This document shows positions 1 through 43,381 of a stretch of 43,381 bases of DNA, in pieces. The translations under genes were made by a program, and so were the position numbers. Every line of letters starts with the position of its first letter. Position 1 is the first letter of the stretch. This stretch comes from an uncultured Synechococcaceae cyanobacterium (GTDB lineage Bacteria > Cyanobacteriota > Cyanobacteriia > PCC-6307 > Cyanobiaceae): positions 1-43,381 of the forward strand of contig CACBBE010000006.1 of the NCBI GenBank assembly GCA_902537395.1, given 5' to 3'. The notes under the pieces were generated by a model. It was given only the letters and a program-made list of their open reading frames with translations. It was not told where the DNA came from and ran no database searches.

Positions 1-1
1 G

Positions 2-361
2 TTAACTAGACCAAGAGTTAGTAAAGAATACAAAGAATGGGTAACTAGACAATACGAATATAATTTAGATTCATCCCTAACTAATGAGGAGTTTGTCTAT
101 AAAGAACTTGATGAGAAAATAATGTTGGGATTAAGACTCAAAGAGGGCGTAGATATCAAAGAGGTCTTTAGAGAACAAAACTGGGGAAATAAAAAATTTG
201 AGAGCAACCTCAGTAAATTACTCGAAGAATGGGAAAGGTTCCTTGAAAGTGGACTATTAGTGAGAAAGGGGAATAGATTCTTTTTAAGTGAGCCTAATGG
301 GATGGAACTAAGCAATCAAGTTCTTGTTTCTATGTTTAAGTGGTGGGATGACATTAATTAA
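2..361 (+). CDS. hemW: HemW/HemN-like radical SAM protein, C-terminal part (cut by window edge)
   Basis: The frame is open from base 2 to a TAA at 359-361 and gives 119 residues, so the 5' part lies outside the window. The visible part is the C-terminal region of the HemN/HemW family: the segment around residues 38-50 reads KIMLGLRLKEGVD, matching the conserved MxGLRxxxGV block after the radical SAM barrel. It is followed by a winged-helix-like stretch with LLEEWERFLESGLLV. The iron-sulfur CxxxCxxC motif is upstream and cannot be seen. Cyanobacteria often annotate this gene as oxygen-independent coproporphyrinogen III oxidase, but many such proteins are HemW-type heme chaperones, and the tail alone does not separate the two. 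The ATG at 122 is internal, not the true start. Confidence 0.82.
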   Translation, partial: LTRPRVSKEYKEWVTRQYEYNLDSSLTNEEFVYKELDEKIMLGLRLKEGVDIKEVFREQNWGNKKFESNLSKLLEEWERFLESGLLVRKGNRFFLSEPNGMELSNQVLVSMFKWWDDIN

Positions 362-494
362 GATTAACTATACCCTTTCGATCATAACCAAAATCATTGG
401 TACCACTCCTATTTAGGCGATTTTAAATAATTTTATAAACTGCTGCAAAAACTTCTTTAACAAAAGGTAAAGCAAATCTCTGGAATAAAATACA

Positions 495-537
495 TTGACA
501 TTCGATCTAACATATAGAGATAAAACTCTCTTTTTTT
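495..537 (+). promoter_or_regulatory. possible promoter and short leader hairpin of the small secreted protein gene
   Basis: A TTGACA hexamer lies at 495-500. The best downstream -10 candidate, GATAAA at 519-524, is weak (18-base spacing). AGAGA (516-520) can pair with TCTCT (527-531) around a 6-base loop, followed by a T run reaching the ATG at 538. The leader would be very short and no Shine-Dalgarno is visible. Suggestive only. Confidence 0.25.
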
Positions 538-771
538 ATGAGTAAATTATTCATACCTTTATTAGCAGCATTTGTTTTACCTACTGCTGTTAATGCTGAA
601 AGTCATTGGTTGATAATTCAAATTACTAAAGGAGGAGGATATAATTCACTTGAAAAAATTGAAATGGCTAGTGCAGAGGCCTGTGAAAAAGAAGGCAGAC
701 GTTGGGAGAACAGCCCAACTCAAGGATATAGAAGCGACAATAGAAGATTTCATTGCATTGTAGGTAAATAA
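538..771 (+). CDS. small secreted hypothetical protein
   Basis: I do not recognise this 77-residue protein as a named family. It has a convincing signal peptide: MSK, a hydrophobic core, then a VNA|ES site predicting cleavage after residue 20. The mature part is about 57 residues with two cysteines (Cys49 and Cys73) that could form one disulfide, and a basic, Trp/Tyr-containing middle (GRRW, QGYR). It is probably periplasmic or exported. It stands between the 3' end of the HemW-like gene and the convergent panB gene, with about 176 bases of AT-rich non-coding DNA upstream. The ATG follows directly on a T run. The clean signal peptide and good codon structure support a real gene; the function is unknown. 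Confidence 0.7.
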   Translation: MSKLFIPLLAAFVLPTAVNAESHWLIIQITKGGGYNSLEKIEMASAEACEKEGRRWENSPTQGYRSDNRRFHCIVGK

Positions 772-870
772 ATGAAACGCTTAATAGATATTTTATATCC
801 TTACAAACTATTGCAAATACTATATTCTTGGCGATTTTCTACTTATGACAAAATGTATGTGGTTAGTTAA
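772..870 (+). CDS. possible 32-residue peptide abutting the secreted protein gene
   Basis: An ATG begins on the base after the stop of the preceding gene and opens 32 codons ending at TAA 868-870, overlapping the panB 3' end by 8 bases. The peptide is basic and aromatic (five Tyr, one Trp, Leu/Ile-rich, no clear TM segment). The zero-base junction could allow coupled translation. Chance is also plausible because the DNA is AT-rich and the ORF is short. Confidence 0.2.
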   Translation: MKRLIDILYPYKLLQILYSWRFSTYDKMYVVS

Positions 871-1636
871 ATCTTTCAGAGTCTACCCATTCTTTTAATT
901 TATCCTTAAATAATTTTTTACCTTGGATGATTGGTTGGCAAAATGGTGGTTGATCATCATTGAGGCCTAACAAATCTGCAGTAACTCTTACTTGCCCATC
1001 GCAATAATTACCTGCACCGATACCTATTGTGGGAATAGATAAAGAATTTTGTATTTCTTTAGCCAGCAAATCAGGAATATGCTCAAGAACTATTGAAAAA
1101 CATCCTAATTTTTCAAGAATTGAAGCCTCTTTCTTGATTTTTTCTTGGCTTGCTAAGCTTTCTCCTTGTTTTCTTAATCCAATATTTAGATAGCTTTGTG
1201 GTGTAAGACCTATATGACCCATAACAGGAATTCCCATTCTTATTAATCTAGAAATAACTTTTTGTATTTCTGGTTCAGCTCCTTCCACTTTTACAGCTTT
1301 TGCATAAGTGCTCTGAATGATTTTCCCTGCATACTCAACAGCTTTATCCTCACCACATTGATAAGTCAGAAAAGGCATATCTGAGACGAGTAAAGGTTGT
1401 TCCTCAATTTTCTTCTTAAATCCTCTTGAAACAGCATTAGTATGATAAATTATATTTTCTAAAGTTAATGGTAATGTCGATTTGTATCCTAAGCAGACCA
1501 TTGCTAATGAATCTCCTACTAGTACAAGATCTACATTTGCTTGTTCTGCAATAGATCCTGAAATGGAGTCCCATGCAGTAAGCGCAATTATTTTGCGAGA
1601 ATTTTTTTTATAGTTAACTAGGTCTGAAGGTAACAT
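863..1636 (-). CDS. panB: 3-methyl-2-oxobutanoate hydroxymethyltransferase
   Basis: PanB transfers a hydroxymethyl group from 5,10-methylene-tetrahydrofolate to 2-oxoisovalerate to make ketopantoate, the first committed step to pantothenate and CoA. The 257 residues match the family's usual length (about 260). Visible motifs are the N-terminal barrel strand ALTAWDS, the metal-binding region LVLVGDSLAMV with the following LGY, VSDMPFLTYQ, VKVEGA, VMGHIGLTPQS, the IVLEHIP segment carrying the catalytic Glu, and the C-terminal IPTIGIGAGNYCDGQV. It starts with ATG at 1636 and is transcribed away from the SRP RNA gene, which begins 47 bases upstream on the other strand. No other pantothenate gene is present. 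Confidence 0.97.
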   Translation of the reverse strand: MLPSDLVNYKKNSRKIIALTAWDSISGSIAEQANVDLVLVGDSLAMVCLGYKSTLPLTLENIIYHTNAVSRGFKKKIEEQPLLVSDMPFLTYQCGEDKAVEYAGKIIQSTYAKAVKVEGAEPEIQKVISRLIRMGIPVMGHIGLTPQSYLNIGLRKQGESLASQEKIKKEASILEKLGCFSIVLEHIPDLLAKEIQNSLSIPTIGIGAGNYCDGQVRVTADLLGLNDDQPPFCQPIIQGKKLFKDKLKEWVDSERFN

Positions 1637-1671
1637 AATAAATTTATGTATCTTTTTTAATCAAGAATTGC

Positions 1672-1677
1672 TAGTAT
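1672..1677 (+). promoter_or_regulatory. -10 element of the SRP RNA gene
   Basis: TAGTAT lies six bases before the predicted 5' end of the SRP RNA at 1684, the spacing expected for a sigma-70 type -10 box. There is no convincing -35, which is common in this lineage. Position and short spacing are the only evidence. Confidence 0.45.
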
Positions 1678-1683
1678 GTTTTT

Positions 1684-1777
1684 GACTCGGCCTTTCGCGG
1701 TTTTAACGCCTAAACCTGGTCAGGACCGGAAGGTAGCAGCCACAAGGGATGCTTGAGGCAGGCGAGATAACCGAGTC
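1684..1777 (+). ncRNA. ffs: signal recognition particle RNA (4.5S type)
   Basis: The conserved SRP domain IV is plain on the plus strand: CAGG-ACC-GGAA-GGT-AGCAG around 1721-1739, with the GGAA tetraloop and the CAGG/AGCAG symmetric loop that bind Ffh. The ends pair exactly: GACTCGG at 1684-1690 with CCGAGTC at 1771-1777, closing a single long hairpin of about 94 nt, the normal size for a bacterial 4.5S RNA without an Alu domain. It lies between divergent panB and convergent ftsZ. Its protein partner Ffh is encoded at 28358-29782 in the same window. Confidence 0.95.
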
Positions 1778-1797
1778 ACTCTATTTTACCTTTTAAC

Positions 1798-2907
1798 CTA
1801 TATCTTTTTATTTTGCCTTAATCTCAAAAACTCAGGAATACTGGCTCCAGATTCTTTATTGTCTGAAAAATTATATAAGGGTTGATTAGATAATCTGTTT
1901 TTTATTCTTTGTTGGTTTAATGGTTGGGTTGTTTCAAATCCTGTGGCAATTACAGTAACTTGTATCTCCCCTTCCATTGCCTCATCTACCACTGCACCAA
2001 CAATAATATTCGCTTCTTGATCAACAACATCATAAATAATTTCAGATGCAGAGGTCATGTCTTCTAAAGTCATGTCTTTGCCACCAGTAATATTTATAAC
2101 GCAGCCTTTAGCCCCATCAATTCTAGCTGCTTCTAACAAAGGACTATTCATTGCTGCCTGTGCTGCCTCTATAGCTCTGGATCTTCCTGAACCTATACCT
2201 ATTCCGAGGAGCGCAGTGCCAGCTTCCGTCATAACTGATCTTACGTCTGCAAAATCAACATTAACTAATCCTGGGCAAGTAATTATGTCACTTATACCTT
2301 TTACTCCCATCCTTAGAACATCATCAGCATTCCTAAATGCTTCTTGAAGAGGAGCTCCTGCTATAACCTCTTTTAATCGGTCATTTGGAATAACTATTAG
2401 AGTATCAACGTTTTCAGCTAGTCTTGCGATCCCCTCCTCTGCTTGCCGCATTCTTCTTTTGCCTTCAAAAGAAAATGGTTTGGTTACTATGCCTACTGTT
2501 AGAGCCCCACTTTGTTTGGCTACTTCTGCAACAACTGGAGCTGCACCTGTACCAGTTCCTCCACCCATTCCCGCGGCTATAAAAACTAGATCAGATCCCT
2601 CTAGAGCTTGTTGAAGCTCTTCTTTGGATTCTTCGGCTGCTTTTTGCCCAATACTTGGATTCCCACCTGCACCTAATCCTCTAGTGAGGTTTTGTCCAAG
2701 TTGAACCCTACTATCTGCAGAAGATTGAAGTAGGGCTTGTGCATCTGTATTGAGAACTCTAAATGAAACACCTTCTAAATCACTATTTATCATTCTATTA
2801 ACTGCATTACTGCCACCACCACCTACACCAATAACTTCTATTTTGGCATTTTGGCTTGGAAGGATTTCTCTCGATTGATCAAAGTTTGGATTGTTACCGA
2901 AGCTCAT
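1798..2907 (-). CDS. ftsZ: cell division protein FtsZ
   Basis: FtsZ is the tubulin-like GTPase that polymerises into the cytokinetic ring. The 369 residues contain [14 protein letters not shown] near residue 27, the tubulin signature [10 protein letters not shown] near 115, and the T7-loop region GVNVDFADV-like ([13 protein letters not shown]) near 214, which supplies the catalytic aspartate. A short variable linker leads to the C-terminal peptide [11 protein letters not shown], the docking site for membrane tethers; in cyanobacteria ZipN/Ftn2 is such a partner and is encoded at 26205-28310. The start is ATG 2907. The 180-base gap to the ftsQ-like gene holds an inverted repeat (2945-2963) and probably ftsZ's own promoter. 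Confidence 0.98.
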
Positions 2908-2944
2908 CTCTTAATAAGAATCTATTAATAGTATTGGGTGCATT

Positions 2945-2963
2945 ATGAGCTTACTGCGCTCAT
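2945..2963. promoter_or_regulatory. inverted repeat upstream of ftsZ
   Basis: ATGAGC (2945-2950) and GCTCAT (2958-2963) form a perfect 6-bp dyad around 7 bases, 38-56 bases upstream of the ftsZ start on its coding side. It could be a leader hairpin or an operator-like site. No T run follows in the ftsZ direction, so a terminator is unlikely. Confidence 0.35.
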
Positions 2964-3087
2964 CTGTAGGAATTTGTTGAGGAAAATCCCAAAAATATTT
3001 ATTTGTTAAATATTTCGTTTTGAATGCAAAACCCATATCAACACTACAGTAATTAAAAAAAAATTACTCAAAATCCCTTTTTAAATA

Positions 3088-3813
3088 TTAGGGTTTGAAC
3101 ACTTTTATTTTTGGTTTATCTGGATTAGTAAGATCAATACTATCTATTTTTTTTGAAAAGCTACTTTTCTTAAACTCATTTTTAAGATTATTGATTATTT
3201 GTAATTGATAGTTGATTAAATTTGGCCTTAATCCTAAGAATATTGTGTTTAAATCTTTTTCCTCAATAGTTAGAAAACCATCGTATGAAAAAGATATTTT
3301 AACTATCTCTAATTCATAATTTTCTATAGCAATAAAAATTTCAGATAATATTTTTTTAAATTTTTCTTTCCATCCAAAGACTTGTATTGTAAGTTTATTA
3401 AAATTTTTTTCATCCACATTTTGTTTATTTATAAAAATTCCATCTTTATCAATGAAGCCTAATATTTTTTCATTGTTTAATATTCTCTCACCGTAAGCTA
3501 TTGGAATTCTTGAATTAATATGAACTTTCAAACCAAAAGGAAATAATTCTCTGTTTACCGAAACATTCTTGAGGGATAAATTTTGTTTTAACTCTTTTTC
3601 TAACAAATTTGTTTTAATAAAAATTAATCGGATAGGAAAATTTAAAGATGAATTTTTTACCACATCATTCTGCGAAAATAATTCACTACCAGAAATCCTA
3701 ATGTCCTGAAGATCAACTTTTTTGAAAGTTTTTATGCTTAATAAGCTTGTTAAGAATAAAAATGGAATTAGAAAAAAAAAGCTTCTATTTTTGATTCCTT
3801 TTTGGTTTTTCAC
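3088..3813 (-). CDS. ftsQ: FtsQ-like cell division protein (POTRA/FtsQ)
   Basis: The 241-residue protein has a short basic cytoplasmic start, one membrane span at about residues 11-30 (FFFLIPFLFLTSLL) and a periplasmic part starting VDLQDIRISGSELFSQNDVV, the typical beta-strand-turn pattern of a POTRA domain, followed by KNVSVNRELFPFGLKVHI as in FtsQ/DivIB. FtsQ bridges early and late divisome proteins. The start is GTG at 3813, whose last two bases overlap the TGA of the preceding gene (GTGA overlap), so translation is probably coupled. Its position between ddl and ftsZ is the classic division/envelope cluster order. FtsQ sequences are poorly conserved; context and topology carry the call. 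Confidence 0.85.
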   Translation of the reverse strand: MKNQKGIKNRSFFFLIPFLFLTSLLSIKTFKKVDLQDIRISGSELFSQNDVVKNSSLNFPIRLIFIKTNLLEKELKQNLSLKNVSVNRELFPFGLKVHINSRIPIAYGERILNNEKILGFIDKDGIFINKQNVDEKNFNKLTIQVFGWKEKFKKILSEIFIAIENYELEIVKISFSYDGFLTIEEKDLNTIFLGLRPNLINYQLQIINNLKNEFKKSSFSKKIDSIDLTNPDKPKIKVFKP

Positions 3814-4220
3814 AAATCACATCGAGCTTTTTCCATCAGTTGGTCCATCCATTCTCTCGCTTGCTCTGCATCTGAAAATGGTACATCCATCTCTTTCCCA
3901 TCCCCAACTAATCTCAACCTGCACTTACCTTGAGATTCACTTGTTAGAGGAGCTTCTCCCGAAGTTAGTGCCATTAATTCAACTAATTCCAGTTTCTTGA
4001 TTTTAAAACAATCTTTTTCTTCAAATTTACCAGCTTCAAATAAGCTCCACTTTAACTCACCATCTTTTAAGGAAGCTGCACCTGAACTGTCTAACTTGCA
4101 CAGTTCAGAATCACTCGCCCAACTTCTAAAAAGATTTTGCCTTCTTCTTTCTAACCATCCAAGTGCAGTTAATAAAATGAAAATTAAAAGTAATGGTAAC
4201 CAAAGTAGTCCATGCAACAT
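3810..4220 (-). CDS. one-TM hypothetical protein between ddl and ftsQ
   Basis: I do not recognise a named family. The 136 residues begin with a membrane span (residues 4-22, LLWLPLLLIFILLTALG), then a basic WLERRRQNLFRSW juxtamembrane stretch, then a soluble domain rich in Glu/Lys with two Cys pairs' worth of single cysteines (CKLD, DCFKIKKLELVEL, GKCRLRL, ARCDL). The pattern KCRLRLVGDGKEMDVPFSD then EQAREWMDQL looks like a PH-like or small beta domain ending in a helix, but that is a guess. It starts 10 bases after ddl and overlaps ftsQ by 4 bases, so it sits inside the division operon and may be an envelope or divisome accessory protein. Confidence 0.8.
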   Translation of the reverse strand: MLHGLLWLPLLLIFILLTALGWLERRRQNLFRSWASDSELCKLDSSGAASLKDGELKWSLFEAGKFEEKDCFKIKKLELVELMALTSGEAPLTSESQGKCRLRLVGDGKEMDVPFSDAEQAREWMDQLMEKARCDL

Positions 4221-4230
4221 TTGATCTAAA

Positions 4231-5298
4231 TTACAAATCTAAAGATATATCTACCAGTTTAGCCACAAGTTGTTCAATTTTTAAACCTGAAGCTTCCCAA
4301 AGCATTGGAAACATACTGTTTTTTGTAAAACCAGGAATTGTATTTATTTCATTTAGCAAAATTTTATTTGAAGATTTTTCTAAAAAGAAATCTACTCTTG
4401 CAAAACCGAAAATATTTAGTGCTCTACAACTTTTAATAGCAATTTCTTTGATTTCTTTTGTGATTTTAGAATCTATTTCGGCTGGGATAATTATTTTATT
4501 ATTTGAGTGATATTTTGAATCGTAATCATACCAATCACTCTCGTAATTTACCTCGCCTATCTCAGAGGTTAAGAGTTTTGAATTCCCAATTATTCCGCAT
4601 TCAATCTCCCTTACCTCTAAACCTTCTTCTATTAATATTCTTGGATCTATTCCCCGAGCCTTTTCTAATGCTTGTAATATTTCTGATTCATTTTTGACTT
4701 TGGAGATGCCAAGAGATGATCCGGAGTTCGATGGTTTAACAAAAACAGGAAATTTTAATTTTTTTAAAATTTCATTAATTATTTTATTTTTTACTTTCTT
4801 ATCGTTGAAATCTTCATTTTGGAAAACTAGATAATTAACTTGTGGAAGTTTGAGATTTGAGAAAATTGTTTTCATCAATATTTTATCCATTCCAAGTGCA
4901 GAGCCAATAATTCCACATCCGACTAAAGGTTTTTTTGTAAATCTAAGTAAGCCATGAATTGATCCGTCTTCACCATTAAATCCATGTAAAAGAGGAAACC
5001 AAACATCAACATTTTGAAATTCAATTCCGTCAAGGAAATTAATTTTTTTCTGATTAAAAATTTCTTGTTTATTTGTTTTATTGTTTTCAATTTCACCAAT
5101 AAGTATTTTTTCTGAGATATGACTATCAAGCCAATCTCCATATTTGTTAATGTAAAAGGTTTTAACTGTATAGCGTTCTTTGTTTATTTTTGAATTAAAT
5201 GCTTGAAAAACTGTTTGTGCAGAGGATATCGATATTTCATGCTCATTGGAATTCCCACCAAATATTAAGCCAATACATTTTTTTTGCCCCCCTATCAT
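4231..5298 (-). CDS. ddl: D-alanine--D-alanine ligase
   Basis: Ddl joins two D-alanines with ATP to make the peptidoglycan dipeptide. In 355 residues the ATP-grasp layout is clear: N-terminal FGGNSNEHEISISSA, PLLHGFNGEDGSIHGLL near residue 100, VGCGIIGSALGMDKILMK, the ATP-binding PVFVKPSNSGSSLGISKV near 190, FARVDFFLE, and the C-terminal metal-binding LLNEINTIPGFT. Length fits the longer cyanobacterial Ddl form. It is followed 10 bases on by the one-TM protein gene and then ftsQ, and preceded by miaB 13 bases upstream, so all may be co-transcribed leftwards. Confidence 0.97.
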   Translation of the reverse strand: MIGGQKKCIGLIFGGNSNEHEISISSAQTVFQAFNSKINKERYTVKTFYINKYGDWLDSHISEKILIGEIENNKTNKQEIFNQKKINFLDGIEFQNVDVWFPLLHGFNGEDGSIHGLLRFTKKPLVGCGIIGSALGMDKILMKTIFSNLKLPQVNYLVFQNEDFNDKKVKNKIINEILKKLKFPVFVKPSNSGSSLGISKVKNESEILQALEKARGIDPRILIEEGLEVREIECGIIGNSKLLTSEIGEVNYESDWYDYDSKYHSNNKIIIPAEIDSKITKEIKEIAIKSCRALNIFGFARVDFFLEKSSNKILLNEINTIPGFTKNSMFPMLWEASGLKIEQLVAKLVDISLDL

Positions 5299-5311
5299 TT
5301 AAAAAAGATTA

Positions 5312-6703
5312 TTAATAAAGTTTGCCTGTTAAAGAAAAAGGTCTTGCTTCATTTATTTTGACATCTATCTCATCTCCCAATGAAAAATTAAAATGAATGT
5401 TTTTGGGAATCTCTACGAAAGTTAATCTATTTGTTCTAGTTCTACCCATAATTTGCGAGGAATTTTTTGGATTTAAACCTTCAATTAAAACGCTTTCAAT
5501 ATTGTTGATGTATCTTTGATTTCTGGTCCTAGCAGTTTTTTCGACTAAATCATTAATTTCTTGTAATCTAGCTTTTTTTACCACTTCAGAAAGTTGATTC
5601 GACCAAACAGCTGCAGGCGTATTTGGTCTTGGAGAATATGCTGCCGTATTTACTTGATCAAAACCAATTTCTGATATTAGTTTTAATGTATCTTGATATT
5701 GTTGTTCGGTTTCTCCTGGGAAAGCAACTATTGCGTCAGCAGTGATTGATGCATCTGGCATTAATGACCTTATATTATCGATAATATTTTTGTACTTTTT
5801 AATAGAATATCCTCTTGACATTTGTTTCAAGATTTCATCATTTCCACTTTGGAAGGGAATATGGAAATGTTCACAAACTTTATCAAGTTCATAACAAGCT
5901 TTAATCAACCTTTTTGAAAAATATCTTGGATGACTAGTAGCAAATCTTATTCTGCGAATTCCTTTAACATCATGAATATAATATAAAAGATCAGTTAGAG
6001 TATTTTCCTTTCTCCCCTCTTTTGTAGTTCCTGGAAGGTCTCTACCATAAGCATCAATATTTTGACCTAAAAGAGTAATTTCTTTAAAATTATCATCAGC
6101 TAATTTTTGGATCTCACTTTTTATCGAAATTGGATATCTTGATTGCTCTTTTCCTCTTACAGAGGGGACTACACAATATGAACATCTTTCATTACATCCA
6201 TAAATGATATTAACCCATCCACAAATTGAGCTTTCTCTTCTGGCACTCGTTATGTCTTCAGAAATGAAGGTTTCTTCTGTGGCAGCAACTTGATTTCCTA
6301 AATCAACTTTCCCCAGAAGATTCTCAAGATTATTAACGTGTTGAGGCCCCATAACAAGATCAAGTTCTGGGACTCTTCTTAATAAGGACTCTCCTTCTTG
6401 CTGCGCAAGACAACCTGCTACAACAAGTTTTAAGTTTGGTGTTTTATGCTTTCTTTTTGCTTGTTTTCCTAGAAAGCTATAAACTTTTTGCTCCGCATTA
6501 TCTCTGATTGTGCAAGTATTGTACAAGACCAAATCGGCATTTAATTCATTATCTGCTCTGGTATATCCCATCTTTTCTAATGTTCCAGCCATTCTTTCAG
6601 AATCAGCCTTGTTCATTTGGCATCCAAATGTGGTTATCCAATAACTGCCAGTAGTTGAATTCTTTTGAGATTTTTTTTCGTCTGATTTTGTTTTTGTTAG
6701 CAC
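5312..6703 (-). CDS. miaB: tRNA-2-methylthio-N6-isopentenyladenosine synthase
   Basis: MiaB is a radical SAM methylthiotransferase acting on i6A37 of tRNAs reading UNN codons. All parts are present in 463 residues: the N-terminal domain with its three cluster cysteines ([26 protein letters not shown]), the radical SAM cysteines in [16 protein letters not shown], and the C-terminal TRAM domain ending [12 protein letters not shown]...GDEIDVKI. The start is GTG at 6703. It is divergent from nothing: tRNA-His lies 73 bases upstream on the same strand. It may lead the ddl-ftsQ transcript, since only 13 bases separate it from ddl. Confidence 0.97.
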
Positions 6704-6775
6704 TTTGCTAGGAAATTTTTATGATTCTTTAATTCAAAATTACAAGTTAAATAATTTTGCTGCAATATTTTTGAG

Positions 6776-6849
6776 GGCGAGCGAGGGGATTCGAACCCCC
6801 GAATAGCGGCGCCACAAGCCGCTGCCTTAACCACTTGGCGACGCCCGCC
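6776..6849 (-). tRNA. trnH: tRNA-His (anticodon GTG)
   Basis: Read on the minus strand the cloverleaf is complete: acceptor GCGGGCG/CGCTCGC with the extra 5' G(-1) facing C73, the His identity pair; anticodon stem GCGGC/GCCGC with loop TTGTGGC giving anticodon GUG; and a T arm GGGGGTTCGAATCCCCT. The 3' CCA is not encoded (CCT follows). It lies upstream of miaB on the same strand and diverges from the amidohydrolase gene at 6977. Confidence 0.96.
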
Positions 6850-6976
6850 TCACATTTATAAATTTAACAACTCAAGGGTAATTTTTCATAGTTATTTTTA
6901 TCTTTTAGCGAAATTTGAATTATTTCTAATTCAGCAAAGTTTTCTTATGATTTAAAATGAAAGAAAATTTAAAAAT

Positions 6977-8212
6977 TTGAGAAATTCCAACACAGCTGAG
7001 GTTCTTATTCCCAGAAGCCTTTGTTTAATAGAAGATATAGATAACCTTATTATCGATGTTGAGGATTTATGTTCAGTTTCCATTCGTTGGGAGGATGGAT
7101 TTGTTTCTGAGTTAAAGCCTTTAAAACATAAAATTACAAAACCAAAAAATATTTTATTCCCAAGATTTGTTGAAACGCATTCGCATTTTGATAAATCTTT
7201 TACATGGGCAGACTTCCCTAATCTGGAATCAAATTATGGAGGAGCATTGTCAGTAAATCTTGAAGAACATAAAACTAGAACTACAGATAAGGTTCTTAAA
7301 AGAGTTGAGAAATCATTAAAACTTGCTATAAAAAATGGATACCGAGCAATTAGAAGTCATATTGATACATACAAAGGTCAATCTATTGATATTTGGATTG
7401 AACTTTTTAAATTACAAAAAAAATTTTCATCTGAGTTGACTTTACAATATGTTGCTCTAGCTCCATTGGAATTCTGGGATACAACTGATGGAGAAGATTT
7501 GGCAAAAATATTTTCCTCTAATGGAGGCATTTTAGGAGGTGTTATTGTACCCCCTTTCAATAAAAAAAATACAAGCAAATTTTTATCAAAGATGCTTCTT
7601 CTTGCGAGTAAATATAAATTAGAAATTGATTTACATATAGATGAATCAATTATTGAACCTGGAGCAGGAATAAAAGTTCTATTAGAAACAATCGAAAATT
7701 TAAAAATTAATAGTATTCCGATCACTTGTAGTCATTTGAGCAGTCTTATTTCTTTAAGTAATAGAGAGATTTTAAATTTAGGAGAAAAAATGGCTGAGAA
7801 AAATATTAAGGTTATTGCTTTACCCCTAACAAATTTTTGGCTGCTTAATCGAAGTAATAAAACTACTTCATTACAAAGACCAGTTGCCCCAATAAAGCAA
7901 TTACAAAAATCGCATGTGGATGTATCTCTTGGTAGTGATAATGTTCAAGACCCTTGGTACCCATTTGGTAATTTTGACCCTTTTTATATGTTGTCTTGCT
8001 CGATGCCTATGCTTCAACTAAATCCCTGGGAGAGAATGACTCTATCTTCTATTTTTTTAGCTCCAAGCAGATTATTAAATTTAAAATGGGATGGTTTAAT
8101 TAAAAAAGGTTGTCCTGCTGATTTTGTCATTTTAGATGCACAAAGATGGGCAGATGTTTTTTCGGGCAATTTGAAGAGAAAAGTATTTATAAACGGCGAT
8201 TTATATTGCTAA
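6977..8212 (+). CDS. cytosine-deaminase-like amidohydrolase, substrate uncertain
   Basis: The 411 residues form an amidohydrolase-superfamily protein closest by eye to E. coli CodA. Metal ligands are present: H68 and H70 in THSHFDK, H220 in DLHIDES with the catalytic Glu223, H253 in CSHLSS, D321 in GSDNVQDPWYP. The CodA block FGHDDVFDPWYP is thus preserved in outline but reads LGSDNVQDPWYP, and the Gln of CodA that contacts cytosine (FPQEG) aligns with Leu164 (APLEF). The deaminated base may therefore not be cytosine. The start is TTG 6977: an in-frame TAA at 6953-6955 excludes anything longer, and the ATG at 6957 is out of frame. The FAD-linked oxidase gene follows 38 bases on. Confidence 0.9.
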   Translation: MRNSNTAEVLIPRSLCLIEDIDNLIIDVEDLCSVSIRWEDGFVSELKPLKHKITKPKNILFPRFVETHSHFDKSFTWADFPNLESNYGGALSVNLEEHKTRTTDKVLKRVEKSLKLAIKNGYRAIRSHIDTYKGQSIDIWIELFKLQKKFSSELTLQYVALAPLEFWDTTDGEDLAKIFSSNGGILGGVIVPPFNKKNTSKFLSKMLLLASKYKLEIDLHIDESIIEPGAGIKVLLETIENLKINSIPITCSHLSSLISLSNREILNLGEKMAEKNIKVIALPLTNFWLLNRSNKTTSLQRPVAPIKQLQKSHVDVSLGSDNVQDPWYPFGNFDPFYMLSCSMPMLQLNPWERMTLSSIFLAPSRLLNLKWDGLIKKGCPADFVILDAQRWADVFSGNLKRKVFINGDLYC

Positions 8213-8250
8213 TTAGCTAATTTATATATGTAGCATTAAAAATTTTATTA

Positions 8251-9603
8251 ATGATATCAAAACTTAAATTTATAGATAAATTTAGAGAAGTCAAAAACTT
8301 AAAGATTATTGAAAATAAATCCGATGTAAAAAGACTTTCAAAAGATTTTTATAACTACTCTCCAATCCTTACTGAAAAATTAGACGAATGTATTGCTGAT
8401 TTGGTTGTAAGACCTAGTGATTACAAAGCGATAAAGGAAGTAGCAGAAATTTGTTGGGAATTATCTATCCCTCTTACTTTAAGGGGTTCAGGTACAGGTA
8501 ATTATGGACAAGCTGTCCCATTATTTAAAGGAGTTGTAATGCAAATGAGTCAATTTAATAAGTTAGAAGAATTTGATCCGGATACAGGTTTTGTAAAAGT
8601 ACAGTCTGGCTGTATTATGGGGGATTTGAATAAACAATTAGAGAAATATGGGAGGGAATTGAGGTTACTTCCTAGTACTTGGAAAACTGCAACAATTGGA
8701 GGTTTTATTGCAGGTGGATCAGGAGGTATTGGATCCATTAGGTGGGGATTTTTAAGAGATCCAGGAAATCTTATAGGTTTAGAGGCAGTAACCATGAATG
8801 AAAAACCTTCATTATTAAAATTTGATGCTGAAGAATCCGAACCTCTAAATCATGCTTATGGTACTAATGGAATAATTACTTCTTTATTACTTGCGACTGA
8901 TATCAAACGTAAGTGGTACTCATTAGTTATAGACTGTATTGAATTTGAAAAAACAATAGAAATATTAAAAACTCTTACTAGCGCAGCAATTAATCTGAAA
9001 TTAGGAGCAATTCTTGAAAAAGAAATTGTAGATCAAATGCCAAAATGGTTTAAAAGCAAATCTAGAAGTCACAAGATATTAATTCAATCTACTCTTGGAG
9101 GAATAAAAACCATCGGGCTAATTTGTAAAAAATTTAAAGTTGAATCTACCCTACTTGGGGAAGAAGAAAAGCTCCTCAATGGAATTTCTGAAGTCGTATG
9201 GAATCATACAACTCTTCATATGAGGTCTAGGGATAAAAATTGGACGTATTTACAGATGCTTTTGCCACTTAATAATGAACTAGAATTGATTAATTTTTTG
9301 AGAAAAAAATGGGGTAAAAAAGTTCTTTGGCATTTAGAGGCAGTTTCTCAACAGGGATCACCGCGATTAGCGGCTTTGCCTGTATTAAAGTGGAATGGGG
9401 TAGAAGAATTAAATGAAATAATGGAAGATTGCAAGAAACTTGGTGCGTTTATTTTTAATCCTCATGTTTTAACAGTTGAAGGCGGAGGTCTCGGAGTGGT
9501 AGATGCAGATCAAGTAAAAGCGAAATTAAGATTTGATCCAAAAGGGCTATTAAATCCAGGAAAATTGGAAGGTTGGGAAATAAAAGAACAATTTAAAATT
9601 TAA
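8251..9603 (+). CDS. FAD-binding oxidase of the GlcD / FAD_binding_4 family
   Basis: This 450-residue flavoprotein has the PCMH-type FAD fold: RPSDYKAIKEVAEICWELSIPLTLRGSGTGNYGQA near residues 51-90, MSQFNKLEEFDPDTGFVKVQSG, then TIGGFIAGGSGGIGSIRWGFLRD near 150-172, where the flavin pyrophosphate binds. It ends with FDPKGLLNPGKLEGW, usual for glycolate/D-lactate dehydrogenase-like enzymes. The N-terminal and C-terminal halves are shorter and less conserved than GlcD proper, so the substrate (a 2-hydroxy acid or another alcohol) cannot be read. It is co-directional with the amidohydrolase and probably shares its transcript. Its TAA and the folC stop share the palindrome TTAA at 9600-9603. Confidence 0.88.
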   Translation: MISKLKFIDKFREVKNLKIIENKSDVKRLSKDFYNYSPILTEKLDECIADLVVRPSDYKAIKEVAEICWELSIPLTLRGSGTGNYGQAVPLFKGVVMQMSQFNKLEEFDPDTGFVKVQSGCIMGDLNKQLEKYGRELRLLPSTWKTATIGGFIAGGSGGIGSIRWGFLRDPGNLIGLEAVTMNEKPSLLKFDAEESEPLNHAYGTNGIITSLLLATDIKRKWYSLVIDCIEFEKTIEILKTLTSAAINLKLGAILEKEIVDQMPKWFKSKSRSHKILIQSTLGGIKTIGLICKKFKVESTLLGEEEKLLNGISEVVWNHTTLHMRSRDKNWTYLQMLLPLNNELELINFLRKKWGKKVLWHLEAVSQQGSPRLAALPVLKWNGVEELNEIMEDCKKLGAFIFNPHVLTVEGGGLGVVDADQVKAKLRFDPKGLLNPGKLEGWEIKEQFKI

Positions 9604-10832
9604 CATTTCTGTTTATTCGCAAATTTAATAAATTCAGCAACTAAAAAAATAGAACCTGTTAGAACAGGATGATTAGATGGCCATTTTTCTAGGGAAAATA
9701 AATACTCAATGGCAAGTTCGAATGTTTTAAATTCAATTGTTTTTTGAAAGTCAATTTCTTTAATCTGAGAGAGTTCATTTAATTGCCAACTAGGTTGGTT
9801 TGGAACTGGCACAAGTAATAAGCGATCATTTTTCTTTAGAAGTGTTTTTAATATTGCGTAAATATCTTTTTGTCTTTGGACACCTATAATCCAAAAAATT
9901 CCTTTATCTTCATTCTCCCAATTACTTCGCTCATTAGAGAGTGCTTTTGCAGCAGGATAATTATGCGCACAATCTACAAGAATTTCTTTGTTGAAATAAT
10001 GTATTATTTCTAGCCTTCCGTTCCAATTTGTCTTTTTAAGACCTTCAGATATGTGTTTTTCTTTTATATTAAATCCCAAATTATTCAGCGCTTCAATTGC
10101 TCCAACAGCTACTGAAGCATTTTGCTTTTGAAAAATTCCTTTTAATCCAAGCTCATAGCTGTTTGAAATTGAATCTTTCCAGATAATTTCTGCTCCTACC
10201 TCTTTAACTTTTTTGGTTATTAAATTTTCAACTTGACTATTTTGATTGCATGAGATGACAACTGAGTTTTTTTCAATAACTGCTAATTTTTCTTGGGCAA
10301 TTTTTTCAATCGTATCTCCAAGAAATTCTTTATGGTCTAAGCCAATATTTCCAATAGCGATGATTGGTCTAGATTTATGGGCTGTTGTCGCGTCTAATCG
10401 TCCCCCTAAACCAGCTTCAAGAATAAGTAATTCAACTTTTTTATAGTCAAAAAAATTTAGTGCGCAGCAAATGATTTTTTCAAAAGGAGTTAATTCAAAT
10501 TTTGAAATTTTTTTTTCAATTAATCTATAGATTTTTTCAAAATCAGTTTTATTAATATTTTTTTTATTAACTCTAATCCTCTCGCATACATCCAAAAGAT
10601 GAGGAGATGTCGTTACACCGAAATTCCTTTTAGCTTCAAAAAGTATACTTTCTAAATATGCCGCGATTGATCCTTTCCCATTGGTTCCAATAATCTGTAT
10701 CGCAGGGATATTTTTGCAAGGATTACCAAGTTCTTCAAGTGCTTTTTTAATTCTTGATAAACCTAACCTGATATTATCCCGTTCATATTTAGGAGATAAT
10801 AATTCAAAAATTTTTAAATTTGCATTTTTCAA
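9600..10832 (-). CDS. folC: folylpolyglutamate synthase / dihydrofolate synthase
   Basis: FolC adds glutamate to dihydropteroate and then to folates. The 410 residues show the Mur-ligase-like pattern: the P-loop QIIGTNGKGSIAAYLESIL near residue 48, RIRVNKK, LILEAGLGGRLDATTA near 142, GNIGLDHKEFLGDTIEKIAQEK near 165, and the C-terminal NWNGRLEI...ILVDCAHNYPAA, where the Asp/His/Asn bind substrate. The start is TTG 10832, chosen because it opens directly into LKIFELLSP and lies 11 bases after the argD stop; argD and folC thus form a leftward pair. The 3' end is interlocked with the convergent oxidase gene. Confidence 0.94.
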   Translation of the reverse strand: MKNANLKIFELLSPKYERDNIRLGLSRIKKALEELGNPCKNIPAIQIIGTNGKGSIAAYLESILFEAKRNFGVTTSPHLLDVCERIRVNKKNINKTDFEKIYRLIEKKISKFELTPFEKIICCALNFFDYKKVELLILEAGLGGRLDATTAHKSRPIIAIGNIGLDHKEFLGDTIEKIAQEKLAVIEKNSVVISCNQNSQVENLITKKVKEVGAEIIWKDSISNSYELGLKGIFQKQNASVAVGAIEALNNLGFNIKEKHISEGLKKTNWNGRLEIIHYFNKEILVDCAHNYPAAKALSNERSNWENEDKGIFWIIGVQRQKDIYAILKTLLKKNDRLLLVPVPNQPSWQLNELSQIKEIDFQKTIEFKTFELAIEYLFSLEKWPSNHPVLTGSIFLVAEFIKFANKQKC

Positions 10833-10843
10833 AATTTAAATTG

Positions 10844-12019
10844 CTACAACTCTTCAAAAATTGAATTTAGCTTATCCAAAAGAATATTAATTTCTCTTCT
10901 AGATATAACTAATGGAGGAACAATCCTTACAACATTTCCTCCTGCAGGAACTACCAGTAATCCTTTATCAAAAGCTTTTAGTGTAATTTTTTTTGCATCA
11001 GCATAATCTTCATTGATCACAATACCTTGTATTAAACCTAAACCTCTTTTCCCGCTAATAATATTTGGAAATTTTTTTGACAATTCTTCAAACCCAGCAC
11101 TTAATTGTTCCCCTCTTAGATAAACATTGTTGATAATATTTCTTCTATTTATTTCTTCTAATACAGTTAGGGCAGCTTTACAGGCGAATGGGTTCCCTCC
11201 AAAAGTGCTTGCATGATCTCCTGGAGAAAAAATGTTGGCTTTTTCTTTTACCAATAATGCTCCAATTGCATGTCCTCCTCCTAATCCTTTAGCAAGGGTG
11301 AATCCATCAGGTTCAATTCCTAAATTCTCATAACCCCACATTTTCCCAGTTCGACCTACTCCACTTTGGACCTCATCTAAAATGAGAAGAGAATTATATT
11401 TATCACATATTTCTCTCAGGCTTTTAAAAAATATCTTATTTCCAGGAATTACGCCGCCTTCCCCTTGTAATGGTTCAACTAAAACGCCGGAAATTTTTTG
11501 ATCATTATTTTCACACTCTTCAAATAATTTTTTTACCGAATCAAAATTGTTAAATTTAAAAAATTTGAAACCTTGAATCATTGGTTCGAAACCTTTTTGA
11601 TATTTGGGCTGTCCAGTGGCACTCAAGGCTGCAAGCGTCCTTCCATGAAAGCTGGATTCTGCTGCGAGAATAATTGACTCTTTATCTTTATTTGTTGTAT
11701 TACCATATTTTTTAATTAACTTAATTGCTGATTCATTTGCTTCTGCACCACTATTGCAGAAGAAGACGCTTTTAGCGCAACTCATATTCGTTAAAGTTCT
11801 GCTTAATTGTTCTTGTTCTTCAATGTTGTAGAGATTAGAAATGTGCTGAATCTTTTTTAGTTGAGTTGATAACCTTCTTCTTAAAACTCTATCGCTATGT
11901 CCAAGACTACAAGTTGCTATACCAGCGACTGCATCAAGATACTTTTTACCTGTTTTGTCCCATAGCCAACAACCTTTTCCTTTTTTGAAAGATATATCGA
12001 ATCGACTATAGGTATTCAT
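10844..12019 (-). CDS. argD: acetylornithine aminotransferase
   Basis: ArgD is the PLP-dependent transaminase of arginine synthesis. With the ATG at 12019 the protein has 391 residues, typical of the family, and starts MNTYSRFDISFKKGKG like other cyanobacterial ArgD proteins. Visible are FCNSGAEANESAIKL near residue 107, AAESSFHGRT, ILDEVQSGVGRTGK, the PLP lysine in FTLAKGLGGGHAIG, and FGGNPFACKAA. The frame can be extended to a GTG at 12100, but those extra 27 residues are a translation of the tRNA-Leu gene and are not real. The start is only 5 bases from the tRNA 3' end, leaving no room for a separate leader. Confidence 0.96.
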   Translation of the reverse strand: MNTYSRFDISFKKGKGCWLWDKTGKKYLDAVAGIATCSLGHSDRVLRRRLSTQLKKIQHISNLYNIEEQEQLSRTLTNMSCAKSVFFCNSGAEANESAIKLIKKYGNTTNKDKESIILAAESSFHGRTLAALSATGQPKYQKGFEPMIQGFKFFKFNNFDSVKKLFEECENNDQKISGVLVEPLQGEGGVIPGNKIFFKSLREICDKYNSLLILDEVQSGVGRTGKMWGYENLGIEPDGFTLAKGLGGGHAIGALLVKEKANIFSPGDHASTFGGNPFACKAALTVLEEINRRNIINNVYLRGEQLSAGFEELSKKFPNIISGKRGLGLIQGIVINEDYADAKKITLKAFDKGLLVVPAGGNVVRIVPPLVISRREINILLDKLNSIFEEL

Positions 12020-12024
12020 CAAAG

Positions 12025-12106
12025 TGGGAGCGGTCGGACTTGAACCGACATACCCGAAGGTGCCGCATTTTGAGTGCGGTGCGTCTACCAATTCCACCAC
12101 GCTCCC
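12025..12106 (-). tRNA. trnL: tRNA-Leu (anticodon CAA)
   Basis: On the minus strand: acceptor GGGAGCG (12106-12100) pairs with CGCTCCC (12032-12026), discriminator A at 12025, anticodon stem CCGCA/TGCGG with loop CTCAAAA giving CAA, a long variable arm (CACCTTCGGGTA, the class II hallmark of tRNA-Leu) and T arm GTCGGTTCAAGTCCGAC. It is 82 nt without an encoded CCA. It reads UUG, also used as a start codon by several genes here. argD follows 5 bases downstream on the same strand. Confidence 0.97.
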
Positions 12107-12383
12107 AAGGCTTTTGAAAAAATGAACTTTTTTATTATAACAAAAATCAATTTATTGACTATTATTTTGCTCAAGGAACAGTTAACAAGCTAACGTTTTT
12201 TAATGGTTAATCTTTTCGATAAAAAATAGGATTATTTATTGCATTTGCTGACAAGAAATAAGTTAAAAAAGAAAATTTAGACATTTATGATACATTTTTG
12301 TGATTAAATATGCTTAAAAGTCTTTTTTAAAAGGAGATAGCTTCACTATTAGTAATATTTTGTTATATTTATAAGAAAAACAA
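12107..12383. other. AT-rich non-coding stretch upstream of two tiny ORFs
   Basis: These 277 bases hold no ORF I can support. They must contain the leftward promoter for tRNA-Leu/argD and the rightward promoter for the small ORFs. Visible pieces are GTTAACAAGCTAAC with a short dyad followed by a T run near 12180-12202, an AAAGGAGATAG stretch near 12330, and candidate -10 boxes TAATAT (12353-12358) and TATATT (12364-12369) for the rightward ORFs. None is strong. Confidence 0.4.
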
Positions 12384-12491
12384 ATGTCTAAAATCCAAGC
12401 TAAAAAATTATCCTTTAAATTTGTCCCTTATCTTTTTATTGCAGTGACTATATTGACAACATTTGGATCTAATAGCGGAATTTGGGTATGA
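12384..12491 (+). CDS. 35-residue single-span membrane peptide (first of a coupled pair)
   Basis: ATG 12384 opens 35 codons to TGA 12489-12491. The N-terminus is strongly basic (MSKIQAKKLSFK, five lysines) and leads into a hydrophobic helix FVPYLFIAVTILTTF (residues 13-27), ending with a short polar tail GSNSGIWV. This predicts one membrane span with the positive end in the cytoplasm. The TGA overlaps the ATG of the next ORF (ATGA), a normal sign of coupled genes. I do not recognise it as a photosystem, cytochrome b6f or NDH small subunit. It could be a small subunit of a membrane complex or a regulatory microprotein; function unknown. Confidence 0.6.
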   Translation: MSKIQAKKLSFKFVPYLFIAVTILTTFGSNSGIWV

Positions 12492-12598
12492 ATGAATTCA
12501 AATTTAAAGGTTTAAATAAAATTTGGTCTAATCGCTTTTTAGTTTTGTTTATATTATTTTTGAGTTGCATTTCACTAATTAACATTGCTTACGTTTGA
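12488..12598 (+). CDS. 36-residue single-span membrane peptide (second of a coupled pair)
   Basis: ATG 12488 overlaps the stop of the preceding ORF by 4 bases and opens 36 codons to TGA 12596-12598. The layout repeats that of its partner: a basic start (MNEFKFKGLNKIWSNR), then a hydrophobic helix FLVLFILFLSCISLINIAYV to the C-terminus. The FLSC segment recalls a lipobox but lacks the usual residue at -3, so lipidation is doubtful. It ends 38 bases before the convergent murA stop. Two short ORFs of matching topology joined by an ATGA overlap are unlikely by chance, but neither has a recognised family. Confidence 0.58.
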   Translation: MNEFKFKGLNKIWSNRFLVLFILFLSCISLINIAYV

Positions 12599-12636
12599 AT
12601 CAACTTCCTTAGTTCAAAAATATATTTTGGAAAAGA

Positions 12637-14007
12637 CTAAGCTGCTTCGAGTTTTGAAAGATTCTCAGATTTATGTTCAATTTCATATTCATTATTTTCA
12701 AAAATACTTTTACTGATCTCTCTAGTTATTTTTACACCTAAATTTTTTAGTTTTAATTCAAAATTTTCATAACCTCTATCCAAATGTTCTAATCCATATA
12801 TCTTACTACTACCTTTTGCCATGATTCCTGCAATTATTAATGCAGCTGATGATCTTAAATCTGAGCCAACTAGATTCATCCCAATAATTGCTTTAACACC
12901 TTTGATGTGAGCTACGTTTTTGTTCAGTTTTATACGGGCTCCCATTTCGTTGAGTAAATAAATATGATTCATTCTGTTTTCGAAAATTGTTTCAGTAATC
13001 TTTGATTCACCATTTGCGATTGTCATTAGAGCTGTAAATGGTGCCTGCAGATCAGTAGGAAAGCCTGGAAAAGGAGCTGTTTCAATATCTACTCCTTTAA
13101 TCTCTTTACTCTTGATAGAAATCGAATTACCTTTAATCGTAATTTTACTTCCACTCTCTTGAAGTTTATGAGTAACAGCTTCAAGATGATGAGGGATTAC
13201 TGGAGAAATTGTTATTGAAGAGAAAGTTGCAGCAGCAGCTATTAGAAAAGTTCCAGCTTCTATTCGGTCTGGAATTACTTTATGGGTGCATCCGCCAAGC
13301 TTATTAACACCATCAATAATAATTGTTTCTTTACCGGAGTCATAAATTTTTGCCCCCATTTTATTAAGCATTTGGCATAAATCTTGAACTTCAGGCTCTC
13401 TAGCAGCATTTTCAATAGTAGTTCTTCCTTTGGCTAAAGATGCTGCCATTATTAAAGTTTCAGTCGCACCCACACTTGGACAATTTAATTTAATATGAGT
13501 CCCATGAAGTCTATTTTTGGCCCCCCTTGTTTTTGCCTTGACAATTCCCTCTTCAATAATAATGTCTGCTCCTAATGCGATTAGCCCATTAATGTGCTCG
13601 TCTATTGGCCTTGAACCAATATTGCATCCACCTGGTAACGGTACTTGAGCTTCTCCAAATTTAGTTAATAGTGCACCTATACAAAAGAAACTAGCTCTTA
13701 ATCCTTTAACAAGTTCATAAGGAAGTTCTTTAATCGAAATAGTAGTTGGATCTATTTCTACTTGGTTGTTTTTACGAACTAAATTCACTCCTAAATTCTT
13801 TAAGATATTCCCCATCTTTTCAATATCAGTGAGAAAAGGTACATTTTCAAGAATTATTTTTTCATTAGTTAGCAATGATGAGGCTAATAAAACTAAGGCG
13901 GAATTCTTCGCACCACTAATTTCAACTATTCCATTTAACTTGCCTTGGCCAAGAATCTTTAAATTTTGCGATTTAAGATATGACTTCGTTTTGCTTCCGC
14001 AAATCAT
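12637..14007 (-). CDS. murA: UDP-N-acetylglucosamine 1-carboxyvinyltransferase
   Basis: MurA commits UDP-GlcNAc to peptidoglycan synthesis by adding enolpyruvate. In 456 residues one sees the inside-out barrel repeats, the N-terminal LNGIVEISGAKNSALVLLA, the catalytic loop PLPGGCNIGSRPIDEHI carrying the active-site Cys (the target of fosfomycin in other bacteria), CPSVGATETLIMAA, RIEAGTFLIAAA, and PTDLQAPFTALM. It is longer than E. coli MurA (419), partly through a charged C-terminal tail of about 20 residues (NEYEIEHKSENLSKLE). The start is ATG 14007; a large inverted repeat begins 4 bases upstream of it. Confidence 0.97.
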   Translation of the reverse strand: MICGSKTKSYLKSQNLKILGQGKLNGIVEISGAKNSALVLLASSLLTNEKIILENVPFLTDIEKMGNILKNLGVNLVRKNNQVEIDPTTISIKELPYELVKGLRASFFCIGALLTKFGEAQVPLPGGCNIGSRPIDEHINGLIALGADIIIEEGIVKAKTRGAKNRLHGTHIKLNCPSVGATETLIMAASLAKGRTTIENAAREPEVQDLCQMLNKMGAKIYDSGKETIIIDGVNKLGGCTHKVIPDRIEAGTFLIAAAATFSSITISPVIPHHLEAVTHKLQESGSKITIKGNSISIKSKEIKGVDIETAPFPGFPTDLQAPFTALMTIANGESKITETIFENRMNHIYLLNEMGARIKLNKNVAHIKGVKAIIGMNLVGSDLRSSAALIIAGIMAKGSSKIYGLEHLDRGYENFELKLKNLGVKITREISKSIFENNEYEIEHKSENLSKLEAA

Positions 14008-14010
14008 TAA

Positions 14011-14056
14011 GACTTAATTTATTAGATTCATCATGACAAACTAATAATATTAAGTC
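14011..14056 (-). promoter_or_regulatory. long inverted repeat abutting the murA start codon
   Basis: GACTTAATTTATTAG (14011-14025) pairs with CTAATAATATTAAGTC (14041-14056) except for one bulged base, leaving a 15-base loop. On the murA strand it ends 3 bases before the ATG, so in an mRNA it would cover the usual ribosome-binding region. If transcription starts inside it, it would instead be a DNA dyad such as an operator. It lacks a T run in the murA direction and is not a terminator. Confidence 0.55.
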
Positions 14057-14170
14057 CACCCTATGTAACGTCATGAATATTAATTAAAAGTGAAAATGTA
14101 TTTTTTGATTTCTTGGGAAATAAAAATTTAATAAATAATTGATCAAAATATTTATGTAATTAAAATATAG

Positions 14171-15040
14171 TTGATAACAAATTCTTCCAAATTACTCATA
14201 GAAAATACTTTTTTCAAAATAACTAGTAAAAATAATAATCTAGTTAAAAGATTTAGATCATTCAAAACAGGATCATCTCCAAAAGATCGAGACTTTTTTT
14301 GCATAGAGGGTACACATCTCATTGAAGAATTGCTGAAGTCTGGAAAAAATCCCTCTAAGATTTTAGTTACCGAAAAATGGCTAAGAAAGAATCAAAATCT
14401 AAGCAAAAAATTTCATGAGTCATTAATAAATATTGTCTCAGAGGAAGTCTTGGTATCTGCGATTTCAACAATTAATCCAGATGGGATAGCAGCTTTAGTG
14501 GAGATTTCAGCAATACCTAATTATAAATTTAATAAGAAAGATGATTTTGTTCTTGTTCTAGACAGAATTCAAGATCCTGGGAACATGGGTAATTTATTTA
14601 GAACCGCTTTAGCTGCGGGTGTTAATGCAATTTTTTTAGCTGGAGGTGCGCACCCATTAGGCCAAAAGGTATTAAGAGCATCCTCAGGTGCAGTTTTTCA
14701 TCTGCCATTTTTAAGATTTGATGGAATTGAAGAAGAAATATTAAATTCTTTACTTAAGTCTTTGTCTGAATTATCAAATGTAGGATTTAAGATTTTCTCT
14801 ACTAGTAGCCATAATGAGAGTTCAAAAAAACCTTCAAAACCTTACTGGGAAGTTGATTGGTCTAGAAGTACCGCATTAATTTTGGGTAATGAAGGTCAAG
14901 GTATTCATAAAAAAATTCAAGAAGCTTTTAATGAAACAATTACAATTCCGCATAGTGAGATTGTAGAATCATTGAATGTGGCTTGTGTTGCAGTTCCGTT
15001 ATTACTAGAACGAAAAAGAGTCGCATACACCTCTAAATAA
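14171..15040 (+). CDS. TrmH/SpoU-family RNA 2'-O-methyltransferase
   Basis: The 289 residues make a SPOUT-class methyltransferase. After an N-terminal substrate-binding part (FFCIEGTHLIEELLKSG, residues about 46-62) the three SpoU motifs appear: motif 1 VLDRIQDPGNMGNLFRTA near residue 130, motif 2 ALILGNEGQGI near 237, motif 3 IPHSEIVESLNVACVAVPLLLE near 257, forming the SAM-binding trefoil knot. The target (23S rRNA or tRNA) cannot be read from sequence. The start is TTG 14171. lpd follows after 11 bases, so the two are probably co-transcribed. Confidence 0.93.
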   Translation: MITNSSKLLIENTFFKITSKNNNLVKRFRSFKTGSSPKDRDFFCIEGTHLIEELLKSGKNPSKILVTEKWLRKNQNLSKKFHESLINIVSEEVLVSAISTINPDGIAALVEISAIPNYKFNKKDDFVLVLDRIQDPGNMGNLFRTALAAGVNAIFLAGGAHPLGQKVLRASSGAVFHLPFLRFDGIEEEILNSLLKSLSELSNVGFKIFSTSSHNESSKKPSKPYWEVDWSRSTALILGNEGQGIHKKIQEAFNETITIPHSEIVESLNVACVAVPLLLERKRVAYTSK

Positions 15041-15051
15041 ATAAATAAAAA

Positions 15052-16491
15052 GTGACTGATTCAAGTTTTGATTTTGATTTAATCGTAATAGGAGCAGGAT
15101 ATGGAGGTTTTGATGCCGCTAAACATGCTGCTGGTAAGGGACTGAAAGTCGCAATAGTAGAATCTTCTGATATGGGGGGCACTTGTGTTAACAAGGGTTG
15201 TGTTCCATCTAAAGCTCTTTTGGCTGCAAGTGGAAAAGTTAGAGAAATAGCTAATTATGAACATTTAGCTAAATTTGGTATACACGCTTCACCAGTAAGG
15301 TTCGAGAGATCAAAAATTGCAGATCATGCAAATAATTTAGTTTTAAATGTTAGAGAAAATTTAACAAAAACTCTTAAAAGGAGTGGAGTTGAAATTATTT
15401 TAGGCATTGGAAGAATTGAAGGAAATCAAAAAGTAGGTGTAAGAGATAAAAACGGAATTGATAAAATTTTCACATGTAAGAATATTGTTATAGCAACAGG
15501 CTCTTCTCCTTTTGTGCCCCGTGGAATAACTTTGGATAATAGGACCGTATTTACTAGCGATGATGCGGTTAAACTTGAGTGGCTTCCAAGATGGATAGCA
15601 ATTATTGGAAGCGGATATATAGGGCTAGAATTTGCTGATGTTTATACCGCGCTTGGTTGTGAAGTTACTATGATCGAGGCTTTGGAGAGTATTATGCCAA
15701 CATTTGATCCAGACATCACAAAAATTGCTAAGAAGAACCTTATTCAAGAAAGAGATATAGACACGAAATCAAATGTCTTTGCGACAAAAATAACACCTGG
15801 ATGTCCTGTAAAAATAGAACTGACGGATGCAAAATCTAAGGAAGTTGCAGAAACTTTAGAAGTTGACGCTGTACTAGTTGCAACTGGCAGAAGTCCTAAT
15901 AGTAATAACTTAAATCTTGAGTCGGTTGGTATCGAAACAGTAAAAGGTTTCATTCCTGTAGATGATCAAATGAGAGTTAAGATTGGTGATGAAATAATAC
16001 CTAATATTTGGGCTGTTGGAGATGTAACGGGCAAACTAATGCTTGCCCATACAGCTGCAGCGCAGGGTACTATTGCTGTTGATAATATTTGCGGTGGTAA
16101 TGTCGAAATTAACTATAAAAGTATCCCTGCAGCAACCTTTACTCATCCAGAGATAAGTTCAGTTGGTCTCTCTGAAGTTGAAGCTAAAGAGATATCTGCC
16201 AAAGAAAATTTTACTTTGGGAGTTGTCAAAAGTTTCTTTAAGGCTAATTCAAAAGCATTGGCTGAATTGGAGAGTGATGGATTGCTAAAGTTGATTTTCA
16301 ATAAAGATAATGGGAAAGTATTAGGGGCTCATATTTTTGGGTTACATGCATCCGATTTAATTCAAGAAATTTCGAATGCTATTTCAAGGAACCAAGATGT
16401 AATTGAATTATCTAAAGAAGTTCATACTCATCCTACTCTTAGTGAAGTAGTTGAGGTCGCATATAAACAAGCTGCTTCTCAAATAAAATAA
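15052..16491 (+). CDS. lpd: dihydrolipoamide dehydrogenase (E3)
   Basis: Lpd reoxidises dihydrolipoyl groups in the pyruvate dehydrogenase and glycine cleavage systems with FAD and NAD+. The 479 residues contain the FAD fold IGAGYGGFDAAKHAA, the redox-active disulfide GGTCVNKGCVPSKALL (residues about 43-58), the NAD fold IIGSGYIGLEFADVY near 186, the second FAD segment NIWAVGDVTGKLMLAH near 317, and the C-terminal HTHPTLSEVVE carrying the catalytic His/Glu pair. The start is GTG 15052. The E1 alpha gene pdhA is 8.5 kb away in the window. trpC follows 12 bases downstream. Confidence 0.97.
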   Translation: MTDSSFDFDLIVIGAGYGGFDAAKHAAGKGLKVAIVESSDMGGTCVNKGCVPSKALLAASGKVREIANYEHLAKFGIHASPVRFERSKIADHANNLVLNVRENLTKTLKRSGVEIILGIGRIEGNQKVGVRDKNGIDKIFTCKNIVIATGSSPFVPRGITLDNRTVFTSDDAVKLEWLPRWIAIIGSGYIGLEFADVYTALGCEVTMIEALESIMPTFDPDITKIAKKNLIQERDIDTKSNVFATKITPGCPVKIELTDAKSKEVAETLEVDAVLVATGRSPNSNNLNLESVGIETVKGFIPVDDQMRVKIGDEIIPNIWAVGDVTGKLMLAHTAAAQGTIAVDNICGGNVEINYKSIPAATFTHPEISSVGLSEVEAKEISAKENFTLGVVKSFFKANSKALAELESDGLLKLIFNKDNGKVLGAHIFGLHASDLIQEISNAISRNQDVIELSKEVHTHPTLSEVVEVAYKQAASQIK

Positions 16492-16503
16492 TATCTAAAA
16501 TTA

Positions 16504-17391
16504 ATGGAGATAAGACGCAGGCCACCAAATCCAACAGTAAGGGTAGAAAATTTAGAATATGCTGTACCTCATAGAGAAGCACAAGCAAAAAACATTCTGG
16601 AAGAAATTGTATGGCACAAGGATATTGAAATTAAGAATTTTAAAAAAATAGTCTCTTTAGAAGATCTCATCAAAAAGATTGAAAAACTTCCTACTCCCAA
16701 AGATTTTTACAATAATATCTTGGAGTCAAAAATAAAACCAGGAGTTATTGCTGAAATAAAAAAAGCTAGCCCGAGTAAAGGAGTTATTAGAAAGGATTTT
16801 AACCCTGAAAACATAGCGATTTGTTATGAAGGATTAGGTGCATCATGTATCTCAGTACTTACCGATAAAAGGTTTTTTCAAGGTAGTTATGAAATACTCG
16901 AAAATGTAAGGAGATCAACTAATCTCCCTCTACTCTGCAAAGATTTTATTATTTCTGCTTATCAGATTTATAAAGCAAGGGTATCTGGTGCTGATGCAAT
17001 ATTATTAATCGCTGCGATTTTAAGTGATGACGATTTAATTTATTTAAAGAAAATTGCTGATAATTTAAAGATGAGTGTTCTTGTTGAAGTCCATAACTCT
17101 AATGAATTAGAAAGGATTTTAAAGTTAAAATCTTTTAATTTGATTGGAATAAATAATAGAGATTTAAAGACTTTTAAAACGGATTTAAAAATATCAATAG
17201 AATTGATGCATACATATGCAGATATATTTTTAAAACAAAATATAATTCCAATAAGTGAATCTGGAATTAATTGTGCCGAAGATTTAGAATCGCTTAGATC
17301 TATTGGAATCAAGGGAGTATTAATTGGTGAAACTTTTATGAGAGAAACTGATATTGAACAATCGTTCAAGAAATTATTTAAATCTATTTAA
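16504..17391 (+). CDS. trpC: indole-3-glycerol phosphate synthase
   Basis: TrpC closes CdRP to indole-3-glycerol phosphate in tryptophan synthesis. The 295-residue protein has the TIM-barrel markers [15 protein letters not shown] (catalytic lysine), [23 protein letters not shown] (second lysine), [33 protein letters not shown] and ISESGI. It has an N-terminal extension of about 35 residues ([16 protein letters not shown]) compared with the minimal enzyme, as in other cyanobacterial TrpC. It lies 12 bases after lpd in the same direction. Confidence 0.97.
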
Positions 17392-17410
17392 TATTGACTT
17401 CAAATCGTGC

Positions 17411-17416
17411 TATAAA
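17411..17416 (+). promoter_or_regulatory. candidate -10 box of the nickel permease gene
   Basis: TATAAA lies 30 bases before the ATG at 17447 in a 55-base gap after trpC, giving a leader of about 24 bases. No good -35 and no recognised metal-regulator operator are visible. Confidence 0.3.
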
Positions 17417-17446
17417 ATTGAATAAACAGAGTTGTACTGAATATAA

Positions 17447-18115
17447 ATGCAGGCTGTAATTTTAACAGGTATAGTTGCAGGATTTGTGCATGTAGTTAGT
17501 GGCGCTGATCATCTAATTGCAATGGTACCAGCAGCGATTAATAATCCCCAAAAAGCTCTTAAAAATAGTTTCTCATGGGGCTTAGGACATTCTTCAGGTG
17601 TCCTCTTGCTAGCTTTTCTAGCGATTTTTCTTAAAGATATAACGCCATTAAATAAATTTTCTAATATTGCCGAATTTCTAGTTGGAATTTCTCTTCTAAT
17701 TGTTGGAGTATTTGCTATTAAAAATTCTTTTCAATTAAGTATCCACTCGCATTCCCATAAGCATGAGAATGGAATTGCCCATCGTCACTTTCACTTTCAT
17801 GTTAAGGAACAAAAAAATAATAAGCACTCACATGCTTTGACTGGTTTAGGCTTGCTACACGGTATTGCTGGAGGTTCACATTTTATTGCAGTTCTTCCTG
17901 CTTTAGCACTACCTTTAACAAACGCTTGCTTATATTTGATTTCATATTTGATTGGTTCACTAATAAGTATGAATCTTTTTACTTGTTTAATATCTTTTAC
18001 CACCTTTAAAGCAAGTCAAAAGTTTATTAAAAGATTAATAGCTTTAGCAGGAGGGATTTCCTTTTCTTTGGGATTATTTTGGATTCAAAAAAGTGCTTCT
18101 GTTTTTTTGAATTAA
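17447..18115 (+). CDS. NicO/UreH-like nickel permease, probable Ni supply for Ni-SOD
   Basis: This 222-residue membrane protein has about six spans in two mirrored halves. Each half opens with a His-containing motif: HVVSGADHLIAMVPA (H15, D21, H22) and HGIAGGSHFIAVLPA (H138, H145), the pattern of NicO/UreH/HupE-type nickel and cobalt carriers. A hydrophilic loop at residues 100-129 carries ten histidines (HSHSHKH, HRHFHFH), a typical metal-binding loop. The neighbouring genes encode the nickel superoxide dismutase and its maturation protease, so nickel uptake is the best inference. The 3' end overlaps the convergent sodX by 42 bases, and no terminator separates them. Cobalt transport or metal sensing cannot be excluded. 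Confidence 0.85.
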   Translation: MQAVILTGIVAGFVHVVSGADHLIAMVPAAINNPQKALKNSFSWGLGHSSGVLLLAFLAIFLKDITPLNKFSNIAEFLVGISLLIVGVFAIKNSFQLSIHSHSHKHENGIAHRHFHFHVKEQKNNKHSHALTGLGLLHGIAGGSHFIAVLPALALPLTNACLYLISYLIGSLISMNLFTCLISFTTFKASQKFIKRLIALAGGISFSLGLFWIQKSASVFLN

Positions 18116-18391
18116 AAAATTTTTTAATTTAGGAATAATTAATTTAGAGGTGACGATACCAATTATTTTTTCGTTATTGATTAATCCAAACTTATTACTA
18201 TCTTCGCTAAATTCAATATTGTCACCAATTACTTCAATATTATTTTGATTTACTGAACTTATTCTTTTTATTAGGTATTTATTTTTAAGTGGATGATTAA
18301 AAATAACTATTTGTCGATTTTTAAGTATTGATTTATTCTTTTTATATTTTTTAAAAAATACAATATCACCTTCTTTTAGGTAAGGTAACAT
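18074..18391 (-). CDS. sodX: nickel-type superoxide dismutase maturation protease (S26 signal-peptidase-like); 5' end unresolved
   Basis: SodX removes the SodN leader so that the N-terminal His can bind nickel. The ATG at 18391 gives 105 residues beginning MLPYLKEGDIV, which is box B of type I signal peptidases minus its catalytic serine. Box D-like YLIKRIS with general-base lysine (K42 here) and box E-like VIGDNIEFSEDS follow. The frame stays open upstream and encodes a hydrophobic anchor and ISGES directly before that Met, so the Ser precedes this ATG. The open frame (to a TAG at 18480-18482) contains no ATG, GTG or TTG; ATT at 18469 or 18466 would give about 131 residues. sodN ends 5 bases before the first ATT. 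Confidence 0.85.
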   Translation of the reverse strand: MLPYLKEGDIVFFKKYKKNKSILKNRQIVIFNHPLKNKYLIKRISSVNQNNIEVIGDNIEFSEDSNKFGLINNEKIIGIVTSKLIIPKLKNFLIQKNRSTFLNPK

Positions 18392-18474
18392 CGATTCGCC
18401 ACTAATAATGGCAGTTTTTCTTAAACCTAAAAAAAATAAAATAAAATCAAAAAAAATTTTGAAAATAATTCTGT

Positions 18475-18948
18475 TTAACTAGCTTTTACAAAAGCGTCTG
18501 ATCTTCCCTTTGAAGCCCAGAAAATACTATGAATCTTTTCTACATAACTCATGAGTTCTTCAGCTTGAGCTAAGTCAATATTAACTTTGCATGCGCTACA
18601 TAATTTGGCAGCCTTCCAAATGGTTTCATGTAAGTCAGGATAAGTTTCTAAGTGAACCGGTTTAAAGTAATCTGTCCATAAAATTAGAATTTCTTTCTTT
18701 GTTTCTTTTGCTTGCTCTTCTTTAACTGCAACATATCTAGAAAATGTATTGCTATATGCAGCCCACTCTGCTGAATCAGTGCTAGAAGGAGCTTCTAATG
18801 CAATAAGTTTTTTTGTCATTGATAAAACTGCTTCAGCTGCAACTCTCGTAGATGCTGGGTCGTAAACACCACAAGGACCGTCACAGTGAGCATGCACTGT
18901 CATTGGGGATTTTTTATTTAGAAAAGAATTGATGAATTTACTTAACAT
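18475..18948 (-). CDS. sodN: nickel superoxide dismutase
   Basis: SodN dismutes superoxide with a nickel centre and in picocyanobacteria replaces the iron enzyme, sparing iron. The 157-residue precursor has a 20-residue leader (MLSKFINSFLNKKSPMTVHA), then the nickel hook HCDGPCGVYDP. After cleavage His21 becomes the N-terminus and Cys22 and Cys26 ligate nickel with it. The helical remainder (AAEAVLSMTKKLIAL, VKEEQAKETKKEI, DYFKPVHLETYPDLHE) fits the four-helix bundle. sodX follows directly on the same strand and the nickel permease converges on both. A GTATATATAC palindrome at 18966-18975 is a probable -10 region. Confidence 0.98.
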   Translation of the reverse strand: MLSKFINSFLNKKSPMTVHAHCDGPCGVYDPASTRVAAEAVLSMTKKLIALEAPSSTDSAEWAAYSNTFSRYVAVKEEQAKETKKEILILWTDYFKPVHLETYPDLHETIWKAAKLCSACKVNIDLAQAEELMSYVEKIHSIFWASKGRSDAFVKAS

Positions 18949-18965
18949 TTCAAATATTTGATGTT

Positions 18966-18975
18966 GTATATATAC
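18966..18975 (-). promoter_or_regulatory. candidate promoter (-10 region) of sodN
   Basis: The perfect palindrome GTATATATAC contains TATATA 18-27 bases upstream of the sodN ATG, in the 79-base gap after the FKBP gene. It would give a very short leader. Being palindromic it could also be a binding site. Confidence 0.35.
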
Positions 18976-19026
18976 TACTTGGAGATTAACTAAATTGAAA
19001 AGTCTTAGATATTTTTCTTACTTAAT

Positions 19027-19599
19027 TTAATTGACTTTTAATAATTCAACTTCAAATATTAAAGTCGCATTAGCAGGTATTACATTTCCTGCTCCTCTCG
19101 ACCCGTATCCAAGTTCTGGAGGTATTGTCAATTTTCTTTTACCTCCAACTTTCATGCCTGCTACACCTTCGTCCCAACCTTTTATTACTCTTCCAGCACC
19201 TAAGGGAAAGCTGAATGGAGCCCTTCCGATACTTGTATCAAATTGTGTCCCGTCTTCTAAAGTTCCTGTGTAATTTACAGTAACTGTTTGTCCAGCACTA
19301 GCTTCATCTCCTTCTCCATTAACAATATCTGCAATAATTAGACCACTTTCTGTAGTCCTTGAATTGCTGTCTAGTGGTGTTTCTTCTGCCATAGCGAAAA
19401 GTATAGGATTTGGATCTGATGGGTCTAGTTCAAATAAATTATTATTTGAAACATTTGATGATTTTGCAAGAGGCTTTTGTTGAATTAATTGATTTTCTGA
19501 TTCAGCAGCAATAACAACTTGAGGCGAATTAAATTGACTGAAAATAGTTAATGAAACACAAAAAACAAAAATTGCAAAACTGATAAATACTTCTTTCAC
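19027..19599 (-). CDS. FKBP-type peptidyl-prolyl cis-trans isomerase, exported
   Basis: The C-terminal 105 residues are a full FKBP domain: [74 protein letters not shown], including the Tyr, Asp, Trp and Phe of the active pocket. The N-terminus is a signal peptide or anchor ([21 protein letters not shown], then VVIAAES), so the enzyme acts in the periplasm or lumen, followed by a low-complexity linker. I chose GTG 19599 (190 residues) because it places a lysine just before the hydrophobic core. An in-frame TTG at 19647 would add 16 further hydrophobic residues that look like promoter DNA (TATTCT, TAGTAT) rather than protein. Confidence 0.92.
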
Positions 19600-19685
19600 A
19601 AAGATTTTGAATGTTACTAAAACTAATACTACAGAATAAAGGTACAATAAATGAGTGATTTTAAAATTAAATTTGAAATTTTAGA

Positions 19686-21173
19686 TTGTTAATCCCAAGT
19701 CAAATTAAAAGTTTAAAACAATATTTTTACCCATGTATAGGTGGCATCTTAGGAGGTATTTCTGTTGCAACCCATTTTTGGCTGATTTTTATGCCGATAT
19801 CATTATTTATTTTATGGAAAGGAAGTGAAAGGAGAATAGCAAATTTTTGTTGGGGGTTTTTCTTTATCTTGATAAGTCATTCTTGGCTATATGATCTTCA
19901 TCCATTAACATGGCTAGGTTTTTCATGGCTTGCAAGTTTAACAATCACCATTTCAATATTATTGTTTTGTGCTTTTCTGGGTGGGTTATTAGTTTATTTA
20001 TGGGGTTTGTTAGTTGAAATTATTCTCTGGAAAGAGGATGTTTTTAAAATGAAAATATTACCTTTAACTCTAAAAGTATTTTTTTTATCTTTAACTTGGG
20101 GGATTGGTGAATTGATACTTTCTCAAACGCCTTTTTTTTGGATAGGTTTAGGCGAGAGTCTTGTTCCAGGTGATATTTATCTTGCTGGTTTGGCAAGATG
20201 GATTGGGGCAAGTGGTTTATGCGTATTACAAATATTAATTGGATTTTGGATATTTTTTAGTCACGGTAGATGGAGAAGAAAACTTCATTTTAAAAAAATA
20301 TTTATTTTCGGACTTTTTGTTATTTTTCTCTTACATTTATATGGAGGATTAACAACTCCAATTAAAAGAAATTATGAATATCCTGTAGCTATTTGGCAAA
20401 CCAACCTCCCAACAAGAGAAAAATTAAAAAAAGATGATGAACTTATTAAAGAAAAACTATCTATTGCTCAAAAGTATGCTTTAGCCAATAAAGTAAAACT
20501 TTTCGTTGCTCCTGAAGGGACTATTTATAATAATTTTTATTTATCTAAAGGCTTTAAGGTAAATACCTTGGCAGGAGGTTTCAGAAATTCTAATAATGAG
20601 TTAAGAAGTTCTTTACTCGGATTTCAAATTGGAGATAAATCTTTTACCACATTTATTGATAAAAATAGACTTGTTCCACTAGGTGAAAAAGTTCCAGGAT
20701 TTCTAGATAGTTTTTCAAGAGGATTATCTGCATTAGGAGGAATTCAACCAGGCTCTGATTCAAGATTTTTTGATCCTAAATTTACACAACCCTTAGCAGT
20801 TGCTATTTGTTATGAAATTAGTGATGGATTGAAAATAAGAAAGGCTATTAATAGCGGCGCAAAACTAATAATAACTGCAGCAAATTTAGATCCCTATCCA
20901 ACTAAGCTTTATAATCAATTCCTGTCTTTGGCAAGATTGAGAAGTATTGAGAATAAAAAAGATAATCTACTTGTATCAAATACTGGTCCTTCGGGTTTAG
21001 TTAAAGATGATGGAAAAATAATTCAACTTCTAGATTTAAATGTGGAGCAAAAAAAAGTAGTTTTCCCTAATTTTTCATCCGATAAGACCTTCTATACAAA
21101 ATTTGGAGATAAACCTATTTTGTTATTGTTTATATTTTTTATGGGATTAAATTTCTTTTGGAAAATTAATTAA
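19686..21173 (+). CDS. lnt: apolipoprotein N-acyltransferase
   Basis: Lnt adds the third acyl chain to lipoproteins in the inner membrane. In 495 residues there are about six N-terminal membrane spans, then a nitrilase-like domain from about residue 225 ([16 protein letters not shown]) with the catalytic triad Glu in FVAPEGTIY, Lys in VPLGEKVPG and Cys in [11 protein letters not shown], and one C-terminal span ([13 protein letters not shown]). The start is TTG 19686. It faces mnmA tail to tail with an 8-base overlap inside TTAATTAATT. Confidence 0.93.
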
Positions 21174-22323
21174 TTAATCCGCCACCTAATAAAATTTCTC
21201 CTTTATAAAAAACTGCAGCTTGTCCGGGTGTTACCGAACTTTGACTTTCTTCAAAAATTAATTTAAATGTTGTAGTTGGATTATCTGAATTTTTCAAAGG
21301 TATTAAAGTTCCTCTTACTGGATGACTTCTATATCTAATTTGTGCTTCTACTTCTATCTCTTCTTTAGGTTCTTCGATTGAAACCCAGTTTACCTTTCTA
21401 ATTATTGTTTCTCTATTAAAAAGATCACTTTTATCTGCTACATAAACTGTGTTTTTATCCCTGTCTAAACTTTTTACATATAATGGCTCCGGCCAAGCGA
21501 TGCCCAAACCTTTTCTTTGACCTATTGTAAAGTGCTGAATACCATTGTGCTTCCCAAGGACTTTCCCATTAACATGCACAATGTCGCCTCCTTTGGGTTC
21601 TATGTGTTTGTCGATAAATCTCTGCATTGATCCATAATGCTCAACTAAACATAAATCTTGACTTTCTGGTTTTTGAGCAGTTCTAAGGCCTAATCTCAAT
21701 GCTTCCTTTCTTGTTTCTTCTTTTTTCATTTCCCCAAGAGGAAATTCTAATCTGCTTAGTACTTCTTGAGAAAGAGAATAAAGAAAATAACTTTGGTCTT
21801 TGTTTTTATCAGCACCTCTGAGTAGAAGGAAGTCTTTAAATACAAAGCTCTTACAGTAAGGTTTTTCAGCATAAGATGATTTTTTTATCCTTGCGTAATG
21901 TCCGGTCGCAATATGAGTAAAGTCTTTTTTGCTTATTGCGTAATTAAGCATCTCTTCAAACTTCACATTCTTGTTGCACATCGAACATGGAAGTGGAGTG
22001 AATCCTTTCTCATAGCTTTCAGTAGTTTTTTTAATTACTTCTCTTTCGAAAATTTCTCTTGAGTCTATTATTTTATGATCAATTCCTAAATCTTCACAAA
22101 GGCCAGCAGCATCTACTAATCCTTCAGAACAACAGGAGCCTTGTCCTTTCATTAGCCAAAGAGTTAGTCCCTCAACATTCCAGCCTCTTTCTTTAAGAAG
22201 AGCAGCTGAAAGGGAACTATCTACGCCACCAGAAAGACCTACAATAATATTTTTCCTCTTTTTAGTTTTATTATTAGAAGAAAAAAAGTTCTCTAATTTT
22301 TTATCCTTTTGTGTCTTATACAT
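21166..22323 (-). CDS. mnmA: tRNA-specific 2-thiouridylase
   Basis: MnmA (TrmU) thiolates U34 of tRNAs for Lys, Glu and Gln. The 385 residues include the PP-loop [19 protein letters not shown], the first catalytic Cys in [13 protein letters not shown], the conserved ATGHYAR and DQSYFLYSL, the second Cys in ESQDLCLVE, and the C-terminal beta domain [10 protein letters not shown]-like ([12 protein letters not shown]) with [21 protein letters not shown]. The start is ATG 22323, with a basic N-terminal extension of about 25 residues. It diverges from nnr across about 45 bases. Confidence 0.97.
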
Positions 22324-22368
22324 GGAAGTTTAAATTTTGAAAAGTTCTTCAATTGCTTTGTACTCATT

Positions 22369-23934
22369 ATGAACGAAATTGTATGGCCAACAATTGACTC
22401 TGAACATTTAATTGTTGATTCAAAGCAAATGTTGATGTTAGAGAAAGAAATGTTTTCTGATGGAATGCCTCAAGAAGCATTGATGGAAAAAGCTGGTATT
22501 CAAATTAGTAGATGGCTCTTGAAAAGGAAACCTCTTCTAAAGAATGGAATAACTGTTTTTGTAGGTCCTGGGCATAATGGTGGGGATGGTGCAGTAATAG
22601 CTAGAGAGCTTTTTTTGAAAGGTTTTTATGTTCAGGTATGGTGTCCATTCCCGATAAAAAAAACACTAACAAATGACCACCTTAATTATCTTACATCTAT
22701 TGGTGTCACAAAATTAGTAGAGCCTCCTGATGTAAACGGGAAAGATCTTTGGATTGATGCAGTTTTTGGTAATAATCAAACAAGAAAAGTTGATGATAAA
22801 TTAATTAAACTGTTTAATCAAAAATTTCATAAAAAATCTGGAAAGGTAATAAGTATTGATATTCCAACAGGATTATGTCCTGATAAAGGAGAGCCTTTTT
22901 TAGAAGACGCAGTAAAGGCAGACTATACTTTGGTAATTGGTCTTTATAGGATTGGGTTGACCCAAGATTCTGCTTTACCTTTTATTGGAGAATTGCACCA
23001 TATAGATATTGGGATTGCTACTAATAAGCTGACCAAAATTGATAAAAAGATTTTTAAGGTTACTTACAAAGATATAAAAAATATTGATTTACCTTCTTTG
23101 CCAAAAAATTCCAACAAATATCAAAGAGGTAGAACATTACTAATAGCCGGAAGTGAAAAATATCCTGGTGCCGCTTACTTGGCTTTAAAAGGGGCCATAT
23201 CAAGTGGAGCAGGATATATCTCTGCGGTCCTTCCTGGGATAGTTGCAGAATCTATTTGGCAAGTTGCCCCAGAAATAGTTTTAAAAGAAACTATGCAATC
23301 TAACCGAAATGGAAATGCAACTTTATTCAGTGCATTAAAGAATATTGATTTCAGTGCTTTTGATTCATTAGCTGTTGGTCCAGGAATAGGAATTGATAAT
23401 GATGATTGGCAAAAATCAAAAGATTATCTTATGGCTTTTGGAGGATTATTGATCTTAGATGCAGATGCACTTAATAGAATTTCGGAATCTAAGTTGGGGA
23501 CACAATTCTTTTTAGAGAGAAAGTTTAAGACATGGATTACTCCACATAGCAAAGAATTTGGAAGATTATTCCCTAATATTAAATCCAAGACCAATGTAGG
23601 GCTTGCTCGTGATGCGGCAAAAGAATTCAATATCAGTATTTTGTTAAAAGGAGCTAACAGCATAGTCGCTGATAATAAAAAAGTATGGCAACTTTTTGGA
23701 ACCGATTCTCAGACAGCTCGAGCTGGATTGGGGGATCTTTTATCTGGTTTTGTAGCTGGTAGTTCTGCTATTGATTTAACCTTGTTTAGAAATATATCAA
23801 CAGATTTTTTTGCTAAATATGTACTTTTGCATTCATTTGCTGCATCAAAGTGCAAAAGTGGTTCAAATGCTTCTGCTATTGGTGATGAATTGACAAAATT
23901 AATGAGAAATATAAAAACGAGACAAATATCTTGA
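22369..23934 (+). CDS. nnr: bifunctional NAD(P)HX epimerase / ADP- or ATP-dependent dehydratase
   Basis: Nnr repairs hydrated NADH and NADPH. The 521 residues have the N-terminal YjeF_N epimerase domain (FVGPGHNGGDGAVIARELF, residues about 64-83; VISIDIPTGLCPDKG near 160) and the C-terminal ribokinase-like dehydratase (LLIAGSEKYPGAAYLALKGA near 258; LAVGPGIGID; LILDADALNRIS; WITPHSKEFGRLFP; ILLKGANSIVAD; RAGLGDLLSGFVAG, the anion hole and catalytic Asp). I chose ATG 22369: an in-frame ATG at 22309 would make the coding region overlap the divergent mnmA start and leave no promoter. Confidence 0.95.
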   Translation: MNEIVWPTIDSEHLIVDSKQMLMLEKEMFSDGMPQEALMEKAGIQISRWLLKRKPLLKNGITVFVGPGHNGGDGAVIARELFLKGFYVQVWCPFPIKKTLTNDHLNYLTSIGVTKLVEPPDVNGKDLWIDAVFGNNQTRKVDDKLIKLFNQKFHKKSGKVISIDIPTGLCPDKGEPFLEDAVKADYTLVIGLYRIGLTQDSALPFIGELHHIDIGIATNKLTKIDKKIFKVTYKDIKNIDLPSLPKNSNKYQRGRTLLIAGSEKYPGAAYLALKGAISSGAGYISAVLPGIVAESIWQVAPEIVLKETMQSNRNGNATLFSALKNIDFSAFDSLAVGPGIGIDNDDWQKSKDYLMAFGGLLILDADALNRISESKLGTQFFLERKFKTWITPHSKEFGRLFPNIKSKTNVGLARDAAKEFNISILLKGANSIVADNKKVWQLFGTDSQTARAGLGDLLSGFVAGSSAIDLTLFRNISTDFFAKYVLLHSFAASKCKSGSNASAIGDELTKLMRNIKTRQIS

Positions 23935-24062
23935 AAGAAACAATTTAAGAGAGTTATTTATAGCTTTAAACACATAAGTGTACAAATATTACTTGAAATC
24001 TGAAGCGCGCATTAAATATTTGGCCATTTCATTAAAAATGTAGGAGAGTTTTACTACTTAAA

Positions 24063-25016
24063 TTGGTCAAAAAAATGATCTCATCATTACCAACCCAATC
24101 AGAACAACCTAAAAGGCGAAGTAATGATCCAATAAGTTGGTATTTGCAGAATATTGGTAGAGTCCCCTTATTAACACCTGCCGAAGAGATTGAATTGGGT
24201 AATCAAGTCCAGAAGATGATGATTCTTACAGAAGATGGACAATTAAATGAAAAGATTAATGATTTTACAACTCAGCAAAAAAGAACTATAAAAATTGGTC
24301 GAAGAGCTAAAGAAAGAATGATGAAAGCTAATTTAAGATTAGTTGTCAGTGTGGCAAAAAAATATCAAGGTAAAGGATTGGAATTACTTGATTTAGTACA
24401 AGAAGGTTCTCTTGGGTTAGAGAGGGCTGTTGAAAAATTTGATCCGACAAGAGGATATAAGTTTTCTACTTATGCCTTTTGGTGGATTAGGCAGAGTATG
24501 ACAAGAGCAATTGCCTGTCAATCAAGAACAATCCGTTTACCTGTTCACTTAAGTGAAAGGTTAGCTTCTATTAGAAAAGTTAGTAGAGATTTGGCTCATA
24601 AGCTTGGTGCAATGCCAAGCAGAATTGAAATTGCAGAGGCAATGGAAATTGATGTTGAAGAATTGGATTCTGTCTTAAGACAAGCTTTATCGACAAGTAG
24701 TTTAGATGCTCCAGTAAATGGTGATGATGGTAGGAGCTTTTTAGGTGATTTAATTGCAGATAGTAATAATGAAGAGCCTTTAGACCAAGTTGAACAGAAA
24801 ATGCATCAAGAGCAACTTGGTAAGTGGTTAAGTCATTTAAGCGAGCAAGAACAACATGTTCTCAAACTGAGGTTTGGACTTGATGCAAATGAGAGACATA
24901 CGCTTGCAGAAATTGGAAGATTATTAGAAGTTTCTAGAGAAAGAGTAAGACAAGTTGAACTTAAGGCACTAAGAAAATTAAGGAATTTAACCAGAAAATT
25001 ACCTAGTGGTATTTAA
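24063..25016 (+). CDS. RNA polymerase sigma factor, RpoD family (group 2)
   Basis: A 317-residue sigma-70 protein without region 1.1, so a non-essential group 2 type as found in several copies in cyanobacteria. Region 1.2 is DPISWYLQNIGRVPLLTPAEE; region 2 is LRLVVSVAKKYQGKGLELLDLVQEG through the -10-binding YKFSTYAFWWIRQSMTRAI and RTIRLPVH; region 3 follows; region 4.2 is RHTLAEIGRLLEVSRERVRQVE, which contacts -35 DNA. Start is TTG 24063 or ATG 24075, four codons on; an AGGAG at 24042-24046 sits rather far upstream of both. It ends one base before the convergent pdhA stop. Which sigma paralogue it is cannot be told here. Confidence 0.94.
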   Translation: MVKKMISSLPTQSEQPKRRSNDPISWYLQNIGRVPLLTPAEEIELGNQVQKMMILTEDGQLNEKINDFTTQQKRTIKIGRRAKERMMKANLRLVVSVAKKYQGKGLELLDLVQEGSLGLERAVEKFDPTRGYKFSTYAFWWIRQSMTRAIACQSRTIRLPVHLSERLASIRKVSRDLAHKLGAMPSRIEIAEAMEIDVEELDSVLRQALSTSSLDAPVNGDDGRSFLGDLIADSNNEEPLDQVEQKMHQEQLGKWLSHLSEQEQHVLKLRFGLDANERHTLAEIGRLLEVSRERVRQVELKALRKLRNLTRKLPSGI

Positions 25017-25017
25017 T

Positions 25018-26091
25018 CTAATCTTCTGCCCAAATATATTTGGTTAATTCTTCTGAAGGAGGTTCAGGAGCTTCAATTGCATTTTTAACTGACTCCGATA
25101 TTTCAGCATCAATTTTCTTTTCAATAATTTTTAATTCTTCTTCCGTAGCGAATTTACCGTCAATAATTTCCTGAGCTAATTTCTTAATAGGATCTCGTTT
25201 ACCCCAAAACTCCTTCTCTTTTTCAGACCTTAATTCATCTGGATCTGCAAGAGAATGCCCTCTATATCTATAGGTTAAACATTCTAAAAGTGTGGGACCT
25301 TCTCCTGCCCTAGCTCGCTCAATTGCTCTTTGTGCTGCACCTCTTACTGCTAATACATCCATTCCATCAACTTCCTCTCCGTGCATGCCAAAAGCAGACG
25401 CTTTTCTCCAGATTTCAGGATTACTAGTAGCTCTATCATGAGCCATACCAATAGCCCATTTATTATTCTCAACAACAAAAATTATGGGTAATTTCCATAA
25501 CTGGGCCATATTTAAACATTCAAAAAACTGCCCATTATTGCAAGTCCCGTCCCCAAAAAATGCTGCAGTTACCGCATCACTATTACTATTTCCAGCAACT
25601 TCCTTTTTGTATTTACTTGAAAAGGCTGCCCCTAAGGCAACTGGAATTCCCTCTCCAATAAATGCATATCCTCCAAGTAGGTGATGCTCTCTTGAAAATA
25701 AGTGCATGGATCCACCTCGGCCTTTGCTACAACCAGTGGATTTACCAAAAAGTTCACTCATTACTTCAAATGAGGGAACACCCGCACTTAGTGCATGAAC
25801 ATGATCGCGATAGGTACTACAAAACCAATCATGTTTCTTTTTCATAGCGCCAATTACTCCCGTGCTTATAGCCTCTTGACCGTTATATAAATGAACGAAA
25901 CCAAACATTTTTCCCCTGTAGTACATTTCTGCACACTTATCTTCAAACCTACGACCAAGCGTCATGTCTTCATAAAGGAATAATCCAGTTTCTCGATCTA
26001 ATTCGGCTTTTTTTATGTCTTGAAGATTTGAGATTCTCTCTACGTGTGTTTCCAAGAAAAATACCTTAACGAAGTTTTGATTTGTTAACAT
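25018..26091 (-). CDS. pdhA: pyruvate dehydrogenase E1 component, alpha subunit
   Basis: PdhA with PdhB forms the thiamin-diphosphate E1 enzyme that decarboxylates pyruvate. In 357 residues: [35 protein letters not shown] near residue 40, [25 protein letters not shown], the ThDP motif [20 protein letters not shown] ending at VENNKWAIG near 170-205, and the regulatory-loop region [14 protein letters not shown]. The start ATG 26091 gives about 12 extra N-terminal residues of low conservation; TTG 26055 (LETHVE) is an alternative. The pdhB gene is not in the window, but the E3 gene lpd is. Confidence 0.97.
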
Positions 26092-26204
26092 TCTAAGCCG
26101 TGATGGGCGATTTTCATGATTTTTTTTAATAACTCTGTAAGACCTTGTGAAAAAATTTTTTAACTTGATAAAATTTGTCTAAGAATTTTCAATAGGATAT
26201 TTGT

Positions 26205-28310
26205 TTGGAACTTCCTTTAGACCATTTTCGTTTAATTGGCGTAAGCCCCTCTGCAACTTCTGAGGAAATATTAAGGGCGTTTCAATTGCGGTTAGATAAA
26301 ACACCTGATGAAGGTTTTACTTATGAAGTTTTAACCCAAAGATCTGAGCTGCTTCGCCTAACTGCCGATCTACTTACAGATCCAGAAAGCAGAAGAGAGT
26401 ACGAAAATTTATTATTAAATGGGAATTCTGGATTGGATTTTTCCTCAAATAGAGAAGTAGCAGGATTAATACTTCTTTGGGAATCAGGTTCACCAAAAGA
26501 AGCTTTTAAAATTACGAGAAAAGCATTGCAACCCCCACAAACTCCAGCTTTAGGAAGTAGTAGAGAAGCTGATTTAACATTATTGGCTGCTTTAACAGCT
26601 AGAGATTCTGCAATTCAAGAACAACAGCTTAGATCCTATTCGAACGCGGCAGACTTTTTACATGAAGGTATACAACTTCTACAAAGAATGGGAAAGCTTG
26701 GAGAAATAAGAAAAGAACTTGAAGAAGATTTGGTTGCTTTGCTTCCTTACAGAATCCTAGATCTACTTAGTAGAGATCTAAATGATCAAGAGTCTCATAA
26801 AAAAGGCCTAATTATGTTGGAAAATTTAATAATCAAAAGAGGTGGTTTGGAAGGTAATAATAAATCTGAATATAAAGATTATTTAAATCAGCAAGAGTTT
26901 GAAGTTTTTTTTCAACAAATTAAGCCATTTTTGACAGTACAAGAACAGATTGATTTGTTTCTTGAATTACAAAAAAGAGGATCATTAGAAGCTGGATTTT
27001 TAGCTTTTCTATCCTTAACAGCTATTGGTTTCTCTAGAAGAAAGCCAGAAAAATTATTTGAAGCGAGAAGAATTTTAAAGAAACTAAATTTATCAGGTCT
27101 TGATTCAATGCCTCTAGTTGGTTGTTTAGATTTGCTTTTAGCTGATATAGACCAGGCCTCTGCAAGGTTTTCAAGTAGTTCTGATGAAAATTTACGAGAT
27201 TGGCTTAATAATTATCCTGGAAATAAGTTAGAAGCGATATGTATTTTCTGTAAAAATTGGTTAGAGAATGATGTTTTAGTTGGGTATAGAGACATTGACT
27301 CACAAGAGGTGGATTTAGATTCTTGGTTTGAAGATAGGGAAATTCAAGAATTTATTGAAAAATTAGAAAAGAAATCAAATAAAATTGCAATTAGATCAAA
27401 TCTTCAAAACCAACAAACTGAGATGGAATCCTCCACAAAAACGGCTGAAGATTTTGATAATATATTGGGGAATATTGATGAAAGAAGATTACCTTGGCCA
27501 GGTGGCATAAAACAAGGCTATGAAAAGGTTGAGACCAAAGAGTCAGAATTCAACGAGGAATACTTTAAGAAAAAACCAATTGAGTTTTATAATTTTTTAA
27601 TTGAAAAAATTGCTGAATTAAAGTTTAGTTTTGGGGAATTCTTAAAGGATAAAGAGATAATTAATTGGTCGCCGTATTTAATTTATATCTATGCGTTTTT
27701 GATCTTATTTGCATTTGGTATTGGTATTGGATTTTTAAGAAATAATTTTAAAAAATCTATTCAGGACGAATCTATTGCTGAAAAACCTTTAATTGCAAAA
27801 GATAAAAATCAAAAGCTTAGTGAGATAGATATTATTCCAGAAATAAAAAAAAATCCTTCAAGTAAATTGAATTCTATTTCTGAGAAATCTACTTCAATTA
27901 TTTCTTATGAATTCAAAGAACTTAATACTGCTTCACCTTCTTTAGAAGATATAAAAAATTTAATTAATGAATGGCTTCTTAATAAAAGTAATTACTTAGC
28001 GGGAAAGGGGGAAATTAATCTTTCTAAGATTGTTAGTAAAGGTCTAATTGATCGAACAATCGAAGAAAGACAGAACGATATCAAGAAAGGAATTTATAAG
28101 GAGATTAATTCCCAAATACGTAAAATTGATTTGGAATCGCAAACTTCATCTCGGATAGTTGTTTTAGTAGAATTGAATTACCTAGAGAGGTTAGTAAAGA
28201 ATTCTGGAGAATTTATTAATGAAACATCTTTAAATCCCCTTAAAGTTAAATATATTTTGGGTTTTTCAAATAAATCGTGGAAATTGGTTGATTTCGTGAG
28301 CGGCTTGTAA
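26205..28310 (+). CDS. ftn2: ZipN/Ftn2 (ARC6-like) cell division protein
   Basis: Cyanobacterial Ftn2/ZipN tethers FtsZ to the membrane and recruits other divisome proteins; plant ARC6 descends from it. The 701 residues fit: an N-terminal J-like domain (LPLDHFRLIGVSPSATSEEI, DPESRREYENLLL, residues 3-70) without a reliable HPD motif; a long helical middle (about 80-400); a low-complexity linker; one membrane span near residues 490-512 (YLIYIYAFLILFAFGIGIGFL); and a C-terminal IMS/DUF4101 domain (about 585-701; SLEDIKNLINEWLLNKSNYL, IVVLVELNYLERL, ending WKLVDFVSGL). The start is TTG 26205. It precedes ffh by 47 bases. Confidence 0.92.
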   Translation: MELPLDHFRLIGVSPSATSEEILRAFQLRLDKTPDEGFTYEVLTQRSELLRLTADLLTDPESRREYENLLLNGNSGLDFSSNREVAGLILLWESGSPKEAFKITRKALQPPQTPALGSSREADLTLLAALTARDSAIQEQQLRSYSNAADFLHEGIQLLQRMGKLGEIRKELEEDLVALLPYRILDLLSRDLNDQESHKKGLIMLENLIIKRGGLEGNNKSEYKDYLNQQEFEVFFQQIKPFLTVQEQIDLFLELQKRGSLEAGFLAFLSLTAIGFSRRKPEKLFEARRILKKLNLSGLDSMPLVGCLDLLLADIDQASARFSSSSDENLRDWLNNYPGNKLEAICIFCKNWLENDVLVGYRDIDSQEVDLDSWFEDREIQEFIEKLEKKSNKIAIRSNLQNQQTEMESSTKTAEDFDNILGNIDERRLPWPGGIKQGYEKVETKESEFNEEYFKKKPIEFYNFLIEKIAELKFSFGEFLKDKEIINWSPYLIYIYAFLILFAFGIGIGFLRNNFKKSIQDESIAEKPLIAKDKNQKLSEIDIIPEIKKNPSSKLNSISEKSTSIISYEFKELNTASPSLEDIKNLINEWLLNKSNYLAGKGEINLSKIVSKGLIDRTIEERQNDIKKGIYKEINSQIRKIDLESQTSSRIVVLVELNYLERLVKNSGEFINETSLNPLKVKYILGFSNKSWKLVDFVSGL

Positions 28311-28330
28311 TTACAAACTTCAAGATCATC

Positions 28331-28336
28331 TATAAT
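28331..28336 (+). promoter_or_regulatory. -10 element of ffh
   Basis: A consensus TATAAT lies 22-27 bases before the ffh ATG, in the 47-base gap after zipN. The predicted transcript start would fall near 28343, giving a leader of about 15 bases. No clear -35 at the usual distance. Confidence 0.5.
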
Positions 28337-28337
28337 A

Positions 28338-28356
28338 ATTAAAAATACTTTTTAAT
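28338..28356 (+). repeat. perfect AT-only inverted repeat just before the ffh start
   Basis: ATTAAAAA (28338-28345) and TTTTTAAT (28349-28356) form an 8-bp perfect dyad with a 3-base loop, one base before the ATG at 28358. It contains no G or C, so it may be chance in AT-rich DNA, a weak terminator of zipN, or a leader structure. Confidence 0.35.
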
Positions 28357-28357
28357 A

Positions 28358-29782
28358 ATGTTTGATGAACTCTCGTCACGCTTTGAAGACGCAGTAAAGG
28401 GTTTAAGAGGCGAAGCAAAAATTAGTGAAAATAATATAAACGATGCCTTGAAGGAGGTAAAAAGAGCACTCCTTGACGCAGATGTTAGTTTGTCTGTAGT
28501 AAAAGAGTTTATATCAGATGTCAAAGATAAAGCTATTGGAGAAGAAGTAGTTAGGGGTGTAAACCCAGGTCAAAAATTTATTGAAGTTGTAAATAAAGAA
28601 TTGATTAACATTATGGGGAATGAAAATTCTCCATTAAATGAAAATGAGAATAGTCCTACAGTCATTTTGATGGCTGGACTTCAGGGAGCGGGTAAAACAA
28701 CTGCAACAGGAAAATTAGGACTTTATTTAAAAGAAAAAGATAAAAAAGTTCTTTTGGTGGCTGCAGATATTTATCGACCAGCAGCTGTAGAGCAGCTTAA
28801 AACATTGGGAAGCCAATATGAATTGGAAGTTTTTTCAGCTAAAGAAAAAAATAGCAAACCAGAAGAAATAGCAAAGGAAGCATTGAATTTCGCTAGTGAA
28901 AATGATTTTAATTCGATAATTATTGATACAGCAGGAAGACTCCAAATTGATGATTCCATGATGAGTGAAATGGTTCGAATAAAAGAAGTTTCTAATCCTG
29001 ATGAGGTTTTGCTTGTTGTTGATTCAATGATTGGGCAAGAAGCTGCGGACTTAACAAAATCATTTCATGAAAAAGTAGGAATCACAGGGGCGATATTAAC
29101 TAAGTTGGATGGTGACTCAAGAGGTGGAGCCGCTTTATCGATAAAAAAAATAAGTGGTAAACCAATCAAATTTATAGGTGTAGGTGAAAAAATAGAGGCA
29201 TTGCAACCATTTCATCCAGAGAGAATGGCCAGCAGAATTTTAGGCATGGGCGATGTATTGACACTTGTTGAAAAAGCACAAAAAGAAGTAGAACTTGCTG
29301 ATGCAGAAGCGATGCAAAAGAAACTTCAAGAAGCGACTTTTGATTTTAATGATTTTGTAAAGCAAATGAGATTAATTAAAAGAATGGGTTCACTTGGTGG
29401 ATTGATTAAATTGATTCCTGGAATGAACAAAATAGATGATGGGATGATAAAAGATGGAGAAGATCAACTTAAGAAAATAGAATCTATGATCTCGTCAATG
29501 ACTCTTGAGGAGAAACAAAAACCCGAAGTTCTTGCCGCTCACCCTTCAAGAAGACAAAGAATCGCTCAAGGTAGCGGTTATGAAGCAAAAGATGTAGATA
29601 AAGTTTTAGCCGATTTTCAAAGAATGAGAGGTTTTATGAAACAAATGTCTAACGGAGGGATGCCAGGAATGGGAGGGATGCCAGGAATGGGAGGGATGCC
29701 AGGAATGGGAGGGATGAGTGGCAATAAGCCAATGAAAAAACAAAAAAATAATAAAAAGAAAAAAGGTTTTGCCGATTTATAG
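28358..29782 (+). CDS. ffh: signal recognition particle protein Ffh
   Basis: Ffh is the SRP GTPase that binds signal sequences and 4.5S RNA. In 474 residues: N domain (FEDAVKGLRGEAKISENNI), P-loop LQGAGKTTATGKLGLYL near residue 108, DTAGRLQIDD near 190, TKLDGDSRGGAALSI near 247, GVGEKIEALQPFHPERMASRILGMGDV near 275, then the Met-rich M domain with LGGLIKLIPGMNK and the RNA-binding HPSRRQRIAQGSG. After it comes a hexapeptide repeat, GMPGMG three times, then a basic tail (KKQKNNKKKK). The RNA partner is at 1684-1777. Own promoter likely (TATAAT 28331). Confidence 0.97.
   Translation: MFDELSSRFEDAVKGLRGEAKISENNINDALKEVKRALLDADVSLSVVKEFISDVKDKAIGEEVVRGVNPGQKFIEVVNKELINIMGNENSPLNENENSPTVILMAGLQGAGKTTATGKLGLYLKEKDKKVLLVAADIYRPAAVEQLKTLGSQYELEVFSAKEKNSKPEEIAKEALNFASENDFNSIIIDTAGRLQIDDSMMSEMVRIKEVSNPDEVLLVVDSMIGQEAADLTKSFHEKVGITGAILTKLDGDSRGGAALSIKKISGKPIKFIGVGEKIEALQPFHPERMASRILGMGDVLTLVEKAQKEVELADAEAMQKKLQEATFDFNDFVKQMRLIKRMGSLGGLIKLIPGMNKIDDGMIKDGEDQLKKIESMISSMTLEEKQKPEVLAAHPSRRQRIAQGSGYEAKDVDKVLADFQRMRGFMKQMSNGGMPGMGGMPGMGGMPGMGGMSGNKPMKKQKNNKKKKGFADL
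29656..29709 (+). repeat. 18-base tandem repeat in ffh (three full units)
   Basis: AGGGATGCCAGGAATGGG occurs three times in a row (29656-29673, 29674-29691, 29692-29709) and continues partly as AGGGATGAG. It encodes a Gly-Met-Pro-Gly-Met-Gly hexapeptide in the Ffh C-terminal tail. The three DNA units are identical, pointing to recent slippage expansion; unit number may vary between strains. Confidence 0.9.
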
Positions 29783-29836
29783 TTTCTATATTTTTACCTT
29801 TAAATGATATTATTATTAAAAACGCATTAATTTAAA

Positions 29837-30196
29837 ATGATTAAACTGCGCCTTAAGCGCTTTGGAAAGAAAAAAGAGGCAAGTTTCAGAATTGTTGCAT
29901 GCAATAGTACTTCCAGAAGAGATGGTAGACCTCTACAAGAACTAGGTTTTTATAACCCCAGAACTAAAGAAACTAGGCTTGATACAGAAGCTTTAAGAAC
30001 AAGACTTACGCAGGGAGCTCAGCCAACTGATGTTGTAAGATCTTTATTAGAAAAAGGCGGTTTACTAGAAAAAAAAGAAAGACCTTCTATTGCTATTGGT
30101 AAGTCTAAGATTGAGAAGGAAAAGGTTGCTAAAGCAAAAATTAAAGACGAAGAAAATGATAGTAGTGACCCTGCAAGCGATAGTGATGAAGCTTAA
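29837..30196 (+). CDS. rpsP: 30S ribosomal protein S16
   Basis: The first 80 residues are a normal S16: [65 protein letters not shown]. The 119-residue length reflects a charged tail (Lys/Glu, ending in Asp/Ser/Glu) beyond the 80-90-residue core, usual in cyanobacteria. It follows ffh by 54 bases; ffh-rpsP linkage is common in bacteria, where trmD also follows, but here trmD is 3.3 kb further on. Confidence 0.97.
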
Positions 30197-30239
30197 AGCT
30201 AGTGGGTTGATTAATTTTAATTCTCAAAAAAATAACTAG

Positions 30240-31196
30240 ATGTCGGAAGTTTCCAAAACTGGTCACTTCACAATAGATTTGCCAAGCTCTGATGCTGCTA
30301 CAGCATTATCTGGACCTGGTAATTCTTTTTTAAAAAAGTTTGAGTCTCTTACAGGAGTTTCTTTAACTATAAGAGGGTTACAACTTGAAATGAACGGGGT
30401 CATATCAAAAATTGAGAGAGCGTCAGCATTAGTAGAGCTTACAAGACCAATTTGGGAACAAGGGTTAGAAGTCCCAGAGGTAGATCTTAAAGCGGCTTTA
30501 AGTTCTCTAAATATGGGAGAGTCGTCTTCACATGCTGAACTTGGGAAAAAAGTTCTTGCGCGTTCTAAAGAAGGAAGATATTTAAGACCAAGAACTATAA
30601 GGCAAAAAGAATATGTTGAATCAATAGAAAACTTTGATCTCACTTTTGCAATTGGTCCAGCTGGAACTGGTAAGACATTTTTAGCAACTGTTTGCGCAGC
30701 AAGACTATTGAACGAGAAAAAAATTGAAAAAATTGTTTTAACCAGGCCAGCTGTAGAAGCTGGTGAAAGTTTAGGATTTCTACCTGGTGATTTGCAACAA
30801 AAAGTTGATCCATATTTAAGACCTCTATTTGATTCTTTACATAGTATTTTCGGGTTTGATAGAACAAATTCGTTAATTGATAAGGGAATTATTGAAGTTG
30901 CTCCTTTAGCATTTATGAGAGGTAGAACCTTAGACAACTCCATGGTTATCTTAGATGAAGCACAAAACACTACTTGTTCACAAATGAGAATGTTTTTAAC
31001 CAGATTAGGTGAAAGATCAAAAATGGTTGTTAATGGAGATATTACTCAAATTGATTTAAAAAAAGATCAGGAAAGCGGTTTAATTGAAGCATCAAGGATT
31101 TTTTCTGAAACTGAAGGAATAAAGTTTTGTTATTTAACTATTGAAGATGTAGTTCGTCATCCTTTAGTTCAAAAAATTATTGAGGCTTATCAATAA
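30240..31196 (+). CDS. phoH: PhoH-like ATPase
   Basis: The 318-residue protein carries an N-terminal KH-like/PhoH_N segment (FLKKFESLTGVSLTIRGLQLEM) and a P-loop ATPase domain: Walker A IGPAGTGKTFLATVCAARLL near residue 138, LTRPAVEAGESLGFLPGDLQQKVDPYLRPL, Walker B MVILDEAQNTT near 238, and sensor-like VVNGDITQIDLK. PhoH proteins are predicted RNA-related ATPases or helicases, some of the phosphate-starvation regulon; no Pho box was recognised here. It follows rpsP by 43 bases and may share its transcript. Confidence 0.94.
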   Translation: MSEVSKTGHFTIDLPSSDAATALSGPGNSFLKKFESLTGVSLTIRGLQLEMNGVISKIERASALVELTRPIWEQGLEVPEVDLKAALSSLNMGESSSHAELGKKVLARSKEGRYLRPRTIRQKEYVESIENFDLTFAIGPAGTGKTFLATVCAARLLNEKKIEKIVLTRPAVEAGESLGFLPGDLQQKVDPYLRPLFDSLHSIFGFDRTNSLIDKGIIEVAPLAFMRGRTLDNSMVILDEAQNTTCSQMRMFLTRLGERSKMVVNGDITQIDLKKDQESGLIEASRIFSETEGIKFCYLTIEDVVRHPLVQKIIEAYQ

Positions 31197-31241
31197 CTTT
31201 ATAACTCTGGAGATCCGTACCCTGAAATTTTAAAAATCAAG

Positions 31242-31247
31242 TAGAAT
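31242..31247 (+). promoter_or_regulatory. candidate -10 box of the Bax-inhibitor-like gene
   Basis: TAGAAT lies 23-28 bases before the ATG at 31270 in a 73-base gap after phoH, giving a leader of roughly 16 bases. No -35 seen. Confidence 0.3.
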
Positions 31248-31269
31248 AAGGCCACGTATTAAAAAGAAA

Positions 31270-32007
31270 ATGCCAGCAAGTAGTAATTTCAATCAGGCTA
31301 TTCGTGAAGCACAAACTAGTTCAATTGTTGGACCTAACGTTGTTCAAAAAGCTCTACCTTACGTTGGTGGAGGTATGGTTCTAACTTCTTTAGGAGTTTT
31401 AGCAGGTGTTTCACTCATAGCAACAAATCCTGGGCTTTTCCAGCCTCTTTCGATAATTGCATTAATTGCAGAATTGATTTTGTTTTTTATAGCCACAAGC
31501 GCTGCAAATAATGCAAATAATGCGAAGGCTCTACCTTTACTAACAGGATTTAGCTTGTTAACTGGATTCACCCTAAGTGGAATAGTTGCTTTAGCAATAG
31601 GAACTATTGGTATTGGTTCTGTTGGAACAGCTGCCTTAGCTACAGGAATAACTTTCGTTATTGCCTCTTACACTGGCCAAAGAATGAGTGATAGTGTTGG
31701 TCAAGCACTAAGTGGAGTAGTTGGTCTTGGGTTAATAGGACTGCTTATAGCAATGTTTGTTCAATTAATAGGAGGATTCTTTGCTCCTGGCGTTTTTGGA
31801 GGCTCAGGACTAGAGTTGATAATTGCAGGATTTGGAACTGTCTTATTCGTTGCAATGTCATTTGTCGATTTCTATACAATGCCAAGAAGATATAATGATG
31901 ATCAATATCTTGCAGGGGCTTTAGGAATGTATCTAACTTATATAAATCTTTTTGTCTTTATTTTGAGATTAATGATTGCACTTCAAGGCGGGGGAAGAAG
32001 AGACTAA
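31270..32007 (+). CDS. Bax inhibitor-1 / YccA family membrane protein
   Basis: The 245 residues begin with a polar stretch of about 28 residues, then seven hydrophobic spans, from VLTSLGVLAGVSLIA to INLFVFILRLMIAL. The Bax1-I family pattern appears in SLLTGFTLSGIVALA and in the C-terminal GLEL...SFVDFYTMPRRYNDDQYLAGALGMYLTYINLFVFILRL with its conserved acidic and aromatic residues. Family members are pH-regulated calcium leak channels or interact with FtsH; the role here is not known. A strong terminator lies 26 bases after the stop. Confidence 0.93.
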   Translation: MPASSNFNQAIREAQTSSIVGPNVVQKALPYVGGGMVLTSLGVLAGVSLIATNPGLFQPLSIIALIAELILFFIATSAANNANNAKALPLLTGFSLLTGFTLSGIVALAIGTIGIGSVGTAALATGITFVIASYTGQRMSDSVGQALSGVVGLGLIGLLIAMFVQLIGGFFAPGVFGGSGLELIIAGFGTVLFVAMSFVDFYTMPRRYNDDQYLAGALGMYLTYINLFVFILRLMIALQGGGRRD

Positions 32008-32032
32008 ACACATTACTTAAATAATTAAACCT

Positions 32033-32061
32033 AAAGCGTAGATTTGTTTCTACGCTTTTTT
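32033..32061. terminator. bidirectional intrinsic terminator
   Basis: AAAGCGTAGA (32033-32042) pairs perfectly with TCTACGCTTT (32049-32058) around the loop TTTGTT, followed by further T. The A run on the left side makes it work in both directions, for the Bax-inhibitor-like gene and for the leftward hypothetical gene whose stop is at 32060-32062. It is the clearest terminator in the window. Confidence 0.92.
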
Positions 32062-32587
32062 ATTGGGCGATATCAAGAATTTGTTTTTTTATAAATTCCT
32101 TTTGCTCTGAGTCATATTTTACTGAATTATCAAAACTATTGCCCATATCATCTAAGTCTCTAAGGACTTGATTGACAGACTTTGTAACTGACTTAGTTTC
32201 TAACAGTCTTAAAATAGCCTTGCATCTATCTGAAATGTTTTCCGATGTCATCTCGTATTCATGATTATTATCTCTTCGATGAATAATAATTTGAGCGGAA
32301 CTCATTATTAAATTTTTTATTACTATGTCTGTTACAGCATCACCACCTTCGTTCAGTTTGTAAATTAGTGAAAAAGGAAGTTTATCTAACAAAAAACAAT
32401 CTTTATCTGATAAAGCATAAGCAAAAAATCCTCTAAGTCCGTTTCTTGTTTTAGTTAGCTCTGCGATTCTATCTGCTAAAACCTCTTCGCTGAGTAGATC
32501 TTCACCCCACTCTTTGCACCATTGTGCGGATATACTTATTGCTTGCGTGAACGAAGCTATTTTTAAATCTATGGTTTTTTTTTCCAT
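32060..32587 (-). CDS. conserved-looking hypothetical cytoplasmic protein
   Basis: I cannot name this 175-residue family. It has no signal peptide or membrane span. The sequence is mostly helical: AISISAQWCKEWGEDLLSEE, VLADRIAELTKTRNGLRGFFAYALSD, LPFSLIYKLNEGGDAVTDIVIKNLIMSSAQ, a HRRDNNHEYEMTSENISDRC segment, then LRLLET and VNQVLRDLDDMGNSFDNSVKYDSEQKEFIKKQI. It starts 38 bases from the divergent era gene and ends inside the shared terminator. Its codon use matches its neighbours and a single-gene transcript is likely. Confidence 0.85.
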   Translation of the reverse strand: MEKKTIDLKIASFTQAISISAQWCKEWGEDLLSEEVLADRIAELTKTRNGLRGFFAYALSDKDCFLLDKLPFSLIYKLNEGGDAVTDIVIKNLIMSSAQIIIHRRDNNHEYEMTSENISDRCKAILRLLETKSVTKSVNQVLRDLDDMGNSFDNSVKYDSEQKEFIKKQILDIAQ

Positions 32588-32625
32588 TTTTGATCAGAAT
32601 TTTATTATTGATGCATTAAAAGTCT

Positions 32626-33537
32626 TTGACCAATTATAGATCTGGGTTTGTAACTTTACTAGGAAGGCCAAATGTGGGCAAATCTACTTTAATAAATAAA
32701 TTGATTGGAGAAAAAATAACAATTACTTCTCCAATAGCGCAAACTACAAGAAATAAATTAAAAGGAATACTTACTACAAACGATGGGCAAATAATTTTTG
32801 TCGATACGCCTGGCGTGCATAAACCTCATCATCGACTTGGAGAGATATTAGTAAAAAACGCAAAATCTGCAATTAATGGAGTTGATATGGTAATTTTTGT
32901 GATTGATTCAAGTGAAAAACCTGGTAGAGGTGATGAATATATTTTGAACTTTCTACTCGCAAATAAAACTGAGTTTATTGTTGCATTAAATAAGTGGGAC
33001 TTGGTTAATAATGAATTTAGGAATTTACGATTAGATCAATATAGAAGATTTTTTGGAATTAATAGAAACTTTCAAGTTGTAAGTGCTTCTCGAGGAGAAG
33101 GATGTTCTGAACTAGTCGATATGGCTCTTAATTTTCTTCCTGAGGGACCAAAACTTTATGGCGAAGAGACGATTTGCGACCAACCATTAGATAACTTACT
33201 ATCTGATTTAGTAAGAGAACAGGTGTTAAAAAATACAAGAGAAGAAGTACCTCATAGTGTCGCAGTAAAGATAGAAAAGAGAGAGGAAATGAAAAGAAAA
33301 AATGGCAAAGTTTTCACAGCTATTTTGGCTACTATTATTGTTGAAAGGTCTACTCAAAAAGGCATTCTTATTGGAAAGAAAGGTTCAATGTTAAAAATGA
33401 TTGGTCAGTCAGCAAGATCAAATATGTCAAAATTAATTGATGGTCCAGTTCACCTAGAGTTGTTTGTGAAAGTTATTCCAAATTGGAGAAAAAAAGAATC
33501 AAGGTTAATTGAGTTTGGTTATGAGGAAGAATTCTAG
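32626..33537 (+). CDS. era: GTPase Era
   Basis: Era is a ribosome-assembly GTPase binding the 3' end of 16S rRNA. In 303 residues: G1 GRPNVGKSTLINKLIGEK, G2 region PIAQTTRNKLKG, G3 VDTPGVHKPHH, G4 ALNKWDLV, G5 SASRGEG, and a C-terminal KH domain (TIIVERSTQKGILIGKKGSMLKMIG) ending LFVKVIPNWRKKE. The start is TTG 32626. Its stop touches the ATG of the trmD-ispF gene with no base between, so the two are probably translated together. Confidence 0.97.
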   Translation: MTNYRSGFVTLLGRPNVGKSTLINKLIGEKITITSPIAQTTRNKLKGILTTNDGQIIFVDTPGVHKPHHRLGEILVKNAKSAINGVDMVIFVIDSSEKPGRGDEYILNFLLANKTEFIVALNKWDLVNNEFRNLRLDQYRRFFGINRNFQVVSASRGEGCSELVDMALNFLPEGPKLYGEETICDQPLDNLLSDLVREQVLKNTREEVPHSVAVKIEKREEMKRKNGKVFTAILATIIVERSTQKGILIGKKGSMLKMIGQSARSNMSKLIDGPVHLELFVKVIPNWRKKESRLIEFGYEEEF

Positions 33538-34758
33538 ATGAGTGGTTTTAATTTTGATGTAATTACATTGTCCCCTAAAGCTTTTGAATTAATAAATAAT
33601 TTAGGGGTCATAACAAGAGCTCTAGATAAGAATTTGATCGATGTAAATTTACATGATTTAAGAGAATATGGAGAAGGTTCTTACAGACAAGTAGACGACA
33701 AGCCTTATGGAGGAGGAGCAGGTATGGTTTTAAAACCTGAACCTATTTATAAGGCATATGAATCAATTAGAAAATCACCTAAAAGTAAAACTTTGCTGAT
33801 GACCCCTCAGGGTAAAGTTTTAAAGCAAAAGGATCTTGCGAGATGGTCCACTTTGGATCAAATAATAATTATTTGTGGTCAATATGAAGGTTTTGATGAA
33901 AGGATTAGATGTTTAGCTGATGAAGAGATATCGATAGGCGATTATGTCCTTTCGGGAGGTGAAATCCCTGCTATATCAATAATTAATGGTTTGACTAGGT
34001 TATTACCAGGGACTCTTGGTGATCCAGACTCCTTAGTCGATGAGAGTCATAATTCCTCTTTATTAGAATATCCTCAATACACAAGGCCTTTAACTTTTAA
34101 AGATATGAAAGTACCAGATATTTTAGTGAGCGGTAATCATAAAGAGATTAAATCGTGGAGAAGAAAAAAAAGTTTTGAGAGAACATTGGAGAGAAGAAGT
34201 GACTTAATTTCAAATGAAGACTACAAAAAATCCCCACAAAGTAAGAGAATAATAAAAGAAAATAATCAATTCATGAAATTTAGAATAGGCAATGGATACG
34301 ATATTCACAGACTAGTAGAGGATAGAGATTTAATTATTGGAGGTGTAAAATTGCATCATCCTCAAAATTTAGGATTGGATGGTCATAGTGATGCTGATGT
34401 TTTAAGTCATTCAATAATGGATGCATTATTAGGAGCGCTTTCGTTAGGCGACATCGGAAAGTATTTTCCCCCATCTGATGAAAAATGGAAAAATGCTGAT
34501 AGCTTGTTTTTGTTATCAAAAGTAATTGTCTTGATAAGACAAGATGGTTGGGAAATAAATAATATTGATAGTGTTCTTGTTGCTGAAAGGCCAAAAATCA
34601 TGCCACATATAAAACTAATGAAAAAAAATATTTCTGAAATTTTAAATATTGATGTAAATTTAATTGGGATTAAAGCAACCACGAATGAAAGATTGGGTCC
34701 AGAAGGGAGAGAAGAGGGTATAAGTTGCCATTCAGTAGTTCTTCTTGAGAAAAAATGA
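33538..34758 (+). CDS. fused tRNA (guanine-N1)-methyltransferase and MECDP synthase (TrmD-IspF)
   Basis: One uninterrupted 406-codon frame holds two enzymes. Residues 1-225 are TrmD, making m1G37: [60 protein letters not shown]-like [12 protein letters not shown] and [14 protein letters not shown]. Residues 246-406 are a complete IspF (161 residues), the MEP-pathway cyclase: GNGYDIHRL with metal ligands Asp and His, [49 protein letters not shown] linker of about 20 residues ([18 protein letters not shown]) joins them. An in-frame ATG at 34273 opens IspF, so separate IspF could also be made. The next gene overlaps the stop by 4 bases. Confidence 0.93.
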
Positions 34759-35201
34759 GATTTAATTTAAATTTAAAAAAAAAAGTTCAAAGATTTTGTT
34801 TATTATTAATCTGCTTAGTAGTTTTAACTTTTCAATCTGATATTCCCAATTTAAAAGCTCTTACAATGGATAATTTTCAAAGTGAAATGGTCATAGAGGA
34901 ATTAAGACTTAAAGTACCTGCTGATATAAAAGCAGCTTGGCTAAATGCGGAAAAAGAAATATGGGAGCCATGGTTATCTTCTCAAGATGGTTTTTTGGGT
35001 AGACAATTATTTTGGGATAAAGAAAAAGAAGAGGCTTTAATATTGGTAAATTGGGAAAGTAAGAAATTATGGAAAAGCATACCAATGTCAGAAGTAAATG
35101 TAGTTCAACAAAAATTTGAAGATAATGTTAAAGCTGCTCTAAATGTTGGCGATAATCCTTTTGAATTGATTTATGAGGGAGAATTAGATAAACAAAGATG
35201 A
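34755..35201 (+). CDS. TIGR03792-like protein, probable membrane-anchored or exported ABM-type domain
   Basis: The 148 residues start with a basic stretch ([11 protein letters not shown]) and a hydrophobic segment ([15 protein letters not shown]), a signal peptide or anchor. The domain that follows, [30 protein letters not shown] with [31 protein letters not shown], has the layout of the dimeric antibiotic-biosynthesis-monooxygenase fold and of the uncharacterised family TIGR03792 found in cyanobacteria. The name is from memory of the family pattern. ATGA overlaps join it to both the fusion gene before it and larB after it. Function unknown. Confidence 0.8.
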
Positions 35202-35854
35202 ATTTTGATATCAAGTTTGATTTTCAAAGAAGAGATAGGCTTGGGCTCATTGAGGCTATTTGGGGTCAAGATAAGAGTATTGACCAATTAGAAAGATTAT
35301 GTGGAAATGTATTAAGTAAAAATGAGGTTGTTTTCATTACTAGGATTAATAGTGAAAAGGCTAATTATCTTTTAGATTTGTATGATGACGCACGATTCTA
35401 TGAAGAAGCAAATTGCCTAACAATTGGGAAAAATTTTAATAGAATAATTACGAATAAAAGAGTTGCCATAATTTCAGGCGGCTCAAGCGATTTAGCCGTA
35501 ACACTTGAAGCACAATTAGCGCTTGAAATTTATGGAGTGAATTGTCAATCTTTTATAGATGTTGGAGTAGCGGGACTTCATCGATTGATGAGTCAGTTAG
35601 AAGAAATTAATAAATATGATGTATTAATAGTTTGTGCTGGAATGGAAGGAGCTTTGGCAACAGTTGTGGGCGGATTGTTGGCTCAACCGATAATTGCAGT
35701 ACCTGTTTCAGTAGGATACGGCGTTAGCAAGGATGGAGAAACTGCTTTAAATAGTATGTTGTCTAGCTGTTCTCCAGGTATTGCAGTTATGAATATAGAT
35801 AATGGTTACGGTGCAGCAATGGCGGCTCTCAGAATTATTAAAAGTATTTCCTAA
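35198..35854 (+). CDS. larB: LarB, nickel-pincer nucleotide cofactor biosynthesis carboxylase
   Basis: LarB carboxylates and hydrolyses nicotinic acid adenine dinucleotide in the first step of the nickel-pincer cofactor used by lactate racemase and related enzymes. The 218 residues show a PurE-like C-terminal domain: VAIISGGSSDLAVTLEAQLAL near residue 90, SFIDVGVAGLHRL, VLIVCAGMEGALATVVGGLLA near 145, PIIAVPVSVGYGVSKDGETAL, MNIDNGYGAAMAAL. The N-terminal stretch LDFQRRDRLG-like (KFDFQRRDRLGLIEAIWG) is also typical. Start ATG overlaps the previous stop. No larA, larC or larE is in the window. Confidence 0.93.
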   Translation: MNFDIKFDFQRRDRLGLIEAIWGQDKSIDQLERLCGNVLSKNEVVFITRINSEKANYLLDLYDDARFYEEANCLTIGKNFNRIITNKRVAIISGGSSDLAVTLEAQLALEIYGVNCQSFIDVGVAGLHRLMSQLEEINKYDVLIVCAGMEGALATVVGGLLAQPIIAVPVSVGYGVSKDGETALNSMLSSCSPGIAVMNIDNGYGAAMAALRIIKSIS

Positions 35855-35858
35855 ATAA

Positions 35859-35990
35859 TCACTTTTTTTCTATTTCTAATAAGTTTTCTATCCATAAATT
35901 TAGTTGTTTTGATAGCATTCCCTCTTCTCTCATTTTGATTGCTTTGATCACGACTTCTGTATTAACCCACTCTGGAAATCTTTTCGGCAT
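35859..35990 (-). CDS. 43-residue hypothetical protein
   Basis: ATG 35990 opens 43 codons to TGA 35859-35861. The product is hydrophilic and predicted helical (MPKRFPEWVNTEVVIKAI, MREEGMLSKQLNLWIENLLE), with no membrane segment and both basic and acidic faces. Its coding-like composition and clean Met start suggest a real small gene. It ends 4 bases after the larB stop on the other strand. No family recognised. Confidence 0.6.
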   Translation of the reverse strand: MPKRFPEWVNTEVVIKAIKMREEGMLSKQLNLWIENLLEIEKK

Positions 35991-36058
35991 TTATATTTAT
36001 ATTCAGTATTCTTAATTTGGTACAAATTTTTTATAAAAACAAGATCTAATTAACAAAT

Positions 36059-36226
36059 TTAATCTTTTATGTTTGATTTTGTACCTAATCTAGACAGCTC
36101 AGATGAGGTATGTTCACTTTCTACATTTTTTAATCTTTCAATTAGCTCGGAGAGATCTTTATGCGCTAACTCCCCATTTTGCTCCCATTTTAGAGACCTT
36201 GAGTTGTTATCAATTTTTTCTTTCAT
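36059..36226 (-). CDS. 55-residue hypothetical protein
   Basis: ATG 36226 opens 55 codons to TAA 36059-36061: MKEKIDNNSRSLKWEQNGEL, then HKDLSELIERLKNVESEHTS and SELSRLGTKSN. It is highly charged with a central amphipathic helix or short coiled coil (LSELIERLKNVES). It lies 68 bases upstream of the 43-residue ORF on the same strand, so the two may be a small operon. No family recognised. The plus-strand frame 36103-36309 in the same place is its shadow. Confidence 0.6.
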   Translation of the reverse strand: MKEKIDNNSRSLKWEQNGELAHKDLSELIERLKNVESEHTSSELSRLGTKSNIKD

Positions 36227-36338
36227 TGTTAAATTTAAGTATTAAGAATATAAAACGAAAACAGGAGAAATTTGGTTATTGTTTCAAGCCTAAACTTAAA
36301 AAAATATGAAGATTTTTAATACATTAAATATTTTTCTT

Positions 36339-36548
36339 TTATCCGCCACCAACTATTGAAACAATTTCTAAATTATCACCATCTTTAAGCTTCACTTTTT
36401 CCCATTTCATTGAGTTTATAATTAAATTATTTAACTCCACTACAATTGTGTTTGGTTTATATCCCATATGGTGAAGAGCTTTAGATAGTAGAGCATTTTC
36501 TTGATCAAGTTCTATTTTCTTTTCTTCTCCATTTACCCTAATTTTCAT
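36339..36548 (-). CDS. thiS: sulfur carrier protein ThiS
   Basis: The 69 residues have the ubiquitin-like ThiS pattern: MKIRVNGEEKKIE, LLSKALHHMGYKPNTIVVELN, KLKDGDNLEIVSIVGGG. The C-terminal GG is the site of thiocarboxylation for thiazole synthesis; one extra Gly makes it GGG. The start ATG 36548 lies inside the last codons of thiE (11-base overlap), so thiE and thiS are translated together. Confidence 0.94.
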   Translation of the reverse strand: MKIRVNGEEKKIELDQENALLSKALHHMGYKPNTIVVELNNLIINSMKWEKVKLKDGDNLEIVSIVGGG

Positions 36549-37593
36549 GAGACAACTCTTTTAAAATCATCATAGCGTCTTCTTTAGGATCTTCAGAATT
36601 CATTAATTCCGAAACTAAGGCAACTTTTTTAAACCCATTTCTTTTTAAATATGAAATATTATTTGACTTGATTCCTCCAATAGCAAACCAAGGAATATTT
36701 AAATCCTTTGTTAATGTTTTGATGTTTTCAATGCCTAAAGGTTTTTTATTCTTTTTTGTTGTAGTTTCAAATACAGGCCCTATTCCTATGTAGTCACAAC
36801 CCTCCTTAAGAGCATTTGAAATATCAACTGCATTGTTTGCACTTATACCGATTATTTTTGAATATCCTAATAGTTTTCTTGCGGTTTTTAAGTCTAAATC
36901 ATCTTGTCCAAGATGAATTCCATCAGCGTTAGATGCCAGAGCTATATCAAGTCTATCGTTAACGATAAACAAAGAATTATATCTTTTACATAGATTTTTA
37001 ATCTGAATTGCTTCTTGAAGATGATCTTGATCAGTTCCCGTTTTAAATCTATACTGAATAATTTTTACTCCGGCAATTAAAATCTCTTCTATTATTTCTA
37101 ATAAATTGTTCTTTTGATCTGTGATTACATATAAGTCATTTTCTTTTAATATTTTCTCCGACTTCTTACACTTGCTATAACTTAATAAGTCAATTTCAAT
37201 ATTATAAATTTCATATCTAATTTCAGAAGCGATTTTTGAAAGCTCATGATTCTGTAGCCTTGAAAATTCTTCTATGACTCGTAATGCTTCTTGAACTCTG
37301 GCTGAATTAGAACTTATAATTTGCTCAGAAGTTTTTCTGTTGAATTGCTGTTGATGTGTCAATCCTTTACATTTGTCCTCAATGTGATTTCTAGATTTTT
37401 TATAAACTTCTAAATGATTTTTTCCTAAAATTTGTCTAAAATTTTTAATCTTTTCAACATATTTTTCTTTGCCTAGGCCAAATCTAGCCCAATCCTCTAA
37501 TACTCTTAGTCCTTCTCTAGCTCTATCTAGATTAGCGTCAATAATTTGATAAATTCTAAAATCTTCAGCGTCTTTAGTATTGGAATTCAGCAT
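36538..37593 (-). CDS. thiE: thiamine-phosphate synthase with N-terminal extension domain
   Basis: ThiE couples HMP-diphosphate and thiazole phosphate to thiamine phosphate. The C-terminal half (from about residue 150: LYVITDQKNN, IIQYRFKTGTDQ, FIVNDRLDIALASNADGIHLGQDDL, IGISANN, YIGIGPVFETTTKKNKKPLG, IPWFAIGGI) is the TIM-barrel enzyme. The first 145 residues (YQIIDANLDRAREGLRVLEDWARF, SARVQEALRVIEEFSRL) are the helical domain found fused to ThiE in cyanobacteria and related to the ThiD2 family, which accounts for 351 rather than about 210 residues. Starts ATG 37593, 7 bases after ribF; overlaps thiS. Confidence 0.95.
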   Translation of the reverse strand: MLNSNTKDAEDFRIYQIIDANLDRAREGLRVLEDWARFGLGKEKYVEKIKNFRQILGKNHLEVYKKSRNHIEDKCKGLTHQQQFNRKTSEQIISSNSARVQEALRVIEEFSRLQNHELSKIASEIRYEIYNIEIDLLSYSKCKKSEKILKENDLYVITDQKNNLLEIIEEILIAGVKIIQYRFKTGTDQDHLQEAIQIKNLCKRYNSLFIVNDRLDIALASNADGIHLGQDDLDLKTARKLLGYSKIIGISANNAVDISNALKEGCDYIGIGPVFETTTKKNKKPLGIENIKTLTKDLNIPWFAIGGIKSNNISYLKRNGFKKVALVSELMNSEDPKEDAMMILKELSHEN

Positions 37594-37600
37594 TTGTAAT

Positions 37601-38524
37601 TTATTTTTTGTAGTTTTTAAAAATTTTCAGAGCATTATCTCTATCTTTTTTAATTTGATTAGAAAGTTGATCTATATTTTTGAACTTGATTTGAGATCTA
37701 AGTTTTTCAACTGGTTCAACAGATAGATTTAAACCATATAGATCGATATCTTTATTTATTAAATGAACTTCAACTGCAGATGGCAATAAAGGATTTATTG
37801 TTGGTTGAGAGCCAAGATTCATAATAGATTCAATTTTTTTGTTGGAATTTTCTATGGTTGTCCAAGATGCGTAAACTCCTTCTCCAGGTAAAAATTTTCT
37901 GCCATCTATTTCAAGATTTGCTGTAGGCCATCCTATACTTTTTCCAATTCCTTTACCTTTAACAACTTTTCCATTAAAACTATAAGGCCTATTAAGAATT
38001 TTTAAAGCATTTTTCAGATCACTTTTCTCTAATAGATCTCTTATTCTGCTGCTGCTTATTCTTCCTTCCTTGTCTTCTAAAATTGGAATAATTTTTAGTT
38101 TAATATCTGTATCCTTAATCATATTTTTTATTGTATTTATGTCTCCACTTCTTCTGAAACCAAATTTAAAATTAGCACCTACAGAAATGTTTTTTGCTTG
38201 TAATTGATTTATCAAAATATCACTTATGAATCTTTCTGCACTTAATTTGGATAGTTCCATATCAAAAGGAATCAGAACTAATTGTTCAATCCCGAGATCT
38301 TCAAGAATAGATAGTTTTTCATTAGGGAGATCAAGTCTAAGACGCATATCTTTATAAAGAACTTCTCGGGGATGAGGCCAGAAGCTTGCAATTGTTGGGG
38401 TATATTGATTTTCTTCAACTACACTTTTTATTAATTGTCTGTGGCCAGCATGAAGGCCATCAAAACTTCCAATAGCTATTGAGGTAGGACTCTTAACTTC
38501 AGATGGCGATATTAAAGAGATCAA
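37601..38524 (-). CDS. ribF: bifunctional riboflavin kinase / FAD synthetase
   Basis: RibF makes FMN then FAD. The 307 residues hold the N-terminal nucleotidyltransferase with IGSFDGLHAGHRQLI (HxGH near residue 25), TIASFWPHPRE, VGANFKFGFRRSGD, ISSSRIRDLL, and the C-terminal kinase with GKVVKGKGIGKSIGWPTANLE near residue 189 and GVYASW, MNLGSQPT. The start is TTG 38524. It heads a compact leftward operon ribF-thiE-thiS (7-base gap, then 11-base overlap), linking flavin and thiamine cofactor synthesis. No TPP or FMN riboswitch is seen upstream. Confidence 0.96.
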   Translation of the reverse strand: MISLISPSEVKSPTSIAIGSFDGLHAGHRQLIKSVVEENQYTPTIASFWPHPREVLYKDMRLRLDLPNEKLSILEDLGIEQLVLIPFDMELSKLSAERFISDILINQLQAKNISVGANFKFGFRRSGDINTIKNMIKDTDIKLKIIPILEDKEGRISSSRIRDLLEKSDLKNALKILNRPYSFNGKVVKGKGIGKSIGWPTANLEIDGRKFLPGEGVYASWTTIENSNKKIESIMNLGSQPTINPLLPSAVEVHLINKDIDLYGLNLSVEPVEKLRSQIKFKNIDQLSNQIKKDRDNALKIFKNYKK

Positions 38525-38592
38525 AAGATTACGTGCAATTTTATGATTTTAGTGGCAAATTTGGATTGATTACAGTTTATTCAATCAAATGA

Positions 38593-39126
38593 ATGTCTGA
38601 CAAAATAGATTTTCAGTCCCTTTCATTTGGAATGCGGCGCATTGGATGGATACGCTTTTGGGTTCAGTCCATTTTAGGTGTTGTTGTTGCAGCTGTTTTA
38701 CTTTTTTCAAATGTTGTAAATAACAGCGAAGGACAGCTTGGCTTAGCGCCTGGTCTATCATTTACAACAATATCCCTGATTTTACTACTTTTTAGTCTTT
38801 GGCAAGGTTGGTTAATAGTTAGAACAGGAAGAGCAATCGCAAGCAACGCAAGACCCTCAAGAGGACAAACCGGTAAATTGATAAAACGAGGTCTAATAGT
38901 TGATTTATTTGGAATTTTGTTTGGATTAATTGGATATCAAGCTCTTATGGGAGCCTTATTTATACAAGCATCCTCTCAAACCACTGGACAATTGATAACA
39001 GCGACATCTGATATCCCAATTACTGGTCTTGAAATATTATCAGTTCTCAGTAACACGCAAGTTATCGCTGCTCATTTTTTTGGACTTTGCTTTTCTTTAT
39101 GGCTTTTAAGAAGGATTTACAAATGA
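38593..39126 (+). CDS. DUF3611 family membrane protein
   Basis: The 177-residue protein has four hydrophobic spans: residues about 20-42 ([22 protein letters not shown]), 55-76, 100-120 ([22 protein letters not shown]) and 152-172. The N-terminal [16 protein letters not shown] and [12 protein letters not shown] follow the DUF3611 pattern of cyanobacteria and plastids, a family of uncertain function. Its 3' end overlaps surE tail to tail by 21 bases. It diverges from ribF across 68 bases that hold a TTGATT/AATCAA dyad (38566-38588). Confidence 0.88.
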
Positions 39127-39915
39127 ATTATTAATTTTAGGTAAGTCATCTAAATTACCTCTCCAAAATAAATCTGGTTCTACAGGTGTAAGAGATATTT
39201 TATTTTCTTGTATTTGAGATACATCACTAGGCCAATTCTTAGGACCGTAACCTTTCGATTTAAGATCCAAAACAACTTCTCCTGCTAACCAATAATAATC
39301 ATCACCCCTCGGGTCTTCCCTTTTGGAAAATTGATTTTTATATTTTCTTACCGATAATCGTGTCCAAGATAATTCTTTTATCTTGTTTTTTTCGCAGGGT
39401 GGTATGTTCAAATTTAATAAAAGTGAAGCTGGCCAACTATCGTTAATTGCTTGTTCGGCAATATTCATTGCAATTTCTCCAGCAAATTCAAAATTTTTCC
39501 ATTTAAAACTAGCAACACTTATTGCCATGGAAGGAACATTTTCTAAAGTGCCTTCCATAGCTGCAGCAACTGTGCCTGAACAAAAAATATCTGTCCCTAA
39601 ATTGGGTCCGTGATTTATTCCGGATAGTACCAGATCAGGTTTATGATCCAAGAGTTCAGATAGTGCTAATTTGACACAATCAGCAGGTGTGCCGGAACAT
39701 CCCCAAGCTTCTATATCCTCTCCAAATAATTCGTCTGCTTTTTCCACTCTTAATGGGGATTGCAAAGTAAGACCATGGCCAGTAGCTGATCTTTCTTGGT
39801 CAGGACATACTACTTTTACCTTATGTCCTCTTCTTTGGGCTGATTTTGCTAAAGCTCTTATCCCCGCTGCGAAAACACCATCATCATTGCTAATTAATAT
39901 ATTTAACGGTTTCAT
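39106..39915 (-). CDS. surE: 5'-nucleotidase SurE
   Basis: SurE is a metal-dependent nucleotidase/exopolyphosphatase. The 269 residues begin [23 protein letters not shown], where the NDD aspartates bind the metal, followed by [59 protein letters not shown] near residue 95 and LLNLNIPP. Length is normal for the family. It is divergent from pheS (68 bases) and convergent with the DUF3611 gene. Confidence 0.96.
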
Positions 39916-39983
39916 TAGTCAAGACATTTTATTTATGGACGATATTTAAGTAAGATAAAGCAATACTTATTTTTACTATATCA

Positions 39984-40991
39984 GTGAGTCAAATTGAATC
40001 ATTAAGTCAAATTGAGGAAAAACTAAATAATCTTTCTCTAACAGCAAAAAATAATATAGATAATTCTAATACTCATGAAGAACTGGATCTATTGAGAGTT
40101 ACCTTGCTAGGAAAAAAAGGTGATTTATCAATTATTTTGAAAACAATGGGTCAATTATCTGCTGCCGATAGACCAATTATTGGCCAAAAGGCAAATTTAA
40201 TAAAGATAAATCTGCAAGAACTAATAACTGAAAGAAAAAATAAATTAAACAGCGAAGCATTAGATAAAAAGATTAAAAAAGAAAAAATTGATGTAACTAT
40301 CCCTTCAATTGGAACACCCCCTGGGAATAAACATCCTTTGATTTCAACTCAAGACGAAATAATAGATATATTTTGTGGTTTAGGATACTCAGTTGAAAGT
40401 GGCCCTGAAATAGAAACTGATTTTTATAATTTTGAGTCTCTCAACATACCCAAAAATCATCCCGCAAGAGATATGCAGGATACTTTTTACTTAGACGAAA
40501 ATCGACTTTTAAGGACCCATACTTCTCCTGTTCAGATAAGGTACTTAGAGAAAAATCCTCCTCCAGTAAGAATTATTGCCCCCGGGAGAGTATATAGGAG
40601 AGATGCAGTAGATGCTACTCATTCCCCTGTATTTAATCAGGTTGAGGTTTTATGTATCGATCAAGACATTAATTTTAGTCATTTAAGAGGAACAGTTCTT
40701 ACATTTTTAAAAGCCTTTTTTGGAGATATTCCTGTAAGATTTAGAGCTAGTTATTTCCCATTTACTGAACCTTCAGCAGAAGTTGACGTCCAGTGGAAAG
40801 GTAAATGGTTAGAAGTAATGGGTTGCGGAATGGTTGATCCAAAGGTCTTAGAAAAATTAGGAATTGATTCTGAGAAATGGACTGGTTTTGCAGCAGGATT
40901 AGGAGTTGAAAGATTTTGTATGGTAAGACATCAGATTGACGACATCAGAAAATTTTATACAAATGACATTAGATTCTTAGAACAGTTCTAA
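39984..40991 (+). CDS. pheS: phenylalanine--tRNA ligase alpha subunit
   Basis: PheS with PheT charges tRNA-Phe. The 335 residues have an N-terminal coiled coil (residues 1-90) that grips tRNA, then the class II core: [27 protein letters not shown] near 137, [14 protein letters not shown], the motif 2 region [22 protein letters not shown] near 200, and motif 3 [20 protein letters not shown] near 305. The start is GTG 39984. pheT is not adjacent. Confidence 0.98.
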
Positions 40992-41061
40992 TAGTATTTA
41001 ATTTTTAAATTAGGATTGTCCAACAAATTAGTTTAAGATGGTCCTAGTTTTAATTTTTTGA

Positions 41062-41970
41062 TTGGTACGTAAAGCAGGACTAATCGTTAATGATGGAAAG
41101 GAACTAGCTGTTCAAACTGCAACTTCTGTTCAAAAAAAATTGGAAAAATCTAATTTTGAAGTTGTAAGAGTTAGTAGCTCCGGAGGGATGGTTGGTTTCG
41201 CAAATCCTGATCAACATGTACGTCCTTTGGGATATACGAATTGTGTCCCTGAGGGGTTTGATTCATCAATGGAATTTGCAATTGTTCTTGGCGGAGATGG
41301 GACTGTACTTTCTGCTGCAAGGCAAACGGCACCTGCTAAAATTCCAATTCTTACAATAAATACTGGTCATTTAGGATTTCTTGCGGAAGCTTACTTATCT
41401 AACCTAGATGAGGCTATAGATAAAATAATTGCTGGAAATTGGGATATTGAAGAAAGAACTTGCTTTATCATTAGCGTAATGAGGAACGATCAGAGGAGAT
41501 GGGAGTCTCTTTGCCTTAATGAGATGGCTCTTCATAGAGAACCTCTAACAAGTATGTGTCACTTTGAAATTTCTATAGGTCGACATGCTCCTGTGGATAT
41601 TTCAGCTGATGGAGTAATTTTATCTACTCCAACTGGTTCTACCGCCTATTCTCTAAGTGCTGGAGGACCAGTTATCACACCTGATTGTCCAGTAGTGCAA
41701 TTAACTCCAATTGCTCCACATTCATTGGCATCTAGGGCATTGGTTTTTAATGATTCAGAGCCAGTAACTGTTTTTCCTGCAACTCCTGAAAGATTAGTAA
41801 TGGTTGTTGATGGCAATGCTGGTTGTTATGTTTGGCCTGAAGATAGGGTTTTAATAAGAAAAAGTATACACTCAGTAAAATTTATTAGACTTGAAGATCA
41901 CGAATTTTTCCAAGTTTTAAGAAATAAACTTGGTTGGGGGTTACCCCATGTGGCTAAACCTGATAAATAA
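41062..41970 (+). CDS. nadK: NAD kinase
   Basis: NadK phosphorylates NAD+ to NADP+. In 302 residues: [19 protein letters not shown], the GGDGT motif in [13 protein letters not shown] (residue about 75) with the catalytic Asp, [27 protein letters not shown], and [22 protein letters not shown] near 190. The start is TTG 41062, chosen because it opens directly into a conserved beta strand and no ATG precedes it. It ends 13 bases from the convergent CbiET stop; a weak AAATAA/TTATTT dyad (41965-41979) lies in the junction. Confidence 0.96.
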
Positions 41971-41983
41971 CAATTATTTGAAT

Positions 41984-43258
41984 TTATTTTTTCCCTGTTA
42001 ATAGAAAAACAGGATTATTTGGTTCTAGTCTCATTCCCTCTGCAATACTTAAGCTTTTATAGGTCTGAATTAAATTTAAATTTGTTTTGAAATTTTTATC
42101 TTCTAATTCCTCTTTCAATTCTTTAATAGTTTGAATATTTATTATTGGGATAACGATAATGTCTCCAATATCCATATCTTGTGCAAGTTTATTAATAATT
42201 TGGAGTTTAGTTTTTTTATCACATCCTCCAATTATTAATCTATTAGGGTTTTCAAAAGAACTTAAATTTCTCGCATTCAAGGTGTAATTTATGTCTTCCT
42301 CAAAAATAAATTTTGGTTTGACGTCAAGCCTTTTTGAGTTTTCTAGTATTAATTCTTTTGAGCCAATCCTTTTATCGAAACAAAACAAATCCAAATTAGG
42401 CCTTAACTTTAATGCCTCTAGACCAATTGACCCACAACCTGCTCCTATATCCCAAATGACACCATTTCTTGGGAGCTCTAAAGCAGCTAATATTTGAATG
42501 CGAACTTCTCTCTTAGTTAATAAATTTGGTCTATCATCAAAAGTCTTAAAAACATTGTCATTGATTCCGAATAGAGGAAGATTGTTGTTCGAATAATTTT
42601 CCTTTTTTTTTGAAAGAATAGCAACATTCAAATTTGATATATCTGAGGGCAATGACTCTTTAAGATTTAATTTCCTGATTTTTTCATTTTCGAAGCCTAT
42701 TTCTTCACAGAGCCAAAAATCATAGATGTCAATCAGATCAAATTCTGATAAATTTTTTTTGATTATTTCTAGACTTTTGTTATTTGAATCTGTAATGACA
42801 GCCAAATTTGAAGGTCTTGCTTTAAGAGCCTCAATTAACTTAGTCGAATCTCTGCCGTGAATACTCACATTAACAGTATCTTGCCATGGGATCTTTAACT
42901 TACTAAATGCTAATTGAATGCAAGTATTTGAAGGGTAGAAACTTAATTCATCTTTTGAAAAATTTTCTAGAAGTATTCTCCCAATTCCAAACCAGAGAGG
43001 ATCTCCTCTTGAAATTAAAATAACATCAGTTTTTTGTGATCTAAGCCAGTTAACAAGTTCCTGATTACTGTTGCTCGAAAAAAATAATTTCTTTTTTTCT
43101 AAACCATTTTCGCTCCATGATTTTATTTCTTCAAAATATGAATTTGGAACTGCAATAGAAACTGTCTCTTGAAATAGATTTTGTAATTTGAAAGATAGAT
43201 CCTCAAATTTATAAGAATTAATTCCAACTACATGAATTTTTCTTTTTTTTTCAGTCAT
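41984..43258 (-). CDS. cobL: bifunctional cobalamin methyltransferase CbiET (CobL)
   Basis: The 424 residues fuse two corrin enzymes. The N-terminal half (about 1-205) is a tetrapyrrole methylase of the CbiE type: KIHVVGINSYKFEDL, VILISRGDPLWFGIGR, STKLIEALKARPSNLAVITDSN. The C-terminal half (about 230-424) is CbiT, with the SAM-binding GVIWDIGAGCGSIGLEALKLRP near residue 262. Together they methylate C5 and C15 of precorrin-6B and decarboxylate the acetate chain, for pseudocobalamin in marine picocyanobacteria. Starts ATG 43258. Confidence 0.95.
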   Translation of the reverse strand: MTEKKRKIHVVGINSYKFEDLSFKLQNLFQETVSIAVPNSYFEEIKSWSENGLEKKKLFFSSNSNQELVNWLRSQKTDVILISRGDPLWFGIGRILLENFSKDELSFYPSNTCIQLAFSKLKIPWQDTVNVSIHGRDSTKLIEALKARPSNLAVITDSNNKSLEIIKKNLSEFDLIDIYDFWLCEEIGFENEKIRKLNLKESLPSDISNLNVAILSKKKENYSNNNLPLFGINDNVFKTFDDRPNLLTKREVRIQILAALELPRNGVIWDIGAGCGSIGLEALKLRPNLDLFCFDKRIGSKELILENSKRLDVKPKFIFEEDINYTLNARNLSSFENPNRLIIGGCDKKTKLQIINKLAQDMDIGDIIVIPIINIQTIKELKEELEDKNFKTNLNLIQTYKSLSIAEGMRLEPNNPVFLLTGKK

Positions 43259-43311
43259 GAATATTTAATTAAAAGAAACTTATCTATTTGAATGTTTTAT
43301 TAAATTATCTT

Positions 43312-43381
43312 ATGATTGTTCGAGCTTTCATAATAAATCAATTGTCTGAAAGAAGAAAGAGATTACATGATTTATTATTAA
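43312..43381 (+). CDS. possible start of a further gene, cut by the window edge
   Basis: ATG 43312 opens 23 codons to the window end: MIVRAFIINQLSERRKRL, then HDLLL. The region is divergent from cobL by 53 bases, a normal promoter gap, and the composition is protein-like (amphipathic, basic). With so little sequence neither the family nor the gene itself can be confirmed. Confidence 0.35.
   Translation, partial: MIVRAFIINQLSERRKRLHDLLL

Follow-up and report, generated by a model that had tools for sequence, protein, structure and literature searches.

Overlapping genes for two predicted single-pass membrane peptides of high-light-type Prochlorococcus share a promoter architecture with hli genes

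Introduction

The 530-base interval between tRNA-Leu(CAA) and murA in an uncultured Synechococcaceae cyanobacterium houses two very short open reading frames that overlap, and the question raised by this locus is whether they are genes and, if so, what their products do. The interval lies in a stretch of 43,381 nucleotides of contig CACBBE010000006.1, which was analyzed as a whole and is called the window below. An earlier note, made from the letters of the window, had described two tiny ORFs with an ATGA overlap between tRNA-Leu and murA, and this description is correct. ORF1 (12384-12491, plus strand) encodes a predicted single-pass membrane peptide of 35 aa and ORF2 (12488-12598, plus strand) one of 36 aa; both assignments draw on conservation, pN/pS and AlphaFold2. 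The stop codon of ORF1 and the start codon of ORF2 are merged in ATGA (12488-12491, plus strand), a putative site of termination-reinitiation coupling. The flanking tRNA-Leu(CAA) gene (12024-12106) and the convergent murA (12637-14007) are both on the minus strand. Elsewhere in the window, a 406-aa ORF (33538-34758, plus strand) reads by eye like TrmD joined to IspF.

Results

Each of the two peptides consists of a basic N-terminus and a single hydrophobic stretch. The best 19-residue Kyte-Doolittle mean is 1.69 for ORF1 (residues 9-27) and 2.57 for ORF2 (residues 18-36), and the segment ahead of the hydrophobic stretch contains three K/R and no D/E in ORF1, and four K/R and one D/E in ORF2. 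AlphaFold2 returned a single helix for both peptides (residues 4-29 with a mean pLDDT of 72.8 for ORF1; residues 6-35 with a mean pLDDT of 80.0 for ORF2). These results bear out the lysine-rich start and the one hydrophobic helix that the earlier note had assigned to each ORF. A membrane location is predicted from these features, and the positive-inside rule would place both N-termini inside. The claim of matching topology holds to the extent that both peptides are single-span, but they are not two copies of one peptide, a possibility ruled out by an hhalign probability of 0.3%. Only one more ATGA-coupled pair in the window has two ATG-started ORFs of 25-60 aa, and that pair is not hydrophobic, in agreement with the view that the arrangement is unlikely by chance. 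A fusion of ORF1 and ORF2 by -1 frameshifting was considered as well. The junction has no visible slippery heptamer (read by eye only), and at nearly every locus the ORF2 frame extends openly for just 4-5 codons ahead of its start, which counts against such a fusion.

Conservation was assessed in 81 sequences, the window plus 80 fetched loci, of which 60 were best hits and 20 were hand-chosen, mostly for divergence; some places are included twice, leaving 70 distinct pairs. The two ORFs lie side by side with a 4-base overlap in the window and in the 80 fetched loci, and murA was found in 80 of these 81 pair-carrying sequences, the exception (L039) being a contig end. The overlap has the same length (-4) in 70 of 70 distinct pairs and reads ATGA in 69 of them; the sole deviating pair, L074, has ATAA, with an in-frame ATG two codons upstream. 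The stop-start overlap appears to be maintained by selection, as would be expected of a translationally coupled pair. ORF1 starts four codons earlier in 7 of the 70 distinct pairs, and ORF2 is shorter by 2 residues in L070. Frames broken in close relatives, which the earlier note had named as evidence against the pair, were encountered once: ORF2 of L015 (genome G036) is frame-shifted near its end, by either real decay or a sequencing error, and the other 69 distinct pairs show no such break. The pooled uncorrected pN/pS is 0.252 for ORF1 and 0.237 for ORF2 in frame, versus 0.94-2.6 in shifted frames. Residues F18, T25 and W34 are invariant across 55 distinct ORF1 sequences, and G8, L9, W13, S14, R16, F17, L18, S29 and N32 across 51 full-length ORF2 sequences. 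Spurious ORFs are ruled out by the frame-specific conservation and synteny, and it is close to certain that both ORFs are coding; they evolve under purifying selection.

Among 200 genomes of the genus, ORF1 was matched in 162 and ORF2 in 179 at E-values of up to 10. Some of these matches are weak, and therefore the cleaner tally is that of the 66 sampled Prochlorococcus-genus genomes that are at least 90% complete: ORF1 is present in 62 of these, and ORF2 was matched in 64, two of them (G140 and G181) weakly, at E about 0.1. The named pair-carrying loci belong to Prochlorococcus, including MIT 9314 and MIT 9201, and to 'uncultured Synechococcaceae' genomes. A scan of 300 family genomes with the ORF2 profile matched 27, of which 24 are of the genus and three are others, at E 0.001-0.007. 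On reading, two of these three (L103 and L105) look unrelated, and L104 lies within a 279-aa frame; with the ORF2 profile in these 300 genomes, no pair was found outside the genus. Both profiles were searched in 18 low-light or Synechococcus-type genomes and gave weak hits only, the exception being an ORF1-like peptide encoded next to hli genes. The pair is absent from all 24 outgroup murA loci searched; tRNA-Leu(CAA) follows murA in 20 of the 20 outgroup loci scanned, and the promoter core has at least five mismatches in 19 of 21 loci (19 outgroup murA loci plus L242 and L243). Of the relatives syntenic with murA that the earlier note had proposed to look for in Prochlorococcus and marine Synechococcus, the former were found, and no Synechococcus-type relatives were found by profile. 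The ORF2 profile found no relative in a scan of viral contigs, and tblastn of ORF1 in phage records gave a single hit with E 8. A 142-aa protein of genome G184 (L106, 1171-1596) has a C-terminal helix, NWSNRFVVVALLTISAIALSKQAWA, that resembles ORF2; its E-value against the ORF2 profile is 0.0012 in a small set and 0.0038 in the 300 family genomes.

A clear ORF1 match is missing from 44 genomes (38 with none and 6 with a weak one). Fourteen of these were checked for murA, with three positive; the remaining 11 have no murA in the available sequence and are uninformative on the absence of the pair. In G104 and G108 the interval is intact and the pair is absent, and in G049 murA is cut by the contig end. 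In the murA tree, G104 falls inside the high-light group as the sister of a pair-carrying genome, which implies at least one loss of the pair; G108 is placed near the base on a long branch, and this placement is unsure. It should be noted that four genomes (G202, G209, G237 and G290) have two murA-like genes each, and the high-light genomes compared alongside show one. We conclude that ORF1 and ORF2 are real genes of high-light-type Prochlorococcus, the sun-adapted strains of a minute photosynthetic bacterium that abounds in the ocean.

The ORF1-like peptide mentioned above belongs to genus g56. The ORF1 profile picks a 26-aa ORF in five g56 genomes with per-genome E-values of 0.002-0.004. When this peptide was searched back in 251 genomes, 13 g56 genomes were matched (11 at 100% and two at 96%); the only match outside g56 is in G015, with a per-genome E-value of 0.039 that is not significant alone, and it lies inside ORF1. 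That a stray match lands in this very place makes homology of the g56 peptide and ORF1 plausible, and the two can be compared as KLVPYIFMAVAIF against KFVPYLFIAVTIL, with weak reciprocal matches. Three bases vary in four aligned loci of the g56 ORF, all of them third positions. Unlike ORF1, the g56 peptide has a shorter N-terminus, no ORF2 partner and a different locus: it is encoded at 1501-1581 (plus strand) of L231, beside two hli genes at 2321-2617 and 2626-2871 (minus strand). No palindrome of the hli type described below was noticed before the g56 ORF.

Neither ORF rose above noise in searches of Pfam, NCBIfam and PHROGs; the best Pfam value is that of DUF7940 (E 0.036, in one of 15 ORF2 members). 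The PDB gave no hit to ORF2 up to E 10, and for ORF1 its best and only chain is the photosystem I subunit PsaJ 8jw0_j at E = 1, a value that falls to 0.09 when three g56 ORF1-like peptides are added to the profile. The claim that the peptides match no known photosystem, b6f or NDH subunit is in line with these searches, none of which gave a significant match. HLIPs, or small CAB-like proteins (hli, scp genes), are light-stress proteins that, like the predicted products of the pair, are small and span the membrane with one helix. No match to HLIP or Chloroa_b-bind (PF00504) was obtained for ORF1, ORF2 or the 15 members of each alignment, and the NGRxAM-type chlorophyll-binding motif of HLIPs is in neither peptide. 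Thus, unlike HLIPs, the pair has no HLIP motif and no Pfam or PHROG match, and consists of two unlike, ATGA-coupled peptides. The small subunits of photosystems, b6f and NDH-1, with PsaJ as the nearest hit, resemble the two peptides in size and in having one membrane helix.

The region upstream of ORF1 was aligned across the compared loci. A conserved block directly precedes ORF1 and has the form GCTTCA-N6-GTAATATT-N2-GTTATATT; its commonest 30-base form is exact in 25 of 70 upstream regions, and four regions were missed by the search pattern. In the window, the block comprises a putative -35 element, GCTTCA (12340-12345, plus strand), and a direct repeat resembling HLR1, GTAATATT-TT-GTTATATT (12352-12369, plus strand), which overlaps a putative -10 element, TTATAT (12363-12368). 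The -35 assignment, 17 bases before TTATAT, is our reading of the upstream alignment; the generic promoter scan prefers TTCACT at 12342. That scan found 6 sites versus 5.2 in shuffles, and so it proves nothing alone. The published RpaB site HLR1 is KTTACAWW-N2-KTTACAWW, a consensus from PCC 7942 and PCC 6803, not from Prochlorococcus, and in those two strains an HLR1 over the start region is described as keeping genes repressed under low light and releasing them under high light (PMC13421787 and PMC6331805). The repeat in the window fits 13 of the 16 HLR1 positions, and scores of 13 or more occur 65 times in the window; the HLR1 score alone is ruled out as proof of RpaB control, a score of 13 being common by chance. 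The compared pair promoters score 12-13 of 16, in L285 with the best scores at other offsets, versus 14-16 for hli promoters. The position of the repeat matches that in hli promoters, and control of the pair by RpaB is likely, judging from the promoter sequence. In the genome that the window comes from, HLR1 matches of 15 and 14 of 16 precede one hli gene (L246, around 1340-1390).

Farther upstream lies an imperfect copy of a palindrome, GNTACA-N4-TGTANC, a candidate operator recognized from the alignment and a genome survey; in the window it reads GATACATTTTTGTGAT, with 2 mismatches (12289-12304, plus strand). Of 69 upstream regions, 56 retain the full core ACA-N4-TGT, and the palindrome starts 93-98 bases before ORF1 in 53 of 69, with outer arms that are symmetric in just 15-21 of 69 rows. 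Scores of 15 or more were obtained for 83% of rows versus 5.5% in shuffled sequence, a control that ignores relatedness. The palindrome is perfect in several divergent lineages, decayed in the sublineage of the window (GATACATTTTTGTGAT), and imperfect in G015 too.

We surveyed perfect palindromes in 11 near-complete genomes, a set outside of which the window's genome and G015 fall. G041 carries the pattern GNTACANNNNTGTANC at 4 places, and the other 10 near-complete genomes together carry it at 20 (G171 lacks it), versus 2 places for a reversed control pattern in the same 11 genomes. Of these 24 GNTACA-N4-TGTANC sites, 12 are upstream of hli genes, 5 are upstream of the pair (in 5 of the 11 genomes) and 7 are inside rpaB; accordingly, all 17 non-coding sites belong to hli genes or the pair. 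The 12 hli genes were identified by a PHROG match in six (E 3e-10 or better) and by motif in the rest. The PHROG family that was matched is one of phage proteins; cyanophages carry hli genes too. The hli-upstream palindromes are located 82-118 bases before the ATG in 10 cases and 207-209 bases in two; the palindromes face both ways, and beyond some of them lies a further ORF of at least 30 aa. In pair promoters, a GTTAY box starts at an offset of 72-73 from the palindrome (the box of L072 is GTTAGAGT). The corresponding offset is 73 or 83/84 for 11 of the 12 hli promoters; in the hli promoter of L270 the best HLR1 is at offset 52. In both kinds of promoter, the palindrome and the box are at matching distance; unlike in hli promoters, the GTTAY box of the pair is within a weaker HLR1-like repeat. 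This architecture common to the pair and hli genes is newly found here and well supported. By these features, the palindrome and the GTTAY box at a fixed distance, the pair would belong to the hli regulon. Search listings of the literature showed no description that we recognized of the palindrome GNTACA-N4-TGTANC. The palindrome inside rpaB sits at one position in 7 of the 11 genomes (1501-1516 in L271-L275 and L279; 1557-1572 in L288) and could be a chance feature of the coding sequence or serve autoregulation. The response-regulator gene bearing it is rpaB by NCBIfam, as tested on L271; the other six have the same protein start.

In genome G015, which we take to be MED4, ftsZ is the ninth ORF when counting starts just after murA (gene names by eye). 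Since ftsZ is PMM1309 (as named in PMC2921402), murA would be PMM1300. In MED4, PMED4_14671, which lies opposite the 3'UTR of PMED4_14661 (PMM1300), is reported to go up 14-fold when light increases, and PMM1300 to stay basal (section on PMED4_14671 in PMC2518516). With murA as PMM1300, PMED4_14671 is most simply one of ORF1 and ORF2, by position only. This light-induced gene is like the pair in its position, and the section of PMC2518516 devoted to it is silent on a second ORF, an overlap, conservation, a promoter and a function. A literature search found mention of PMED4_14671 and PMM1300 in PMC2518516 alone.

Discussion

What, then, might the two peptides do? The on-switch of the pair resembles that of known light-stress genes, and for this reason the pair is probably an overlooked part of the protection against strong light. 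Our best explanation, which we hold to be reasonably probable, is that ORF1 and ORF2 are bicistronic light-stress genes of high-light Prochlorococcus, encoding coupled single-pass peptides that probably act in the thylakoid. A single transcript with a short leader would arise from the hli-type promoter, in which the palindromic operator precedes the presumed transcription start by about 70 bases and the HLR1-like repeats lie over the -10 element. RpaB would probably repress the pair in low light and release it in strong light. Ribosomes terminating on ORF1 may reinitiate on ORF2 at the ATGA, which would yield matched amounts of two peptides, both single-pass with the N-terminus inside, that most likely act together in the thylakoid under light stress. 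The peptides may be accessory subunits of a photosystem, of a repair complex or of an HLIP-containing complex. Of the two roles that the earlier note had envisaged, subunits of a membrane complex would be our preferred reading, and a regulatory pair found no direct support. Speaking for the best explanation are the conservation of the pair and its fixed overlap, the palindromes and GTTAY boxes that it has in common with hli genes, the light induction of PMED4_14671 and the location of the g56 peptide next to two hli genes. Counting against it are the lack of an HLIP motif and of a Pfam match, HLR1 scores lower than those of hli promoters, the imperfect palindrome in the window, most close relatives and G015, the identification of PMED4_14671 by position only, the loss of the pair in G104 and its absence from G108.

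Several other explanations can be weighed against the same data. The pair could be induced together with hli genes and yet have a general membrane role, for example as small components of a transporter, a respiratory complex or one of NDH type; single-pass subunits of small size occur commonly in these complexes, and nothing here ties the peptides directly to a photosystem. We regard this as rather unlikely, given the promoter shared with hli genes, the absence of Pfam or PDB matches to known small subunits and the light induction described in the section of PMC2518516 cited above. The small size, the basic N-terminus, the one hydrophobic helix and the stress-type promoter also recall TisB-like peptides of type I toxin style, which would act on the membrane and slow growth under light stress. 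Such a role is improbable for two unlike, coupled peptides whose locus is the same throughout the genus and whose sequences are under strong purifying selection, and inspection of the interval by eye revealed no antitoxin.

Transcription of the pair converges on murA, and PMED4_14671 is described as overlapping the 3'UTR of PMED4_14661 (same section of PMC2518516), so that the transcript might function mainly as RNA, antisense to the 3' end of murA, with the ORFs being secondary. Purifying selection on the reading frames disfavors this explanation, as does the basal level of PMM1300 during the 14-fold rise of PMED4_14671 (PMC2518516), and we consider it very improbable. Descent of ORF1 from PsaJ, of which it would be a degenerate relative, deserves as little credence: 8jw0_j is the only PDB hit of the extended ORF1 profile, the match to this single chain spans only a hydrophobic stretch of 14-15 residues, and none of the 15 ORF1 members has a Pfam match.

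Returning to the light-stress explanation, a more far-reaching version can be offered tentatively, as possible rather than probable. High-light Prochlorococcus, after the split from the low-light forms, may have evolved a two-peptide membrane device under the operator of HLIP genes, with translational coupling providing matched amounts and each peptide contributing one helix to a cofactor that protects or repairs photosystems. The hli regulon would then include the pair as its first non-HLIP member, with the palindrome as the mark of a second regulator beside RpaB.

Conclusions

The pair illustrates how coupled micropeptides escape annotation, and the palindrome provides a handle on the control of hli genes. 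High-light Prochlorococcus dominates sunlit tropical oceans, and an account is needed of how so few regulators suffice for its survival in strong light. A pair of light-stress type that is confined to one clade and had escaped the standard family libraries would be a testable addition to that account.
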